DNA of 64,000 bases from Cytophagaceae bacterium ABcell3 (GTDB lineage Bacteria; Bacteroidota; Bacteroidia; Cytophagales; Cytophagaceae): contig CP133159.1 in assembly GCA_030913385.1 (NCBI GenBank), positions 1,076,584-1,140,583 on the forward strand, written 5' to 3'. A program made the position numbers and the translations under genes. The notes below the pieces were generated by a model, which was not told the DNA's origin, did not search any database, and saw only the letters and a program-made list of their open reading frames with translations. This document shows, piece after piece, positions 1 through 64,000 of the stretch; within the stretch, counting starts at the first letter, position 1, and every line of letters begins with the position of its first letter.

Positions 1-1624
1 CTGCATACCCTACAATGAGCTGGAGTGGGTGAAACCGGTACATACCTTGTAGCAGTGAATACTTGTTGTACTCATAATATTCCTCAGATTCGAAAACCGC
101 TGGAATATGGTTTTTGGCATTTAGAATGGTAAAGTCAATGTTTTTGGTATTCAGGTCCCAAATAATTGCATCCGCTGTAATGCCCATTTTGTGATACGTA
201 TCAATAAATGGCGCATTCCTAAATCCGTCAGTTTTGGTGATCCTTAAAATAGAGCTGCTTCGGTTGTACTTGAAAGCAGTACCAGGGTGTGTAATAGAGT
301 CAGATCCTGTATAAACTGTAACTTTCGAATAATCTGCTGTAATTAAAGAGTCGCCTAGGCCGAACCTAACCGATTTGGCTTTAAACTTGGTTTCTCCGTT
401 TTTCTTAACTTCTATAGAGGAGGTACCTTCGTCTATAGAAGAGCTGTACATGCGCTGGCCTGCAAGAGATAAACCTCCTTTGTAAACAATGTCATTGCCA
501 AGCCCCTTGATGTTAATGTTACTGTTATAGCTTCGGAACCTTGGGTATTCCTTATCTTCATCTCTGGGAGCCTTTTTATGGACATATTCAAATACGCCTT
601 CTACCTCTTTCTCTGTTTTGTCAGGATAAAAAAGTGTTACGCCTTCTGCTGTAAGCTTGGTTTTTTTTACATTAAAGTTGTACTCCTTAAATTCAACATA
701 GCAGTCTTCAGGGTTATATCCTACAGACGACCAATCGAACCTTCCGCCATTGCCAACAAAAATGTTTTCGTTAAATGAAAATGTTCCATCGGTGTTGTTA
801 ATGGCCACAGTGTCATCACGCATGATAAAGACAAGGTTTACATCAGAAAACTCGATTACTGGCCCGTCAACAGTAGGTTGTGGGGGTGCAGCATATCCAA
901 CATCATATTTGTTAACTTCTTCTTGAGAATCTTCCTCTTGCGCTGGCTCATTGTCCCAGTCATCGCCCCAATCGTTACCCCATTCTTCTTCGTAATCTGT
1001 ATCCCAATCGCTGAAGTAATCATCCCAGTTATCGTCGCCTGAGGAAGAATCTGTTTGTCCCCAAGGGTCTTCTTCTTCTTCCTCATCTTCTTCTCCATAG
1101 TTGGCATACGGGTCGTACTCAGGCTCAGCGTCTTTCCACTTAAAGCTAAAAGTTCCCCCTTCTACTTTTAAGCTATTATAATTACTGCTAAACAGTTTTC
1201 TTTCGCCAAGAAAAGTTCTTAATGTAGTTAGGTAAATATTTATTTGCTTATTGTCCAGCTCATCCATTGCCTTTCCGGTGACAATGAGAAAGGTGTCTAT
1301 GTCGGCAGTGGCCATACCCATGGCTACTGCTCCGTTTACAGCAGAGAAAAAATCATTAAACTGAGGAAAAGTTCTGTGTCTTCTTTTGGCCATTTGTTTG
1401 GCAACTTTGACCACTTCTTTTTTATTAGAAGCACTCAATGCAGACCAAGTGGTATCGGCGAATTCTTTGCCGGTTACTGAACATTTTTCGTTATTAGAGG
1501 ACTTCATTAGGGTTTTCGCCTCTTTTACAAATGCTTCAGGGTCATCCGAAAATTTGATCTGAGCATTTGCTGAAAATGAAAAAAAAGCAAATAACAGGAT
1601 TAATCCAGTTAAATATTTAAACAT
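1..1624 (-). CDS. Large exported acidic protein, C-terminus beyond the window edge
   Basis: The reading frame stays open from an ATG at 1624 to the left edge, about 541 codons, with no stop, so the gene is cut by the window. It opens with a Sec signal peptide (MFKYLTGLILLFAFFSFSA, then NAQ). Residues 22-150 are a mixed helical region with KKEVVKVAKQMAKRR. Residues about 155-235 are extremely acidic and Trp/Asp-rich (repeats like WGDDWDNE and EEEEEDPW). After that comes a beta-rich region with short strands such as GDSLITADYSKVTVY, which resembles the large LPS-assembly or autotransport-like repeat proteins seen in Bacteroidota, but I cannot assign a family. prmA lies 13 bp upstream in the same direction, so the two may be co-transcribed. 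No function is claimed. Confidence 0.85.
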   Translation of the reverse strand, partial: MFKYLTGLILLFAFFSFSANAQIKFSDDPEAFVKEAKTLMKSSNNEKCSVTGKEFADTTWSALSASNKKEVVKVAKQMAKRRHRTFPQFNDFFSAVNGAVAMGMATADIDTFLIVTGKAMDELDNKQINIYLTTLRTFLGERKLFSSNYNSLKVEGGTFSFKWKDAEPEYDPYANYGEEDEEEEEDPWGQTDSSSGDDNWDDYFSDWDTDYEEEWGNDWGDDWDNEPAQEEDSQEEVNKYDVGYAAPPQPTVDGPVIEFSDVNLVFIMRDDTVAINNTDGTFSFNENIFVGNGGRFDWSSVGYNPEDCYVEFKEYNFNVKKTKLTAEGVTLFYPDKTEKEVEGVFEYVHKKAPRDEDKEYPRFRSYNSNINIKGLGNDIVYKGGLSLAGQRMYSSSIDEGTSSIEVKKNGETKFKAKSVRFGLGDSLITADYSKVTVYTGSDSITHPGTAFKYNRSSSILRITKTDGFRNAPFIDTYHKMGITADAIIWDLNTKNIDFTILNAKNHIPAVFESEEYYEYNKYSLLQGMYRFHPLQLIVGYA

Positions 1625-1637
1625 AATCAGTAATTTT

Positions 1638-2468
1638 TTATTGGTTGTGATATACCACAGAACCCCAGTTGTTGTTTGAAGTATAGCTGATTTTTTTTAA
1701 TCCTAAAGCAATGGCCTTATTTTCTATTTTTTCTAGGTCCTCTTCTAGGAACCCGCTCATTACCAGATGGCCATCTTTAGCCAAAAGCTTATGGTAAGCA
1801 GACATATCCTGTAAGAGGATATTGGTATTTATGTTAGCAAGAATGATATCATACGCTCTATCATGTATTTGGTTTATATTAACGTCGCCTTGATATACTC
1901 TTACATTTTCTGTGCAATTGTTTATCCTCAGGTTTTCGAAAATATTGTCATAGGCCCATTCGTCAATGTCGAAAGCTGTTGTTTCTTTTGCACCTCGTAG
2001 ACATGCCATTATGGCAAGAATGCCTGTTCCCGAACCAGCATCCAGCACTTGCTTGCCTTTATGTTCCATGTTCATTTGATGCTGGAGCATCATTGATGTG
2101 GTTTCATGGTGGCCTGTGCCAAAGGCCATTCTTGGGTTCAGTAGGATACTATATTTATAGTTCTCTTCTGTTTGATGAAAAGGTGCTTTGATGATACATT
2201 GGTCGCTAATAATAACAGGGTCAAAATTTTTCTCCCACTCCTCGTTCCAGTTTTTGTTTTCGAGCTTACCGATAACGAGGTTTTGTTCGCAATTGTATTT
2301 CTTAAGCGTTTCTCGCAGAATGTCCTCGGAAAATATACCTTCCTCTATATATGCATCGAGCCCATTTTCCTGCTCAGCAAAGGAGTCAAAGCCGATTTCC
2401 TGTAATTCGGCAATGATTATTTCAACTATTTCAGGAGATAGTTTTATTTTGACTTCTAAATATTCCAA
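1638..2468 (-). CDS. prmA: Ribosomal protein L11 methyltransferase
   Basis: Class I SAM-dependent methyltransferase that trimethylates ribosomal protein L11 in the cytoplasm. The N-terminal L11-recognition part begins LEYLEVKIKLSPE. The SAM-binding motif I is VLDAGSGTGILAIMA near residue 145, preceded by the family hallmark NPRMAFGTGHHETT. The NPPY-like catalytic position reads ILANINTN. I place the start at the TTG at 2468, giving 276 residues, which is normal for the family. The same frame continues up to an ATG at 2549, but the 27 extra residues (MKISIIIIFLLYFEN...) look like translated leader rather than PrmA. The next gene downstream on this strand is the exported acidic protein, 13 bp away. 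Confidence 0.93.
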   Translation of the reverse strand: MEYLEVKIKLSPEIVEIIIAELQEIGFDSFAEQENGLDAYIEEGIFSEDILRETLKKYNCEQNLVIGKLENKNWNEEWEKNFDPVIISDQCIIKAPFHQTEENYKYSILLNPRMAFGTGHHETTSMMLQHQMNMEHKGKQVLDAGSGTGILAIMACLRGAKETTAFDIDEWAYDNIFENLRINNCTENVRVYQGDVNINQIHDRAYDIILANINTNILLQDMSAYHKLLAKDGHLVMSGFLEEDLEKIENKAIALGLKKISYTSNNNWGSVVYHNQ

Positions 2469-2630
2469 TGTGTCTACAGATTTTCTGTATTTTAAAAATA
2501 GCAAATTTTCAAAATATAACAGAAATATTATTATTATGGAAATTTTCAAGAAGAAATTTTCCGGCTGTGAGTCTTTTTAATTTAGTTTTGGAGGGGATTC
2601 TGCTCACAGCCGGAAATTAGTGGGGATGTT

Positions 2631-3383
2631 TTAGAATGACTTTATGACATCTACAAAGTCTCTTGATTTTAAAGAAGCACCACCTATTAGGCCACCGTCT
2701 ACGTCAGGGCAAGCAAAAAGCTCTTTAGCGTTGCTTGGTTTACAGCTTCCGCCATAAAGCAGACTTGTTTCTTCGGCTATTGAACCATACTTGCCTTTTA
2801 GGTGCTTGCGTATTTCTGCGTGCATTTCCTGAGCTTGTTCTGTACTTGCTGTTACACCTGTACCTATGGCCCAAATAGGTTCATAAGCGATCACAACTTT
2901 CTTGAAATCTTCAGGAGAAAGGTGGAAAAGGCTCTCAGTAAGTTGTTTGTTTACAATGGCTACATAATCTTCGTTTTCTCTTTGCTCTAAAGATTCTCCA
3001 CAGCAAAATATAGGGGTAAGGCCATTTTGTAAAGCTATATTTACTTTGTCAGCAAGCTCTTGGTTGGTTTCTTTAAAATACTCTCTTCTTTCACTATGGC
3101 CCAGAATTACATATTTTACACCAGCAGATGCAAGCATTGGAGCTGATATTTCACCGGTATAAGCACCAGACTCTTTGCTATGGCAGTTTTGTGCGCCTAA
3201 AGCAACTTTGTCATTAAGAAGCTTTCCAACTGGCGCCAAATGTAAAAAAGGAGTACATATTACTATATGTGCATCATTTTTTACTTCATCATTGACCATG
3301 TTTACCAGTTCAGAGGTAAGTTTTAAGCCTTCCTCTAGGCTTTTGTTCATTTTCCAGTTTCCTGCTACTATTTTTTTTCTCAT
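2631..3383 (-). CDS. tpiA: Triose-phosphate isomerase
   Basis: Interconverts glyceraldehyde-3-phosphate and dihydroxyacetone phosphate in glycolysis and gluconeogenesis. All signature elements of the TIM barrel are present in 250 residues: the substrate-binding GNWKMNKS at the N-terminus, the catalytic His in [10 protein letters not shown], the catalytic Glu in [13 protein letters not shown] followed by loop 6, and the phosphate-binding [13 protein letters not shown] and GLIGGASL. The ATG at 3383 gives the standard N-terminus [14 protein letters not shown] good promoter lies about 40-70 bp upstream, and prmA follows downstream on the same strand. Confidence 0.98.
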
Positions 3384-3422
3384 CAGTATGCGCTGTTAAT
3401 GGTTAAAAAATGACTAAGGATG

Positions 3423-3455
3423 CAAATTTATACAATATTCCGGTTTTAGGGCAAA
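3423..3455 (-). promoter_or_regulatory. Bacteroidota-type promoter of tpiA
   Basis: Read on the minus strand, TTTG (3455-3452) is followed after 21 bases by TAAATTTG (3430-3423). This matches the -33/-7 pattern (TTTG, TAnnTTTG) of the primary sigma factor of the phylum. It would place transcription start near 3415, about 30 bases before the tpiA ATG. Confidence 0.7.
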
Positions 3456-3504
3456 ACTGTGTTTGCTTTTTATAAAAGAATAGAATTTGGTCCATTTTCA
3501 TCAG

Positions 3505-3737
3505 GATGACCTAAAGGTCTATAATAATCCCCTCCAAGGACAGCGGTTTTCCGTTCAATGTCTGATACGCATATAACATTAACTGATTTAAATGGAAGGG
3601 AAGTTTATAGTACCGTAAATAAAGACAGAGTTAATGTACATGTACAGTTATCTTTGCCTAGGTTGCATGGCGGTATTTATTTATTAAAAGCAAAGAATGA
3701 ATCAGGCATTATGGTTGAAAAGGTGGTTGTACAATAG
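3505..3737 (+). pseudogene. Decayed T9SS type A sorting-domain fragment
   Basis: Two frames together read as the C-terminal secretion domain of a type IX secreted protein. From 3505 one frame gives DDLKVYNNPLQGQRFSV, where family members have VYPNP. A second frame, entered by a shift near 3556, runs from ATG 3558 to TAG 3737: MSDTHITLTDLNGREVYSTV, and later LPRLHGGIYLLKAKNESG ending in EKVVVQ. The order (VYPNP-like, L.DLNGREV, L..GIYLL, K.VVQ) is diagnostic. There is no passenger domain, no signal peptide, and a stop in the first frame upstream, so this is a remnant left after deletion and one frameshift. It is too short and broken to be a working gene. Confidence 0.75.
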
Positions 3738-3805
3738 TGGTCATATAATAAATGCTTGTATATCTTTTTAATAGAAATTTTTTAAAAAAAAGAAGGGTTG
3801 ATATG

Positions 3806-3835
3806 TTGCCTTTTTAAAAGTCTTTTGTACCTTTG
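3806..3835 (+). promoter_or_regulatory. Promoter for the tRNA pair
   Basis: TTG at 3806-3808, a 19-base spacer, then TACCTTTG at 3828-3835: a near-perfect fit to the phylum consensus. Transcription would start about 3842, some 15 bases before the mature 5' end of tRNA-Gly. Confidence 0.75.
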
Positions 3836-3856
3836 TGTCATCAAAACGAAAGGCAT

Positions 3857-3929
3857 GCGGGAATAGCTCAGCTGGTAGAGCGCGACCTTGCCAAGGTCGA
3901 GGCCGCGGGTTCGAATCCCGTTTCCCGCT
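3857..3929 (+). tRNA. tRNA-Gly (GCC)
   Basis: A 73-nt cloverleaf without encoded CCA. The acceptor stem GCGGGAA pairs with TTCCCGC, the D arm has AGCTCAGCTGGTAGAGC, the anticodon loop CTTGCCAAG presents GCC, and the T arm has GGGTTCGAATCCC. It is followed 70 bases later by tRNA-Leu in the same transcript. Confidence 0.97.
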
Positions 3930-3999
3930 CAAGTAAAGAAACGTGGCTAAATGCTGCGTTTTCTTGTTTAGTTCCGAATGTACGGAAGAAAGAGTAAAT

Positions 4000-4083
4000 G
4001 CCGGGATGGTGGAATTGGTAGACACGCAAGACTTAAAATCTTGTGTCCATTAGGACGTGCGGGTTCAAGTCCCGCTCCTGGTA
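4000..4083 (+). tRNA. tRNA-Leu (UAA)
   Basis: An 84-nt class II tRNA with a long variable arm. The acceptor GCCGGGA pairs with TCCTGGT (two G-U pairs), the anticodon loop CTTAAAATC presents TAA, and the T arm has GGGTTCAAGTCCC. CCA is not encoded. A terminator follows 5 bases after the end. Confidence 0.96.
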
Positions 4084-4088
4084 CTTAG

Positions 4089-4115
4089 AAAGCTGCGATA
4101 TTCGCAGCTTTTTTT
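4089..4115 (+). terminator. Intrinsic terminator of the tRNA operon
   Basis: A perfect 10-bp stem, AAAGCTGCGA / TCGCAGCTTT, with a TAT loop, runs into TTTT. It ends the tRNA-Gly/tRNA-Leu transcript before the metX promoter. Confidence 0.85.
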
Positions 4116-4220
4116 GTTTTCACAGTCTAGGTATTTGATTTAATTGCTGTGTTAACCCTTAAAAATCATTAAGTAGCACAAATTTCATGTTGCCGATAAA
4201 AACAATTACCATAGATGCTT

Positions 4221-4250
4221 TTTGTTTTTTCGCATATAAATGTAATTTTG
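4221..4250 (+). promoter_or_regulatory. Promoter of the metX riboswitch transcript
   Basis: TTTG at 4221-4224, an 18-base spacer, then TAATTTTG at 4243-4250 (fits TAnnTTTG). Start of transcription would be near 4257, just ahead of the riboswitch P1 stem. Confidence 0.65.
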
Positions 4251-4274
4251 CAATCCGGGTCAATTACGTATTTA

Positions 4275-4404
4275 ATGTAATTGATTTATAAAGAAGAGGG
4301 GAGAGAATAGGCTCCGTGAACCTCTAGCAACCTATCAGCCCGGAGCAGATAAGGTGCTAACTCCTATCCCGTGGAATAAAACGGGACATATAAATTAATT
4401 GCAT
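4275..4404 (+). promoter_or_regulatory. SAM-I (S-box) riboswitch
   Basis: The core has the S-box conserved segments in order: AGAGGGGAGAG, GAACCTCTAGCAACC, CAGCCCGGAGC, and AAGGTGCTAACTCC, followed by a P4 hairpin TCCCGT...ACGGGA (4367-4386). The closing P1 helix is unusually long: 4275-4290 pairs with 4389-4404 over about 16 bp, counting G-U pairs. S-box aptamers bind S-adenosylmethionine and switch off methionine genes; metX downstream fits. No classic terminator hairpin with a long U tract is visible after P1. What follows, two bases later, is the ATG of a small Cys-rich ORF, so the output could be translational or transcriptional (inference). Confidence 0.88.
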
Positions 4405-4406
4405 AT

Positions 4407-4511
4407 ATGAAGATTTTCGAAACTTTTGTGTCCTTTTTCAATTTTACCTGCTCAGGCTACTCCTGCAATTTTCTTACTTCACTGAAACTTTGTTGTTGTT
4501 GCACGCAATAA
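4407..4511 (+). CDS. Putative cysteine-codon leader peptide upstream of metX
   Basis: ATG at 4407 opens a 34-codon frame ending at TAA 4509. Its peptide starts MKIFETFVSFFNFTCSG and ends LTSLKLCCCCTQ. Six of 34 residues are Cys, with four Cys codons in a row (TGT TGT TGT TGC, 4491-4502) only three codons before the stop. It lies between the SAM-I riboswitch (2 bases upstream) and the metX GTG (47 bases downstream). Clusters of codons for the end product's amino acid near the end of a short ORF are the hallmark of ribosome-mediated attenuation. A poly-Cys leader before a sulfur-assimilation gene fits sensing of Cys-tRNA supply. Poly-Cys upstream ORFs of this type are known from other bacteria such as mycobacteria; none is known to me in this phylum. 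Translation is inferred, not shown. Confidence 0.6.
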   Translation: MKIFETFVSFFNFTCSGYSCNFLTSLKLCCCCTQ

Positions 4512-4558
4512 AGCATCAGCAAATTTTTACTTTCATTAATCAAAAGGGTTTTTACGCA

Positions 4559-5602
4559 GTGGAGAATAAGGAATTTAAATATAACGGTACATTTCAGCTT
4601 GAGAAGGGCGGTCAAATCAATGGTATTAAAATCGCCTACACTACTTTTGGAAACTTCAAACCTCAAGAGAGTAAGGTAATATGGATCTGCCATGCACTTA
4701 CTGCAAACTCTGAAGCTTGTGTTTGGTGGGAAGGATTAGTGGGAAAAGGTAAACTCTTTGACCCTGACAAGTATTTCATTATTTGTGCCAATATTTTAGG
4801 TTCTTGTTATGGTACTACCGGGCCTTTGGAAATTAATAGTGATACTGGTGAACCTTGGTACTTGGATTTTCCTGAAATTACTATTCGTGATATGGTGGGC
4901 GTGCATGAAATACTTCGCACCCATTTAGGAATTGACAAGATATATACATGCATAGGTGGTTCCTTGGGAGGGCAGCAGGCTGTAGAATGGGCCATTATCA
5001 ATCCTGGTCTGATCGAAAACCTCATTCTTCTTGCTACTAATGCAGTGCATTCTCCATGGGGTATAGCTTTTAATGAAGCCCAACGTATGGCTATTAAGGC
5101 TGATAATACCTGGACAGATAAGTCTCCTTTTGCTGGGATAGAAGGCTTAAAAGCGGCAAGGGCTATCGCTTTGCTTTCTTACAGAAACTATAACACCTAT
5201 AAACACTCCCAGTCTGAAGACTCTGACGACAAACTTGATGACTTTAGAGCTATTTCTTACCAAAACTACCAAGGTGAAAAGCTTGTAAAGCGTTTTAGCT
5301 GCCATTCTTATTGGCACTTGTCTAAAGCTATGGACTGCCACAATGTGGGTAGAGGAAGGGGAGGCGTTGCCCAAGCGCTTTCAAAAATTAAATCAAAAAC
5401 ATTGGCTATTGGCATTAAGACCGATGTGCTCTTTCCTGTTTCGGAGCAAATACTTTTGGCTGACCATATTCCTGGTGCTCAATATAGCGAGATTGAATCT
5501 CTTTATGGGCATGATGGCTTCCTTATAGAGACTGTGAAAATCAGTGAAGCCATAGAAGGTTTTTTTAAGGGCAATCGCCAAGTGAACTCTTCCATATCTT
5601 AA
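4559..5602 (+). CDS. metX: Homoserine O-acetyltransferase
   Basis: Transfers acetyl from acetyl-CoA to homoserine, giving O-acetylhomoserine for direct sulfhydrylation to homocysteine. It is an alpha/beta hydrolase fold. The nucleophile elbow is CIGGSLGGQQAVEW, the oxyanion segment ICHALTANSEA, and GSCYGTTGP is diagnostic of MetX. The catalytic Asp (IGIKTDVLFP) and His (YGHDGFLIE) are near the end. I start it at the GTG at 4559 (MENKEFKYNGTFQL), which aligns with the usual N-terminus and gives 347 residues; AAAAGGG at 4542-4548 may serve as ribosome site. A longer frame from TTG 4490 overlaps the leader ORF in another frame and is less likely. It is controlled by the SAM-I riboswitch and perhaps by the Cys leader. 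Confidence 0.95.
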   Translation: MENKEFKYNGTFQLEKGGQINGIKIAYTTFGNFKPQESKVIWICHALTANSEACVWWEGLVGKGKLFDPDKYFIICANILGSCYGTTGPLEINSDTGEPWYLDFPEITIRDMVGVHEILRTHLGIDKIYTCIGGSLGGQQAVEWAIINPGLIENLILLATNAVHSPWGIAFNEAQRMAIKADNTWTDKSPFAGIEGLKAARAIALLSYRNYNTYKHSQSEDSDDKLDDFRAISYQNYQGEKLVKRFSCHSYWHLSKAMDCHNVGRGRGGVAQALSKIKSKTLAIGIKTDVLFPVSEQILLADHIPGAQYSEIESLYGHDGFLIETVKISEAIEGFFKGNRQVNSSIS

Positions 5603-5759
5603 TAGCAACTAGGACTTTTCCTTACTTCTTTTTGTTATAACAGTATACCTTCAAACGGGTTTTAAGGTAATGAGGATGAACCTCTATTTCACTTGTGCGT
5701 TTAAGCATCAGGTTTACATTACTACCTTTATTCCAAACAGATTTTAACGGTTACATTTA

Positions 5760-8700
5760 ATGAAAAAAGGGTTGAAAATTCTAGGAGGTGCTATACTGCT
5801 CTTCCTGTTGGTACTGCTTCTGATACCAGTTTTTTTTAAAGATCAGATCAAAGCTAAAGTGGACGCAGAGTTGGCAAAGACCATCAATGCCGAAGTGAAT
5901 TTTGAAACAAAAAACTTTCACTTGTCTCTGATCCGTAACTTTCCAAACTTATCTATTGGTATTAATGACTTTTCTTTGGTTGGAAAGGCTGAGGCTTTTA
6001 ACGGTGACACTTTGTTTAGTGTGGGCTCTATGAGATTTACTGCGGATGTACTATCTTTTTTCCGAGGCAATCAGATTCGGATAGTAAAAGTATCTTTAGA
6101 CAATCCTTATATATTAACCAAGTTTACTGAAGATGGAAAGTCCAGCTGGGATATTATGATCAGGGATGAAACACAAGTAGAAGAGGAAGGTGAAAGTGAA
6201 GGTGAAGCTTCAGAGTTTTCTTTTGGTATAGATAAATGGGAGATAAAGAATGCCCACATTGTTTATGAAGATGCCGCTATGCCGGTATTTGCTGAACTAA
6301 GGGGAATGAACCATACAGGTAGTGGTGATTTTACACAAGATATTTTTGATCTTACTACCTCTACTTTTATTCCTCGCGTTAAGGTGGAATATGATGGGAC
6401 TACCGTCATGGATGAGTATGCTGTTTCGGCAGACGTGGCTCTTCATATGAACATGCTGACCTCTGAGTACCGTTTCCTAGATAACCAGTTCGCTATTAAT
6501 AACTTTAAATTTGGTTTTGACGGAATGATATCCATGCTTGGGGATGATGTTCAAATGGACATTGTTTTTAATGCCGCAGAAACTGATTTTAAGGACTTGA
6601 TCTCTATGATACCAGCGGCTTATCTTAAAGATTATGAAGGTTTGGAAGCTCAAGGTACTTTTGCTTTTGATGGATATGCAAAAGGAGTATACAATGACAG
6701 TATTATGCCTGCTTTTGGCCTTTTATTAAAAGTAGATGAAGCAATGGTTAAGTATCCAGATTTACCTACTGCTGTTTCTAATATCAATTTAGATATGCAT
6801 GTTGAGAATAAAGATGGCATTATCAACCATACTGTCCTTGATATCCGCAAGCTTCAGATGAATTTAGGAGGCAACCCTGTCGAGGGTCGGCTTTTAGTGG
6901 ATGGTTTTGGTCCTTATAATATAGATGCGGATATCTCTGCCAATGTTGACCTTTCAGAAATAACGCAACTATACCCTTTGGATGGGACTGATCTGAAAGG
7001 GCTTTTTGAAATGAATGTAAAAGCAAAAGGAACCTATAGTGAAACACAATGGCCTGTGGTTGACGCATATATGGAGCTAAAAGATGGATATGTGAAAAAT
7101 GCTGATGTGCCTGCGCCATTAGAGGCGCTTAATATGAGTGCTAGCCTTTCAAATAAGGACGGGTCTTTGGCTTCTACTGTATTTAACCTTGAGCGTTTTA
7201 ACATGCTTTTTCAAAATGAACCTTTTGAGGCGAAAGCATTGGTCAGGAATTTAGAGAACCCGGATTACGATGTGGCTTTTAAGGGAATTTTGGACCTGAA
7301 AAAGCTGACTGATTTATATCCTTTGAAAGATATGTCATTAGCAGGTAGGGTCAAAGCTAATATCCATACAAAAGGCAATATGGCTTCTATTGAAGCCGGT
7401 AAATACGAGCAGACCTCTACTCGGGGTGAGATGCAGGTAGAAAACTTGGTTTATAGCAGTGTTGCGTTACCTCAAGGTGTGAAACTGTCCAATGCCGTGT
7501 TCAAGCTAACCCCTGAGAAAATGGAAATAGCGGAAATGCAAGGCTATGTGGGGGAGAGTGATATAGATGTTAGCGGGTTCTTTGCGAACTATATGGGGTA
7601 TATGTTTTCTGATCAGGTGCTGAAAGGTAATATGGTTTTTAAGTCTAATAAGTTTGATACGAATGAATGGCTATCTGAAGAAGGAGAAGGCGGTTCAGAG
7701 GAAGGTGCCGACACTAAAGCTGGTGATGAGGCACCATTTGAAGTGCCTAAAAACATAGACTTTGTTCTGAATACCTCTATTCATGAAGTGCTATATGATA
7801 ATATGGTGTTGGCTGACCTAGGCGGGAACATAGTAGTCCGTGATGGTATAATGAAAATGGATAAGCTTAGGTTTAATAGCCTGGGTGGATCATTTCTCGC
7901 TAATGGAGTTTATAATACCCAAGATTTGCAGGCCCCGAAGTTTGACATGGATATGGAGTTAAAAGGTGTTCATATTAAAGAAGCGTATCAGACATTTAAT
8001 ACCATGCAAGCATTAGCTCCTGTAGCAGAAAATATGGATGGTGCGTTTTCCACTAATCTTAAAATGGCTGGTGTGCTGGGCAATGATATGAGCCCGGTAA
8101 TGGAAACTGTAAATGGATCAGGATCCATGAAAATTGTGGATGCCAGTCTGAAAGGGAATAAAGTTATGGGTGGTATTGCTAAGCTTACAAAGGTAGAAGG
8201 GCTTGATCCGCTAGTTTTAAAAGATGTATCGCTAAGTTTTAAAATAGTAGATGGAAATTTGGAGGTCAACCCTTTTGACCTGAATGCCGGAAAGATAAAA
8301 ATGAATATTGGTGGTAAACAGTCTTTGGATGGCGCTCTTGACTATATGGTCAAAATGGATATTCCTGCTGGTAATGTAGGTGCTGCGGTAAATAATGCGA
8401 TGTCAAAAATTACTGGAAAGGCTACGGATGGTTCGCAGGATATTAAATTAGACTTAGGAATTAGTGGTGATTTTTCAGATCCTAAAGTGAACTTGCTTAG
8501 TAGTAGTGTTAAAGAGCAAGTGAAAGATAATGTGAAGAAAGAAGCAGAAAGAAGAGTGAGGGAACAAATAGACAATAGCCGTGAAGCACAGCGGTTAAAA
8601 GAAGAAAAGGAGCGTTTAGATGCGGAGAGGGAAAGACTGAGGCAAGAAGCTGCTGATAGGAAAAAAGCCGAGGAGGAAAGGCTTAGGAAAGAGGCCGAAG

Positions 8701-8783
8701 AGCGAAGGAAAGCGGAAGAGGAACGGTTGCGGGACAAGGTTAAGGATCGAATTCCTGATGGACTCAAGAAACCTAGGTTTTAG
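5760..8783 (+). CDS. AsmA-like outer-membrane biogenesis protein with charged C-terminal coil
   Basis: A 1007-residue protein anchored by one N-terminal membrane helix (GGAILLFLLVLLLIPVFF, about residues 9-27) with a large periplasmic part. The beginning (DQIKAKVDAELAKTINAEVNF, then LIRNFPNLSIGINDFSL) is the AsmA N-terminal signature. The C-terminal third contains the AsmA-like region (GSMKIVDASLKGNKVMGGIAKL). Such proteins are repeat-beta-groove proteins linked to phospholipid transport between the membranes. An acidic low-complexity patch (EEEGESEGEASEF) lies near residue 145. The last about 80 residues are a highly charged helix of KAEEERLRKEAEERR type, not standard for the family, probably a coiled coil. 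It stands alone between metX and fumC, with a terminator after it. Confidence 0.85.
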   Translation: MKKGLKILGGAILLFLLVLLLIPVFFKDQIKAKVDAELAKTINAEVNFETKNFHLSLIRNFPNLSIGINDFSLVGKAEAFNGDTLFSVGSMRFTADVLSFFRGNQIRIVKVSLDNPYILTKFTEDGKSSWDIMIRDETQVEEEGESEGEASEFSFGIDKWEIKNAHIVYEDAAMPVFAELRGMNHTGSGDFTQDIFDLTTSTFIPRVKVEYDGTTVMDEYAVSADVALHMNMLTSEYRFLDNQFAINNFKFGFDGMISMLGDDVQMDIVFNAAETDFKDLISMIPAAYLKDYEGLEAQGTFAFDGYAKGVYNDSIMPAFGLLLKVDEAMVKYPDLPTAVSNINLDMHVENKDGIINHTVLDIRKLQMNLGGNPVEGRLLVDGFGPYNIDADISANVDLSEITQLYPLDGTDLKGLFEMNVKAKGTYSETQWPVVDAYMELKDGYVKNADVPAPLEALNMSASLSNKDGSLASTVFNLERFNMLFQNEPFEAKALVRNLENPDYDVAFKGILDLKKLTDLYPLKDMSLAGRVKANIHTKGNMASIEAGKYEQTSTRGEMQVENLVYSSVALPQGVKLSNAVFKLTPEKMEIAEMQGYVGESDIDVSGFFANYMGYMFSDQVLKGNMVFKSNKFDTNEWLSEEGEGGSEEGADTKAGDEAPFEVPKNIDFVLNTSIHEVLYDNMVLADLGGNIVVRDGIMKMDKLRFNSLGGSFLANGVYNTQDLQAPKFDMDMELKGVHIKEAYQTFNTMQALAPVAENMDGAFSTNLKMAGVLGNDMSPVMETVNGSGSMKIVDASLKGNKVMGGIAKLTKVEGLDPLVLKDVSLSFKIVDGNLEVNPFDLNAGKIKMNIGGKQSLDGALDYMVKMDIPAGNVGAAVNNAMSKITGKATDGSQDIKLDLGISGDFSDPKVNLLSSSVKEQVKDNVKKEAERRVREQIDNSREAQRLKEEKERLDAERERLRQEAADRKKAEEERLRKEAEERRKAEEERLRDKVKDRIPDGLKKPRF

Positions 8784-8798
8784 TTGATTTATATCATA

Positions 8799-8828
8799 AA
8801 AGAGACAGTTTTTTAGCTGTCTTTTTTG
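8799..8828 (+). terminator. Terminator after the AsmA-like gene
   Basis: AAAAGAGACAG and CTGTCTTTTTT form a 6-bp core stem (AGACAG/CTGTCT) flanked by A and T runs, 15 bases after the stop codon. Confidence 0.7.
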
Positions 8829-8893
8829 TTTTATAAAATTAGGGTTTAATTTTAGTGCAGATAAGTATTTTTACCTATAAACCTAAAAAAGTT

Positions 8894-10297
8894 ATGTCAT
8901 TCAGAACAGAGAAGGATACTATGGGGTCGGTGCAGGTTCCGGCAGACAAATACTGGGGAGCGCAAACTCAGAGGTCAAGACAAAACTTTACCATTGGGGG
9001 GCAGGTAATGCCAATCGAAGTTATTCGTGCTTTTGCAATATTAAAAAAAGCTGCAGCGCATACCAACTCAGCCCTTGGTGTGATGCCCGCTGACAGAAAA
9101 GATGTGATAAGCCAGGTATGTGATGAGATATTAGAGGGTAAGTTGGATGATCAATTTCCCTTGGTTGTTTGGCAGACAGGTTCTGGTACGCAATCCAACA
9201 TGAATGTTAACGAAGTAGTAGCTAACAGAGCCCATGTTATTTTGGGAGGAAGCCTGGAAGATGAGAAGAAAAAAGTTCACCCGAATGATGATGTGAATAA
9301 ATCACAATCTTCAAATGATACTTTTCCGACAGCTATGCACATAGCTGCCTATACTTTTATTGTAGAGCAAACTATACCAAAAGTTGAGCTGTTAAGAAAT
9401 ACCTTAGCTGAGAAAGCGGAAAAATTTCAAGAAGTTGTAAAAATTGGTCGTACGCATTTTATGGATGCTACCCCGCTTACATTAGGACATGAGTTTTCTG
9501 GTTATGTATCTCAGCTAGACCACGGCCTTAAAGCATTAAAATATACTTTTGACCACCTTTCTGAGCTAGCGCTAGGAGGAACGGCTGTTGGTACAGGGCT
9601 TAATACGCCTGAAGGTTATGCAGAAATGGTCGCTGAGAAAATAGCTGAATTTTCTGGACACCCGTTCAAGTCTGCTGAAAATAAATTTGAAGCGCTTGCT
9701 GCACACGATGCAATAGTTTCTGTATCAGGTGCGTTAAAGCAATTGGCTGTAAGTTTGATGAAAATAGGCAATGACATCAGAATGCTGGCTTCTGGTCCTC
9801 GTTGTGGTATTGGCGAAATTCTTATTCCTGAAAATGAGCCTGGTTCGTCTATTATGCCTGGAAAAGTAAACCCAACCCAGTGTGAAGCATTAACTATGGC
9901 GTGTGCGCAAGTGATAGGAAATGACGTGGCGGTAAGTGTAGGTGGAATGAACGGTCATTTTGAGCTTAATGTTTTTAAACCGGTCATGATATATAATGTG
10001 CTGATGTCTGCTCGTTTAATTGGTGATGCTTGTGAGTCCTTTAACAATAACTGCGCTGTAGGTATAGAGCCAAACCATGGGGAAATTAAAAAGAACCTTG
10101 AAAATTCTTTGATGTTGGTAACGGCACTTAACCCTCATATTGGCTATGAAAATGCAGCTAAAATTGCTAAGAAAGCACATAAGGAAGGTACTACATTGAG
10201 AGAGGCTGCTGTGGAGCTAGGGTTGTTGACCGATGAGCAGTTTACCGAATGGGTAAATCCGATGAATATGATTGGTAGCCTTCAGAAGTCTAAATAG
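8894..10297 (+). CDS. fumC: Class II fumarate hydratase
   Basis: Reversible hydration of fumarate to malate in the TCA cycle; iron-independent tetramer. It has the superfamily signature [16 protein letters not shown], the active-site [13 protein letters not shown], the [20 protein letters not shown] segment and the catalytic-His segment [14 protein letters not shown]. The ATG at 8894 ([16 protein letters not shown]) gives 467 residues, the usual length; a frame start at 8855 adds 13 residues without family support. The last codons are TCT AAA TAG, and the G of the TAG is the first base of an inserted MITE: before insertion the gene would have ended TCT AAA TAA, so the protein is unchanged. 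Confidence 0.98.
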
Positions 10298-10548
10298 GGC
10301 GCGCTGAAAAACGCCCAAAATATTGATCTGTATATATTTGTATAATAATAGGAGGTATAGGTGCATGGGTTTTTCGGTTATTTCTGATTTTTCCGTGCAC
10401 AGTAAGTTAAGAAGCTTTTAGCCCAATATTTTTTTGGGCTAGCCACAAGCGCACAATCTACTTTATGACCTTACATTCGAAGTATTCCAATACGTCTTCA
10501 TGTAAGGCCATGCGTATCTTGCACACTTGTGACTTTTTCAGCAGGCCC
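10297..10548. mobile_element. 252-bp MITE with IS1182-like ends and TAAATA target duplication
   Basis: Termini are inverted repeats: left GGGCGCGCTGAAAAA, right (reverse complement) GGGCCTGCTGAAAAA. Both are flanked by the direct repeat TAAATA (10291-10296 and 10549-10554). The resident IS at 16377 has the end GGGTCTGCTGAAAAA and duplication TAACTA, so the same type of transposase could move both. There is no ORF inside. The interior is packed with stem-loops: TGCATGG/CCGTGCA (10362/10393), TAGCCCAA/TTGGGCTA (10419/10434), and CCTTACAT/ATGTAAGG (10469/10500) with a further nested arm CGAAGTATT. It also accounts for most of the 309-bp gap between fumC and the next gene. Confidence 0.85.
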
Positions 10549-10606
10549 TAAATAATTTTATTTTAGTTTCTGAAAATGACTATATTGGTATTTTAATTTT
10601 ATTAAT

Positions 10607-11167
10607 ATGAAAAAGATATTCTTTTCCGGCTTCTTTTTGCTGTTGTTTCTTGCAGGAAATATTTCTGCCCAAAGTTTGGATGATAAAGAGTGGGCTAAAA
10701 AGCTGAAATCTATGAAACCTAACGAGCTTAGGGAACTGGTGGAAAAAAACGAAGAGTTGGAAAGCAAGGTTCGTAAGCTGGAGTCTGAAAATAAGTCTCA
10801 AGATGCAGAGCTCGCCCGCTTGAAAAAAGAACTGGAAGACTATAGTGCCGGTTCAGCACCTTCTAAGACTGTTAGCAACCCATCAGGTAGTAATGTACCG
10901 GTTATTGAGGGTTTGATATATAAGGTTCAGATCGGTGCATTCAAAAATAAAAACCTAAGCAAGTACTTAGACAACCATAAAAACTTTAGTGGAGACATTG
11001 ATAAGGATGGTACAAGAAAGTATACCTTGGGACACTTTGAAGATTATTGGGAGGCCGATAGGTTTAAGAAGTACCTTCGTGAAATGGGCGTCAAAGATGC
11101 ATGGGTTGTTCCTTATAAAGATGGAAACAGAATATCTATGAAAGACGCACTTGAAGGTAATCTTTAA
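10607..11167 (+). CDS. Exported coiled-coil protein with SPOR-like C-terminus
   Basis: 186 residues. A Sec signal peptide (FFSGFFLLLFLAGNISAQS) is followed by a coiled coil at about 45-85 (ELVEKNEELESKVRKLESEN...). A Ser/Pro linker follows, then a C-terminal domain at about 105-185 starting IYKVQIGAFKNKN. That opening and the YTLGHFEDYWEADRFKKYLR stretch fit a SPOR-type or SPOR-like fold, which binds denuded peptidoglycan at division sites in other bacteria. It is probably periplasmic; function is inferred from the fold only. The MITE sits about 60 bp upstream and may have altered its promoter. Confidence 0.75.
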   Translation: MKKIFFSGFFLLLFLAGNISAQSLDDKEWAKKLKSMKPNELRELVEKNEELESKVRKLESENKSQDAELARLKKELEDYSAGSAPSKTVSNPSGSNVPVIEGLIYKVQIGAFKNKNLSKYLDNHKNFSGDIDKDGTRKYTLGHFEDYWEADRFKKYLREMGVKDAWVVPYKDGNRISMKDALEGNL

Positions 11168-11187
11168 TGTGTTTTTTCGTGAAGTAT

Positions 11188-11222
11188 AAAAAAGAGCCTT
11201 TCCTTACGTGAAAGGCTTTTTT
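11188..11222 (+). terminator. Terminator after the SPOR-like gene
   Basis: GAGCCTTTC and GAAAGGCTTTTTT form a stem (GCCTTTC/GAAAGGC) with a short loop and a T run, about 20 bases after the stop. Confidence 0.85.
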
Positions 11223-11262
11223 GCTTGTTGTCTTACAATAGATTTTTATTTATTTTGGGGTA

Positions 11263-13023
11263 ATGGAAAAGCGGTGGGTAATACGGAAAAGGCCAGGTTC
11301 AGAAATCTTAAATAAGCTTTCTTCTGAAATCAATGTTAATGCAGACTTGGCGGCCCTTTTGGTGCAAAGAGAGGTATATAATTATTCAGAAGCTAGGGCT
11401 TTTTTTAGGCCTTCCATGAGTGAATTGCATGATCCTTTTTTAATGAAGGATATGGATAAAGCCGTAGATAGGCTCTGCCAAGCAATAGCTAAGGGAGAAA
11501 AAGTGCTTGTTTTTGGCGACTATGATGTTGATGGAACCACTGCCGTTGCAACTTTTTTCGATTTTTTTAGTAGAATTCACTCCCACACATTATTTTATAT
11601 TCCTGACCGGTACAAAGAAGGTTATGGAATCTCAAAAAAAGGGATAGACTTTGCCGCAGACGAGGGGGTAACATTGGTAGTAAGTCTAGACTGTGGAATC
11701 AAAAGCGTCGATTTAGTAAAATATGCCGCGACAAAGAATATAGATTTTATTATCTGTGACCACCATCAACCAGGTGAGCAATTGCCTGAGGCTGTTGCCG
11801 TGCTAGACCCAAAGCGCTCCGATTGCCCATACCCTTATAAAGAACTCTCAGGGTGTGGTGTTGGATTTAAGCTGATGCAGGCTATTAGTATTCAGGGGAG
11901 CCTACAAGAAAATATAGACCTGCAAAATTACCTTGATTTGGTAGCAGTGAGTATTGCTTCTGATATTGTACCGATAACAGGCGAAAATAGGATTTTAGCT
12001 TTTTTTGGTCTTCAGGTGTTAAACACTTGTCCTCGCCCTGGATTGCAGGCATTGTTAGAGGTTGCAGGTCTTGATAGGCGGGAAATAGATATAACAGATG
12101 TTGTTTTTGGCATAGGACCAAGAATCAATGCTGCGGGCAGGATTGCTCACGCAAAGGCTGCGGTAGAGCTTATGTTGTGTAGCAGTAAGGAAGAAGCGGC
12201 TGATTTTGCTCGCAATATTAACAAGAACAACACTACCCGGAGAGATGTAGATGCAAGTATTACCAGCCAGGCTCTTGAAATGATAGAAGGTAATGAGCAG
12301 TTTGTCAGTGCTTGTTCAACTGTTTTGTATAAAGAAGACTGGCACAAAGGGGTAATTGGTATTGTGGCCTCTCGGTGTATAGAAAAGTATTATCGGCCTA
12401 CTGTTATATTTACGAAATCTGGAGAAGTGGCTGCAGGCTCTGCACGGTCTGTTGTAGGTTTTGATTTATATGATGCCTTAGAGAAATGTTCAGACCTCCT
12501 TATTCAATTTGGTGGGCACATGTATGCAGCGGGAATGACTATAGAACCTGATAAAATAGCTGCTTTCAGAGAAAAGTTTGAACAAGTTGTTTCTGAATCT
12601 ATTACTAAAGAACAACTGGTTCCGCAGGTAGATATTGATCTCGAAATAGGACTAAACAGAGTTACAGAAAAGTTTTACAATATAATTAGGCAAATGGGGC
12701 CTTTTGGGCCTGGCAATATGCAGCCTGTTTTTATATCGCGAAATGTTGTAGATTGTGGAGGCGCAAGGCTTTTAAAAGATCAGCATATAAAACTGTCGGT
12801 CATGCAGGAAGATTCTGATGTTTTTGATGCTATTGGCTTTGGAATGCCTGAGTTTTACGAAAGAATAAAAAATGGCGAGATGTTTGATATCTGTTATTGT
12901 GTTAGTGAAAATAACTATAATGGTCGCAAGTCATTGCAGCTTATGATCAAGGATATCAAATTTGGAAACGAAAAATCAAGCGTATATGAAGCGACTGGTA
13001 TTAAGGGCAGAGCATTTAATTAA
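11263..13023 (+). CDS. recJ: Single-stranded-DNA-specific exonuclease RecJ
   Basis: Degrades single-stranded DNA 5' to 3' in recombination and mismatch repair. It is a DHH phosphoesterase: metal-binding motifs [14 protein letters not shown] (about residue 83) and [10 protein letters not shown] (about 165), the [12 protein letters not shown] segment, the DHHA1 part with [11 protein letters not shown], and a C-terminal OB-type region ([11 protein letters not shown]). 586 residues is normal. The 3' end overlaps lptB by 38 bp, so the two are translationally linked. Confidence 0.96.
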
Positions 13024-13726
13024 AAAATATAAATCTCGGACTGTTGTAAACAATGTCTCCGTAGAAGTGCAACAAGGTGAAATTGTGGGTTTGTTGGGTC
13101 CTAATGGTGCTGGAAAAACTACTTCTTTTTACATGATTGTTGGACTTATCAGACCTAATGAGGGTAAGATTTTTTTGGACAATCAGGAGATTACGGACTT
13201 GCCTATGTATAAAAGGGCTAAAAAGGGTGTTGGTTATTTGGCGCAAGAGGCTTCAGTTTTTCGTAAGCTTTCTGTTGAAGAGAATATCATGGCTGTACTT
13301 GAAATGACGAATAAGTCCCGACAAGAACAGAAAGAGAAAACCGAAGAGCTTTTAGAGGAATTTAGCCTTACACATGTTCGGAAAAATTTGGGTATGGTCT
13401 TGTCGGGAGGGGAGCGGCGTCGGACGGAAATTGCTCGTGCACTGGCCACAGACCCAAAGTTTGTACTACTGGATGAGCCATTTGCAGGGGTTGACCCTAT
13501 TGCGGTAGAGGAAATACAAACTATTGTTGCCAAACTAAAAAATAAAAACATTGGAATCCTTATTACTGACCACAATGTGAACGAGACGCTGTCGATTACC
13601 GATAGGGCTTACCTCCTTTTTGAAGGTAAAATCTTGAAGTCAGGAACAGCCGAAGAGCTTGCTGCAGACGAGCAAGTGCGCAGAGTTTATTTAGGAAAAC
13701 ATTTTGAACTGAAACGAAAAATCTGA
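12986..13726 (+). CDS. lptB: LPS export ABC transporter ATP-binding protein
   Basis: The ATPase that powers extraction of lipopolysaccharide from the inner membrane with LptFG. Walker A is GPNGAGKTT, the signature is [15 protein letters not shown], Walker B is [13 protein letters not shown], and the H-loop is [12 protein letters not shown]. The D-loop extension [13 protein letters not shown] is characteristic of LptB. The ATG at 12986 ([15 protein letters not shown]) gives 246 residues; a TTG 24 bp upstream is not needed. It overlaps recJ and its TGA is followed with no gap by the GTG of the GH3 gene. Confidence 0.95.
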
Positions 13727-15247
13727 GTGGGCCTTCTTAATTCCATAATCTCCAGTACGCTTAAAAAAAGAATATCTTCTATAGAATCCTTGTTGGAAAA
13801 TCCTATAGAAGTACAGCGCAATGTTTTTAGAAACCTTGTAAAAACAGCTGCCACTACCGAGTGGGGCAAGAAATATGATTATAAGAACATTGCTACCGTA
13901 AAAGAGTTTTCGAACAAGGTTCCCGTTTCGTCTTATGAAGATTTGTTCCCATACATCGAGCGTGTGATGAAAGGGGAACAAAATATTCTTTGGCCATCTC
14001 CTGTCAAATGGTTTGCCAAATCTTCAGGTACTACTAATGCCAAAAGCAAATTTATACCTGTTTCTAAAGAATCTCTTGAAGAGTGCCACTATAAAGGAGG
14101 TAAGGACTTATGTGCGATTTACCTAAACAATAATCCTTCTTCCCAAATGTTTGGAGGAAAAAGCTTGGCTGTGGGAGGGGCTTTGCATAAAAACTTCGGA
14201 TATAAGGACACTTATTTCGGAGATATCTCGGCAGTCATAATGGCCAACCTTCCTGTGTGGGCGCAAGCTGTGCGCACTCCTGGCCTTAAAGTAGCATTGA
14301 TGCAGGAGTGGGAAGAAAAAATTCAGAAAATAGCTCAAATTACTTCAGGGAAAGATGTTACAAATATTTCTGGTGTGCCTACCTGGACAATGGTGCTACT
14401 CGAAAAAATTCTACAATTGAAAGGTAAGGACAATATGCATGAAGTGTGGCCTTCTATGGAGGTCTTCTTCCATGGTGCTGTCGCTTTTCATCCTTATAGA
14501 GATATTTTTAATAAATTTTTTCCGGAAGGCATTCATTACGTTGAAACTTACAATGCGTCTGAGGGCTTTTTTGGCATTCAAGACAGGCTTAAAAGTGACG
14601 ATATGTTGCTAATGCTTGACTATGGCATATTTTACGAATTTATCCCACTCGACCAACTTGACTCTGACGATCCAGATGTCTTGACCATAGAGGAGGTAGA
14701 ATTGGATAAAAACTACGCCATGGTAATTTCTACTAATGCGGGCTTGTGGAGGTATAAAATTGGCGATACTGTTAAGTTTACTTCTTTAAAGCCTTTTAGA
14801 ATAAAGATTAGTGGTAGGACAAAGCATTTTATCAATGCATTCGGCGAGGAGGTGATTATTGAGAATGCAGAAACAGCTATTGCCAAAGCTTGTTCGGCGA
14901 CTTCGGCTACTATACGCAATTTTACAGCAGGCCCTGTAGTGCTTGCAGAGAAAAGGCAAGGCAGGCATGAGTGGATCGTCGAATTTTCTACTTGCCCTAA
15001 TAGTCCTGATATGTTTTCTCAGGTGTTGGATGAGACACTTAAAGAGGTGAATTCTGATTATGAAGCCAAAAGATATAAAGATATGGCGCTTCAGCCACCA
15101 GTTATCCATCATGTGCCGGAAGGTACTTTCTATAACTGGATGAAGAAAAGGGGCAAGCTTGGCGGACAAAACAAGGTGCCAAGGTTGGCAAATAACCGTG
15201 AGTATATTGATGATATTCTAACTTCTTTGGAGAAGAAAGAAATTTGA
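13727..15247 (+). CDS. GH3-type acyl-adenylate-forming enzyme
   Basis: 506 residues of the GH3 family, named after plant auxin-conjugating enzymes that adenylate a carboxylic acid and pass it to an amino acid. The ATP-binding motif is KSSGTTNAKSKFIPVS near residue 100; YNASEGFFGIQD (about 280) and GLWRYKIGDTVKF (about 345) are the family's acyl-site and hinge motifs. In bacteria the substrate is mostly unknown. It starts at a GTG directly after the lptB TGA, so it is almost certainly co-translated with it. The link to LPS export is by position only. Confidence 0.88.
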   Translation: MGLLNSIISSTLKKRISSIESLLENPIEVQRNVFRNLVKTAATTEWGKKYDYKNIATVKEFSNKVPVSSYEDLFPYIERVMKGEQNILWPSPVKWFAKSSGTTNAKSKFIPVSKESLEECHYKGGKDLCAIYLNNNPSSQMFGGKSLAVGGALHKNFGYKDTYFGDISAVIMANLPVWAQAVRTPGLKVALMQEWEEKIQKIAQITSGKDVTNISGVPTWTMVLLEKILQLKGKDNMHEVWPSMEVFFHGAVAFHPYRDIFNKFFPEGIHYVETYNASEGFFGIQDRLKSDDMLLMLDYGIFYEFIPLDQLDSDDPDVLTIEEVELDKNYAMVISTNAGLWRYKIGDTVKFTSLKPFRIKISGRTKHFINAFGEEVIIENAETAIAKACSATSATIRNFTAGPVVLAEKRQGRHEWIVEFSTCPNSPDMFSQVLDETLKEVNSDYEAKRYKDMALQPPVIHHVPEGTFYNWMKKRGKLGGQNKVPRLANNREYIDDILTSLEKKEI

Positions 15248-15309
15248 ATTTCCCTGTAATCGTATTCTTATTTGATCTTTGCCCTTCTTGTCTTTTTCTT
15301 TTTTATAGC

Positions 15310-15342
15310 TTGCAAAGCTTATTGTACGGCCTTGTATTTTTG
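15310..15342 (+). promoter_or_regulatory. Probable promoter of the nitronate monooxygenase-like gene
   Basis: TTG (15310-15312), a 22-base spacer and TATTTTTG (15335-15342) match the phylum consensus. Start of transcription would be about 20 bases before the ATG at 15370. Confidence 0.55.
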
Positions 15343-15369
15343 GACACTATAAATGCATTATTTTAGGTT

Positions 15370-16314
15370 ATGGATAACAGAATATGTTCTCTTTTCAAAA
15401 TTAAGTTTCCGATCATTCAGGCCGGAATGGTTTGGTGTAGTGGATGGGAGTTGGCTTCGGCTGTTAGTAAGGCGGGAGGCTTAGGGTTAATCGGAGCAGG
15501 CTCTATGTATCCTGAGGTGCTGAGGCAACATATAAGAAAATGTAAAGGTGCCTTGGGAGATACACCTTTTGGTGTTAATGTACCTCTGATATATCCAGAT
15601 ATTGAAAAGCACATGGAGGTTATAGCTGACGAAGGCGTGGGTATTGTGTTTACCTCTGCAGGAAACCCAAAAGCATGGACAGGGAAGTTGAAAAGCCAAG
15701 GGTGTAAAGTTGTTCATGTGGTTTCAAGTAAAAAGTTTGCTCTAAAAGCATGTGAAGCTGGTGTAGACGCTGTAGTAGGAGAGGGATTTGAAGCTGGTGG
15801 GCATAATGGCCGGGAAGAAACGACGACTTTTTGTTTGATTCCCATGCTAAGAGAGGCAATAGATGTACCACTTATTGCAGCAGGAGGTATTGGCACTGGC
15901 AGGGGCATGATGGGTGCTATGGCCCTAGGTGCTGATGGTGTGCAAATTGGTAGTAGGCTTGCTGCTAGTTTGGAGTCTTCAGCGCATGATAAGTTTAAGA
16001 ATAAGGTAGTAGAGCTTGCGGAAGGAGGTACGGCATTGTCTTTAAAACCTATTACCCCGGTAAGGTTAATAAAAAATAGGTTTTGGGAATCTGTTAATGA
16101 GGCTGAACAAAGGGGGGCTGGTGTAGAAGAACTTAGAATGCTTTTAGGAAAAGGTCGTGCTAAAAAAGGTATTTTTGAAGGTGATTTGGATGAAGGTGAA
16201 CTAGAAATTGGGCAGATTGCTGCTGCAATTAACGATATTAAACCTGCTGGAGAAATTGTCTCTGAAATTTGGCAAGAATATCAGTCTTTGCGTAACCAAT
16301 TTTGTGGCTTATAG
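15370..16314 (+). CDS. Nitronate monooxygenase-like flavoprotein
   Basis: 314-residue FMN TIM-barrel oxidoreductase of the nitronate monooxygenase / 2-nitropropane dioxygenase / FabK-like group. The start FPIIQAGMVWCSGWELASAV is the N-terminal FMN site; GEGFEAGGHNGREE carries the family's Gly-His motif; AAGGIGTGRGMMGAMALGADGVQIGS is the phosphate-binding end. Members oxidise nitronates or act as enoyl reductases (FabK), and the sequence alone does not separate these. The transcription terminator after the gene is interrupted by an insertion sequence. Confidence 0.85.
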   Translation: MDNRICSLFKIKFPIIQAGMVWCSGWELASAVSKAGGLGLIGAGSMYPEVLRQHIRKCKGALGDTPFGVNVPLIYPDIEKHMEVIADEGVGIVFTSAGNPKAWTGKLKSQGCKVVHVVSSKKFALKACEAGVDAVVGEGFEAGGHNGREETTTFCLIPMLREAIDVPLIAAGGIGTGRGMMGAMALGADGVQIGSRLAASLESSAHDKFKNKVVELAEGGTALSLKPITPVRLIKNRFWESVNEAEQRGAGVEELRMLLGKGRAKKGIFEGDLDEGELEIGQIAAAINDIKPAGEIVSEIWQEYQSLRNQFCGL

Positions 16315-16355
16315 CAGGGCGAAAGAGGCCATATAGGTTCGGGAAAAGTTTAATA

Positions 16356-16376
16356 AAAAAAGAGTAGCTTTAACTA
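16356..16376 (+). terminator. Left half of a terminator split by the IS insertion
   Basis: AAAAAAGAGTAG at 16356-16367 matches CTACTCTTTTTT at 18028-18039 on the far side of the IS. Joined, with one copy of the target duplication TAACTA, they make a 12-bp stem with a CTTTAA loop: a bidirectional terminator between the nitronate monooxygenase gene and the convergent FAD/Rieske gene. The IS entered at the loop and 3' arm, so neither half can fold. Confidence 0.8.
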
Positions 16377-16398
16377 GGGTCTGCTGAAAAACTCAAAT

Positions 16399-17949
16399 TT
16401 AACATATGTAAAAAACCGGCCCTGAGCGCTCGCCAGGCCGGTTTTTTATTGTCATCCTTTCAAATACGTCTTTCAGACCCCGAATTATGTTAAAAATTGA
16501 CTTATGCCATGCTGAAAAACTCAGAAAATAGAGTGCCTGCCTGGTCAATTTGACCAGGTTGAGCACCAGGATTATTGAGGCGATCCACGTTTGGCTGGTA
16601 TTCTTAAGTCTGGCACGGATACGGTTCATCCCATAGCTGTTTTTTGCTTGTCCAAACTTTCCTTCAACCGGATTCCTCTCTCCTGGACTTACGTGGTTTT
16701 CCACTGCCTTTGCGGATGGCCTGCCCAAAGGTTTGGCTGCCAGTTTTATTCCTTTTCCCTTCAACCACTTCCGGTTTTCACGGGTGCAGTAAATTTTGTC
16801 TGCCAGTACTTTGGCAGGATAAAAACCAAACCGTTTCCGATATTTTTCAACGTAATCAACAAGATGACTGCCCTCGTTAAAAGCCTCCCAGGACACAGTG
16901 TCCAGAAAGGAAAAACCATCCACCATGCTAAGGTGGATCTTGGCTCCAAATTCAGTTTTGGCTCGTGACTTTCCCCGTACAATAGGTCGCACATGAGGCT
17001 GATGGATACTAACAATCCGATCTGCTACATGGTGGCCCCGGTTCTTAAACATGCCAAGCTGTTGTTCATAAAGTGTCTGAATGACCCAGTATGACCGCTG
17101 TGTACGATGACACAAAGGAAAAACCTCAAAGCTGTCCAGCTGCTTTTCAATGGTCTTGAAGTTTCTTCTAAGGTATTGGAGCTGGGCTTTTATCCCTTTG
17201 CGAATTACTTTTCTTGATGGATTCTTGTTCTGGGCCACCTTCAGATAGGTTTTACGAGCTATTTTTCTGTAAGTCCTTGGTTTCTTCCCCTGGGTATTTT
17301 TACAATGAAGCTCATCTATGATCTGTTGGGTGATTTCCCTTGCTTTGTTCAGCAGCCCCAAATCGGTTGGGTAAATGATATCTTGAGGACAGGCAGTTGC
17401 GTCAAAGATTGCCTCTCCTTTGTTAGACTCTTGCCCACTGGCAAAGGAAGGAGGGTCATTTTTTCCTTTCGTAGTTTTGTCAACTTTTTTTGGGGCTTTT
17501 TCCATGTAAAACTCATGGATCCTTTCATTCATCGCATTGATAAGTTCCTGCCCCAACCGTTTTCTGATATCTACAAACAAAGATGGATCAAATGGAGGCT
17601 CCTTGATATAAGAACTGTACCCCAGAAAGTATTGCAGATACATGTTTTCGGTAATCTGGGCAACTGTCTCACGATCATCCAGGTTGAGGATATGCTTGAT
17701 GATCACCACTCCAATCAGCACACGAGGGTTAAGCGCCGGTCTCCCTGTCTTTTTTGGAGGATTGCGTTTGTTGTAGAGATTGACAAGTTCATCCCATGGA
17801 ATTTTGTTGCTGAGCAAAACCCACCGGTTGTTGGGGTCAAGCTGATTATGAAACGGTGTCTCGAAACCAATAATTGACAACTGGCTGGGACTTGAATATT
17901 CGCAGCGTGGTGCACGCCTTTTAGGGGTCTTCTGCATATTTCTTTGCAC
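16399..17949 (-). CDS. IS1182-family DDE transposase
   Basis: 516 residues. The N-terminal InsH-like/DUF772 domain has PWDELVNLYNKRNPPKK, GRPALNPRVLIGVVIIKHI and the ENMYLQYFLGY motif. The DDE core residues are the Asp in AIFDATACPQDIIYPTD (about 180), the Asp in KVLADKIYCTRENRKWL (about 390) and the Glu in NPVEGKFGQAKNSYG (about 430). No frameshift or internal stop is seen. Its last 15 codons contain a strong hairpin, AAAAACCGGCC...GGCCGGTTTTTT (16411-16447), that would act as the element's own terminator while still coding the tail NRPGERSGPVFYIC. Confidence 0.92.
   Translation of the reverse strand: MQRNMQKTPKRRAPRCEYSSPSQLSIIGFETPFHNQLDPNNRWVLLSNKIPWDELVNLYNKRNPPKKTGRPALNPRVLIGVVIIKHILNLDDRETVAQITENMYLQYFLGYSSYIKEPPFDPSLFVDIRKRLGQELINAMNERIHEFYMEKAPKKVDKTTKGKNDPPSFASGQESNKGEAIFDATACPQDIIYPTDLGLLNKAREITQQIIDELHCKNTQGKKPRTYRKIARKTYLKVAQNKNPSRKVIRKGIKAQLQYLRRNFKTIEKQLDSFEVFPLCHRTQRSYWVIQTLYEQQLGMFKNRGHHVADRIVSIHQPHVRPIVRGKSRAKTEFGAKIHLSMVDGFSFLDTVSWEAFNEGSHLVDYVEKYRKRFGFYPAKVLADKIYCTRENRKWLKGKGIKLAAKPLGRPSAKAVENHVSPGERNPVEGKFGQAKNSYGMNRIRARLKNTSQTWIASIILVLNLVKLTRQALYFLSFSAWHKSIFNIIRGLKDVFERMTIKNRPGERSGPVFYIC
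16411..16447 (-). terminator. Terminator within the end of the transposase gene
   Basis: AAAAACCGGCC / GGCCGGTTTTTT, stem of at least 10 bp with a 14-base loop. It has A/T runs on both sides so it could work both ways, which would also partly replace the terminator that the IS destroyed. Confidence 0.7.
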
Positions 17950-18054
17950 TTGGACTCCCTCAAATTCATAAAAATAGTTCTAAAATCCTCTTAATGCCGC
18001 TATTTTTTATTTCTAAGCAGACCCTAACTACTCTTTTTTGATGATCGTTAACCA

Positions 18055-19584
18055 CTATTTCTTAAATTGATTTTGCAGTTTTTCTGCCGGGATTTTCTTT
18101 TTTTCAAGATTTTTTACTGCTGGGCCACATATAATTTCTCCCTTACCGTCAAAGCGGCTTCCATGACATGGGCAGTCCCAGCTTTTCTCTGCTTTATTCC
18201 AGTTTACTATGCACTTAAGGTGCGTGCAAACAGGCGACACTGCATTAAGCTCGCCAGATTCATCTCTTGATACGGCGAGTTTTTCGCCATCTATTTCTAA
18301 AATTTTACCCTCGCCAGAATAAAGCTCTGCTGTTGTTTCATCGTTGTCTACCCTGTCTGCAATAAAATGTTTGGCTGCGTCCGCATTTTCCCTAATGAAA
18401 TCATAAGCAGATGCAGCAGGGGTAAAGCGGGAAGCGTCATAGGCATAGAGCCATTTGTTGTCTTTACCTGCTATAAGATCTGCAATAATGCGTGCGGCAA
18501 TTGTTCCATAAACCAACCCATCACCAGAAAAACCGGTTGCTACAAAAGTTTTTTTAGAGAAAGGGCTTTTGCCAATGTATGGAAGACCATCTGCTGGCTC
18601 ATAGTACTGTGCCGACCACTTATACTCTATCTCTTCTACCTTAAAATGCGATTTTACATAATGCTCCAGTTTTGCATATTGCTCATGCGCATTTTCTAAG
18701 TGACCGGTTTTGTGGTCTTCTCCGCCAACAATCAAATAATCGTGCGATTCAGAATGGCAGCTTCTGATATAATGGTATGGTTCTGCAGTATCCCAAAATA
18801 AACCTTCTGGAATTGAGCCTTTCTCTACCCTTGCTGCTACTACATAACTTCTATATGGTGCAGAAACTGTTTGTAACACATTGAAGAATATTGGCAAATG
18901 CGTAGCCAGAACCAATTTTTCCGCTTTTAGTTTACCTTCTTCAGTGGTTATGATGAAATAATCGTCTTTTTCTTCTATGTGAATGACCCTTGAGTGCTCA
19001 TAAATTTTGCTTCCCGATTTGTCAATCGCTTCTGCTAAACCATGCAAATACTCTTGCGCATTAAACCATGCTTGGTTTTCATGTTTAATGGCTTTATACG
19101 TTTCAAAAGGTAAAGGAGCATTTTCTTTAATAGAAACGTCCAAAATGGTTTTCTTTAAATGCTCATATTCTTCTTCAATATCCTGTGCATGCTCCTGAAT
19201 ATCGGTATAATAGAAGCCCGGAATCCGTTTAAATCCACATTTGATACCTTCCCTTCTGATATTGTCTTCTATAGTTTGGATGCCAGCCACACGGGATTCC
19301 GCAACCAGCTCTATGATTTCTGTATCGAAATCTGTATATAAGTTTTTGTATTTGGTGTCAATGTCTGTGTTTAAGTGGCAGCTTGATAGGCCTGTACTAC
19401 CGTTACCGATTTTGCTTGCTTCTAGTACTGTTACGTTTTTGCCTTGTTGCGAAAGGTTATAGGCTGTAGATAATCCTGTAATTCCCCCTCCGATTACTGC
19501 TACTTCACATTTGCCTTCTCCTTGAAGAGAAGGGTAGTCTTTTTGTTTTCTGGCTTTATCCAGCCAAATAGAATAATGCTTCAT
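18055..19584 (-). CDS. FAD-dependent oxidoreductase fused to a Rieske domain
   Basis: 509 residues. The N-terminal DAO-type domain has the dinucleotide motif CEVAVIGGGITGLSTAYNL and a second FAD contact at VATGFSGDGLVYGTIAARI. The C-terminal about 90 residues are a Rieske [2Fe-2S] domain with both ligand pairs, CTHLKC and CPCHGS. This fusion is known as the YhfW-like/glycine-oxidase-Rieske type; the substrate is not established. I start it at the ATG at 19584 (MKHYSIWLDKAR) and not at the upstream frame start, whose extra 35 residues read like leader. It lies convergent to the nitronate monooxygenase gene, separated by the IS. Confidence 0.9.
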   Translation of the reverse strand: MKHYSIWLDKARKQKDYPSLQGEGKCEVAVIGGGITGLSTAYNLSQQGKNVTVLEASKIGNGSTGLSSCHLNTDIDTKYKNLYTDFDTEIIELVAESRVAGIQTIEDNIRREGIKCGFKRIPGFYYTDIQEHAQDIEEEYEHLKKTILDVSIKENAPLPFETYKAIKHENQAWFNAQEYLHGLAEAIDKSGSKIYEHSRVIHIEEKDDYFIITTEEGKLKAEKLVLATHLPIFFNVLQTVSAPYRSYVVAARVEKGSIPEGLFWDTAEPYHYIRSCHSESHDYLIVGGEDHKTGHLENAHEQYAKLEHYVKSHFKVEEIEYKWSAQYYEPADGLPYIGKSPFSKKTFVATGFSGDGLVYGTIAARIIADLIAGKDNKWLYAYDASRFTPAASAYDFIRENADAAKHFIADRVDNDETTAELYSGEGKILEIDGEKLAVSRDESGELNAVSPVCTHLKCIVNWNKAEKSWDCPCHGSRFDGKGEIICGPAVKNLEKKKIPAEKLQNQFKK

Positions 19585-19672
19585 ATCCGCTTTCCCTTTT
19601 GTCCAACTCCTGTATACAATTAACAATGGCTTGCTTGAAATTGTTGGTAAAGTATAAATGAAGCTTCGGATG

Positions 19673-20059
19673 ATGATAAAAAGGATCAAAGAAACTTGTC
19701 TCTATGTAGACAACCTAGACCGCACACAAGCTTTTTACCAGGAAAAGTTGGGCTTAAAGTTGATCAACAGGTCAGGAAACCGCCATGTATTTTTTAGGGC
19801 TGGCGAATCTGTGTTGTTATGCTTTAACCCTGAGGAGACTAAAAACGACCAAGAGCTTCCGCCACATGCAGGATATGGTACACTGCACCTTGCTTTTGAA
19901 GTTTCTGTCGACGAATATAATGACTGGAAGCAGAAAGTAGAAAGTGCCAATATTGAGGTTTTGCAAGAGACTTCCTGGCGGAACGATTTAAAGTCTTTTT
20001 ATTTCCATGACCCTGATGGTCATTTGCTGGAAATAGTTATGGAAGGAATCTGGGGATAA
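19673..20059 (+). CDS. VOC-superfamily (glyoxalase-like) protein
   Basis: A 128-residue vicinal-oxygen-chelate fold: two beta-alpha-beta-beta-beta modules. Module one is ETCLYVDNLDRTQAFYQEKLG, module two ends FYFHDPDGHLLEIV, with the metal-ligand Glu conserved. Likely metal ligands include the His in TLHLAFEV and the Glu in LEIVMEG. Substrate unknown. Three ATGs lie close together (19658, 19670, 19673); MIKRIKETCLYV is the family-like N-terminus. It is divergent from the FAD/Rieske gene with about 90 bp between the chosen starts. Confidence 0.8.
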   Translation: MIKRIKETCLYVDNLDRTQAFYQEKLGLKLINRSGNRHVFFRAGESVLLCFNPEETKNDQELPPHAGYGTLHLAFEVSVDEYNDWKQKVESANIEVLQETSWRNDLKSFYFHDPDGHLLEIVMEGIWG

Positions 20060-20097
20060 ACTTCCACAACTTTACTAACAAATTTCTTTGCGCATGA

Positions 20098-20901
20098 TCA
20101 AATTGTAATTTCTAGCATTCCTAGAAACTGCTTTTCGCTATTCTTCAAGATAGTTAAACCAACATAGGTGTCATTATCTTTTTCATAAATATGTAAAAAT
20201 GTTGCTTGTTTATTGTCTACCGGTAAAGAGTGCTGCGCCGTCTTTTTGGTTAACTCAAGATCGCTATAAACTTTTATTTGATATTTGCCTTCAGGAGTTT
20301 CTAGTAACAGGAAATAGTTATTGTGAAAATTCCACATGCCTTTAACAGCAGCGTTAGGGTCTTTGGATGTTTTTTTTATAACAGGAAATGGAATTCCTGC
20401 AGCATGCCCTTGAACAAACTCAGTTATTTCGTCCATGTCTGCCGAAAGCAATGCCAAAGAGGCTTTGTTTTCTTGAACAAAAATCGCTTTTTCTGGTAAG
20501 AAAAACATGCCCTTTAGGTTTAAGGCTCCACTTGTGGTAATGTCTTCATTGTATGATAGTAACCTGAAAAAATCTGCGGCTCCTTGCGTGGAAAACACCA
20601 AAAAATCTCTATTGAATTTTGTAGGCAATTTAATGAGAAAACTTAGGGTGTTGTTGGTCTGTGTTTTTGGGAATAACACCAAGTGGGGGTAGCCATTAAT
20701 GTTGAGGTGGTTGATGAGGTATTCACAATCCTGCCCTTCTGGGATGTCTACTTGTTTTACTACTTGTAAGTTTTGGTTTAAAACGTATAGGGTAAGATTT
20801 TTTGCAGTAATACTGTAAATGACGCCATTTAGTACAATGGCAGCAGAAAGTTCTGGTAAATGAGAAATGTCTCCTTGCTTTATTATGGTGGTTGTTTTCA
20901 T
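20098..20901 (-). CDS. Conserved hypothetical, beta-propeller-like
   Basis: 267 residues, no signal peptide and no membrane helix, so cytoplasmic. Short repeating beta strands (LNGVIYSITAKNLTLYVLNQN, GMWNFHNNYFLLLETPEGKYQIKVY) suggest a small propeller, similar to the uncharacterised DUF6929-type proteins of this phylum; that family match is from memory. It converges on the VOC gene with 38 bp between the stops. Confidence 0.6.
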   Translation of the reverse strand: MKTTTIIKQGDISHLPELSAAIVLNGVIYSITAKNLTLYVLNQNLQVVKQVDIPEGQDCEYLINHLNINGYPHLVLFPKTQTNNTLSFLIKLPTKFNRDFLVFSTQGAADFFRLLSYNEDITTSGALNLKGMFFLPEKAIFVQENKASLALLSADMDEITEFVQGHAAGIPFPVIKKTSKDPNAAVKGMWNFHNNYFLLLETPEGKYQIKVYSDLELTKKTAQHSLPVDNKQATFLHIYEKDNDTYVGLTILKNSEKQFLGMLEITI

Positions 20902-21070
20902 TTTTTGATGATCTCCTCTACGGGCTTTTTATATAAAAGTTTTGGCAAATACTCGTAATTTATCGTAATTTTTTATATTTTAGGAAGTTATATTTATATT
21001 TTTTTGGGTTTTTTGCAATTTAATCAGAAATTTAACATGTATTTGCCTGGTCAGCCCTAAATTAACATTT

Positions 21071-23833
21071 ATGAAAAAATATTTAATTTTTTTCTGCTTT
21101 ATTGTTTTTTTTCATTTCTCTTACGGGCAAGAAATCGTGTCAGTAACCAACTCGCTAGAAGCATCTTTGGTAGGGGCTATTGAGCATGTAGATGCTGGCG
21201 GTACAGTTATGATTATTGGATCTCATGAGATTAAGCTTACGCAACAAGTTGTTATAGACAAACCTTTGACCATTCTTGCTGCTAGTCCCGATGTAATAAT
21301 CAGAGCCGGGGATGCGATGGGGGATGAGCAACATATTTTTGTAATAGAAACAGATGATGTAAGTATTGTTAATGTGGAGCTTTCTGGTGCTACGGGTACT
21401 TCTGGTCAAGCATGTGGGGAGGAGGTATCAGAAGGTGGCGTAGGGGTTCTTGTGCGGCAAGGTGTTAAAAATACAACCATTGAAAACTGCTATATACACA
21501 GCAATGCTTCCCATGGGATTTATTTTGAAGGTGATAATGATGAAGTGGACATTATTAATTGTGTTGTTTCCGATAACTGTAATGATGGAATAAGGGTCAA
21601 TGACGCAACGAATGTTAAAGTGGCTGGCTGTAAAATTGGAACCAACCGGGAAGGGGATGAGGCTTATGGTAATTACTGGGACGGTATCGTATTCAATAGA
21701 TCGGAAAATTTTGTTCTGGAGAACAGCATCATTTCGGGCAATGGCGAAGAGCTGTCTTTTGCTGGAAATGTGGGAAGGGGGATTAGGGTGTATGAGACTG
21801 AGGAGGGGAGTATCGGGGCGAATTATATTGGAACAGACCTCACAGGCATGTCACGAATCGGTAACCGCTCTCATGGTATTTTTATAGAGGGCGATGGTGA
21901 CGAAACGGATGTCGCAAATGGAATTGTTATGGCCGACAATATCATTGCTGGAAATGGGACAGCCGGAGCCGGCGAAGGGCATGGTGTGTTTTTGAAGGGT
22001 GCAAGTATTAGGGGAACGTTTTATAGAAATTACATTGGACTTAACTCTGCCGGAGAAGATATTATAGCCAACAATGGAAATGGAATCCATATTGAGCTGT
22101 CTGATCGTAATATCATTGGTAATTACAGGTATAATAGAAATGTTATCGGCGGAAATGACTATGGCATATATATAGACGACTACCCTGATTGCGGAAGAAA
22201 CAGAATTGTACACAACTTTATAGGAACAGATGTTTCAGGTACAGAAGCTAAACCTAACCGTAGGTCTGGCATGTATTTGTCTGGTCGTAGATGCGGAAAT
22301 GAACCAGGGGACATTTCTTTAGTGAGCGATAATGTAGTTTCAAGAAATCAGATGCATGGAATTGAGGGCAATAATCTTTCTGCCATTATAGAAAAAAACA
22401 TAATTGGATTGCAAGAGGGGGGAAGTGGTTTTTTAGGGAATAATAAAAGAGGTATTTACCTTTCAGGGGCAGTATCTTCTTCTCTTAATGACAATACTGT
22501 TTCAGGTAATTTTACCAACGGTGTTGAAATAATTGAGTCTTCAGACATTGATATATGCTCCAACAGAATTGGTGTTGATAATGAAGGTGAGCCTCTTCCC
22601 AATGGGGGCAGTGGACTTGTGATCAGGAATAGTTCTAATGTTCATATAGGGTATAGTTCTAATGCGGGGCCTGATGACTATAGCTTATGCAGCAATACTA
22701 TATCTGCCAACCAACTTCACGGCATAAGGATCGAGAATAGTAGTGATAATATTATTTTGGATAATGTGATTGGGGGGGGGAGTGAAACTAATAGTTTAGG
22801 CAATGGGGTCAATGGGATTATGATTCAAGGGCAGTCTCAAAATAATATTATTGGAAGGTTTTCTGAATTGTATGAGCGGTCGGCTGGTAATGAAATTAGT
22901 TATAATGCAAGGTCGGCCATTGCTGTTTTGGGTGAAGCGGCTTTTAACAACAGGATCAGCCATAATCAGATTTTCTGTAACGGGTATGGAACTGATTTGG
23001 ATGAAACAGGTAACAATAATTTTTCCATGCCTCTTACTGCCCCTACTGTTGACTGGCATGAAAAGACAATTTCTGGGCTTGCCGAGCCTGAATCATTTAT
23101 AGAAATTTATAAGGTACAACCGGATTGTGATGACTGTCAAGGTTGGAAGCTTATAGGTGAAGAAAGGGCTTCTGCAACAGGGGAGTGGTCATTCAGCTAT
23201 CAAGAATTGGAGGGCGATGGAAGTTATACTTTTACAGCCTCAGATCAAATGGCAGGACAAGCTGGTAATACATCTGAGTTTTCCCCTTGTGGGATGGTAT
23301 TGCCTGTAGACTTTTTGAGTTTTGAAGCTTCGCCTAAAGAAGGATATGTAGAATTGCTATGGTCTACTGCCTCTGAAAAAGATAATGATCGCTTTGAAGT
23401 AGAATTTAGTAAAGATGGAGATTTTTTTGAAAAGATAGGTCAAGTGGATGGTGCAGGTTCTAGCGCTTCTATAGAGGAATACTCTTTTGATCATCATGGA
23501 GTAAGGCATTCAGAAGTTTTTTACCGGCTAAAGCAAGTGGACTATAACGGCGCTTATTCTTATAGCCCTGTGAGAAGGGTGGTGCTGGAAGTAGCGGTTA
23601 ATATTTATCCAAACCCTGTATCAGACATTGTTCATATTCATGGAAGCTTTGACCATGAAAATGTTCAAATTGATATTTTTAATGCCTTAGGGGTTCATGT
23701 TTTATCAGAAAATATTTCTGGTGTGAGTGAAGAGATTCAGGTTCCAGTCCATAAGTTGAAACCGGGAATATATTACCTTGAGGTTTCAGAAGAAGCCAAA
23801 ACGCCAGAAGCTTTAAAGTTTATCAAGAAGTAA
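21071..23833 (+). CDS. T9SS-secreted right-handed beta-helix protein
   Basis: 920 residues. The signal peptide (YLIFFCFIVFFHFSYGQ) is followed by a long run of parallel beta-helix coils at about 95-650 recognisable by recurring N.I..N.I and NGI.I motifs (IENCYIHSNASHGIYFEGDN, NVIGGNDYGIYIDD, NDNTVSGNFTNGVEIIES). Such helices bind or cleave polysaccharides; no lyase active site is identifiable. Residues about 750-840 are a fibronectin-like module (LPVDFLSFEASPKEG, VELLWSTASEKDNDRFEVE) commonly found before the sorting signal. The final about 75 residues are a type A T9SS sorting domain (VNIYPNPVSD ... LKPGIYYLEV ... KFIKK), so the protein is exported to the cell surface or outside. A terminator follows. 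Confidence 0.9.
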   Translation: MKKYLIFFCFIVFFHFSYGQEIVSVTNSLEASLVGAIEHVDAGGTVMIIGSHEIKLTQQVVIDKPLTILAASPDVIIRAGDAMGDEQHIFVIETDDVSIVNVELSGATGTSGQACGEEVSEGGVGVLVRQGVKNTTIENCYIHSNASHGIYFEGDNDEVDIINCVVSDNCNDGIRVNDATNVKVAGCKIGTNREGDEAYGNYWDGIVFNRSENFVLENSIISGNGEELSFAGNVGRGIRVYETEEGSIGANYIGTDLTGMSRIGNRSHGIFIEGDGDETDVANGIVMADNIIAGNGTAGAGEGHGVFLKGASIRGTFYRNYIGLNSAGEDIIANNGNGIHIELSDRNIIGNYRYNRNVIGGNDYGIYIDDYPDCGRNRIVHNFIGTDVSGTEAKPNRRSGMYLSGRRCGNEPGDISLVSDNVVSRNQMHGIEGNNLSAIIEKNIIGLQEGGSGFLGNNKRGIYLSGAVSSSLNDNTVSGNFTNGVEIIESSDIDICSNRIGVDNEGEPLPNGGSGLVIRNSSNVHIGYSSNAGPDDYSLCSNTISANQLHGIRIENSSDNIILDNVIGGGSETNSLGNGVNGIMIQGQSQNNIIGRFSELYERSAGNEISYNARSAIAVLGEAAFNNRISHNQIFCNGYGTDLDETGNNNFSMPLTAPTVDWHEKTISGLAEPESFIEIYKVQPDCDDCQGWKLIGEERASATGEWSFSYQELEGDGSYTFTASDQMAGQAGNTSEFSPCGMVLPVDFLSFEASPKEGYVELLWSTASEKDNDRFEVEFSKDGDFFEKIGQVDGAGSSASIEEYSFDHHGVRHSEVFYRLKQVDYNGAYSYSPVRRVVLEVAVNIYPNPVSDIVHIHGSFDHENVQIDIFNALGVHVLSENISGVSEEIQVPVHKLKPGIYYLEVSEEAKTPEALKFIKK

Positions 23834-23880
23834 CCTGTATAGGCTGGTGTAGTCTAAGAGTTCAGTAAGGTAATAAGATG

Positions 23881-23913
23881 TAGCGGCAAGGCATAACTTG
23901 CCGCTATATTTTT
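23881..23913 (+). terminator. Terminator after the beta-helix gene
   Basis: A perfect 10-bp stem TAGCGGCAAG/CTTGCCGCTA with a GCATAA loop, followed by TATTTTTC. It lies between convergent genes and may serve both. Confidence 0.8.
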
Positions 23914-23958
23914 CTTAAGTGAATGCAGAGCCTCTCCTAATCCAGATTATGAAGGGTC

Positions 23959-25719
23959 TTAATTTCCATTTCTTAAAGTTTCAAAATTGTCTTTCCCTTC
24001 TTTCAAGAAATCTATAAAGCTTTCCACCTCTCTTTCATAGCCTATAGGTTGCGCAAGAATTTCTTCGGTGAAAGGATCCAGAATTACATAGTATGGTTGC
24101 GATTGCACACCAAATGTTCTTAGCTGAAAATCCCTGTTTACCGCTCCAATGGTTTTTTTTGTTTTTCCGTCATAAGGAGATTCATACCATTGGGACTCGT
24201 CTAGTTCAGTGCGGTCGTCGGCATAAAGGGCCACGATCATAAAATCGTTGCTCAGCATTTTTAAAACCTCAGGGTCTGACCATACATTGGCTTCCATTTC
24301 ACGGCAGTTTACGCAGCCGTGTCCAGTGAAATCAATAAACAGGGGCTGGCTTTTTTCTCTTGCACATGCGAGTGCTTGCTCATAGTCAAAGTAGCCTTTT
24401 AACCCATGTGGCAGGTGCAGCCGTTGTCCATGTATCGGTTCTTCGCAAAGGTCGGTTTCTTCTGTTTGCACACCCGCTTGATGTTGCCTGACAAGTGCCG
24501 GAATGTCAAAATCATGGGTAGACATAGGCGGCAAATAACCCGAAAGCGGTTTTAATGGAGCCCCAAACATGCCTGGGAACAAGTAAATGGCAAACACAAA
24601 ACAAACCATGGAGAGCAATAGCCGTGGTACGCTTACTTTTTCCACCTCACTGTCATGTGGCAGCCTGATTTTTCCTAACAGGTACACACCCATTAGTATG
24701 GCAATAATTATCCAGATGGCAAGGTATACTTCTCTGTCCAAGATCCCCCAGTGGTAAACTTGGTCTGCAATGCTTAGGAATTTAAAAGCAAGGGCTAGCT
24801 CTACAAATCCAAGCAATACTTTTACTACATTTAGCCAACCTCCAGATTTTGGCAAAGCTTTTAGCCAGCCTGGGAATATGGCAAAAAGAGTAAACGGAAT
24901 GGCAAAGGCAGCGGCATAAGCAATCATGCCAAGAATAGGGCGCATCGGGTTTTCGCCGGCCGCTTCTACCAACAAGGCACCTACAATAGGACCTGTACAG
25001 GAAAATGACACTAGCACAAGCGTAAAAGCCATAAAGAATACGCCTATCAATCCACCTCTGTCTGCCTGGGCGTCCACTTTGTTGACAAATGAACTTGGCA
25101 GGGTAATATCGAAAAGCCCAAGAAAAGAAAGCCCGAAGACGATAAAAACAGTAAAGAATATCACATTGGGAAGCCAATGGGTACTTAAAACTTGTGCAAA
25201 CTCTGGACCATTAATTGGTGCCAAAATAGCACCTAAGATGCCATAAATAACAACGATTGATAAACCGTAAAGCATACCGCGTTTCACTGCTTGCCCCCTT
25301 GTGTTGCTCGCATTGGTAAAGAAACTTACCGTCATAGGTATCATAGGGAATACACAAGGAGTCAGCAATGATATTAAGCCAGAGCCAAAGGCCAATAGCA
25401 AAAAGGCCGTCATGCCCAACGCATGGGCATTGTTTCCGCCTCGGTCTTTTAAAGTAATCTTCTGTTCGGGTTCTGATACAGTAGGAGTTTCTGCTCCCTC
25501 AGCTGTTGGAGGAGTGGTAGATGGCGGATCTGGCAAAGTTAGCCCCAGTTCTTTGCTCAACTCCCCAATAATTAAATTATTTATACTGTCTCTTTTAACA
25601 AGATTTTCAATATGAGAAGTAAGCTCACTTACTTCTTGTTCTGAAAGTGTTACTTGTTGAGCAGATAAATTAAATGTATAGAATATAAGCAGTAGTATGC
25701 TTAAAAGTATTTTTTTCAT
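23959..25719 (-). CDS. dsbD: DsbD-type thiol:disulfide reductase (membrane and thioredoxin domains)
   Basis: 586 residues. A signal peptide and a Pro/Thr-rich linker (to about 95) replace the usual alpha domain. Eight or so membrane helices form the beta domain, with its redox Cys pair in ISLLTPCVFPMIPM and VSFSCTGPIVGALL. The C-terminal gamma domain is a thioredoxin fold with FTGHGCVNCREMEANVW. Electrons from cytoplasmic thioredoxin pass through the membrane to periplasmic partners. The substrate-binding alpha domain is supplied by the gene just upstream, whose stop overlaps this start (TAATG). The pair is a DsbD cut in two. Confidence 0.93.
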   Translation of the reverse strand: MKKILLSILLLIFYTFNLSAQQVTLSEQEVSELTSHIENLVKRDSINNLIIGELSKELGLTLPDPPSTTPPTAEGAETPTVSEPEQKITLKDRGGNNAHALGMTAFLLLAFGSGLISLLTPCVFPMIPMTVSFFTNASNTRGQAVKRGMLYGLSIVVIYGILGAILAPINGPEFAQVLSTHWLPNVIFFTVFIVFGLSFLGLFDITLPSSFVNKVDAQADRGGLIGVFFMAFTLVLVSFSCTGPIVGALLVEAAGENPMRPILGMIAYAAAFAIPFTLFAIFPGWLKALPKSGGWLNVVKVLLGFVELALAFKFLSIADQVYHWGILDREVYLAIWIIIAILMGVYLLGKIRLPHDSEVEKVSVPRLLLSMVCFVFAIYLFPGMFGAPLKPLSGYLPPMSTHDFDIPALVRQHQAGVQTEETDLCEEPIHGQRLHLPHGLKGYFDYEQALACAREKSQPLFIDFTGHGCVNCREMEANVWSDPEVLKMLSNDFMIVALYADDRTELDESQWYESPYDGKTKKTIGAVNRDFQLRTFGVQSQPYYVILDPFTEEILAQPIGYEREVESFIDFLKEGKDNFETLRNGN

Positions 25720-26399
25720 TAATTCCCGTGCTTTCTAACAAAATTACGCAGGTAAATTACAGATTCATCTCTGCCTTCCTGGTCTCTGGAAATGTATTGT
25801 TCTCTTTCTTTAACCAATTCTTCTACCCTTTCATTCGTCGGTTCTTCTATTTTTCCATTATCAGCTTTTGTGTCATCTGAAGGCTGCTTTTCCGGCTTTG
25901 AAGGCTGTTTTTCAGGTGCGATAGAAGATTGAACAACATTGATGCCGTCGAATGCGTGCTCTTCTTCAAAATAGATGCATTTTCCATCTTTATCGGAGCA
26001 AACTTGGTAAGTGATTTCTACTGCTATGACAGGGTTTTCTTCTAAAACCCTGACTTTTTGTCTAAACTCTGCTTTTTCGGTAAAGTAGGTGTAGTCCCCT
26101 TCAAAGATTTCGCTATACTTTGTTTTAGGGTTTATAGCCTGCACGTCTCCTTCTATTTGATAGGAGGGGTGAGGCTCAAACGAAAATTCTGTCGGCATTG
26201 GGCCGTCTAGTTCAAAATCAGAAGAGTACATATACCAAGGCTGTTTTATGTCAGCCTTGAATATAAGCTCAATAGTTTCGCCAGCTTTTACCTCAGACTT
26301 AGATGTTTCATAGCTCCAAGAAGCTGGATTTGCCCCTTGTGCAAAAGCAGATACAATAGTGGCAATAGTTAATAGGACAAGAAGGCTTATTTTTCGCAT
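25719..26399 (-). CDS. Exported DsbD alpha-domain protein
   Basis: 226 residues. After the signal peptide (ending VSAFAQG) comes an immunoglobulin-like DsbD N-terminal domain at about 25-150: SKSEVKAGETIELIFKADIK, then the VEITYQVCSDKDGKCIYFEE stretch containing the two active-site Cys (Q-V-C...K-C). The last about 70 residues are a charged linker (EKQPSKPEKQPSDD...). It overlaps dsbD by one base, so the two proteins are made together and probably replace a single three-domain DsbD. Confidence 0.88.
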   Translation of the reverse strand: MRKISLLVLLTIATIVSAFAQGANPASWSYETSKSEVKAGETIELIFKADIKQPWYMYSSDFELDGPMPTEFSFEPHPSYQIEGDVQAINPKTKYSEIFEGDYTYFTEKAEFRQKVRVLEENPVIAVEITYQVCSDKDGKCIYFEEEHAFDGINVVQSSIAPEKQPSKPEKQPSDDTKADNGKIEEPTNERVEELVKEREQYISRDQEGRDESVIYLRNFVRKHGN

Positions 26400-26411
26400 T
26401 TCTTCTTTATT

Positions 26412-27773
26412 TTATTTCTTTTCACCAGCATAATGTTTGTAAAACATGACAATGGTTTCTATGCCTTTAATATAGTTAAAAATCTTAAAATTTTCATTCG
26501 GAGAATGTATGGCGTCAGACTCCAATCCAAAACCTAATAGTACAGTTTTTATGCCAAGTTCTTTCTCTATCAAACTTACCACTGGAATACTTCCACCCTC
26601 GCGCATAGGTACGGGTGTTTTTCCCCAAACATCTTCAAATGCTTTGCTAGCTGCAATGTATTCTGCCGAATTTGTAGATATAACGGCAGGTTCGCCTCCA
26701 TGATGTGGTTTTACATTAACTTTTACGCTTGGTGGCGCTATTTTAGTAAAATGCTCCTGAAAAAGCTTGGTAATTTCTTCTGAGCTTTGATTTGGTACCA
26801 GTCTCATGGAAATTTTAGCATAGGCGCTTGAAGGGAGTACTGTTTTGGCTCCTTCTCCTATATAACCGCCCCAAATTCCATTGACATCCAAAGAAGGCCT
26901 GATAGATACCCGCTCAAGGGTAGAATAACCTGCTTCTCCGTGAAGCTCCCCAATTCCTAACGTTTTTTTAAATGCTTCCGGTTCAAATGGAAGCTGCGAA
27001 AGTTCTTCTCTCTCTTCTTTTGAAAGGACTTTTACTTTATCATAAAACCCAGGTATTGTAATATGATTGTCTTTATCTTTTAATGAGGCAATCATTTCAC
27101 ATAAAATGTTGACCGGGTTCCCTATGGCTCCCCCATAAACACCAGAGTGTAAATCTCTGTTAGGGCCGATAACTTCTACTTCGAGATAGCTTAGGCCGCG
27201 CAAACCTGTAGTGATGGTAGGGCATTCATTAGAAAATATCCCTGTATCGGATATTAATGCGATATCGGCTTTTACCAACTCCTTGTTCTCACGAATAAAA
27301 TTGTCTAAGCTGTCAGAACCTATCTCTTCTTCGCCCTCTATCATAAACTTCACATTGCATGGCAAAGTGTCATGCTGAAGCATTATTTCTAGTGCTTTTA
27401 CATGCATGTACATTTGCCCTTTGTCATCACTGGCGCCTCTTGCATAAATTTTTTCATCTTTTATGACAGGTTCAAACGGAGGGGAGTTCCATAGGTTCAA
27501 TGGATCAGGTGGCTGCACGTCATAGTGGCCATAAACGAGAATTACCGGAAGGCTTTCATCTACAATTTTTTCAGCATAGACTACAGGGTTTCCTTCTGTT
27601 GGTATAAGCCTGGCATTGTCAGCTCCGGCTTTAGTCAGTGCATCTTTGACATACTCTGCTGCGCGTGTCATATCATCTTTATGTCGACTGTCAGCGCTTA
27701 CAGAAGGTATTTTTAGCAGTTCTATGAGCTCTTGTATAAATCGCTCTTGGTTTTTTTCTACATATTCTCTCAT
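26412..27773 (-). CDS. M20-family dipeptidase
   Basis: 453-residue zinc dipeptidase of the M20 (CNDP/carnosinase-like) group, cytosolic. Zinc and catalytic positions are recognisable: VYGHYDVQPPD (His and Asp), ARGASDDKGQMYMH (bridging Asp), MIEGEEEIGSDSLD (Glu pair) and DAIHSPNENF (last His). The lid domain sits at about 185-300 (GLRGLSYLEVEV, DLHSGVYGGAIGNP). The ATG at 27773 is used; the frame's earlier codon at 27779 is TTG. It is 12 bp upstream of the DsbD alpha gene, so possibly in one operon. Confidence 0.93.
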   Translation of the reverse strand: MREYVEKNQERFIQELIELLKIPSVSADSRHKDDMTRAAEYVKDALTKAGADNARLIPTEGNPVVYAEKIVDESLPVILVYGHYDVQPPDPLNLWNSPPFEPVIKDEKIYARGASDDKGQMYMHVKALEIMLQHDTLPCNVKFMIEGEEEIGSDSLDNFIRENKELVKADIALISDTGIFSNECPTITTGLRGLSYLEVEVIGPNRDLHSGVYGGAIGNPVNILCEMIASLKDKDNHITIPGFYDKVKVLSKEEREELSQLPFEPEAFKKTLGIGELHGEAGYSTLERVSIRPSLDVNGIWGGYIGEGAKTVLPSSAYAKISMRLVPNQSSEEITKLFQEHFTKIAPPSVKVNVKPHHGGEPAVISTNSAEYIAASKAFEDVWGKTPVPMREGGSIPVVSLIEKELGIKTVLLGFGLESDAIHSPNENFKIFNYIKGIETIVMFYKHYAGEKK

Positions 27774-27889
27774 AATCAATCAGCTTAAATACAATTTTAA
27801 CAATATTTTTTATCCTTATACAGATTTTAGCGGTAAATTCTTAACTAAATAGTAGGTCGGAGGGTTAAATTAAAAAAAGAGGGGGTGGT

Positions 27890-28723
27890 ATGAAGGCAAA
27901 TAAGATATTGTTTCCAACAGACTTTTCAGAAAAATCTAAAAACGCATTAGCTTATGCTGTCAATCTGGCAGCGAGAATGAAAGGTGAGCTGATCGTGTTT
28001 CACTCAAGTCATTATCCACGTTACAGTAGTGATATTTCTTTGGACTCTATAGACCGTGAATATGAAGAAAGGTTTCGGCAAGATGAGTCCAAACTGGAAA
28101 GGATTGTCGGTGAAGTGCGCGATATGAATGGTGATGTGCCTTGTAGGTATATCTTAAAGCACGGAATGGCTGCTGATAACATTGTTTCGCTTGTAAAGGA
28201 TGAGCATATTTCTTTGATAGTTATAGGGACTGGTGGCAATGAAGCTGGCAATGGCTTTCTGCCAGGAAGTGTAACGGCAGATTTGGTAGAAAAAGCTTCC
28301 TGCCCTGTATTTGCCATTCCTGCAAATGCAGCTTTTAAGGATTTTCGCCGGGTTATGTTTGCTAGCGAACTATCTGACGCTGATGTGCCTGCTTTATGTG
28401 AGCTTTCTGATTTTGCAAAGACATTCGAAGCAGATATTACTGTATTGAATATTAGCGATGAAGATGACGCCGACCATTACAAACGTTATGAGGAGTTTAA
28501 AGATAAGGTAGTCAATTGCCTTGGTTATGACCGGCTTGAATATGAGCATGGCCTGAATAAAAATATTCTTAAGGGCATTTCTGAATATACGTCCGGGCAC
28601 CATCCTGATGCATTGGTAATGGCTACCCATCGCAGAAAAGGGATTAATAAGCTTTTACGGCCGAGTATTACCAGAAAAATGGCATTAAATACCAATGTGC
28701 CACTTCTAGCTTTGCATGTATAG
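27890..28723 (+). CDS. Tandem-domain universal stress protein
   Basis: 277 residues containing two UspA folds. Domain one (1-145): KILFPTDFSEKSKNALAYAV, HGMAADNIV, and the nucleotide-phosphate loop IVIGTGGNEAGNGFLPGSV. Domain two (about 150-277): RVMFASELSDADVPAL and VMATHRRKGINKLLRPSI, its loop less canonical. Tandem Usps of this kind are common in the phylum and respond to starvation or stress. ATP binding in domain one is inferred. Confidence 0.9.
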   Translation: MKANKILFPTDFSEKSKNALAYAVNLAARMKGELIVFHSSHYPRYSSDISLDSIDREYEERFRQDESKLERIVGEVRDMNGDVPCRYILKHGMAADNIVSLVKDEHISLIVIGTGGNEAGNGFLPGSVTADLVEKASCPVFAIPANAAFKDFRRVMFASELSDADVPALCELSDFAKTFEADITVLNISDEDDADHYKRYEEFKDKVVNCLGYDRLEYEHGLNKNILKGISEYTSGHHPDALVMATHRRKGINKLLRPSITRKMALNTNVPLLALHV

Positions 28724-28790
28724 CGAGTTGTGCGCGAGGAGAAGGTTGTGCTGTAGGACTTATATGAAATGACTGGCCCAAGGACATATA

Positions 28791-28956
28791 ATCTGAAATA
28801 TGCATTAGGATTTTCTATTGCGTGGCAAAATATATCAAATCAGACGCTTCGCTAGCATTTGGTCTTTAACCATAGAACCACTATGCTTTGCAAACCCAAT
28901 ACGCTGATTTTTTGTTCTTTTGCCCCTTATAACATAATCTAATGCATAATTCAGGT
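28791..28956. repeat. Palindromic MITE family 2, copy A (166 bp)
   Basis: Nearly the same sequence as copy B at 40808. Ends are inverted: ATCTGAAATATGCATTAG left and ACCTGAATTATGCATTAG (reverse complement) right; the arms continue with GGCAAAA on both sides, so the whole unit can fold into one long hairpin. Shared core words include AAATCAGACGCTTCGCT, CTTTGCAAACC and GCTGATTTTTTGTTCTTTT. No ORF. It occupies most of the 386-bp gap between the usp and NADH dehydrogenase genes; the rest of the gap shows nothing. Confidence 0.85.
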
Positions 28957-29109
28957 GAAAAGAATAAATCATTGGGTGTATTTTCTGGTTTTTTGTTTAC
29001 TGGTTTGCGGCCTCTAAAAAAGCGTATTGTTTTGTTCTTTAAACATTATTATTTGTAGGCTGTTAGTAATAAAAGTTTTTCAAGGGAATTTTAAATCCAT
29101 TATTTTTTT

Positions 29110-30507
29110 ATGGAATACCGTAGTGCGAATTTTGATCTGAATAATGGGCAGGGCAAAAACGAAGAGCCGAAAAGCAGGGTGTCTATGAATATCCCTGACT
29201 CTGACAAGCCTCGGGTAGTGGTGATCGGTGGCGGCTTTGCCGGTGTCGAAATCGTCAAAACCCTTGGCAGGGACAACCCTTTTCAGGTAGTGCTGTTAGA
29301 TAAGAATAATTTCCATAATTTTCAGCCTTTGATGTACCAAGTGGCTACAGCAGGCTTAGAACCTGATGCCATTGCAGCACCTTTGAGACGTATTTTTAAA
29401 GGGTATAAAGATTTTTATTTCCGAATGGCTAAGGTCAACCGGATATTTCCCTCTGAAAACTGTATTAATACCAGTATCGGGCGTTTGAAATATGATTTTT
29501 TGGTAATTGCAACTGGTTCTAAAACCAATTACTATGGCATGGAGAACGTTAAAAAGAACTCTGTGCCAATGAAAAAAATACCTGAGGCGCTAGATTTGAG
29601 GAGTAAAATCCTTCAAAATTTTGAACAGGCCTTGTTGGTTTCAGATCCAGAAGTTCGTAGTAGCCTTCTTGATGTAGTTATTGTTGGAGGAGGGCCAACA
29701 GGCGTGGAGTTGGCAGGAGCTATAGCAGAGCTCAAAAAGCATGTGCTGCCTAACGATCTCCCAGAGCTGGATTTTACTAAAATGGATATTTACCTCATTG
29801 AAGCAGCTCCTCAGCTATTGAATGGCATGTCGGCAAATGCTTCAAAAAAGGCATTGAAATACCTTGATGATTTTGGTGTTCATGTGATGCTCAATACCAC
29901 TGTAAAAAATTATGATGGGTACATTGTAGAGTTTGGCGATGGCAAGAAGATTGTGAGCCAAAGCCTGATATGGGCGGCAGGCGTTATGGGCTCTATTATA
30001 GAAGGGATTGACCCTGAGGTTATCAAAGGTAACAGGTATCATGTAGATTTGTTCTGCAGGATAAAAGGATATGAAAACCTCTACTGTATTGGCGATGTCG
30101 CTGGTATGTATACACCTGAAATACCTAGAGGTCACCCTATGGTAGCGCAAGTGGCTATTCAACAAGGACGCTTAGTGGCTAAAAACCTGCTTAGAATGCA
30201 CAAAAATAAAACTCCTAAGCCATTTAAATACAACGACAAAGGCAGTATGGCTACAATAGGTAGAAACCGTGCGGTAGTAGACCTGCCGAATTGGAAGTTT
30301 GCTGGTGTTTTTGCATGGCTTGTATGGATGTTTGTGCACATTATTTCTTTGGTGGGGTTTCGTAACAAGGTTGCTGTTTTCTTTAACTGGGTATGGAACT
30401 ACTTTACCTATGACCGCGCTACTCGACTGATTATAAGGCCTTGGGTGAAACATGAACAAAAAAAGGAAAAATTAGAAAGAGATTCTATAAAGGTTCGGAA
30501 AGGATAA
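29110..30507 (+). CDS. ndh: Type II NADH:quinone oxidoreductase
   Basis: 465 residues. Two dinucleotide sites are present: FAD at VVVIGGGFAGVEIVKTLG (about 35) and NADH at VVIVGGGPTGVELAGAIAE (about 195), plus the second FAD contact LYCIGDVAGM. A C-terminal amphipathic/membrane stretch (AGVFAWLVWMFVHIISLVGF) anchors it to the inner membrane. It passes electrons from NADH to quinone without pumping protons. The first about 35 residues (to MNIPDSDKP) are longer than usual and a start at the ATG near 29185 is possible. Its 3' end overlaps the convergent OmpA-type gene by 23 bp. Confidence 0.9.
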   Translation: MEYRSANFDLNNGQGKNEEPKSRVSMNIPDSDKPRVVVIGGGFAGVEIVKTLGRDNPFQVVLLDKNNFHNFQPLMYQVATAGLEPDAIAAPLRRIFKGYKDFYFRMAKVNRIFPSENCINTSIGRLKYDFLVIATGSKTNYYGMENVKKNSVPMKKIPEALDLRSKILQNFEQALLVSDPEVRSSLLDVVIVGGGPTGVELAGAIAELKKHVLPNDLPELDFTKMDIYLIEAAPQLLNGMSANASKKALKYLDDFGVHVMLNTTVKNYDGYIVEFGDGKKIVSQSLIWAAGVMGSIIEGIDPEVIKGNRYHVDLFCRIKGYENLYCIGDVAGMYTPEIPRGHPMVAQVAIQQGRLVAKNLLRMHKNKTPKPFKYNDKGSMATIGRNRAVVDLPNWKFAGVFAWLVWMFVHIISLVGFRNKVAVFFNWVWNYFTYDRATRLIIRPWVKHEQKKEKLERDSIKVRKG

Positions 30508-32695
30508 ATAGAGATGCCTTGCCTGTATAACTGTTACTTTCTATTTCAATTTCAGAAAAGCTTGTTGCATTCTTAACCTTTAGCACCAGTTTAGATTGTG
30601 TACTTGGCAAAATTTCGTCTGGGGCTTGCGCTAGTGTTAGGTTTTTAGGAAACTTAATGTCTGTTATTTTTAAAGGGGCATTTCCTGTGTTGCTTAGCAA
30701 AAATGTGACTAAGCTGTTTTCTTGCAATGGGGTTTTGGCAACAGGCTTCTCTATAAATAAATGCGCATAGGCTGTATCTGATCTATTGATAATGGAGGTT
30801 TGCATTTCGACCCGCCTTGCTTTTGCTGCTGCTGTGCTGTATATGTCATTCGCCGGTGCCGTTTGATTGCTGTAGTCAATCGTATTAGTTTTATATGCTC
30901 CATAAGGAACTTCTGTAATTACCAATGACGGCAAACTGTCATTTGCGGTGTCGATGTATTTTTTAAGTACGCCACCATTAAAGGTTTTTAGATAATTTTT
31001 GATGCTCCGTATTCTTCTTAATGTTAAGTTGAAATTGTAGTTGTTAGAAGCTAAGGGTGATGCATGACCAGATAAGGTTATGTGTACTTGGTGATTTTGC
31101 TCTAGTGCTTCTAATATTTTTCCAGATAAGAGCTTCAGGTCTTGCATACCTTTTTCCACATGGGAAGAAAAGAAATGCTGAATACTTTCTTTCATTGCTG
31201 ACGATATATCACTGTTGGTCGCCTCTTTTAGATAGGAAGGTTTTAAATCTATGTATGATGTATAAAGCGCTTCATAAGATTGCGATGTTTCTTGTAGTAT
31301 AGAGTTTGGATCAGGTTGGTCGTTATGAAAATATAGGTTAATGGCTGAAAGGCCTTTTGGCGCCACTGGAGTTTTTTGGGCTATCCTTTGGATGGTATCA
31401 GCTTTAGGAGGCTTTTCCTCTTTTGCTTTATATCCCTTAGCTAGCCAAATGTCATTACAGCAGTTCTCGTTTCTTGAAGTTAGCGAACCTGTCCTGTTTG
31501 AAATGAATACAGCCCCTTCTTTATTAAAAGGCTTAAAATATAAATCGTTAGCACTTGAATTTATCGGGTAGCCAAGGTTTTTAGGTGTGCTAAGATTTCT
31601 CAGACTTCCTTTGCTTTGAAAAATGTCATACCCGCCTAATCCTTTGTGCCAATTGGAGCTGAAGTATAGTATTTTATTGTGCGCATCATAGTATGGAGAA
31701 ATTTCATCCTCTAAAGTATTGACGGTTGGGCCCAGGTTTTTAGGAGCGCTAAATGATCCATTTTGCAGCATGCTATACCAGATGTCTAAGCCGCCCTCTC
31801 CGCCAGGCCTGTCCGACGAGAATAGAAGAACCTCTACACCATCAATTAAGACTATGGATGGATTTGTGGTTGTATACCCCTCTAAGTTAATGTTCAACGG
31901 CTGTGGACCTTTTTCTTTTTCTGTGTAGTAAATATCACACTTGAACAAATTGTCGCAAGCGGTAAAGTATAAGCGGTTGTTATAATATCCAGAGCAAGCA
32001 TTAACAATGTGTTTGTCTTTCAGGGTAAAGTTTTCAAAGAGCGGTGTACGTTTTTGCCACTCTTTATTTTTATATATGGTTTGATGCAGTGTTAAATAGT
32101 TGCTGGTTTGGGTCTTTGCTTTCGGGTCAGTTTCGTCTTGAAAAGTGGAGTATAAAAGAGTGGTATCGTTTATAATACATAACCCTATTTCTGAGTAATC
32201 GGTATTCACGTTAGTGCCTGCATTAGTTATTTCTACCAACACCGAGTCTTTTACTAAGTGTTGCGCAAATTTGCAGGCTTCAATTTCTTGATTGGCCTTT
32301 TTGTAATACCATGTGTTTTTATTTTTTGTCTGTTTAGAATATTTTTCAAAGTACTGGTGTGCGGAATTGTAGTTGCCAAGATTTTTTAACATCATGCCCA
32401 GCCAAAAGGCACTTTCAGGAAAAGCCATAATGCTGTCTTTATAAAACACCTGCTTGTACTGTCGTGCAGCTTTTTCGTAATCAGCCCCTTTTTTCAAAGC
32501 CTCGGCATACGCATATTGTGTTTTTATGTTAGAAGGGTCTATGTCTAATGCTTGCTTGTAATATAAAGCTGCTCCGTAATAATCCTTTTCAGCATAAGCT
32601 TGTTCAGCATATATAAGATAATGCTTTTGCCCGTATGATGAAAAGCTAACCAGTAAACATAGCAGGGGTATGTATTTTACATAAATAGTGGGCAT
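30485..32695 (-). CDS. OmpA-family protein with TPR and PD40 repeats
   Basis: 736 residues: signal peptide (LLCLLVSFSSYGQ), TPR-like helices at about 25-140 (AYAEKDYYGAALYYKQALDI), PD40/WD40-like blades at about 150-400 (LLFSSDRPGGEGGLDIW, ILYFSSNWHKGLGGYDIF), then an OmpA C-terminal peptidoglycan-binding domain near 540-630 (QVHITLSGHASPLASNNYNF, LTLRRIRSIKNYL). A further about 70 residues (LVTFLLSNTGNAPLKITDI) look like an added Ig-like module. This resembles the T9SS protein PorE but lacks its carboxypeptidase-regulatory domain. It is the last gene of a three-gene cassette after PorP/SprF, overlapping it by 19 bp. Confidence 0.85.
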   Translation of the reverse strand: MPTIYVKYIPLLCLLVSFSSYGQKHYLIYAEQAYAEKDYYGAALYYKQALDIDPSNIKTQYAYAEALKKGADYEKAARQYKQVFYKDSIMAFPESAFWLGMMLKNLGNYNSAHQYFEKYSKQTKNKNTWYYKKANQEIEACKFAQHLVKDSVLVEITNAGTNVNTDYSEIGLCIINDTTLLYSTFQDETDPKAKTQTSNYLTLHQTIYKNKEWQKRTPLFENFTLKDKHIVNACSGYYNNRLYFTACDNLFKCDIYYTEKEKGPQPLNINLEGYTTTNPSIVLIDGVEVLLFSSDRPGGEGGLDIWYSMLQNGSFSAPKNLGPTVNTLEDEISPYYDAHNKILYFSSNWHKGLGGYDIFQSKGSLRNLSTPKNLGYPINSSANDLYFKPFNKEGAVFISNRTGSLTSRNENCCNDIWLAKGYKAKEEKPPKADTIQRIAQKTPVAPKGLSAINLYFHNDQPDPNSILQETSQSYEALYTSYIDLKPSYLKEATNSDISSAMKESIQHFFSSHVEKGMQDLKLLSGKILEALEQNHQVHITLSGHASPLASNNYNFNLTLRRIRSIKNYLKTFNGGVLKKYIDTANDSLPSLVITEVPYGAYKTNTIDYSNQTAPANDIYSTAAAKARRVEMQTSIINRSDTAYAHLFIEKPVAKTPLQENSLVTFLLSNTGNAPLKITDIKFPKNLTLAQAPDEILPSTQSKLVLKVKNATSFSEIEIESNSYTGKASLFILSEPL

Positions 32696-33681
32696 GTTTT
32701 ATATTGCTTTCTATCCTGTTTTTCCGGTATAAGGTAAATCAGTGCAAATTCAAGGCCGCCCCTGAAATGGCTTGCTGGTACAAGGTTGCTGTAATTAAAG
32801 TCGTAGCTGGCCCCGATATATAGATCATTTATATCCATGCCTACAGAAACAATGGCGGCATCTCCAACACGGGTTGAAAGTCCAGCATAAAAGTTTTTGT
32901 TTTCATAAGGAGAAAATGACAATTTATATTTTACTTGTCCGCCTACTACTAATTCTTGAAAAGTGCCTTGCCTGGCATACATAGCGTGCGGTATAAGCCA
33001 TGTCCTGCGAGTTACTTGTTGTGTTACTGAGCCATGGATTAACAAGCGCCTGTCCAGTCGGATGTCTTGGTTTGTGAAAAATGATTGCTCTGGGCGGTTA
33101 ATGTTAAATAATGATGCGCCAGCATTGGCTTGTGTTTTATTCCTTCTAGGCTTGTATTCCCAGAAAAGGCCAGCTCCTAAGTTAAGGTATGTCAGGCTGG
33201 TGGTATGAAAAACCTCTGCATTTTCTATGCCTAGATAATCACTTTCAAAAACCAGGTCGTCATAATTTAAGGTTCTTTGGGCAATGCCTGGTTGTATTCC
33301 AATGTACAGGTCTTGGTTGTTGTCTAGAGAGATTTTCCAAGAGGTGGAAAAATTCACATGTAAAGTTGAGAACCTAGAGTCACCGGCTTGGTCGTAGAAG
33401 AACTGAAGCCCGGCTGCGGCTTTTTTGTTCTCTGTCAAATTTCTGGCTTCTGCAGAGGCTCCAAAGGTTTGATATGGAATGGTCACAGAGCGCCACTGAG
33501 ACCTTCCAATGGCGGTAAGTCTGTAGCTTCCTTCAAAAGCACCAGTCATTCCTGGGTTTAACGTTAGGGGAGAGGCATAATATTGAGAAAAATGTATGTC
33601 CTGAGCTTGTGCGCTATTTAGAGTGAATAATGCAAAGCAAAAGAGACAGTGGGCGATATGTAGCGTCAGGGTTTTGATAAT
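32677..33681 (-). CDS. PorP/SprF-family type IX secretion outer-membrane protein
   Basis: A beta-barrel protein of the PorP/SprF family, which acts with T9SS cargo carrying type B signals. The conserved start of the mature part reads QDIHFSQYYASPLTLNPGMT, preceded by a hydrophobic signal peptide ending FTLNSAQAQ. That region lies upstream of the first ATG (33549), so the gene must start earlier, but no ATG, GTG or TTG is available. The frame opens just after the stop of the upstream gene; ATT at 33681 or CTG at 33669 are the candidates. I use ATT, giving 334 residues. Late strands such as GVDINDLYIGASYDFN-like (here GMDINDLYIGASYDFNYSN) are typical. Confidence 0.85.
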   Translation of the reverse strand: MIKTLTLHIAHCLFCFALFTLNSAQAQDIHFSQYYASPLTLNPGMTGAFEGSYRLTAIGRSQWRSVTIPYQTFGASAEARNLTENKKAAAGLQFFYDQAGDSRFSTLHVNFSTSWKISLDNNQDLYIGIQPGIAQRTLNYDDLVFESDYLGIENAEVFHTTSLTYLNLGAGLFWEYKPRRNKTQANAGASLFNINRPEQSFFTNQDIRLDRRLLIHGSVTQQVTRRTWLIPHAMYARQGTFQELVVGGQVKYKLSFSPYENKNFYAGLSTRVGDAAIVSVGMDINDLYIGASYDFNYSNLVPASHFRGGLEFALIYLIPEKQDRKQYKTCPLFM

Positions 33682-33685
33682 ACAC

Positions 33686-36600
33686 TTATCTTAGAAGGGT
33701 TATATTTCCTTTTTCGAAATACTTTCTTTCTCCCGGACATTTTGCTTCTAAATAATAAACAAACACCCCGGGATCTGCTGCACGCCCTTTGTAAGTTCCG
33801 TCCCAACCAATATCCTTGTTTTTTGTTTCAAAAACCTTTTCTCCCCATCGGTTATAAACGGTAAAGTAAAGCTCGTAAATATTCTCGCCTCGTACATACA
33901 GTATGTCATTTAACCCATCACCATTGGGAGAGAATGCATTGGGGACAAAAATATCCTGAGGGCCACAGAACACCTCTTTTACCACCACACTTAATGTAGT
34001 ATCCCTTTGGCAGTTTTCAGCTACCGGGTCAGTAACAGTGACCGTCCATGTTGTATTGGCGTCAGGGTATACACCTACCCTCGGAGCGTTTGCATTGTTC
34101 AGCCCATCCGCCGGTGTCCAGTTGTAAATATAGCCATGTTCTGGTCTTACAGTTAATGTTACCCTTTCTCCTTGCCAAATGGTGTCAGCGGAAATCTCTG
34201 CCTCTAATGGGTCAAAGAAGAGTCCCGAAATGGATACATTGGCGGTAGCGGTTGCTGTGCAGTTGTCTTCGTTGGTGGCAGTAACAGTATATTGGGTCGT
34301 AGTGTCTGGCTGTACTGTAATAACTGACCCATCTGTCGGTGATTGTATAGATGAATGGGGTTGCCAAGTGTAGGAGAGATCTTCTGGCTCCCCTATTGCT
34401 AATAACTCTAGTGGATCTGTGTTGCATATAATGGTGTCAGGCACTGCAACGGACACATTGCTCACACGAATGGTAATGCTATCTGTAGCAGGACAGTCTT
34501 TCTCATTATAGATTTTTACATAATAAGTATTGTAAGTATCCATAGGGTCCGCACTATAGGATGAGTCTAATGGTGATTGGTTCAATATGGGGTCAAAGTC
34601 TGGATTGGTTGACCAATAGTACCGTACAGGATTACCATTTGATTGGGAGACTAACTCCAGTGGTGGGGAATCATGGCATATAACAGTATCCCCCAAGATG
34701 CCTACATTGATGCTGTCTGCGTTTATTTGGTGAAATAACGTGTCCGAGCAATTGCTGTATGAAATTACCAAGGCATATTCTTGGCTTTCCGTTACTTCTA
34801 AAATAGGGTCTGGTATGGTAGGGTCGTTAAGTCCATTTTCGGGTATCCAGGTATAATGATGATCGGTCTGTTCGTCATGCTTTCTGCCCATTTGCAACTC
34901 TGTGCCCGGGCATACGGTAGTGTCTGGCAGGTTCCATATGCTGTCTGGTCTAACTACAATTTCCTGGTAAGTGGTGTCTGAAAGATTGCAGGTGCCGCTG
35001 TCTGCGACAATAAGTTTTATTAGATAATTTCCTCCTTCTGAATACGTATGTTGTGGATTTTTTTCAGTAGAAGTGGTTCCATCTCCAAAGTCCCAAAAGT
35101 ATCGGGTGCTGTTGTGAGAGGTGCTTCTATTTTCAAAGTTTAGCTCCAGATCCAGGTTGCACGTTAGCTCAGGTAGCAAGAAATCTGCATCCATGGCTGG
35201 CATATCAAAGTCAATTTTAAATACCGCACTGTTGCATGAGTGGTTGTTAGTCGGAGAAACAGCGCCGGGGTTAGGATGTATTGGGAAGTCGGAATTGTAG
35301 CCACAACCAGCACATGCTGCATGGTAAATCTTTCCACTACGGTCAAACCGACTGGTTCCACCGTCTACATGTTCATTGCTTACAGGACCTCCCATAAAAG
35401 TTGCATATGATAAGAAAGAGGCATCATCTTCCAATACCATTAAATAAAAGTCACTGCCATTGGTCGTGGATTGAAAGGCATTGGCGGTGATGTCTAAACC
35501 AGTGGTATATCCTGCATTGTTTCTGCCCAATTGGTTTGCTTCGCCACCCCATCCTGCCAGGTAGATTTTCTGACAGTGATCTACCAAAAATGCTGTTGGA
35601 GAAATATCTGGCGCCCCCGATCCAGTACCGAAGGCGGTAGACCATATGATGGAATCCAAACCTGAGGTAAATTTCGTGATAAATTGACCACTGTTAGGGT
35701 GGTTGTATTCTGCGTTATATATATATGTTTCTCCTTCTGCTTCTGTTTGTCCTAGCACGTAAACATTGTTTCTGTGATCTGTTTCAATAAAGTAAATCTG
35801 GTCGTATGAGTCATATCCATAGAAAGTTGCACGTAACAAGTCAGATCCATCTTTGCTAATGCTGGCAATATAACCATCGGAGCGCCCTGTGCCATGGTTA
35901 GGTTGTAGTATTCCGTCTGTAACTGGTGCATCAAGCGAGGCTGTGCCGCCTGCTACATAGACTTGTCCTGTACTGTCGAATGCTATTGAATACAGTGCAT
36001 CTGCATGTGAGCCACCTAAAAAAGTACTCCATTCCACATCAGATAAATCTGGTTTCAATTTGACCACGCATCCGTCTAGCTCTCCCGCATGTTCAGTTTG
36101 TACAGCGTTTGCGGTAACAGGAAAATCTGTTGACCTTGTACAAGAAGCAATGTACACACTGCCTTCCTGGTCGATGTCTATTTCTCCCCTTACTTCATCC
36201 GCATAATTGTATAGAAGGTGAATATGGGTACCTAGCCCATCAGTGTTGGTGCCACCAATAAGAGTCGACCCTAAAAGGTCTGTGCCATCTTGATTGAACT
36301 TTGTCACAAACATGTCGGTGCCATCTGGGAAATAGGTGCCCATTCCACGAGGGATGTAATTGATAGGAGGACCGCCTTTGAATGTGGTGTCATAAGCATT
36401 TTCAGTAACAGGAAAATCAGGCGAACCGGTCGTGCCAAACACATATAGCTCATCCCGGTTATTGACGATCATGCTATGGGGCATTTCGTCACTTTCCCCT
36501 CCCAGAAAAGTGGAATAGATCATGAATGTACCGGTGGTGTCATATTTTGTAATGGCAATATCTACAATGCCACCATTGAACTCCCGGTCATAAGCTCCCA

Positions 36601-37447
36601 CAGTTGTTGGGTACCAACGACCAAATGATGTGCTCCCAGAGTAGAGAAAGCCGTCTGAGTCAAAGGTGGCCGTGTACCCAAAATTGTCCGAAAATGATCC
36701 AGAGAAGGTAGAAAATATTAATTCCGGGTCTATTATAAGAGTAGCGCTTTGGTCATAACCAGAAGGAAATTCAAAGTACACACGCTTTCCTTGTATTTTA
36801 AAATTGCACGGGACAGTCTTTTTCTCTGACCCTTGTATTTGGTAGGCATAAGGTTTAGTTTCAATAATTTCCCCTACTGATGTTTCAATGATTAAATCCC
36901 CATTTCTTAATGATAAGTTATCTACCCCGTCATACTCCATTGATATTTGAGAAGGATCTCCTTCTGGTTGTATTATAAAATCATATTTTACAGAGGTCTT
37001 AGACGTGTAAACCTTCATGTCAATGTTTTCGTATAAGCTATTATAGTAAAGCTCTGTAAATGCAGAAACCCCTGATGCCCACTTTTCCGAATCTTTCCCA
37101 AGGAAAAAATTAAAGTGTTCTGGGCGCTTTTGCTGTCCAGAAACAGAGGTTTGCTGTGATGCGTTTTTAAATTTCATTTTCCAGCTATGGCCTTTTAGGC
37201 GCATCTGGTTTTTTGCTGGTGAATGCGCATGTAATAGATCAAAAAGTGTAGGATCTAATACATTCCAAGTAAAACCGTCCTTTTCAAAAAATAAAGCACC
37301 TGATGGAATTTCACTTTTAAATAAGACATAGTCGTGCCATTGACCTTTATTTTCTATGAATTTTAAAGGCGTCTCTTCCGGTGGCTTATGTCCGGACGCT
37401 AAAAATGAAATGATTAAGCCAATGAAGAAGCAAAATGATTTCTTCAT
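33686..37447 (-). CDS. Giant surface protein with SBBP repeats, PKD and gliding-motility C-terminal domain
   Basis: 1253 residues. The signal peptide (CFFIGLIISFLASG) is followed by an N-terminal beta domain (FIENKGQWHDYVLFKSEIP) typical of this architecture. About 240-700: repeated SBBP blades (STFLGGSHADALYSIAFDS, ITKYDTTGTFMIYSTFLGG). About 735-815: a PKD domain (RYFWDFGDGTTSTEKNPQHTY). Then three or four Ig-like modules, each with PxxT(I/V)C. The last about 90 residues are the gliding-motility-associated (CHU_C, type B) secretion signal: IFVPNAFSPNGDGLNDILYV ... VYNRWGEKVFE. Start chosen at ATG 37447 (MKKSFCFF). It heads the cassette with PorP/SprF and the OmpA protein, as cargo with its own partner. 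Confidence 0.92.
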   Translation of the reverse strand: MKKSFCFFIGLIISFLASGHKPPEETPLKFIENKGQWHDYVLFKSEIPSGALFFEKDGFTWNVLDPTLFDLLHAHSPAKNQMRLKGHSWKMKFKNASQQTSVSGQQKRPEHFNFFLGKDSEKWASGVSAFTELYYNSLYENIDMKVYTSKTSVKYDFIIQPEGDPSQISMEYDGVDNLSLRNGDLIIETSVGEIIETKPYAYQIQGSEKKTVPCNFKIQGKRVYFEFPSGYDQSATLIIDPELIFSTFSGSFSDNFGYTATFDSDGFLYSGSTSFGRWYPTTVGAYDREFNGGIVDIAITKYDTTGTFMIYSTFLGGESDEMPHSMIVNNRDELYVFGTTGSPDFPVTENAYDTTFKGGPPINYIPRGMGTYFPDGTDMFVTKFNQDGTDLLGSTLIGGTNTDGLGTHIHLLYNYADEVRGEIDIDQEGSVYIASCTRSTDFPVTANAVQTEHAGELDGCVVKLKPDLSDVEWSTFLGGSHADALYSIAFDSTGQVYVAGGTASLDAPVTDGILQPNHGTGRSDGYIASISKDGSDLLRATFYGYDSYDQIYFIETDHRNNVYVLGQTEAEGETYIYNAEYNHPNSGQFITKFTSGLDSIIWSTAFGTGSGAPDISPTAFLVDHCQKIYLAGWGGEANQLGRNNAGYTTGLDITANAFQSTTNGSDFYLMVLEDDASFLSYATFMGGPVSNEHVDGGTSRFDRSGKIYHAACAGCGYNSDFPIHPNPGAVSPTNNHSCNSAVFKIDFDMPAMDADFLLPELTCNLDLELNFENRSTSHNSTRYFWDFGDGTTSTEKNPQHTYSEGGNYLIKLIVADSGTCNLSDTTYQEIVVRPDSIWNLPDTTVCPGTELQMGRKHDEQTDHHYTWIPENGLNDPTIPDPILEVTESQEYALVISYSNCSDTLFHQINADSINVGILGDTVICHDSPPLELVSQSNGNPVRYYWSTNPDFDPILNQSPLDSSYSADPMDTYNTYYVKIYNEKDCPATDSITIRVSNVSVAVPDTIICNTDPLELLAIGEPEDLSYTWQPHSSIQSPTDGSVITVQPDTTTQYTVTATNEDNCTATATANVSISGLFFDPLEAEISADTIWQGERVTLTVRPEHGYIYNWTPADGLNNANAPRVGVYPDANTTWTVTVTDPVAENCQRDTTLSVVVKEVFCGPQDIFVPNAFSPNGDGLNDILYVRGENIYELYFTVYNRWGEKVFETKNKDIGWDGTYKGRAADPGVFVYYLEAKCPGERKYFEKGNITLLR

Positions 37448-37873
37448 TATCCTGCAATTAAGTGTATTAAATTTCTGCATTTTTAATGAAAAAATCACTT
37501 ATTATCTTAGAATTTTTACAAAAGTGCCTTTTGTGTAGCATATAGGTGAATTTAGGGTGTTCATTACATGTCTTTATTTTTTATTTGTATAGGATTGGTC
37601 TTTTGTTCAGCGACCGCTCCCTATTCCAGCACGTGGTGAAAAGTGAAGTTGCAATATTGTTTTCCCTGTAAATTTATTTGAGACCTATTGCTTGTATGTC
37701 TTACAAGAGATTCCTTTGAATTAAAGACCAATGGGAATTTTATGGGGTGTTCGTCCGTTTATGATACATCAACTAAGTCTGATTGTAAAAATTGGGTTTC
37801 GTAATTAATGAAAAGCATAAAACAACGCTTTGTGTCGTAGTCTTGGTTTTTATTAATCAAGCCTTTATAGCTG
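37448..37873. other. Divergent intergenic region, 426 bp
   Basis: This AT-rich gap separates the divergent T9SS cassette and the outer-membrane barrel gene. It must hold both promoters, but I found no clear TTG/TAnnTTTG pair, no hairpin and no small ORF with support. Confidence 0.5.
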
Positions 37874-38995
37874 ATGTATTATACTATTTTGAAAATACTT
37901 TTCCTTTCGCTCTTGCTGTCAATTTTTACCTCTTATGGTGCGGCTGGAAATGGGAAGCCAGGAGACCCTGACAATCCATCGGATACTTTGGAAGAAAGTA
38001 AAGGGTTTATGGCGCTTCCATTATTTTACTATACCCCAGATACCCGTTTTGCTTTTGGTGCTTTAGGGGTTACCTACTTTCGATTGAAAGGCCAAGAGGG
38101 CACTACACGTCTTTCTCATGCTAAGTTGATGTCTAATTATACCTTGAACAATCAGTTAGATGTTTATGGGTCTTGGGATATATTTTTGCCTGATGAGAAG
38201 TATTATATTAAAGGTGTTTTGAGGTACCGGAATTTTCCAGACCGCTTTTATGGTGTAGGTAATATGAGTGAGCCGGTTTATGAAAATTTTGACTACAGCT
38301 ACTTTACCTTTAAGAAATTGGTCATGAGAAAGGTGCGCCCCAATTTGTTTTTAGGAGGCGACTTTCATTTTAACTATGCTTATGGGTTTGACTTGGAACA
38401 AGATAAGCTTTTAAGTACAGGGAGGATTTCGGGGCATGACGGAGGTCTGACTTCAGGCTTAGGTCTCGTCGGTATTTATGACTCCCGAGACAATGTGGTT
38501 TATCCTTCAAAGGGTGTCTTTTTCGAAGCGTCTTCTTATTTCTACGGTGGGTATTTGGGAAGCGATTTTAACTATACAAATTTAAACCTTGTCTTTAGTA
38601 CTTATAAAAAAGTATTTAACAGAGGTGTGTTGGCTGCCAATGTCACTGGAAATTTTAACCATGGTGATATTCCTTTTACCAGTATGGCTTTTGCCGGTAG
38701 TGATGAAATCCTTAGGGGCTACTCAAAGAACAGGTACAGAGATAATAATTTCCTTGGTACACAGGTTGAATACCGTATGCCTGTGATCGGGCGCTTTGGT
38801 ATTGCTTGCTTTGCCGGGATAGGTGATGTTTTTGAAAATATTAGCGATGTTGGTTTGAATACATTAAAGTATTCGTATGGAGGCGGAATACGGTACACAA
38901 TCAATGAAAAGGAACACCTGAATATAAGGCTGGATTATGGAATTGGTAGGGGAGGGAATAACGGGTTTTACATTATGGTATCAGAAGCCTTCTAA
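37874..38995 (+). CDS. BamA/TamA-like outer-membrane beta-barrel protein
   Basis: 373 residues: signal peptide (LFLSLLLSIFTSYGAAG), a short linker, then a 16-strand-type barrel with no POTRA domains. The surface-antigen (Omp85) hallmarks are GLGLVGIYDSRDNVVYPSKG in the middle, the SDEILRGYSKNRYRDNN segment (an L6-type loop LRGY, where the canonical is VRGY/RGF), and a final YGIGRGGNNGFYIMVSEAF ending in Phe as barrels do. Members without POTRA domains are often patatin-like partners or unknown; function unassigned. Confidence 0.85.
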   Translation: MYYTILKILFLSLLLSIFTSYGAAGNGKPGDPDNPSDTLEESKGFMALPLFYYTPDTRFAFGALGVTYFRLKGQEGTTRLSHAKLMSNYTLNNQLDVYGSWDIFLPDEKYYIKGVLRYRNFPDRFYGVGNMSEPVYENFDYSYFTFKKLVMRKVRPNLFLGGDFHFNYAYGFDLEQDKLLSTGRISGHDGGLTSGLGLVGIYDSRDNVVYPSKGVFFEASSYFYGGYLGSDFNYTNLNLVFSTYKKVFNRGVLAANVTGNFNHGDIPFTSMAFAGSDEILRGYSKNRYRDNNFLGTQVEYRMPVIGRFGIACFAGIGDVFENISDVGLNTLKYSYGGGIRYTINEKEHLNIRLDYGIGRGGNNGFYIMVSEAF

Positions 38996-39023
38996 TCGGA
39001 GAATAAGTTAACACCGCATAAAA

Positions 39024-39048
39024 AAAGCCACCTTCTAAAGGTGGCTTT
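39024..39048. terminator. Bidirectional terminator
   Basis: AAAGCCACCTT / AAGGTGGCTTT, an 11-bp perfect stem flanked by A and T runs, lies between the convergent barrel gene and pgi. Confidence 0.85.
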
Positions 39049-39067
39049 GGTATTATATGGCTGTACT

Positions 39068-40714
<1,647 letters not shown>

Positions 40715-40807
40715 TTAATACTATTAGATAAGAACATTTTTCAAGCTTCAAATATAATGAAATGAGAATAGGAATTTAAAAAGGGGTAATATCTTTTATA
40801 AACTTTA

Positions 40808-40973
40808 ACCTGAAATATGCATGAGGATCTTCTATTAGGTGGCAAAATAACTTCAAATCAGACGCTTCGCTTGCATTTGGTTTTTAACCGTAGAACCACA
40901 ATGCTTTGCAAACCAAACACGCTGATTTTTTGTTCTTTTGCCCCTCATAAAGAAATCTAATGCATAATCCATT
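40808..40973. repeat. Palindromic MITE family 2, copy B (166 bp)
   Basis: Same length and sequence (about 85-90% by eye) as copy A at 28791, in the same orientation. Left end ACCTGAAATATGCATGAGG; right end reverse complement is ATGGATTATGCATTAG, slightly eroded. Contains the same core words (AAATCAGACGCTTCGCT, GCTGATTTTTTGTTCTTTT, TGCCCCT). It fills most of the 293-bp gap between pgi and the MORN-type gene and lies just 3' of the latter. Confidence 0.85.
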
Positions 40974-41004
40974 TTAAAAAATATGGACGAGCAAAAAAAC
41001 CATT

Positions 41005-41895
41005 TTACTTTTTCGCCCGTTTGCCCTTTTTAGGGTCATAGAAAGGTTCTCCGTTTCTTATGAGCACGTTGCCTTGCTCATCCCACTCACTAAGAACATA
41101 GGGTTCGCTGTCGTCCGTATAGGGGTTCATTGGATATTTGGTTTCCTTCTTTTTTTTGTTTTTGTCGGGAAAATATTCTATCCAAATACCTATTTTATGA
41201 CCATCCAAATATTTGCCATACTCAAGCACCTGTCCATTTTCTTTAAAACGGTAATATTCGCCATGCAACTCGTCATAGCGAAGGGGCTTAACTTCTTTTA
41301 TTTTGGTTTTGGCCGGATCGTAATAAGTGATTTTAGAATCTTTTAAAAAGCCTCTTTTATACTTTGTTTTGTCCAGCAGGTTGTATTCTTTGTCATACCT
41401 TTCCCATCGTCCATGTTTCATTCCTACATAAAAAATACCCTCTTCTATGAGCTCGCCCCCTACTAATTTCTTGTAAGGGCCATGTAATATTTTGTACGGG
41501 ATGTTCTTTTTGTCAAGCTCTTCAAGGGAAGAAACCTCTAATATTTTCTTCTTTTTTATGTCAAAAACATGAAGAGACTTTATATAAGGGTCTGGCTCAA
41601 GAGGTTTTTTAAGATAGTAGAACATCTCTAAAGTCTGCCTGGGCCCTTTCCCTTTTCGGATAAACGACCTTTTGGTTTTGATCCCATAAAAGACTTTTTT
41701 CTTAATCTTTTTCTTCGCAGACCTACTGTCGTCTTTCTCTTCCTCTTCTTCTTCATCTTCGTCTAGTAGGGTGTCCAGTCTAGGTATAGAGTCGTTTCTT
41801 GCCTTGCGAGGATTTTTTTGGGCAAGCACTTCTGTAGAACAAAGCATTAGCAGGACAACCCATATAGTTAAAATACGTGGTAATAACATGTTCAT
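41005..41895 (-). CDS. Exported MORN/YwqK-repeat protein
   Basis: 296 residues from the ATG at 41895; signal peptide LTIWVVLLMLCSTEVLAQ. A Lys-rich and Glu-rich segment (TLLDEDEEEEEEKDDSR) follows. The second half has repeats of the MORN/YwqK 'antitoxin-like' kind, each with a G-x-Y/W pattern: HGPYKKLVGGELIEEGIFYVG, MKHGRWERYDKEYNLL, LHGEYYRFKENGQVLEYGKY, HKIGIWIEYFP. Such repeats occur in secreted Bacteroidota proteins of unknown role; a toxin/antitoxin function is not implied. Confidence 0.75.
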   Translation of the reverse strand: MNMLLPRILTIWVVLLMLCSTEVLAQKNPRKARNDSIPRLDTLLDEDEEEEEEKDDSRSAKKKIKKKVFYGIKTKRSFIRKGKGPRQTLEMFYYLKKPLEPDPYIKSLHVFDIKKKKILEVSSLEELDKKNIPYKILHGPYKKLVGGELIEEGIFYVGMKHGRWERYDKEYNLLDKTKYKRGFLKDSKITYYDPAKTKIKEVKPLRYDELHGEYYRFKENGQVLEYGKYLDGHKIGIWIEYFPDKNKKKKETKYPMNPYTDDSEPYVLSEWDEQGNVLIRNGEPFYDPKKGKRAKK

Positions 41896-42080
41896 AGTCC
41901 TGAAGCAGAAAAATACACTTTTTAATACTAACTGAAACACTTGTTCTTTATTATTGCTATTGCTGGTTTTTTTCAATAGACTTAGTTCGAAATATTAAAA
42001 TAAGATTTCATGTGTATGTTAAACTGTTTAAAAATCAAATGTTTCCATTTAAATTGTACCAGCTTTACTAATATTTTAAC

Positions 42081-42163
42081 ACCTGAAATCGCTAGTGGTT
42101 ATCAAGGTTGTGCAAAAATACAATAAATCAGTTTGGCAGCAGCATAAAAGATATATTTCAGGT
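42081..42163. repeat. Possible degenerate member of MITE family 2 (copy E)
   Basis: ACCTGAAAT at 42081 and ATTTCAGGT at 42155-42163 are 9-base inverted ends 83 bp apart, with the same outer word as copies A-D (ACCTGAA), but the interior does not match. It is in a 447-bp gap that otherwise shows nothing. Confidence 0.4.
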
Positions 42164-42342
42164 TTGACTGGGCAGGGGCATGGTCAGCTTATTTAAGAGG
42201 TTGGGATACTTCGATATTTAAAGGATATGAAAAGTCCTGCGGGTTGTTTGAATCTATCAGGTATTTACAGTAAATTGAAAGAAAGGGGAGGTAAATACAG
42301 GGGGCTGGGTTTAACGCCTAGTAATTTACAATTTTAAATTGA

Positions 42343-42805
42343 ATGAGACTACTCGTTATTCTTTTGCTATTTGTTACATTAAGGCTGTGTAAATACTCAA
42401 AGACTTAAAGTTAGAATTAATTCTAATTTGTCAGAAGCAAATACTTTTAGAATTAATGAAGATTCAACTATAAGCGCTTTTGTTAAGGTTGGTTATTATA
42501 AAAAAGGGGTTATTCATTCCTTTCACCTTGAAGGGTTAAAGATTGATCTCAATCCTAAAAAAATTAAGATCAATAATAGAATTTGTCTTGCTGATTCTAA
42601 TACAGTGAAGGTAGATTGTTCGGTGTTAAATAACTCTTATGATGGATTTCAAGAAAGAGGATTAGCTGGTTGGGTTAAGGTGAATTCGATCAATCAAGAT
42701 AAAGGGATTGTTAAATTAAGCATGGATATTACAGTAGACGGCGCCTGGCGAACAGAGAAGAAAAGGTATAAGGGAAATTACAAATTAGAAAAAGAAAGCA
42801 GGTGA
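42343..42805 (+). pseudogene. Frameshifted putative lipoprotein
   Basis: ATG 42343 opens a lipoprotein-like leader, MRLLVILLLFVTL, but the frame stops at 42406 after 21 residues. The +1 frame carries on without a break from GCVNTQRLKVRINS to the end: NEDSTISAFVKVGYYKKGV ... VKLSMDITVDGAWRTEKKR, stop 42805. Joining them near 42382, by loss of one base, gives a single protein of about 153 residues with a Gly-Cys at the expected lipobox place. The long second part (125 codons from TTG 42428) has no start of its own worth trusting. Either a recent pseudogene or a sequencing error. No family is recognised. Confidence 0.6.
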
Positions 42806-43469
42806 CATTAGTTATATTAAGACCGCAGATCGGCGTTGAAAATTATTAAGAACATATCGACCTAGTTAAAAAAAGACAAGATTCAAGAATTCTTTATGGA
42901 ATAGCATTGGCAATCCTTTCTTAAATAGCTAAAGCTATTGAGGGGTTTTAATACTGAGACTAATAAAGCTGAAAAGGGGCAAAATCTTTAAACGAGATTT
43001 TGAGAAATAATTCGGTATTAACTATTACGCCCCTTCAGGGCTTTGGGCAATGTTTGTTGTCTGGTACAATGGGCTGTTGCCCATTGTTATATATTACGCA
43101 CCTTTGGTGCTATGCTAACGTTTTCTAGGTGTTCCTTAAGGATTTTAGATCCATGTGATAAAAAGGGGAAATTTTGAAAGTGCCGATGAAATCCGTTTGT
43201 TAATGATTTTAGTAAAGCTCCAAAGGAGCGAAATAATTAACTCAGGGGTGTGGCCCTGAGGAATGAACAATGTAACTTAAATCAAAGCCCTGAAGGGGCG
43301 AAATATTTATCTGGTACAATGTGCCATTTAATAAGTTGGCCTGAGCCTGCCAAAACCAGAGCAGTAGAAATGATACAGGTGTTAATATTATTCTTGGTCA
43401 GAAGAAAAAATAACCCCTTCGTCAGGATGTCCTTCGGAAGGGGTTGGTTGGTATGTGAGTTAACACTGC
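42806..43469. repeat. Intergenic REP-like cluster
   Basis: Short imperfect palindromes occur at 43029 (CGCCCCTTCAGGGCTTTG), 43098 (GCACCTTTGGTGC), 43217 (GCTCCAAAGGAGC) and, inverted, 43284 (CAAAGCCCTGAAGGGGCG). The first and last are exact inverted copies of 18 bases. CTGGTACAATG follows in both arms (43061 and 43311). A weak stem AATAGC/GCTATT lies near 42920. This is the typical arrangement of REP hairpins with a head and tail, seen in many Bacteroidota gaps and often moved by TnpA-REP (Y1) proteins; no such gene is in the window. No ORF is supported in this 664-bp gap. Confidence 0.75.
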
Positions 43470-45293
43470 TTACACACAGGCAATGCTAATGCTGTTTTTT
43501 ATAAAGTTTGTCAAGTCTTTACCAGTCAGCATTCCCTGAGAAAGTAGCGCTAGGTCGCATGCTTGTTTGGCCAGTTTTGTTTGCGTGTCTTCGTTTTCTT
43601 CTTTCAACAATTTTTGCATCAACTGGTGGTTGCCGTTTACCACTACATTAGTTGTGTCAGGCATTTGTCCCATAAAGTTCATGCCTCCACCACCCATGGC
43701 CGACATATCTTTCATTCTGCGGATGAACTCGGGCTGGGTAACAGTAACAGGCATTTCGTCTACAGGCAAAGCTTCTACATTCAGGGCCATGTTTTTGCCT
43801 TCTAGTGCTTTTTCAAAGATCTTTTTAAGTTTTTCTTCCTCGTCTTTAGAAAGCACACTTTCTGTTTTCTGGTCTTTTTCTATGAGTTTTTCTACACTGT
43901 CGGAATCGACACGTTTTAGCGAAAACTTCTCTAGCTTTCGTTCCAGCAGGTTTATGAAGTGACTATCTATGATAGTGTCAAATTGTAAAACATCATAGTT
44001 CCTCTTATGGGCAGAGTCTATATAAGCATCTTGCTTTCCAGGGTCTGTTGAATACAAAGCCACCACATTGCCTTCTTTGTCTGTTTGGTGCTCTTTGATT
44101 TTTTCTTTGTATTCCTCTAAAGTTGCATATTTTCCGTCAGTGCTTTTTAGCAGACAAAAGTCTTTGGCCTTGTCGTAAAACTTGTCCTCACTGATCATGC
44201 CGTATTTTACAAAAACATTAATGTCGTCCCACTTCTGCTCATAAGCAGCTTTGTCCTTATTGTATAGTTCAGACAATTTGTCCGCTACCTTTTTGGTAAT
44301 GTGCGAGTTGATTTTCTTTACATTAGAGTCTGCTTGTAAGAAGCTTCTAGAAACATTCAGAGGAATGTCAGGAGAGTCTATTACTCCATGCAGAAGCATC
44401 AGAAACTCTGGAACTACGTCTTTTACCTCGTCTGTTATAAATACTTGCCTAGAGTAAAGCTGTATTTTGTTTCTGCTTACCTCTATATCACTCTTAATTT
44501 TAGGGAAATATAAAATACCTGTTAGGTTGAACGGGTAATCTACATTTAAGTGAATCCAGAAAAGAGGGTCTTCTGAAAAAGGGTATAGTTCTTTATAGAA
44601 TTTTAGGTAATCTTCATCTTTTAGTCCTGAAGGGGACTTAGTCCAAAGTGGCTCAGGGTTGTTAATTACTTCGCCATCAAACTCTATCTCTACCGGAAGG
44701 AACTTACAGTATTTTTCAAGAATTCCTTTAATTCTTAGCTTGTCAAGGAACTCACTGGAGTCCTCAGCAATATGAAGAACTACATCAGTTCCTCTACTGT
44801 CTTTTTCAGTGGCAGTTATTTCAAATTCTGTTGAACCGTCGCACTCCCAACGGGCGGCTTCAGTACCCTCTTTATAAGACTTTGTGATCAGCTCTACTTT
44901 TTCTGCTACCATAAAAGAAGAGTAGAACCCAAGACCAAAGTGCCCTATGATTTGTTTGTCATCACCTTTGTCTTTGTATTTTTCAACAAATTCGGTAGCG
45001 CCAGAAAAAGCGATCTGGTTAATATATTTTTTGATTTCTTCTGCTGTCATACCAATACCTTTATCGCTAATGGTAATGGTCTTGGCTTCTTCGTCCAGTG
45101 ATACTTTGATTTTTACATCTCCTGTTTCACCCGAATATTCGCCTAAAGAAGACAATCTTTTGATTTTTTGAGTGGCATCAACAGCGTTGGAAACAAGTTC
45201 TCTTAAAAAAATCTCATGATCCGAATACAGAAATTTCTTGATAATTGGGAAAATGTTTTCGGTATGAATCGAAATGGTACCTTTTTCTTCCAT
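43470..45293 (-). CDS. htpG: HSP90-type chaperone
   Basis: 607 residues. The GHKL ATPase domain has the N-terminal LYSDHEIFLRELVSNAVDAT (ATP-binding Asn), TISDKGIGMTAEEI (Asp/Gly) and IGHFGLGFYSSFMVA. The middle domain has GILYFPKI and the catalytic Arg region NVSRSFLQADSNV. The C-terminal dimer part ends KNSISIACV. It assists late folding and heat-stress survival. An imperfect palindrome lies about 70-85 bases before the ATG. The gene upstream on the same strand is the PorE-like protein, 87 bp away. Confidence 0.97.
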   Translation of the reverse strand: MEEKGTISIHTENIFPIIKKFLYSDHEIFLRELVSNAVDATQKIKRLSSLGEYSGETGDVKIKVSLDEEAKTITISDKGIGMTAEEIKKYINQIAFSGATEFVEKYKDKGDDKQIIGHFGLGFYSSFMVAEKVELITKSYKEGTEAARWECDGSTEFEITATEKDSRGTDVVLHIAEDSSEFLDKLRIKGILEKYCKFLPVEIEFDGEVINNPEPLWTKSPSGLKDEDYLKFYKELYPFSEDPLFWIHLNVDYPFNLTGILYFPKIKSDIEVSRNKIQLYSRQVFITDEVKDVVPEFLMLLHGVIDSPDIPLNVSRSFLQADSNVKKINSHITKKVADKLSELYNKDKAAYEQKWDDINVFVKYGMISEDKFYDKAKDFCLLKSTDGKYATLEEYKEKIKEHQTDKEGNVVALYSTDPGKQDAYIDSAHKRNYDVLQFDTIIDSHFINLLERKLEKFSLKRVDSDSVEKLIEKDQKTESVLSKDEEEKLKKIFEKALEGKNMALNVEALPVDEMPVTVTQPEFIRRMKDMSAMGGGGMNFMGQMPDTTNVVVNGNHQLMQKLLKEENEDTQTKLAKQACDLALLSQGMLTGKDLTNFIKNSISIACV

Positions 45294-45362
45294 TGCTTAC
45301 ATTAATTTTTGTTCCCTCAGGTTTTTTCAATTTTCATTCCAATACCATGAAAAACACATTTA

Positions 45363-45379
45363 CCTGTCATGATGTCAGG
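45363..45379. promoter_or_regulatory. Imperfect 17-bp palindrome upstream of htpG
   Basis: CCTGTCA TGA TGTCAGG: two arms with one central T:T mismatch, one base beyond the stop of the PorE-like gene and 70 bases before the htpG ATG. It is a possible operator; it is not a CIRCE element. Confidence 0.35.
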
Positions 45380-45380
45380 C

Positions 45381-47243
45381 TTAGAGTACCTTAAATTCTG
45401 TTCTTCTGTTGTTTTGTCTGCCTTCTTCCGTTTCATTGGTGTCAATAGGCTGGCTGCTTCCAAAACCTTGGTAGGTCATTCTGTTTGCAGGCACGCCATT
45501 TTCTACCAAATAATCATAAACGGCTTTTGCCCTTTTCTCAGAGAGCTGTTTGTTGATGTCATTATTTCCGGTGTTATCAGTGTGTCCTGAAATCTCTATC
45601 CGGATTTGGCGGTTTTCCAACAGGAGCCTTGCCAACCGCTGAAGTTCTGTTATAGATTCGCTGCTAAGCACATCTTCTCCTGTATTGAAAAATATATTTT
45701 TTAGAACTACTTTTGATCCTGATTTCAAAGGCATTAGGTCAATGTCTCTGTACATTTCTTTATAACCATCCTTAGGGTTAAAGTTGATGTTTTCAGAATA
45801 GAAAACGTAACCATCTTTTTCTACGGTTACATTGTAGTTTTTGCCTGAAGGTAGCGAGACCAAATAATTTCCACTAGACTGGTTGGAGTGAAATTCTGCT
45901 AAAAGCTCCCTTGAACTGTTGTCTGTAATGGTAATTTCAGCCTCTAACGGTTTGCCTGTTTCAGCGTCTTTGACTTTCCCTTTTAAAAGTGCTAGCTCCG
46001 GCCCTTTGTCTTTTACAGGCATGCGGATGGTATAGATGTCTTGTTTGCCAAGCCCTCCTTCGCGGTCTGAGGAATAAAGGCCGATTTTGGCATCGGCTGC
46101 CAGTACAAAAAACACATCGTTGCCTGCGGTATTAATAGGGTATCCTAAATTTTCGGGTTTGGTCCAAGATCCATCTGGTTTCAGAGTGACTTTAAAAACA
46201 TCATACTCGCCCATTGAGGAGTGGCCTTTTGAGCTGAAATATAAAGTCTTACCGTCTGGGTGCATAAAAGGTGCGTCTTCATCATATTCAGTATTGAAAG
46301 GCAGTTTCCTAGGTTTAGACCAGTTGCCTTTGACCGTTTTGCTGCACATATAAATGTCCTTGTTTGACTTATAGTCAGCAGCCCTTACAAAGAACAGCAT
46401 TCTGCCATCAGGAGATACGCAGGCAGAGCTTTCAAAAAATGGGGAATTTACTTCTTCAATAGGCTTGGGGTTGCTCCATTTTTTTCCTTTCAGCTCCGAG
46501 GTATAGATATCGCCTCCATTGCTTCCTTTGTAAATAAACATCGTTTGCCCATCGGCAGATATTCCTATACAGGCATCATGCCCGTCGCCATTTAGCGGTG
46601 GCCCCACGTTTTCAGGTGCTTCCCACGCCCCGCCTCTATTTACGGATGTGTAAATATCTTCGTAGTACATACCGTCTGGGGCTTTTTTCCCACCTGTAGA
46701 GCCTGGCCTCCTGGATGTAAAATAGAGCCTTGATAGGTCTGCTGTAATATAGGGCAGGTATTCTGGATGTTCTGTGTTTATGCTTTTGCCAGCATTCGTG
46801 ATTTTAATTTTTTCTGCATTGGATACATAGGACTTGCCATATTGGCACTCTTTGATGTATTTGGAGATTGCTTTTTTATTTTTATTGCCAGGGTCTGAGT
46901 TTTTATAGGCTTCAATAGCTTTATCAAACTGGTGGTCCAAATGGTATGCTCGTGCCAATGTGAAATACATATCTAAGGTTGGCTTTTCTGCGTACTTAAC
47001 TGCATTATTGGCATAGTAAAGCAGTTTTTTGTTTGAAGACATGTTTAGGTGACAGAGCGCTGTCTTATGGTTAAGCTCGGCGTCTTCTGGCGATTTTCCA
47101 AGAAGCTGCTCGAAATATTCAAGCGCTTGTGCGTATTCTCCTGACTCTAAAGCTGCTTCCGCTTTTTTTAAAATCCTGCCATCTTGAGCATGTAAGTTGA
47201 ACGAACAGATAAAAATGAATATCAATAAAGAATATTTAACCAT
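45381..47243 (-). CDS. PorE-architecture OmpA protein of the type IX secretion system
   Basis: 620 residues from ATG 47243. Order: signal peptide (LLIFIFICSFNLHAQDG), TPR helices about 25-140 (ALESGEYAQALEYFEQLLG), five or so PD40 blades at about 155-410 (LYFTSRRPGSTGGKKAPDG, LYFSSKGHSSMGEYDVF, GLYSSDREGGLGKQDIY), a carboxypeptidase-regulatory beta sandwich at about 420-500 (LKGKVKDAETGKPLEAEITI), then OmpA_C at about 510-620 (LKNIFFNTGEDVLSSES, RIEISGHTDNTGNN). That exact order is PorE of Porphyromonas, which anchors the T9SS to peptidoglycan; PorE itself is a lipoprotein, here the signal is Sec type I. The assignment is architectural. Confidence 0.85.
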   Translation of the reverse strand: MVKYSLLIFIFICSFNLHAQDGRILKKAEAALESGEYAQALEYFEQLLGKSPEDAELNHKTALCHLNMSSNKKLLYYANNAVKYAEKPTLDMYFTLARAYHLDHQFDKAIEAYKNSDPGNKNKKAISKYIKECQYGKSYVSNAEKIKITNAGKSINTEHPEYLPYITADLSRLYFTSRRPGSTGGKKAPDGMYYEDIYTSVNRGGAWEAPENVGPPLNGDGHDACIGISADGQTMFIYKGSNGGDIYTSELKGKKWSNPKPIEEVNSPFFESSACVSPDGRMLFFVRAADYKSNKDIYMCSKTVKGNWSKPRKLPFNTEYDEDAPFMHPDGKTLYFSSKGHSSMGEYDVFKVTLKPDGSWTKPENLGYPINTAGNDVFFVLAADAKIGLYSSDREGGLGKQDIYTIRMPVKDKGPELALLKGKVKDAETGKPLEAEITITDNSSRELLAEFHSNQSSGNYLVSLPSGKNYNVTVEKDGYVFYSENINFNPKDGYKEMYRDIDLMPLKSGSKVVLKNIFFNTGEDVLSSESITELQRLARLLLENRQIRIEISGHTDNTGNNDINKQLSEKRAKAVYDYLVENGVPANRMTYQGFGSSQPIDTNETEEGRQNNRRTEFKVL

Positions 47244-47291
47244 TATCAGCAATTATAATGATGAACTAAACAGGTGAGTACTTCAGCTTAA

Positions 47292-47341
47292 ACCTGAAAT
47301 TGCAATTTTTCTCTTGAAGAGTTCTATCGCATTATTCAGGT
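47292..47341. repeat. MITE family 2, internally deleted copy D (50 bp)
   Basis: TTAAACCTGAAATTGCAAT and its partner ATCGCATTATTCAGGTTTAA fold back on each other over about 15 bp. Outer words match copies A-C. It is in the promoter side of the PorE-like gene. Confidence 0.7.
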
Positions 47342-47367
47342 TTAACGAAAAAAAACTTTAAAAGATA

Positions 47368-47404
47368 TAAAAAAGCAGCAGATGATATACCGTCTGCTGC
47401 TTTT
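47368..47404 (-). terminator. Terminator after the DUF4293 gene
   Basis: GCAGCAGA / TCTGCTGC, an 8-bp perfect stem, with TTTTTT following on the minus strand; about 25 bases beyond the DUF4293 stop. Confidence 0.8.
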
Positions 47405-47428
47405 ATGGGGTGTTTTGTTCTTAAAATT

Positions 47429-47914
47429 TTACCTAAGCCTATCTACCGACCTAACCAGTTTTTCATCTTTTTTAATATACTTGTTGGCTAACCATGTGAG
47501 GACAATGGCTGCTATAGGCAAATAGAAACCAGTTTGGAAATTTTCGCTTTCGGTCTCGGTAAAATAGTTTCTTGCTCTACTTATAGCCAAGAAATATGTA
47601 CCAATGAGTGCAGAAAGCAAAAGTAGGTTAAATGAACAGAGACGCATTTGCAAAATCCTGTTTTTAAACCTGAAAATGGTGAATAAAGCAGTTATGGCCG
47701 ATAAAATGGCCAATGATGCAATATAAGCAGCACCCTCTGCTGGCTCGGTTTGTGTGTCAATGCTTATTGCAAAAGCATCTACCAGCGCAGTTATTTGTGC
47801 TTGTTCGCCTGCATCGGCTGCTGAGCCTATGCCTGTCCAGATCGGGAAAAATAAGATTAGTAAAGCTAAAATTGCTGCCCCAAACAGAAAGAGGCTTTGT
47901 ACTCGTTGTATCAT
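47429..47914 (-). CDS. DUF4293-type membrane protein
   Basis: 161 residues with four membrane helices: LFLFGAAILALLILFFPIW, ASLAILSAITALFTIFRF, FNLLLLSALIGTYFLAI and FYLPIAAIVLTWLANKYIKK. The start MIQRVQSLFL and the closing ANKYIKKDEKLVRSVDRLR, with its basic end, are the marks of DUF4293, a phylum-specific inner-membrane family of unknown function that typically sits near truA and other housekeeping genes, as it does here (divergent from truA). Confidence 0.85.
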   Translation of the reverse strand: MIQRVQSLFLFGAAILALLILFFPIWTGIGSAADAGEQAQITALVDAFAISIDTQTEPAEGAAYIASLAILSAITALFTIFRFKNRILQMRLCSFNLLLLSALIGTYFLAISRARNYFTETESENFQTGFYLPIAAIVLTWLANKYIKKDEKLVRSVDRLR

Positions 47915-47988
47915 AGATTTGAAAAATTTAAATTGCAGATCGCAAAAATAACAATCGCAGGCTTATAACCTGTACAAAAAGATAAAGT

Positions 47989-48738
47989 TTGAGGTATTTT
48001 CTTGAAATAGCATATAAAGGCACCAATTATGCCGGCTGGCAAATACAAAAAAATGCTGTGTCGGTCCAGCAAAAACTGGACGAGGCCCTAGCAACGGTGC
48101 TACGGTATCCTGTAAAAACAATTGGTAGTGGAAGAACGGATACCGGAGTTCACTGCTCCCAGCAGTTTGTTCATATTGACGTGAAAGAGGCTTTTACAGA
48201 AAAAAACAGGTATAGCCTTAATTGCGTGCTGCCTTCTGATATTGCCATCAAGTCCGCTTTTCGGGTAAAAGATACCGCCCATGCCCGCTTTGATGCTTTG
48301 TCCCGAAGTTATGAGTATAAAATAACTCCGGCAAAAGATCCTTTTTTGAATGAATTTGCCTGGAGGTTTGACAAGAAGCTTGACATAGATAAGATGAACC
48401 AGGCTTGTGAAATTCTTAAAAAACATACCGATTTTGAAAGCTTTAGCAAAGTACATACAGATGTAAAAAACTTTAACTGTGAAATCTTTTCCGCAAAATG
48501 GGACGTGGAAGATGACCTTATCATTTTTAGAATTACCGCCAATCGTTTTTTAAGGGGAATGGTGAGGGCTGTTGGTGGGACGTTAATAGATGTGGGGCTT
48601 GGGAAAATTTCAATTAGTGATTTTGAAAAAGTTATCTTGGCACGTGACCGTAAACAGGCTGGAAGTGCTTTGCCTCCTCATGGACTCTTTCTTTGCAAAG
48701 TAGCTTATCCTGAAGAAATTTTTTTTGAGGAGTGTTAA
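47989..48738 (+). CDS. truA: tRNA pseudouridine(38-40) synthase
   Basis: 249 residues making pseudouridine in the anticodon stem. The catalytic Asp lies in TIGSGRTDTGVHCSQQFVH; RYFLEIAYKGTNYAGWQIQ is the N-terminal signature, RSYEYKI and RFLRGMVRAVGGTLIDVG complete the set. It starts at TTG 47989 (TTG AGG TAT TTT). The MsbA-like gene follows with an 80-bp gap that contains a good -7 element (TATTTTTG, 48787-48794) but no clear -33. Confidence 0.96.
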   Translation: MRYFLEIAYKGTNYAGWQIQKNAVSVQQKLDEALATVLRYPVKTIGSGRTDTGVHCSQQFVHIDVKEAFTEKNRYSLNCVLPSDIAIKSAFRVKDTAHARFDALSRSYEYKITPAKDPFLNEFAWRFDKKLDIDKMNQACEILKKHTDFESFSKVHTDVKNFNCEIFSAKWDVEDDLIIFRITANRFLRGMVRAVGGTLIDVGLGKISISDFEKVILARDRKQAGSALPPHGLFLCKVAYPEEIFFEEC

Positions 48739-48818
48739 TTTTTGCAACAATTGTTCTTCAATTCAATTTTTTAAAGCAGACATTCCTATTTTTGCATGTT
48801 ATTTAGAGAAGGGTAGTT

Positions 48819-50588
48819 TTGGAAGACCATAAAATTAAAAGTGGAAATATATTTGACTTCAGGATACTGCGGAGGTTGTTTTCTTATGTAAAACCTTACG
48901 CAGGATATTTCTACTTGCTTGTTTTCCTGACTGTTTTTACTGCTGTTCTGGGTCCGTTAAAACCTTTTTTAATTGGGAGGTATGCCGTAGACAAATATAT
49001 TGCTTCGGGCGATTGGGAAGGGCTTCAATTTATTACGGTTGTATTGATAGGTTTACTCATACTTCATGGTGTGGTAAACTACATGCATACTTGGTTGGCT
49101 GGCTGGATTGGTCAAAATGTAATACGTGACCTGAGGATTAAGCTATTTCAGCATTTGCTAACCTTCAGGCTTAGATTTTTTGATAAAACACCGGTAGGGC
49201 GACTGATTACCAGAAATGTTTCAGATATCGAAACTTTGTCTGCGGTCTTTAGCGAGGGTTTTGCCGCTATTTCTGGTGATATACTGCAACTTATTTTTAT
49301 CCTTTGCATCATGTTTTGGTGGAACTGGAAACTAACCTTGGTTACGCTTTCTGTTGTGCCCATCCTAATATTTTGCACTTATGTATTTAAAGAAAAAATT
49401 AAGGTAGCTTTTAATCAAGTGCGCTCTGCCGTTTCAAACCTTAACTCCTTTGTTCAAGAGCATATTACCGGCATGAGCATTGTGCAGATCTTTAATAGTG
49501 AGGAACGGGAGTATGAAAAATTCAGAAAGATCAATGAAGAGCATCGCAAAGCTAACTTAAAGTCCGTCCTGTATTATTCTGTATATTTTCCAATAGCAGA
49601 TTTTATAAGCGCGGCAGGCACAGCCTTGTTGCTATGGTATGGAGCAAGAGGTGTATTGAATATGGAAGTTACCTATGGGGTGCTGACTTCTTTTGTAATG
49701 TATATCGCTATGTTTTTTAGGCCTATCAGGTTAATAGCAGATCGTTTCAACACCCTTCAATTAGGCATTGTCAGCTCGGATCGTATTTTTAAATTATTGG
49801 ACGAAAAGCAGTACCAGTACAAATCAGGTGATGTTAAAGCGGATAATCTGAAAGGGCATATTTCGTTTAATAATGTATGGTTTGCTTATAATGAGAAGGA
49901 CTACGTTTTAAAGAATATTTCTTTTGACGTGAAACCTGGAGAATCCGTGGCTCTGGTTGGGGCAACGGGGGCCGGAAAGTCATCTATTATCAACTTGTTA
50001 AATGGGTTCTATCAGATTTCTTCCGGTGGCATAAAAATTGATGGAAGAGATTTGAAGGAGTATGATTTGGGTAGTTTGAGAAAACAAGTGAGTGTCGTGC
50101 TTCAGGATGTGTTTTTGTTTTCAGATACTATTTACAATAATATCTCCTTAAACGAACCAGGTATTTCTCCTCAGAAAATACAGGACACCACTAAGCTATT
50201 AGGTGCGGAGAAGTTTATTGCTGAGTTTCCTGGAGGGTTTGATTATAATGTGATGGAAAGGGGAAGTACACTTTCATCAGGACAACGGCAGATTATTTCT
50301 TTTATACGCGCCTTGGTTTCCGACCCTGCTATTATAGTTCTAGACGAAGCCACTTCGAGTATAGACTCGGAGACTGAAGAACTGGTGCAGCAAGCTATGG
50401 ACAAAATGATGCAGGGCAGAACATCGCTTATTATAGCCCATAGGCTATCTACCATAAAAAAAGCAGATAAAATAATTGTGCTTGAAAAAGGAGAAATAGT
50501 AGAATCTGGCACGCACGATGAACTTCTAGCGTTAGAAGGATATTACTATAATTTATACCATATGCAATTTTTAAAGTCTCAGAATTAA
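48819..50588 (+). CDS. MsbA-like ABC exporter (permease-ATPase fusion)
   Basis: 589 residues. Six helices (about 20-310) form the type I exporter domain, with intracellular contact RFFDKTPVGRLITRNVSDIE. The ATPase half has Walker A LVGATGAGKSS, signature STLSSGQRQIISFIRAL, Walker B IIVLDEATSSID and the H-loop IAHRLSTIKKADKI. The family includes lipid A flippases (MsbA) and drug exporters; which one cannot be settled from sequence. Start at TTG 48819 (MEDHKIKSGNIFD). Its TAA overlaps the next ATG by one base. Confidence 0.92.
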   Translation: MEDHKIKSGNIFDFRILRRLFSYVKPYAGYFYLLVFLTVFTAVLGPLKPFLIGRYAVDKYIASGDWEGLQFITVVLIGLLILHGVVNYMHTWLAGWIGQNVIRDLRIKLFQHLLTFRLRFFDKTPVGRLITRNVSDIETLSAVFSEGFAAISGDILQLIFILCIMFWWNWKLTLVTLSVVPILIFCTYVFKEKIKVAFNQVRSAVSNLNSFVQEHITGMSIVQIFNSEEREYEKFRKINEEHRKANLKSVLYYSVYFPIADFISAAGTALLLWYGARGVLNMEVTYGVLTSFVMYIAMFFRPIRLIADRFNTLQLGIVSSDRIFKLLDEKQYQYKSGDVKADNLKGHISFNNVWFAYNEKDYVLKNISFDVKPGESVALVGATGAGKSSIINLLNGFYQISSGGIKIDGRDLKEYDLGSLRKQVSVVLQDVFLFSDTIYNNISLNEPGISPQKIQDTTKLLGAEKFIAEFPGGFDYNVMERGSTLSSGQRQIISFIRALVSDPAIIVLDEATSSIDSETEELVQQAMDKMMQGRTSLIIAHRLSTIKKADKIIVLEKGEIVESGTHDELLALEGYYYNLYHMQFLKSQN

Positions 50589-51112
50589 TGAAAAAAGCAC
50601 TTGTAATTATCGCCTGCGTCGTAATGTCCTCATTGCTCTTTGGGTATTATAAGCTAGGTGGTTTTAAGAAGCCAGAACATTCAAAAATTACAGCCAATGA
50701 CTATTGGATCTATGGTAAACATTATAAAGGAAAACTAGAGGATAAAAATTTTGCCACGCTTTTTGAGGAGGCAGAAGCCTATATTAGCAGTAACAATATT
50801 GATGGGTATGGTGCGGCATATTATTTCAATAACCCACAACAAGGGTCTGATACAGCAGATGCATTTGTTGGTTTTATTGTAGAAGACTCTTTGGCTACAC
50901 CTCCACAAGGTTACAATGTGCTTAAAATTGATAGCCGTGAAGTGGTTCAAATGCATATGAAGTCGCACTACATAGTTTCTCCTATCAATGTTTATGAGAG
51001 CATTTTAGAATATGCGGAAGGAGAAGGTATTAAAACAAAAGATAGCCCTTCTTTGGAAATATACAGAGCAACCGACGACTTAATCATTCAAGTGCCTGTT
51101 ATAGAAGAGTAA
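50588..51112 (+). CDS. Membrane-anchored GyrI-like protein
   Basis: 174 residues with an N-terminal hydrophobic anchor (ALVIIACVVMSSLLFGYYKLGG). The rest fits the GyrI/SOUL-like small-molecule-binding fold of AraC-effector domains: YGAAYYFNNPQ, VQMHMKSHYIVSPINVYES, then SLEIYRATDDLIIQVPVIE. Substrate unknown. Start ATG overlaps the exporter stop (TAATG), so both are translated from one message, and it may be an accessory to the exporter. Confidence 0.65.
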   Translation: MKKALVIIACVVMSSLLFGYYKLGGFKKPEHSKITANDYWIYGKHYKGKLEDKNFATLFEEAEAYISSNNIDGYGAAYYFNNPQQGSDTADAFVGFIVEDSLATPPQGYNVLKIDSREVVQMHMKSHYIVSPINVYESILEYAEGEGIKTKDSPSLEIYRATDDLIIQVPVIEE

Positions 51113-51698
51113 ATGAAGTTTTTGGAGCTTGAAAAAAATGTCATCTCCTTTAGTCGTAGCATCCCAGCTACGACTCATATCTTATCTTAAGTAGTGTCTC
51201 GATACATTTTTATTAATCAAACCCTCCTGGACACAATTCATTACATTACCCCACCGTCATCGGTAGGAGGCAACGACGAAGCAAGCCCACCGTCAGGTTG
51301 TTTAACACTTACGCTGTCAGGACCAAGGGACGCTGACAGGTAAATAATCTATATACCATCACTTTACCCCACCGTCATTGCGAGGAGGCAACGACGAAGC
51401 AATCTCATCGTCAGGTCTAGTGTTTACCCCCCAACCAACTAATCAGCAGAGCTTACCGCCACCAGATTGCCGCGGCATTTTTTCATAAGAAACTGAAGAC
51501 TGTAAACTTTAAACTTATCGCTTTTACAACCAGTATCTTGCGCCTCGCAATGACGGTTAAATACTAATTTTCTGTTAATTACAACTTTAATAATAGCCTG
51601 TCATTCCGAGGCGCGAGGGATCTGTTAGACTCTGGCACATAATTAGTAAAAGAGCAGAAAGGCAAACTCAAACCAATTAAACAATCATAAGCCGCTCA
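51113..51698. repeat. Dispersed-repeat cluster (palindrome plus GTCATTGCGAGG units)
   Basis: A 586-bp gap with no ORF. A perfect 9-bp inverted repeat AGTCGTAGC-ATCCCA-GCTACGACT lies at 51152-51175. Two 55-bp direct units starting TTACCCCACCGTCAT (51246 and 51364) share GGAGGCAACGACGAAGCAA and the end CCGTCAGG-type. Between them, CTGTCAG/CTGACAG form an inverted repeat near 51315-51338. Inverted relatives follow: CCTCGCAATGACGG near 51543 and TCATTCCGAGGCGCGAGG at 51601. The 'CATTGCGAGG...GAAGCAATCTC' type is a repeat common in Bacteroidota gaps. Origin unknown. Confidence 0.75.
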
Positions 51699-52490
51699 TC
51701 ACGACCGCTGCCTGACCACTTCGTATAGGATCATTCCTGCTGCTACCGAAACATTCAAAGAACCTACTTTACCTGTCATAGGGATTCTAACTTTCTTATC
51801 GGCCTTTTTTAGATATTCTGGCGAAATACCATCTTCTTCAGACCCCATGACAATAGCTACAGGGCCTTTCATGTCGACAGATGCTGGAAGGTCTTCTGCT
51901 TTTTCTGTACATGCTATTATTTGAATACCACTATCTTTCAGATAGGTAAGGGTGTTTTTCAAGTTTTCCTCTCGGCAAACAGGTATAAAGTTTAAAGCAC
52001 CAGCTGAGGTTTTTAATGCGTCGCTATTTATTTGTGCCGCACCTCTGGAAGGTATAACTATGCCATTTACGCCCATGCATTCTGCCGTTCTTGTAATGGC
52101 TCCAAAATTTCTAACATCTGTAATCCTGTCCAGAATGAGTAGCAGCGGCTCTTTCCCCTGATTCCATGCTTCTGAAATAACATTGTCTAGTGATGCATAG
52201 TGAATAGCTGAAAGGTAGCAAATAACACCTTGGTGAACCTTTCTGGTTATCTTATTTAGTTTTTCAAGGGGCACTCTTGCAATGGGTATTCCATGTTCTT
52301 GGGCAAGGGCTATTAGTTCATTAGTGAGTAGACTGTTCTGATCTTTCTGTACAAAAATCTTGTCTATTTCTCTTCCTGAGTGAATTGCTTCAATGACAGG
52401 TCTTATTCCAAAAACTATATCTTTTTTATCATTATAGTCTTCATTGATAAAGCTGTTTTTCTTTATCTTACCAGGATTCCATTTCTCCAT
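51699..52490 (-). CDS. rlmB: 23S rRNA (guanosine-2'-O)-methyltransferase RlmB / TrmH family
   Basis: 263 residues of the SPOUT class. An N-terminal substrate-recognition part (DIVFGIRPVIEAIHSGREIDK) is followed by the knotted SAM-binding domain: motif 1 ILDRITDVRNFGAITRTAEC, motif 2 VAIVMGSEEDGIS, motif 3 RIPMTGKVGSLNVSVAAGM. It methylates the 2'-OH of a guanosine in 23S rRNA. An N-terminal basic extension of about 22 residues precedes the family start and overlaps the GWxTD gene by 28 bp. Confidence 0.93.
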   Translation of the reverse strand: MEKWNPGKIKKNSFINEDYNDKKDIVFGIRPVIEAIHSGREIDKIFVQKDQNSLLTNELIALAQEHGIPIARVPLEKLNKITRKVHQGVICYLSAIHYASLDNVISEAWNQGKEPLLLILDRITDVRNFGAITRTAECMGVNGIVIPSRGAAQINSDALKTSAGALNFIPVCREENLKNTLTYLKDSGIQIIACTEKAEDLPASVDMKGPVAIVMGSEEDGISPEYLKKADKKVRIPMTGKVGSLNVSVAAGMILYEVVRQRS

Positions 52491-53635
52491 TTTTCAAGTG
52501 TCTTTTGCCAATAGGTTCTATAGCTACCTTTACGGATTAACTCATAGTGGTTGCTAGAGAATATGCTTTCTTTTTTGACAAAAGTAAAACTAATCCCTGT
52601 ACTATTAAAATCATCGTAGTAAAACCATTCCTCATATTGTCCATATCTAAATACCTCTTCTGGAACACCAAAAAGGATGTATATCATGCCTTTATCTGTT
52701 TTCCAGCCTTCTTTATGCGTGGTGAAAAGAATGTTAGCGTTTTCTACTTGGTGATAAAATTTTTTAATGAGCATTTTTGTGTGCTCTTTAGAACCTCCCG
52801 TAGTAAGCCAGAAAAGCTCTACAGCCTTTTTGGTATCTTCGTAATGGGATAGTTCTTCAAATTCCATTGGAGACATAATGTAGGCCAATGGAGCCAGTAA
52901 TTCATCAGGTTTTGTGACAGCAGGGTAGCGGTTAGGGCTGACATATATGCTTCGTCCTTCTAGACTATTGGTGTCTTTTTGAATGAAATACATACCGGGT
53001 TGAGGCAGGAGGAAAGGCGTGTCCGCTTTTACTGTGAGCATGGTGTCAATACTTAGGTTTTTTTTGATGCTCCTGTTTGCCCATATAGGAGGTTCTGCAC
53101 TTTTGAATTTGTTGCTGTAATGAAAAAGATAAAATACAGAATCTTTCTCGGCGGTGCCTTTTATAGCTAATGTGTCATTTGCCCTTGCATAATTTTCTGG
53201 CATGGGTTCATGGTTGCGGAACATGTGAAATGCAGACTGTGCATTTCTTCTTAGTGGAATGTCATATAAGTAACTGTACTTGCCCGTATTATGTATTAAT
53301 CGGAGTACCAGTATTTTGTTTCGGTACTCGCCAGGAATGTTAATCTCTTTTACATTATGCTGCAATATTGGTTTAGCAATGCTGTCTCTATATAATACCT
53401 CATGCGACTTATAGTTTTCCTTTACCTCTAGCAATACGGTATAATGTGTCAGGATATCGTTTGGTACTGTTTTAATCAATACTTTCAGGTTTTTGCCGTC
53501 TGTTAAAACCCTATGTGTGATTTTTTCTGAACCGCTCATATAGGTATATGAACGGTTGTGGTTCATCAGCTTTTCCTGCATAGTGCAGGCGCATAAAAAA
53601 ATATGGAAAAAAAATATTCCTACTTTCAGCTTCAT
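52463..53635 (-). CDS. GWxTD-domain lipoprotein
   Basis: 390 residues. The signal peptide ends in a lipobox (IFLCAC, modified Cys at 17). The diagnostic motif HKEGWKTDKGMIYILFGVPEEVF lies near residue 310, where GW-x-TD is the name-giving sequence; it is followed by YGQYEEWFYYDD. The family occurs in Bacteroidota and Acidobacteriota and is of unknown function; its fold is a beta-rich outer-membrane lipoprotein. It overlaps rlmB. A terminator for the neighbour GT117 gene lies between 53671 and 53703. Confidence 0.9.
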   Translation of the reverse strand: MKLKVGIFFFHIFLCACTMQEKLMNHNRSYTYMSGSEKITHRVLTDGKNLKVLIKTVPNDILTHYTVLLEVKENYKSHEVLYRDSIAKPILQHNVKEINIPGEYRNKILVLRLIHNTGKYSYLYDIPLRRNAQSAFHMFRNHEPMPENYARANDTLAIKGTAEKDSVFYLFHYSNKFKSAEPPIWANRSIKKNLSIDTMLTVKADTPFLLPQPGMYFIQKDTNSLEGRSIYVSPNRYPAVTKPDELLAPLAYIMSPMEFEELSHYEDTKKAVELFWLTTGGSKEHTKMLIKKFYHQVENANILFTTHKEGWKTDKGMIYILFGVPEEVFRYGQYEEWFYYDDFNSTGISFTFVKKESIFSSNHYELIRKGSYRTYWQKTLEKWRNGILVR

Positions 53636-53670
53636 AATAAATACTCCTCTGAAAGTAAAAACTAGATAAT

Positions 53671-53703
53671 AAAAAAAGGGTTAAAAAAATTAACCCTTTT
53701 TTA
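53671..53703 (-). terminator. Terminator after the GT117 gene
   Basis: AAAAGGGTTAA / TTAACCCTTTT, an 11-bp stem with A/T tails on both sides, between the GT117 stop and the GWxTD start. Confidence 0.85.
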
Positions 53704-53719
53704 AATGCTTATTTTTTGA

Positions 53720-56680
53720 TTACCTGCCTAACATTCGTTCATACCTTCTAAACGTTTCATCGTATCTGGCAGCTAAATCTGTTTCTCCATGGTTTCTCAA
53801 ACCTGTTATGAGCGTGTTGAGAACATGCAGGTTCAGATAATAGTCCCTGTTGGTATAAGGGGTGTTTTTTCTTTCCAGATAAGCCAAGTTCTCTACCGCT
53901 CTATCTCCCATTGTTTCTGTTATCTCAATTGCTTTGTCTCGTTCTCCTAGTTTTAGTAGAATTGGGACGAACGGAGGTATGGAAACATCATAAGGTATAG
54001 AGGTGTCTGGCATTACTGCGAAGCAATGGTTTATTACCTCTAAGGCCTGCTCTTTATTGTCTTCAAGCTCTAACTGTCCTGCTAGTCTTTGGAACTGAGT
54101 CCTTAAGTTTAGCGGGAACCTCAAGTGGTTTTCATCATAATACACATCAGGGTTGTCAAGCTCCCTGTAGTGGAAGTTGTTCATGAGGTTATCATGCATA
54201 ATTTCCGTATTGATCCATCCTTGAGATGCACCTGGCAGTTTTGCCGGTAGTAATCTATGGGCCATCCCTTCTAGCTGTGTATATTCCTTTAGGTTTAGGA
54301 AGTTTGCTTGAGATAGCGTCGTCGAGAAATAAATTGGCCTTTCCCAGTTGTTGGTAGAGATCATATCTAGCATGATCAAATCTTTTTTCTCCAATGTGCT
54401 TTGGTTGATTGACCAAGTCATTCTATCAACAATGAAATCCCTTAAATCTTCAGGTACAGCTTGTGCTGCCGCATCTTTGCTTACAGGCAAGAAGAACTTT
54501 CTTGAAGGGAAGGTCGTAACAGCATCGCCGCTTCTGGTCTGAGCCATTACTAAAGAGTTTCTTTGCTTTACCAGGTTAATGTACCCAGGAAGGCTGATAC
54601 CTCTATCCTTGAACCTGTCTACTTCTTGGAAATATAAAGCGTCATTAGTGCCTTGGATATAATCTTCGAACTCTAATGAAATTGGCAGTGCTTCAGATTC
54701 ATATACATCCCTTTTCATCTGGTTTATATACCAGTCGGTATTTAAAAGGCTCAAGTTACATACACGAACATCTGTACGGAAACCTTCAACTTCCTGAACG
54801 TACCATAGCGGGAACGTATCATTATCTCCCCCTGTAAATAGGATTGCGTTAGGTGCACAAGAGTTTAAAAGATTTTTGGCCGAATCTACAGAATGCCATC
54901 TGTTCGAGCGGTCATGGTCGTCCCATCCTTCTGCCATCATGATACCAGGAGCGGTCAGTCCAATGACCAGCGCAAGGGATGATGCAATAACAGGCGCTTT
55001 TAAAAGCTTGCCAATCCATTCTCTCAAAGCAAGTACTCCTAAGCCAATCCATATGGAGAATGCATAGAAAGACCCTGCAAATGTATAGTCCCGCTCACGG
55101 GGTTCTACAGGAGGCTGGTTCAGGTAGATAATAATGGCTATACCCGTAAAGAAGAAGAAGAGCATTACCACGTTTGCATCTTTATTGTGCCGCGTATAAT
55201 GGAAGACTAAACCTATCAATCCGAGAATAAGCGGTATCATAAAGAAGTTGTTCCTTGCTTTATTGACTTCCAGGTAGTGCGGTAGGTCTTTTTCAAACCA
55301 ATCTGTTGGCCCTAACCAGTCAGCATCCTGTATATCGCTTTCCCTGCCGGCAAAATTCCATAGCAGGTAACGCAGGTACATGTGATAAAGTTGGTAGTTT
55401 AAGAAGTAGCTGATATTGTCAGCGGTAGTCGGCCTTTGGCCAGGTGCCAAGTTCGCCCTTTCTTTGTACGCTTCCACATGGTGCGACTGGGTACTGTACA
55501 TACGTGGAAACAGTACCATGTGCTCTTTGTCATATATGTATTCCCTACGGTAGTCATATATAACATATCTACCCTTTTCTGAATCCTTACGGTATAGAGG
55601 CGCACCTCTTTTTACGTCAGGGTAGCCAGCAGTAAATAATGGACCTTTAATTAAAGGACGGTCTCCATACTGCTCTCTTTTCAGATAGGATACAAAGCTT
55701 AATATATTTTCAGGGTTGTTTTCATCTATCGGTGGATTATAATTCGATCTGATAGGAATAATTCCATAAGAAGCGTATCCTATAACGATGAAGGTGAAAG
55801 TTAGCAAAACTGTATTTAGAACCCTTTTTTCATGCTTGTTAGAATATATAATTCCATATGTTAGCAACGCTATAAATATGATGGAAAAGATAATAATCCC
55901 AGTCCCAAAAGGCGTGCCTAGTGTATTAACAAAAAACAACTCAAAGCTACCTGCCAGAGAAGGTAATCCTACAATAATACCGGACATAATCACACCAATG
56001 ATTACAGCGCCGACTACAAAGGTAAGAACCACTCCCTGCTTGCTTACTTTATACTTTTTAAAGTAATACACAAAAGCAATTGCTGGTATAGCAAGTAGGT
56101 TTAGCAAGTGAACACCAATAGAAAGTCCTACTGCATAACCAATAAAAATAAGCCATCTGTCAGAACCAGGCTCATCTGCACGTGATTCCCATTTTAAAAT
56201 AGCCCAAAAAACCAAAGCGGTAAAGAAAGAAGACATGGCATATACCTCAGCCTCCACAGCCGAAAACCAAAATGAATCAGAAAAGGTAAATGCAAGTGCT
56301 CCTACAGCACCACTGCCTAAAATTGCTATTTGTTGTCCTAGGCTAGGAGTTTCATTATTAGTAAGAACAAGTTTCTTAGCCAACATGGTAATGGTCCAGA
56401 ACAAGAACAGTATTGTGGCTGCACTGGTAATTACTGATACCATATTAATGTATAAGGCCACTTTTTCTAAATCTGAAGTAAATAAAGAAAAGAACCTACC
56501 TATTAATAGATATAGAGGTGCGCCTGGCGGGTGGGGCACTTGTAATTTGTATGCTGCTGCAATAAATTCACCGGCATCCCAGAAGCTCGCTGTTGGTTCA
56601 ACCGTAAGTGTGTAAACAATGGCTGCGAATAAAAACACAATCCAGCCTGTGATGTTGTTTAGTTTTTGGTATTCAAGCAT
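53720..56680 (-). CDS. GT117/DUF2723 membrane protein
   Basis: 986 residues with about 12 membrane helices in the first 600, including IVFLFAAIVYTLTV. The N-terminal motif SFWDAGEFIAAAYKLQ carries the catalytic acidic pair of GT-C fold enzymes; HPPGAPLYLLIGRFF follows. The C-terminal about 300 residues are soluble and repeat-helical (YHMYLRYLLWNFAG, ICNLSLLNTDWYINQMKR-type, here VCNLSLLNTDWYINQMKRD). This is the DUF2723 family, now GT117, typical of Bacteroidota, proposed to glycosylate proteins or lipids at the membrane. Substrate unknown. Confidence 0.9.
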   Translation of the reverse strand: MLEYQKLNNITGWIVFLFAAIVYTLTVEPTASFWDAGEFIAAAYKLQVPHPPGAPLYLLIGRFFSLFTSDLEKVALYINMVSVITSAATILFLFWTITMLAKKLVLTNNETPSLGQQIAILGSGAVGALAFTFSDSFWFSAVEAEVYAMSSFFTALVFWAILKWESRADEPGSDRWLIFIGYAVGLSIGVHLLNLLAIPAIAFVYYFKKYKVSKQGVVLTFVVGAVIIGVIMSGIIVGLPSLAGSFELFFVNTLGTPFGTGIIIFSIIFIALLTYGIIYSNKHEKRVLNTVLLTFTFIVIGYASYGIIPIRSNYNPPIDENNPENILSFVSYLKREQYGDRPLIKGPLFTAGYPDVKRGAPLYRKDSEKGRYVIYDYRREYIYDKEHMVLFPRMYSTQSHHVEAYKERANLAPGQRPTTADNISYFLNYQLYHMYLRYLLWNFAGRESDIQDADWLGPTDWFEKDLPHYLEVNKARNNFFMIPLILGLIGLVFHYTRHNKDANVVMLFFFFTGIAIIIYLNQPPVEPRERDYTFAGSFYAFSIWIGLGVLALREWIGKLLKAPVIASSLALVIGLTAPGIMMAEGWDDHDRSNRWHSVDSAKNLLNSCAPNAILFTGGDNDTFPLWYVQEVEGFRTDVRVCNLSLLNTDWYINQMKRDVYESEALPISLEFEDYIQGTNDALYFQEVDRFKDRGISLPGYINLVKQRNSLVMAQTRSGDAVTTFPSRKFFLPVSKDAAAQAVPEDLRDFIVDRMTWSINQSTLEKKDLIMLDMISTNNWERPIYFSTTLSQANFLNLKEYTQLEGMAHRLLPAKLPGASQGWINTEIMHDNLMNNFHYRELDNPDVYYDENHLRFPLNLRTQFQRLAGQLELEDNKEQALEVINHCFAVMPDTSIPYDVSIPPFVPILLKLGERDKAIEITETMGDRAVENLAYLERKNTPYTNRDYYLNLHVLNTLITGLRNHGETDLAARYDETFRRYERMLGR

Positions 56681-56783
56681 ATTTTATGGAAAAACTATAT
56701 TTTGGGCGAAAATAGTAAAAATTAATTTAATAGTCTTAACCTGAATGTAACAGAAGTTTTAAGGAAAAAATTCAGAGGGGAAT

Positions 56784-56811
56784 AAAAAAAGAAGAAGCAT
56801 TGGCTTCTTCT
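56784..56811 (-). terminator. Terminator after the minimal sorting-domain gene
   Basis: AGAAGAAGC / GCTTCTTCT with a CAAT-type loop followed by TTTTTTT on the minus strand, 9 bases beyond the stop. Confidence 0.8.
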
Positions 56812-56820
56812 GATAAGTAA

Positions 56821-57180
56821 TTATTTAGTTCTGAAAAGTTTCTTAGTTTCGATAATACCTTTATCGGAGTATACACTGCAGAAGTAGATGCCAGGTTTGA
56901 TATTGCTGGAGTCAAGTGTGTAGTTATTTATTCCACCAGAGAAATCTATCCATGCAACTTCTTTGCCTATCAAATCTACAATGCGTATCCCTGTTATTTT
57001 TTTACCCCCAGGAGTGACCTTTATATTGAGCTGGTCTTCAAACGGATTGGGAGAAAGCACCATTTCAAACTTCTGCTCTCCACCTTCCCACTTCATGGCC
57101 ATTTCACCATCGTTGGTGTCTTGGCTGAAAACTGGTGTTATGAGCAAAATACTGAATATTATTAGTACAAGTTTTTTCAT
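56821..57180 (-). CDS. Minimal T9SS sorting-domain protein
   Basis: 119 residues: a Sec signal (LVLIIFSILLITPVFSQD), about 20 residues of linker, then a full type A sorting domain (VLSPNPFEDQLNIKV ... IRIVDLIGKEVAWIDF ... NIKPGIYFCSVYSDKG ... KKLF). There is almost no passenger, so the mature product would be only a linker once the signal is removed. The reading frame, RBS region and terminator look intact, so I treat it as a real gene. Confidence 0.85.
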   Translation of the reverse strand: MKKLVLIIFSILLITPVFSQDTNDGEMAMKWEGGEQKFEMVLSPNPFEDQLNIKVTPGGKKITGIRIVDLIGKEVAWIDFSGGINNYTLDSSNIKPGIYFCSVYSDKGIIETKKLFRTK

Positions 57181-57361
57181 ATAGTATTATTTCAGGATAC
57201 TAATTTAAGTAATTAATATTAAAAATCATGCCAGATGCTATTAAAAAAGTATTAAAAATACTCTGATTCCCAAAACAATAATATATTTGAGTTGGTTCCA
57301 TTTTATTTTTCGATGACCTAAAGAAGCTCCCCGAAACCTTATTATCTGATCCCAGCTTATG

Positions 57362-58900
57362 TCAACCTGCCCAGTTTTCCCTGTCCAAGCTTCTGTATTG
57401 GATTGCCTCTGCCAGATGCTCTATTTTTATTTCTTTGCTGTCTGCAAGGTCTGCGATGGTTCTGGCTACTTTTAATATCCTGTCATAAGCCCGTGCAGAC
57501 AAGCCTAACCTTTCCATTGCGGTTTTTAGTAATGTTTTCCCTGCATCGTTGACTTGGCATAATTCTTTGACCATTTGTGGGGGCATCATCGAATTTGAAT
57601 ATATCCCTTTGTTGTCTTTAAACCTGGCAGACTGAACCTCTCTGGCTTTCATTACCCTTTCACGTATGGATTTGCTAGGTTCAGCTTTTCTATTAGCTGT
57701 AATTTCTTCAAAAGAAACCGGGGTCACCTCTACATGCAGGTCTATACGGTCTAGCAGTGGACCGCTTACTTTGTTGAGGTACCTTTGTACCACTCCTGGA
57801 CCGCAGACACACTCTTTTTCGGGGTGGTTGTAAAAACCACAAGGGCATGGGTTCATGCTGGCGACCAACATGAAATTGGAAGGGAAGTCTACAGTCAGCC
57901 TTGCGCGGCTTATGGTTACTTTCCTTTCCTCTAGTGGCTGTCTCATTACTTCCAATACTGTCCTTTTGAACTCAGGCAGTTCGTCAAGAAATAGTACGCC
58001 ATTGTGGGCTAGGGAAATTTCTCCAGGTTGGGGTATGCCTCCACCGCCTACCAATGCGACATCGCTAATGGTATGGTGGGGAGCCCTAAAGGGGCGCTGT
58101 GAGATTAATGAAGCTGCTTTGTCTAAGCGGCCAGCTACAGAATGTATTTTCGTGGTTTCTAGTGCTTCTTGCAATGAAAGCGGGGGAAGGATGGAGGGTA
58201 TCCTTTTAGCGAGCATAGTCTTACCTGCTCCTGGAGGACCTATCATTATTACATTATGGCCACCTGCAGCTGCTATTTCCAGTGCTCTCTTAATGTTTTC
58301 CTGTCCTTGTACATTGGAGAAGTCCGCTTCATAGCTTTCTAAACTGCTGTAGAAAATATCTCTAGTGTCAGAAACGTAAGGGGTAAGCGTACCTTGGCCA
58401 TTAAAGAAATCAACGGCTTCTTGTATATGCTCTACGCCTAATACGTCGAGGTTATTGACAATAGCGGCTTCTGCTTCATTTTCTTTGGGAAGTATAAATC
58501 CTTTGTATTTATGCTTTCTAGCCTCTATAGCTATGGGCAACACACCTTTGACCGGTCTTACATGTCCGTCTAAGGAAAGTTCGCCCATGATAACATATTG
58601 ATCAAGTTTGTCTCCGCACATTTGGTCAGACGCTGATAATATGCCCAATGCAATAGGCAAGTCGTATGCGGTGCCTTCTTTGCGAATATCTGCGGGAGCC
58701 AGGTTGACCACAATCTTTTGCCGGGGCATTCTATAGCCCAAATGTTTTATGGCAGATTCTACTCTTTGTTCGCTTTCTTTGACGGCACTGTCGGGCAGTC
58801 CCACCATGTGAAATTTAGTTCCCTGTCCGACCACAGTTTCTATGGTCACCATAAAGGCATTTACTCCGTAAACCGCACTTCCAAATGTTTTTGCAACCAT
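57362..58900 (-). CDS. YifB/ComM family AAA+ ATPase
   Basis: 512 residues: an N-terminal Lon-like protease fold (AVYGVNAFMVTIETVVGQG, VVNLAPADIRKEGTAYDLP), then a Mg-chelatase-like AAA+ domain with Walker A MIGPPGAGKTMLA, Walker B GVLFLDELPEF, sensor motif MNPCPCGFYNHPEKECVCG (four-Cys zinc-like insert) and the C-terminal lid YDRILKVARTIADL. In naturally transforming bacteria ComM is a branch-migration helicase that promotes integration of DNA. Its ATG overlaps the gmhA TGA by one base. Confidence 0.93.
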   Translation of the reverse strand: MVAKTFGSAVYGVNAFMVTIETVVGQGTKFHMVGLPDSAVKESEQRVESAIKHLGYRMPRQKIVVNLAPADIRKEGTAYDLPIALGILSASDQMCGDKLDQYVIMGELSLDGHVRPVKGVLPIAIEARKHKYKGFILPKENEAEAAIVNNLDVLGVEHIQEAVDFFNGQGTLTPYVSDTRDIFYSSLESYEADFSNVQGQENIKRALEIAAAGGHNVIMIGPPGAGKTMLAKRIPSILPPLSLQEALETTKIHSVAGRLDKAASLISQRPFRAPHHTISDVALVGGGGIPQPGEISLAHNGVLFLDELPEFKRTVLEVMRQPLEERKVTISRARLTVDFPSNFMLVASMNPCPCGFYNHPEKECVCGPGVVQRYLNKVSGPLLDRIDLHVEVTPVSFEEITANRKAEPSKSIRERVMKAREVQSARFKDNKGIYSNSMMPPQMVKELCQVNDAGKTLLKTAMERLGLSARAYDRILKVARTIADLADSKEIKIEHLAEAIQYRSLDRENWAG

Positions 58901-59478
58901 CAGGTAAGATGTTTTTCTAACAATAAAATAATAATATGTATAATTTTAATGTGTACTTCCTGAATTCTGTCGGCATAGCCGTCATAAGGTACTTTAATGG
59001 TTATATCTGAAATGTCAGACAATTTTCCTCCAGTTCGCCCACTGAGCCCGATAACTTTCATTGAAGCTTTTTGGGCTTGCTCTGCGGCTTTTAGTACATT
59101 GGCAGAGTTGCCGCTGGTACTTATTGCCAGAAGTACGTCTCTCGGGTTTCCTAGTGCTTGGACATATCTCGAAAAAACATGCTCAAAACCATAGTCATTG
59201 GCCGTGCAGGTAATATGCCCTTGGTCTGAAATGCTTATGGCTGGAATCGGTTTTCTGTTTTCCCTATACCTTCCGGTAAGCTCTTCGGCAAAATGCATCG
59301 CGTCGCAGGCAGACCCGCCATTTCCACAAGAGATTACTTTACCCCCTGATTTAATAGCTTCTACCATTATTTTTACCGCTTGTTCTATCGCTGCAATGCT
59401 TTGTGGATCGTTTTTAAAATCCTCAAGAACTTTGGCAGCAACGGTCAATTCTTTATCGATAATATTGGTTAGGCTCAT
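58900..59478 (-). CDS. gmhA: D-sedoheptulose-7-phosphate isomerase (SIS domain)
   Basis: 192 residues from ATG 59478 (MSLTNIIDKEL); five extra residues upstream are possible. The SIS fold shows ISCGNGGSACDAMHFAEELTGRY (active-site and phosphate-binding Ser), LAISTSGNSANVLKAAEQA and VIGLSGRTGGKL; the C-terminal EVHIKIIHIIILLLE closes the family. It makes the first heptose precursor of LPS core. The pair with yifB is by position only. Confidence 0.9.
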   Translation of the reverse strand: MSLTNIIDKELTVAAKVLEDFKNDPQSIAAIEQAVKIMVEAIKSGGKVISCGNGGSACDAMHFAEELTGRYRENRKPIPAISISDQGHITCTANDYGFEHVFSRYVQALGNPRDVLLAISTSGNSANVLKAAEQAQKASMKVIGLSGRTGGKLSDISDITIKVPYDGYADRIQEVHIKIIHIIILLLEKHLT

Positions 59479-59761
59479 TACTAAGTTTAACAAATGTAAG
59501 ATTAATAAAAACAGTAGAAAAAGTAAACAAATAACTTATAAATCAATCATATCTGAACAGATTGTATGGTGCATTATGGGTGAATGATGACAACTTTGGC
59601 GTACGGCTGTCAAATCAAGTGTGCCTTAAGCAATTCTTTGGTGCTGCTTAGATTACACTTGCCCGTCCTGATCGCATTCTATCCTATTTGTCATGTTCAG
59701 TTTTCAAGAACTAGTTTTCTGTGCCTTCTTAACTATAATGGTTAATATAGTGCAATAAAAC

Positions 59762-59786
59762 AAAAAGCCCGGAGGTTGTCCGGGCT
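59762..59786 (-). terminator. Terminator for the psd-side operon
   Basis: Minus strand: AGCCCGGA-CAACC-TCCGGGCT then TTTTTG; a perfect 8-bp GC-rich stem, just beyond MITE copy C. Confidence 0.85.
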
Positions 59787-59812
59787 CAGCAAATTTATTT
59801 AAAATATGTTTA

Positions 59813-59896
59813 ACCTGAAATGTGCAATAGCACTTTCTATTACGTAGCAAATAACCTCAAATGGTTAATTTGCTCCTCGAATCTATCGCACCAGGT
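59813..59896. repeat. MITE family 2, short copy C (84 bp)
   Basis: Left ACCTGAAATGTGCAATAG, right (reverse complement) ACCTGGTGCGATAG; inner stem GCAAATAACC / GGTTAATTTGC. The word TTCTATTACGTAGCAAATAACCTCAAAT-like start (59835 on) matches copies A and B. It ends exactly at the stop codon of the acidic 100-residue gene. Confidence 0.7.
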
Positions 59897-60199
59897 TTAA
59901 TAATAGTCTTTTTCTTCGTCATCATCATTCCAGGAAGCATCATTAAAGTCATCGTCACTTTGCCACTCTTCACTGGCAAACATTGCATCATCATCTTCTT
60001 CCTCGGTCCATACCTCCTTAAATTCAGAGCGGAAGTCCAATTCGTCTTCCTCTGCTTCCAGGTCTTTCACGATTTGTGCGGTTAGACCTGTTCTTTCTAA
60101 GGCATTTTTTTTGGACAAACCAGCATCCAAAAGCGTTTTGTATGCCTCAAAGCTTGCGTAAAGCTGTTCGTCGTCCAGGTCATCAAACTCGTCTTTCAT
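59897..60199 (-). CDS. Small highly acidic hypothetical protein
   Basis: 100 residues, no signal peptide. The first 50 (DDEQLYASFEAYKTLLDAGL, ERTGLTAQIVKDLEAEEDE) form a helix-turn-like segment similar to a small regulatory fold; the C-terminal half is a run of Asp/Glu/Trp (EEWQSDDDFNDASWNDDDEE). No family recognised. It is the last gene of a run after psd with a 71-bp gap; the stop is the first base of MITE copy C's neighbour. Confidence 0.65.
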   Translation of the reverse strand: MKDEFDDLDDEQLYASFEAYKTLLDAGLSKKNALERTGLTAQIVKDLEAEEDELDFRSEFKEVWTEEEDDDAMFASEEWQSDDDFNDASWNDDDEEKDYY

Positions 60200-60270
60200 A
60201 AATTTCCTAAGTTCATTAGCTTGTTTCTTGAACTATATACAGGAAATTTTAAATTAATGTTCTGTTTCTC

Positions 60271-60945
60271 TCAAATATTTTTTTCTTCTTCGAATTCGGC
60301 GATTACAGTTTCGCCGCCCCTGGTTTTTTGTCCTATATTTACCTTGATTTTGGCGTCTAATGGAAGCAGTAAGTCTACCCTCGACCCAAACTTTATAAAT
60401 CCTAGTTCCTCACCTTGTTTTACCTCTTCACCCGCTTTTAGATACCACACGATTCTTTTGGCTAATGCGCCTGCAATTTGTCTGATAAGCACTGATTTGT
60501 TGCCTTTCCCTTGAACAACAATGGTGGTTCGCTCATTTTCTGTGCTCGACTTCGGGTGCCATGCCACTAAGTACTTACCAGCATGGTATTTGAAATAGGA
60601 AACCACCCCTGAAATAGGGTTTCTGTTAATATGTACATTGATAGGAGACATGAAAATAGAAACTTGTCTTCTCTTTTCGTTAAAAAACTCAGGTTCGTCT
60701 ACCTCTTCTATTACTACCACTTTGCCATCGGCGGGGGCAATCACATGATTCTCGTTAATAACTGTTCTTCTTTTGGGGCTTCTAAAGAACTGTAGTATAA
60801 GTAAGTAAATAAAAACACATACAATAATGGATATTGTCTGTAAATGATTGCTATCGGGAAATACGTAAAAAACGATAACAATAAAAATTGCTAATATAAC
60901 AAATAACCAAGTGAGGATTTTAAATCCTTCTTTATGTATAACCAT
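60271..60945 (-). CDS. psd: Phosphatidylserine decarboxylase (short form)
   Basis: 224 residues. Two membrane helices at the N-terminus (ILTWLFVILAIFIVIVFYVF and SIIVCVFIYLLILQFF) precede the catalytic part. The PSD signatures are IFMSPINVHINRNPISGVV and the cleavage site LGFIKFGSRVDLLLP, where the Gly-Ser bond is cut to leave the pyruvoyl group. It makes phosphatidylethanolamine. cdsA is 199 bp upstream; a PS synthase is not seen between them. Confidence 0.95.
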   Translation of the reverse strand: MVIHKEGFKILTWLFVILAIFIVIVFYVFPDSNHLQTISIIVCVFIYLLILQFFRSPKRRTVINENHVIAPADGKVVVIEEVDEPEFFNEKRRQVSIFMSPINVHINRNPISGVVSYFKYHAGKYLVAWHPKSSTENERTTIVVQGKGNKSVLIRQIAGALAKRIVWYLKAGEEVKQGEELGFIKFGSRVDLLLPLDAKIKVNIGQKTRGGETVIAEFEEEKNI

Positions 60946-61144
60946 TAGTATTCTTAATTTCCGACAAATATAATTTAAATTGACAAATTCTTATTTTTTT
61001 TGTAATAAGTTTTTATGTTTTTTCTTTTTTTAAGACCACCCTGCCAAACGAACTAATAAGCAATGAGTGCTATTTATCTGTAAATATTTTTTCTTAAAAA
61101 TAATAGTAGCTAACCTTTTCATGTATAGAAGGTTGTGTTTTTTG

Positions 61145-61975
61145 TTAAAAAAGGATTTTGAAATAGGCTGCTATAAATGGAGAGGCTATAAGCAAGCTGT
61201 CAAACCTGTCCAAAAAGCCGCCGTGTCCTGGAATCAGCGCCCCAGAATCCTTGATGTCAAGGCTTCTTTTAAGCAGGGATTCTACCAAGTCGCCGAAACT
61301 TCCAAAAACCATGATGATCAAGGCCAAAAATACCCAGTTAAGTGGAGAGAGCGTAGTAAAAAAAGTCGATAATACCAGTGCTGTTGCTACACTTAATATT
61401 GCGCCACCAATACTTCCTTCCCAGGTTTTTTTTGGAGAAATACGTTCAAATAATTTGTTTTTCCCAAAAGCGCGGCCTGCAATATATGCTCCTGTGTCTG
61501 TGGCCCAAATGATTAGAAGGACTGATAGTATGTGGCCATAGTTGTACGTGCCGGTGCTAAATGCCGGAATGGATAGCATGGCCAAAGGAAATGCTATATA
61601 AATGATGCCTAAAAAAGTAAAGGCTATATTGTGGAACGGTTTATCGTGTTTTGTGAAAAGTTCCATGATAAACAGTAAAAAGAATATGGGGATAATCATG
61701 TAAAAGGTTCTTGCATGCAGTAACCCATATTCTATGAAAAAAACGATTGTAAATATAAACAGTCCCAAAGCTGTTCCATAAATACGGTTTGGCTTTAGGC
61801 CAGAAGACTCCATCATTTTGTAGAATTCCTGCAATGCAATAACACAGATTGCTGCAAACAAAAAGAAAAATGTCCATTCGTTGAGGACAATTAAAAGGAC
61901 AATTGTAGCGGCACCAACTAGTCCGGCCAATATTCTTTGGTGAAGATTGCTTTTACTACTCAAATTTAATTTCAT
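61145..61975 (-). CDS. cdsA: Phosphatidate cytidylyltransferase
   Basis: 276 residues with about eight membrane helices, making CDP-diacylglycerol, the branch point of phospholipids. The signature near the end is KDSGALIPGHGGFLDRFDSL (metal ligands Asp), preceded by ATDTGAYIAGRAFGKNKLFE and ISPKKTWEGSIGG. Start ATG 61975 overlaps the DUF2007 gene by 20 bp. Confidence 0.96.
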   Translation of the reverse strand: MKLNLSSKSNLHQRILAGLVGAATIVLLIVLNEWTFFFLFAAICVIALQEFYKMMESSGLKPNRIYGTALGLFIFTIVFFIEYGLLHARTFYMIIPIFFLLFIMELFTKHDKPFHNIAFTFLGIIYIAFPLAMLSIPAFSTGTYNYGHILSVLLIIWATDTGAYIAGRAFGKNKLFERISPKKTWEGSIGGAILSVATALVLSTFFTTLSPLNWVFLALIIMVFGSFGDLVESLLKRSLDIKDSGALIPGHGGFLDRFDSLLIASPFIAAYFKILF

Positions 61976-62162
61976 CTTCTATAATCTTTAGCGCCTTTAT
62001 GACATTGTCTCTGGTTACATGAATTTCAAACTCACCAAAATGATAAGAACTGTCTTTTTTGTTAATAATTACTGCTTCTATTTGATTGTCTGCCAACACA
62101 TCCTTAACCAATTCTGCCCTATGGTGTTTGTCTGTGGAATAAACTTTCTGCCAATTAATCAT
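61956..62162 (-). CDS. DUF2007-type small protein
   Basis: 68 residues: NWQKVYSTDKHHRAELVKDV, ADNQIEAVIINKKDSSY, then FEIHVTRDNVIKALKII. This is the putative signal-transducing DUF2007 fold, which has an alpha/beta sandwich like a ferredoxin fold. It overlaps cdsA by 20 bp and the CPBP gene by 8 bp, so it is co-translated with them. Confidence 0.85.
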   Translation of the reverse strand: MINWQKVYSTDKHHRAELVKDVLADNQIEAVIINKKDSSYHFGEFEIHVTRDNVIKALKIIEDEIKFE

Positions 62163-63075
62163 GCTCTTGGTTTTTTATTGCTAATGATAAACGTTGATAT
62201 GCTACTATAAGCATAACAGACACAAGAGTAAGGATAAATGTTAAAGCCGGAGCGGTTTCAGTTTCTTCAGGAGTACCTGTAATTCTGGCATAGCTCATAA
62301 TGGCAAAGGTAAAGCTATTATTGATAAAATGTATAATAATAGGGATCCAGAGGTTCCCAGACCAGTAATACAGATAACCAAATAATGCACCTAACGCTAC
62401 CCTCGGCAAAAAACCTTGGAACTGAAAGTGGATAATGCTGAATAAAATAGCTGTGACCCAAATGGCAATGTGTGGGTTTACAATGCTCCGCATTTCATTT
62501 TGGATAATACCTCTAAAAAGGAGCTCTTCTCCAATGCCTGGTAGGATGGCTACTACGAGAAGGATTGGAAAAATCTCGTAAAAGTCTTCAAAATATATAA
62601 GGATTCGGGTTAGTTTTTCTGCTCGTTCATCCAATTGCTCAAACGCTTCCTGTATTTGTGGCACAGGAAACCTCCATTGCTGGTTCCATTCTACTAGATA
62701 GGATATGAAAGGCATGGCGGTAAAAAATATAGCTACTGCCAATACTAAGAAATAAGAGAACCTTGGTGTTTGAAATTGAAGGGTCGGCCGCAAGTCTTTT
62801 TGTATATAAATTATATACAGTAAGGGCAAAAGCAGAAAGGTTGAAAAAGCACTTGCCCCCTGCATGATAAGCAGTAGGTTTCTTTGTCGCTGTTCATCAT
62901 CGGTAATTGCTAAAATATCTTCAAGTTCAGCAATAGGTTCGCCTGTTAGCAGGGTTACTAACCCTCTGGTTATGAATGCGCCTACAATTAGAAATCCGAA
63001 GAGCCGAAGCAGTATGCCCGCAAATTTCAGAACTTTTAAAGGTCCAGGTATGTCTTCTGTATGTCTGTTTTCCAT
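62155..63075 (-). CDS. CPBP-family intramembrane metalloprotease
   Basis: 306 residues, eight or so membrane helices. The CAAX/ABI protease motifs are present: PGIGEELLFRGIIQNEM (EExxxR), AILFSIIHFQFQGFLPRV (FxxxH), and the C-terminal HFINNSFTFAIM (HxxxN/D). I start at ATG 63075 (MENRHTEDIPGP); 26 residues upstream in frame are probably leader. Substrate unknown. First gene of the cdsA group. Confidence 0.88.
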   Translation of the reverse strand: MENRHTEDIPGPLKVLKFAGILLRLFGFLIVGAFITRGLVTLLTGEPIAELEDILAITDDEQRQRNLLLIMQGASAFSTFLLLPLLYIIYIQKDLRPTLQFQTPRFSYFLVLAVAIFFTAMPFISYLVEWNQQWRFPVPQIQEAFEQLDERAEKLTRILIYFEDFYEIFPILLVVAILPGIGEELLFRGIIQNEMRSIVNPHIAIWVTAILFSIIHFQFQGFLPRVALGALFGYLYYWSGNLWIPIIIHFINNSFTFAIMSYARITGTPEETETAPALTFILTLVSVMLIVAYQRLSLAIKNQEHD

Positions 63076-63113
63076 AAAAGTTGTAAATTTACTGTAAATA
63101 TTGATAATTAAAA

Positions 63114-64000
63114 TTGGTAAAGATAGGAAACATAGAGCTAGGAGAGTTCCCACTTCTGCTAGCGCCGATGGAAGATGTTAGCGATCCTCCATTTCGTGCT
63201 GTTTGTAAAGAAAACGGTGCCGACTTAATGTACACTGAGTTCATTGCTGCCGAAGGACTTATTAGAGATGCTGCAAAAAGTAAGCAGAAACTCGATATTT
63301 ATGACTATGAACGTCCTATTGGCATCCAGATCTTTGGAGAAAAAATAGAATCAATGCGAGAAGCTTCTGCTATAGCTGAAGCCGCAGGTCCTGAACTGGT
63401 GGATATTAATTATGGGTGTCCTGTGAAAAAAGTGGCCTGTAAAGGTGCTGGTGCAGGGATTTTGTTAGACCTCCCAAAAATGCAGAAAATGACAGAGGAA
63501 ATTGTCAAAAGGTGTAACCTGCCCGTGACGGTAAAGACCAGGTTAGGGTGGGACCATAGCACTATTAAAATTCTAGAGGTAGCTAAAAGATTGCAAGATG
63601 TCGGCATTCAGGCTTTGACTATTCATGGGCGCACCAGGCAACAAATGTATAAGGGGGTGGCAGATTGGAGCTATATCGCCGAAGTAAAAAATTGTCAAGA
63701 CATTAAAATTCCTATTTTCGGCAATGGTGATATTGACTCTCCTGAAAAAGCTTTAGAATATAAAAACAGGTACGGTGTAGATGGGATAATGATTGGAAGG
63801 GCTGCCATTGGATACCCTTGGATATTCAATGAAATCAAGCATTTCATGAAAACAGGGAAACATTTGCCTAAGCCTGATATCAATGACCGTGTAGATGCAG
63901 TACGGAAGCACCTTCAAAGATCTGTGGAGTGGAAAGGGCCTCGTACAGGAATAATGGAAATGCGCATGCATTATTCTAACTACTTTAGAGGATTGCCTGA
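63114..64000 (+). CDS. dusB: tRNA-dihydrouridine synthase, 3' part beyond the window
   Basis: Open to the right edge. Starts at TTG 63114 (VKIGNIELGEFPLLLAPME), the N-terminal FMN-binding motif PMEDVSDPPFRAVCKENGAD; then VDINYGCPVKKVACKGAGAG (catalytic Cys), LTIHGRTRQQMYKGVADW and DGIMIGRAAIGYPWIF. It reduces specific uridines of tRNA. The choice of dusB over a paralogue is by resemblance only. Divergent from the CPBP gene with about 38 bp between starts. Confidence 0.92.
   Translation, partial: MVKIGNIELGEFPLLLAPMEDVSDPPFRAVCKENGADLMYTEFIAAEGLIRDAAKSKQKLDIYDYERPIGIQIFGEKIESMREASAIAEAAGPELVDINYGCPVKKVACKGAGAGILLDLPKMQKMTEEIVKRCNLPVTVKTRLGWDHSTIKILEVAKRLQDVGIQALTIHGRTRQQMYKGVADWSYIAEVKNCQDIKIPIFGNGDIDSPEKALEYKNRYGVDGIMIGRAAIGYPWIFNEIKHFMKTGKHLPKPDINDRVDAVRKHLQRSVEWKGPRTGIMEMRMHYSNYFRGLP

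Follow-up and report, generated by a model that had tools for sequence, protein, structure and literature searches.

A SAM-I riboswitch and a cysteine-run leader ORF recur together upstream of metX and other genes in Bacteroidota

Architecture of the metX leader

We analysed a 64,000-nucleotide stretch of the genome of Cytophagaceae bacterium ABcell3 (contig CP133159.1, positions 1,076,584–1,140,583), hereafter the window, in which the homoserine O-acetyltransferase gene metX is preceded by a SAM-I (S-box) riboswitch and by a short upstream open reading frame (uORF) with a run of cysteine codons. The elements of this leader, in window coordinates, are as follows.

4243–4250, plus strand: candidate −7 promoter box, TAATTTTG, of the Bacteroidota form TAnnTTTG (consensus as given in the accessible portions of PMC7366714 and PMC9723704)
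4257–4287, plus strand: predicted 5′ hairpin of 13 pairs with a loop of 5, candidate SAM-free state
4275–4290, plus strand: 5′ strand of the extended P1 helix, forming 16 pairs with 4389–4404
4283–4396, plus strand: SAM-I (S-box) riboswitch aptamer, matched by RF00162, with a ‘type A’ A/U-rich P1 (GATTTATA ... TATAAATT)
4389–4404, plus strand: 3′ strand of the extended P1 helix in the predicted fold, directly 5′ of the uORF start
4407–4511, plus strand: leader ORF (uORF) of 34 codons, MKIFETFVSFFNFTCSGYSCNFLTSLKLCCCCTQ, with counterparts in relatives
4449–4451 and 4464–4466, plus strand: two further Cys codons of the uORF, read from the sequence
4491–4502, plus strand: run of four Cys codons, TGT TGT TGT TGC, read from the sequence
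4559–5602, plus strand: metX, homoserine O-acetyltransferase family by NCBIfam match, GTG start at 4559

The riboswitch that a first-pass annotation of this DNA had placed before metX is borne out by the RF00162 covariance model, which scores 73.5 bits at 4283–4396 (E 2.6e-15) against a gathering score of 44.4. The fold of 4256–4410 (−45.4 kcal/mol, z −4.15 against shuffles) includes the extended P1, and in it the uORF start codon, 4407–4409, is also paired, with 4267–4269. The uORF ATG lies 10 bases beyond the end of the Rfam aptamer model and two bases beyond the end of the extended P1, and the annotation’s placing of the start two bases past P1 is correct when P1 includes its extension (4275–4290/4389–4404). 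Its other coordinates agree with ours: 34 codons, six of them for Cys (codons 15, 20 and 29–32, the last four consecutive at 4491–4502, in a peptide ending CCCCTQ), and 47 bases (4512–4558) between the uORF stop and the metX GTG. The MetX product scores under the NCBIfam cut-offs of both TIGR01392 (340.9 bits, cut-off 500) and PRK00175 (320.9, cut-off 331), and in related species metX has a matching start and a matching sequence.

The −7 box is put forward as a candidate from its position only, because TAnnTTTG-type boxes are no commoner in the window than in shuffles (70 against an expected 79). Beginning 157 nt past this box and after the aptamer, the uORF does not have a leaderless start. 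The plus strand from aptamer to metX showed no sigma-70-like site, and the only terminator-like site in 4090–4700 is at 4090–4110, 5′ of the aptamer, with none between the aptamer and metX. Upstream of the leader, 3857–4110 holds two tRNA genes (anticodons GCC and TAA by reading) followed by that terminator-like hairpin. The genome has two S-boxes, the second of which precedes metH and has no Cys ORF.

Cysteine-run uORFs accompany one kind of P1

We took all 103 S-boxes from 59 genomes, the window’s own and 58 relatives of its family or order (48 of the 59 have a match), and added 40 class-level S-boxes from among the matches listed for the class. One of these 143, L023, was excluded as its contig ends 7 nt after the aptamer, and 142 were scored. 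Thirty loci outside all counts (L224–L253) showed no Cys run by eye in the 150 nt from GGTGC on.

The SAM-I aptamers of Bacteroidota are of two P1 kinds, type A (TTTATA...TATAAA) and type H (TTATC...GATAA). Under a strict rule, by which an ORF must start with ATG or GTG no more than 20 nt past the aptamer and have two or more Cys in a row among its last 12 residues, a Cys uORF follows 43 of 73 type-A but only 1 of 69 type-H aptamers (Fisher p 1.9e-15, relatedness ignored). A chance origin is ruled out by dinucleotide shuffling of the type-A leaders, which in 60 rounds gave a mean of 0.28 and a maximum of 2 strict-rule ORFs; CCC-ending ORFs are present in 26 of the 73 real leaders and absent from all 60 rounds. 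Cys alone is enriched as a run, doubles of any other amino acid occurring in at most 5 of the 73 leaders. In the 43 leaders with a Cys run, the uORF starts 1 to 14 nt after the aptamer, mostly 7 to 10, and the run ends at the stop codon in 23. The other 30 type-A leaders fail the rule, which overlooks clear cases such as L018 (CCC in mid-ORF) and L102 (a more distant start). Before metH, no strict-rule Cys ORF was found at any of 34 type-H or 3 type-A S-boxes.

Counted by genome, one or more Cys uORFs are present in 26 of the 47 order-level genomes whose S-boxes could be read, and 10 of the 17 families and 17 of the 34 genera are represented; the class sample has one in 4 of 27 genomes, only 6 of which possess a type-A S-box. 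Pairs 1 and 2 of P1 vary yet stay paired in 61 and 67, respectively, of the 73 type-A S-boxes.

Distribution across Bacteroidota

To look more widely, a species-genome collection (84,980 species by its description) was scanned for the 3′ part of the aptamer followed, 90–120 nt on, by three Cys codons, with neither frame nor start codon required, and at least 120 loci matched. Among the matches listed, 119 of 120 have an in-frame uORF (78 of the first 80 by script, L163 on inspection, and all 40 of the remainder) and 117 of 120 bear Bacteroidota names. Going by those names, with Solirubrum alone looked up, we take the listed loci to belong to Cytophagales, Sphingobacteriales, Chitinophagales, Saprospirales and Flavobacteriales. 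The three listed loci without a Bacteroidota name are L110, L176 (Macrococcus, in which the ORF is absent) and L220 (CALPRR020000053.1). The last is labelled Candidatus Kuenenia stuttgartiensis, and because its uORF is nearly identical to that of the Flavobacteriales MAG L193 we consider the label doubtful, the source probably being mislabelled or a mixed bin. Fewer than 120 independent genomes underlie the 120 loci, because some share contigs or genomes, also with the first sample: L119 lies on the contig of L008 and L136 on that of L009, L153 comes from the genome of L061, and L144 and L210 come from one genome.

The encoded peptides include MNAQ...RMCCCCCCC (L027) and MKT...TCMCCCIQ (Pedobacter, L124). 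The leaders stand before metX and metY. Reading of the downstream proteins adds as targets cysH (L053, L057, L105), genes resembling those for sulfite reductase (L158) and IscS (L078), permeases (L108, L128, L175), SusC-like transporters (L173, L174) and others. In Hymenobacteraceae (L106, L180, L061, L044), the S-box and poly-Cys uORF stand before an ATP-grasp gene whose role in sulfur metabolism is not obvious.

In the family to which the window belongs, the Cys run has a patchy distribution among metX leaders: of 18 with a type-A aptamer, 8 pass the strict rule (9 counting L018) and 10 fail it, four of these 10 having no ATG or GTG uORF within 20 nt. The Cys-run ORF that the first-pass annotation had proposed to seek in related S-box metX leaders is found under this rule in some of them and missing from the others. 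In one genus of the family (L028, L045, L058) a uORF with a diverged peptide and no Cys run directly follows the type-A aptamer. Its stop overlaps the metX start, as UAAUG in two leaders and UGAUG in L028, where two ATGs are available and use of the first would make the overlap AUGA. In another genus (L018, L019, L024) the uORF stop lies 2–4 nt before metX, and in L019 and L024 the uORF closes with two Cys codons that adjoin the metX start. The 47-nt gap of the window allows neither overlap nor abutment, so the geometry of termination–reinitiation is absent there, and in the 62 metY leaders measured the gap is 88–217 nt. By analogy with ppe2 of Mycobacterium tuberculosis, we read the arrangement in these two genera as that of a relay uORF, with Cys sensing as an add-on module.

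Selection on the cysteine codons

In alignments of related leaders, the Cys columns change far less than the rest of the uORF. Pairwise differences at codon positions 1, 2 and 3 are 0.05, 0.05 and 0.20 in the Cys columns of Mucilaginibacter, against 0.54, 0.47 and 0.47 elsewhere; 0, 0 and 0.16 in Hymenobacter, against 0.25, 0.36 and 0.38; and 0.06, 0.06 and 0.06 in Pedobacter, against 0.18, 0.16 and 0.28. Four metX leaders from one genus (L013, L014, L015, L025) have zero change in the Cys columns and are too few to judge. Across uORFs both Cys codons are in use (261 TGT, 135 TGC). Because the third base changes and both codons are used, what is conserved is the Cys residue, more than the DNA string or the N-terminal peptide. 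The first-pass annotation had named as evidence against itself a Cys run lost in relatives while the flanks vary; in groups of close relatives we see the Cys codons kept as the remainder of the uORF drifts. The feature is real, conserved and widespread.

For counts across clades, 123 uORFs (L184–L223 not among them) were thinned to 91 by peptide similarity; the median uORF length is 37 codons. In 28 of the 91 the Cys run is immediately preceded by a Met codon (for example L107, L111 and L027), Met making up 2.7% of upstream uORF residues; the corresponding binomial p of 4e-22 assumes an independence that relatives lack. From sequence, this placement would suggest that Met, the second sulfur amino acid, is possibly sensed through the codon before the run.

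A predicted 5′ hairpin competing with P1

The 3′ arm of the hairpin predicted at 4257–4287 takes the first five bases of P1, making the two mutually exclusive. Forcing this hairpin in 4256–4410 costs 2.3 kcal/mol (−43.1 against −45.4), and the minimum-energy fold of the longer segment 4256–4600 contains it instead of P1; near-equal predicted energies for the two folds are what a SAM-driven switch needs. Because the longer fold put the 5′ strand of P1 in the hairpin, we surveyed the other S-boxes, counting any uninterrupted stem of at least 8 pairs that ends from 2 bases before to 5 bases into the aptamer. Such a hairpin is present in 19 of 73 type-A leaders (shuffle mean 1.4, maximum 6) and 1 of 69 type-H leaders (shuffle mean 1.4). 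Among the listed pattern loci it occurs in 36 of 118 (shuffle mean 2.4, maximum 7), L161 and L176 being left out as their aptamer start was not found. The arms vary with pairing kept (CAATTAC/GTAATTG, CAATTGC/GCAGTTG, CAATCT/AGATTG). Of the 36 long hairpins in the listed pattern loci, only 18 have a 3′ arm that extends into P1; in the Hymenobacter group this arm stops at the aptamer edge and would compete only with a P1 extension; and the uninterrupted 8-pair hairpin is absent from 54 of the 73 type-A leaders. The inverted repeat at 4257–4287 could be a DNA operator rather than an RNA switch. Among the scored S-boxes, the type-A P1 accompanies uORF and 5′ hairpin, and type H, often before metH, almost never has either.

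SAM gating of a second sensor, as the first-pass annotation had it, gains structural support in these predictions from the position of the uORF start 1–14 nt after the aptamer and from the enrichment of a hairpin competing with P1. These conserved, mutually exclusive predicted structures suggest that access to the uORF would depend on SAM.

The output step

An intrinsic terminator after the Cys run is not supported: a simple scan of metX and metY leaders with more than 60 nt found terminator-like sites in 1 of 68, against a shuffle mean of 3.2 (1–6). Sequestration of the metX start was considered next. The window fold predicts pairing of this start with uORF codons at 4470–4491, and removing the part of the uORF that a ribosome would cover is predicted to raise the unpaired fraction of the start from 0.34 to 0.49. 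With the same part removed, the gain in openness of the start exceeded 0.1 in 9 of 13 metX and 9 of 62 metY leaders, a tally in which L008/L119 and L009/L136 are double-counted. Ranked among dinucleotide shuffles of the uORF, real uORFs average 29.8 out of 60 for the 13 metX leaders (12 distinct, L008/L119 recurring here too) and 25.9 for every fourth metY leader (16 of the 62); only L152 ranks below all its shuffles for metX start sequestration, and the corresponding segment of the window has a z of −1.01. Because shuffled uORFs do equally well, we make no claim of metX start sequestration. Pairing of the Cys codons with downstream sequence, which visual inspection had suggested for the window and some other leaders, is at chance level, with a mean z of −0.04 over the 91 representatives and 12% above 1.5.

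The 70 nt past the uORF stop are more stably folded than their shuffles, with a mean z of −1.07 (SE 0.15, n=91), −1.18 for metY and −0.33 for metX (n=7). The metY start is predicted to be open on average with or without a covered uORF (unpaired fractions of 0.61 and 0.63). C/G ratios of 1.55 for metY uORFs and 1.57 for the sequence that follows them compare with 1.12 for the metY coding sequence, but metH leaders also reach 1.36; as a sign of Rho sites in metY leaders these ratios are suggestive only. Between uORF and metY, consecutive hairpins without a U-tract are predicted in Pedobacter (L107–L127) and Mucilaginibacter (L109–L165). Compensatory changes were counted in 7 of 25 predicted pairs in Mucilaginibacter (36 of 299 cells broken) and 4 of 36 in Pedobacter (11 of 252 broken), on structures predicted from the same alignments. 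The output at metY is probably Rho-dependent termination, mRNA stability or translation, and not an intrinsic terminator; we favour Rho or RNA stability because terminators are unsupported and metY starts are open regardless of uORF coverage. For metX we favour coupling or a local translational effect.

A proposed two-input leader and its alternatives

The analysis shows an architecture that is conserved and confined to a single P1 type, and it shows the enrichment of the 5′ hairpin; SAM gating, ribosome stalling, a response sign and an output step we infer, and together these would make up a two-input RNA leader whose SAM-I aptamer gates a uORF sensing charged tRNA-Cys. We regard this reading as probable, and dual sensing of SAM and cysteine as the best explanation of the leader. 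The dual control of metX suggested by the first-pass annotation has good support as an architecture, from its recurrence in many Bacteroidota, from the enrichment of runs of Cys alone and from the retention of Cys codons in an otherwise drifting ORF; the patchiness of the run in the family (8 of 18) speaks against it.

The proposed steps are these. The A/U-rich P1 would cover the ribosome-loading region of the uORF, which begins 10 nt downstream. With SAM bound, a stable P1 would block the uORF start; with SAM absent, the hairpin at 4257–4287 would capture the 5′ strand of P1 and free 4389–4404, in front of the uORF. The uORF would then be translated, and where charged tRNA-Cys is scarce the ribosome may pause at the Cys codons near the stop, as codon conservation and the analogy of known leader-peptide attenuators suggest; the Met codon that often stands just before the run may add a tRNA-Met input. 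The uORF ribosome would relay to metX, across 47 nt in the window and through a stop–start overlap in one related genus. As for the sign of the response, gene expression turned on by a shortage of charged tRNA-Cys seems somewhat the likelier, because cysH-like and sulfite-reductase-like genes share the leader and because known leader-peptide attenuators work in this way; the coupling geometry in two genera of the family would fit the opposite sign. The broader proposition, that many Bacteroidota use a standard sulfur device in which a SAM-I aptamer with a 5′ hairpin partner has the uORF start as its output, in place of a terminator or a masked gene start, followed by sensing of charged tRNA-Cys and, via the Met codon preceding the run, charged tRNA-Met, has in our estimate a little short of an even chance.

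The opposite sign would follow if the uORF passed SAM control to the gene by translational coupling. A Cys shortage would then turn the gene off, as a stalled ribosome permits no reinitiation, and methionine synthesis would need both low SAM and enough cysteine. The overlaps and 2–4-nt gaps of two family genera are what such coupling would look like, and so are the two Cys codons adjoining the metX start at the end of the uORF in L019 and L024; MetX and MetY, moreover, compete with cysteine synthesis for sulfide. Neither the 47-nt gap of the window nor the 88–217 nt of the 62 metY leaders fits it, however, and genes such as the cysH-like and sulfite-reductase-like targets should be switched on, not off, when cysteine is short. 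On balance we judge this arrangement unlikely.

Two further readings dispense with tRNA-Cys charging. The poly-Cys nascent peptide might itself be the sensor or product, responding to metal, redox state or persulfide. Cys residues reportedly matter in copper-controlled uORFs. Control of the uORF type by copper is on record in the accessible portions of PMC9426467 and PMC9973294. Here, however, clades differ in the N-terminal part of the uORF, TGT and TGC both occur in the runs, and a C-terminal run in ORFs with a median of 37 codons would remain inside the ribosome tunnel until release, and we consider a peptide sensor very improbable. Hardly any weight, finally, falls on an untranslated ORF whose TGY run is kept for RNA or DNA reasons: 119 of the 120 listed runs are in frame with a start just past the aptamer, in several groups the changes in Cys codons fall on the third base and seldom on the other two, and pairing of the run with downstream sequence is at chance level.

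It is usual to regard riboswitches and leader-peptide attenuators as distinct devices; in these leaders the two seem to be joined one after the other, across several orders of a single phylum, and the combined device sits at the branch that divides sulfur between cysteine and methionine. If the device reading is true, SAM and both sulfur amino acids would be read in series by one leader. Bacteroidota rely little on Shine–Dalgarno sequences, and the leader offers a system for asking how a riboswitch controls translation in this phylum. It also predicts many unannotated short ORFs, and it suggests that not all Bacteroidota S-boxes should be taken as simple SAM-off switches.

Comparison with known systems

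The first-pass annotation knew of no description of this pairing in Bacteroidota, and our search, which reached few subscription journals or preprints, found no published description of a SAM riboswitch paired with a Cys-run ORF. Transcriptome papers on Flavobacterium psychrophilum and Bacteroides thetaiotaomicron treat leader peptides in general in the portions available (PMC9723704, PMC7366714). The nearest relatives in coding content are actinobacterial. Seliverstov 2005 (PMC1262725, available in part) predicted leader peptides with Cys runs, and with no terminator hairpin, in Actinobacteria, and poly-Cys ORFs respond to cysteine in Mycobacterium smegmatis according to Canestrari 2020, as cited in the accessible text of PMC9031893 and PMC13236596. 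As far as these excerpts go, the mycobacterial and actinobacterial ORFs resemble ours in having a Cys run near the stop, a place before sulfur genes and no conserved terminator hairpin. The excerpts describe the Canestrari ORFs as leaderless and do not mention a riboswitch, whereas here a 114-nt SAM-I aptamer comes first, with P1 abutting the start, and the phylum and the metX and metY targets differ.

A riboswitch acting through a translated uORF that relays to the main gene, as we propose, is described for ppe2 of M. tuberculosis, where a B12 riboswitch masks the uORF start and an AUGA overlap drives termination–reinitiation (PMC11260477, available in part). That uORF is not said, in the available text, to sense an amino acid, ligand and phylum differ, and the window has a 47-nt gap and no overlap. 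In Rhodobacterales, the uORFC-8-2 motif before cysS contains a tandem-Cys uORF proposed to sense tRNA-Cys charging (PMC8632094, in the portion seen). As far as that portion describes it, the motif ends in a U-run fitting an intrinsic terminator and comes with no mention of a riboswitch, whereas the window leader has an aptamer, and no terminator was found after it.

An operon with both inputs, ubiG–mccBA of Clostridium acetobutylicum, was reportedly described by Andre in 2008 as carrying an S-box plus a T-box, the latter said to read tRNA directly and so to report cysteine supply. In the accessible text of PMC9943018, a SAM riboswitch acts in antisense on a Clostridium methionine-to-cysteine operon. 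Like our leader, ubiG–mccBA makes one operon answer to SAM and, reportedly, to cysteine supply; unlike it, as far as the available excerpts go, its S-box lies on an antisense RNA from the far end and no uORF takes part. In Firmicutes generally, the standard expression platform of SAM-I riboswitches is a terminator/antiterminator after the aptamer. Those S-boxes (RF00162) share with the leader described here the aptamer family and the methionine and sulfur gene targets, and where they carry the terminator platform, this leader has in its place a uORF and a hairpin 5′ of the aptamer.
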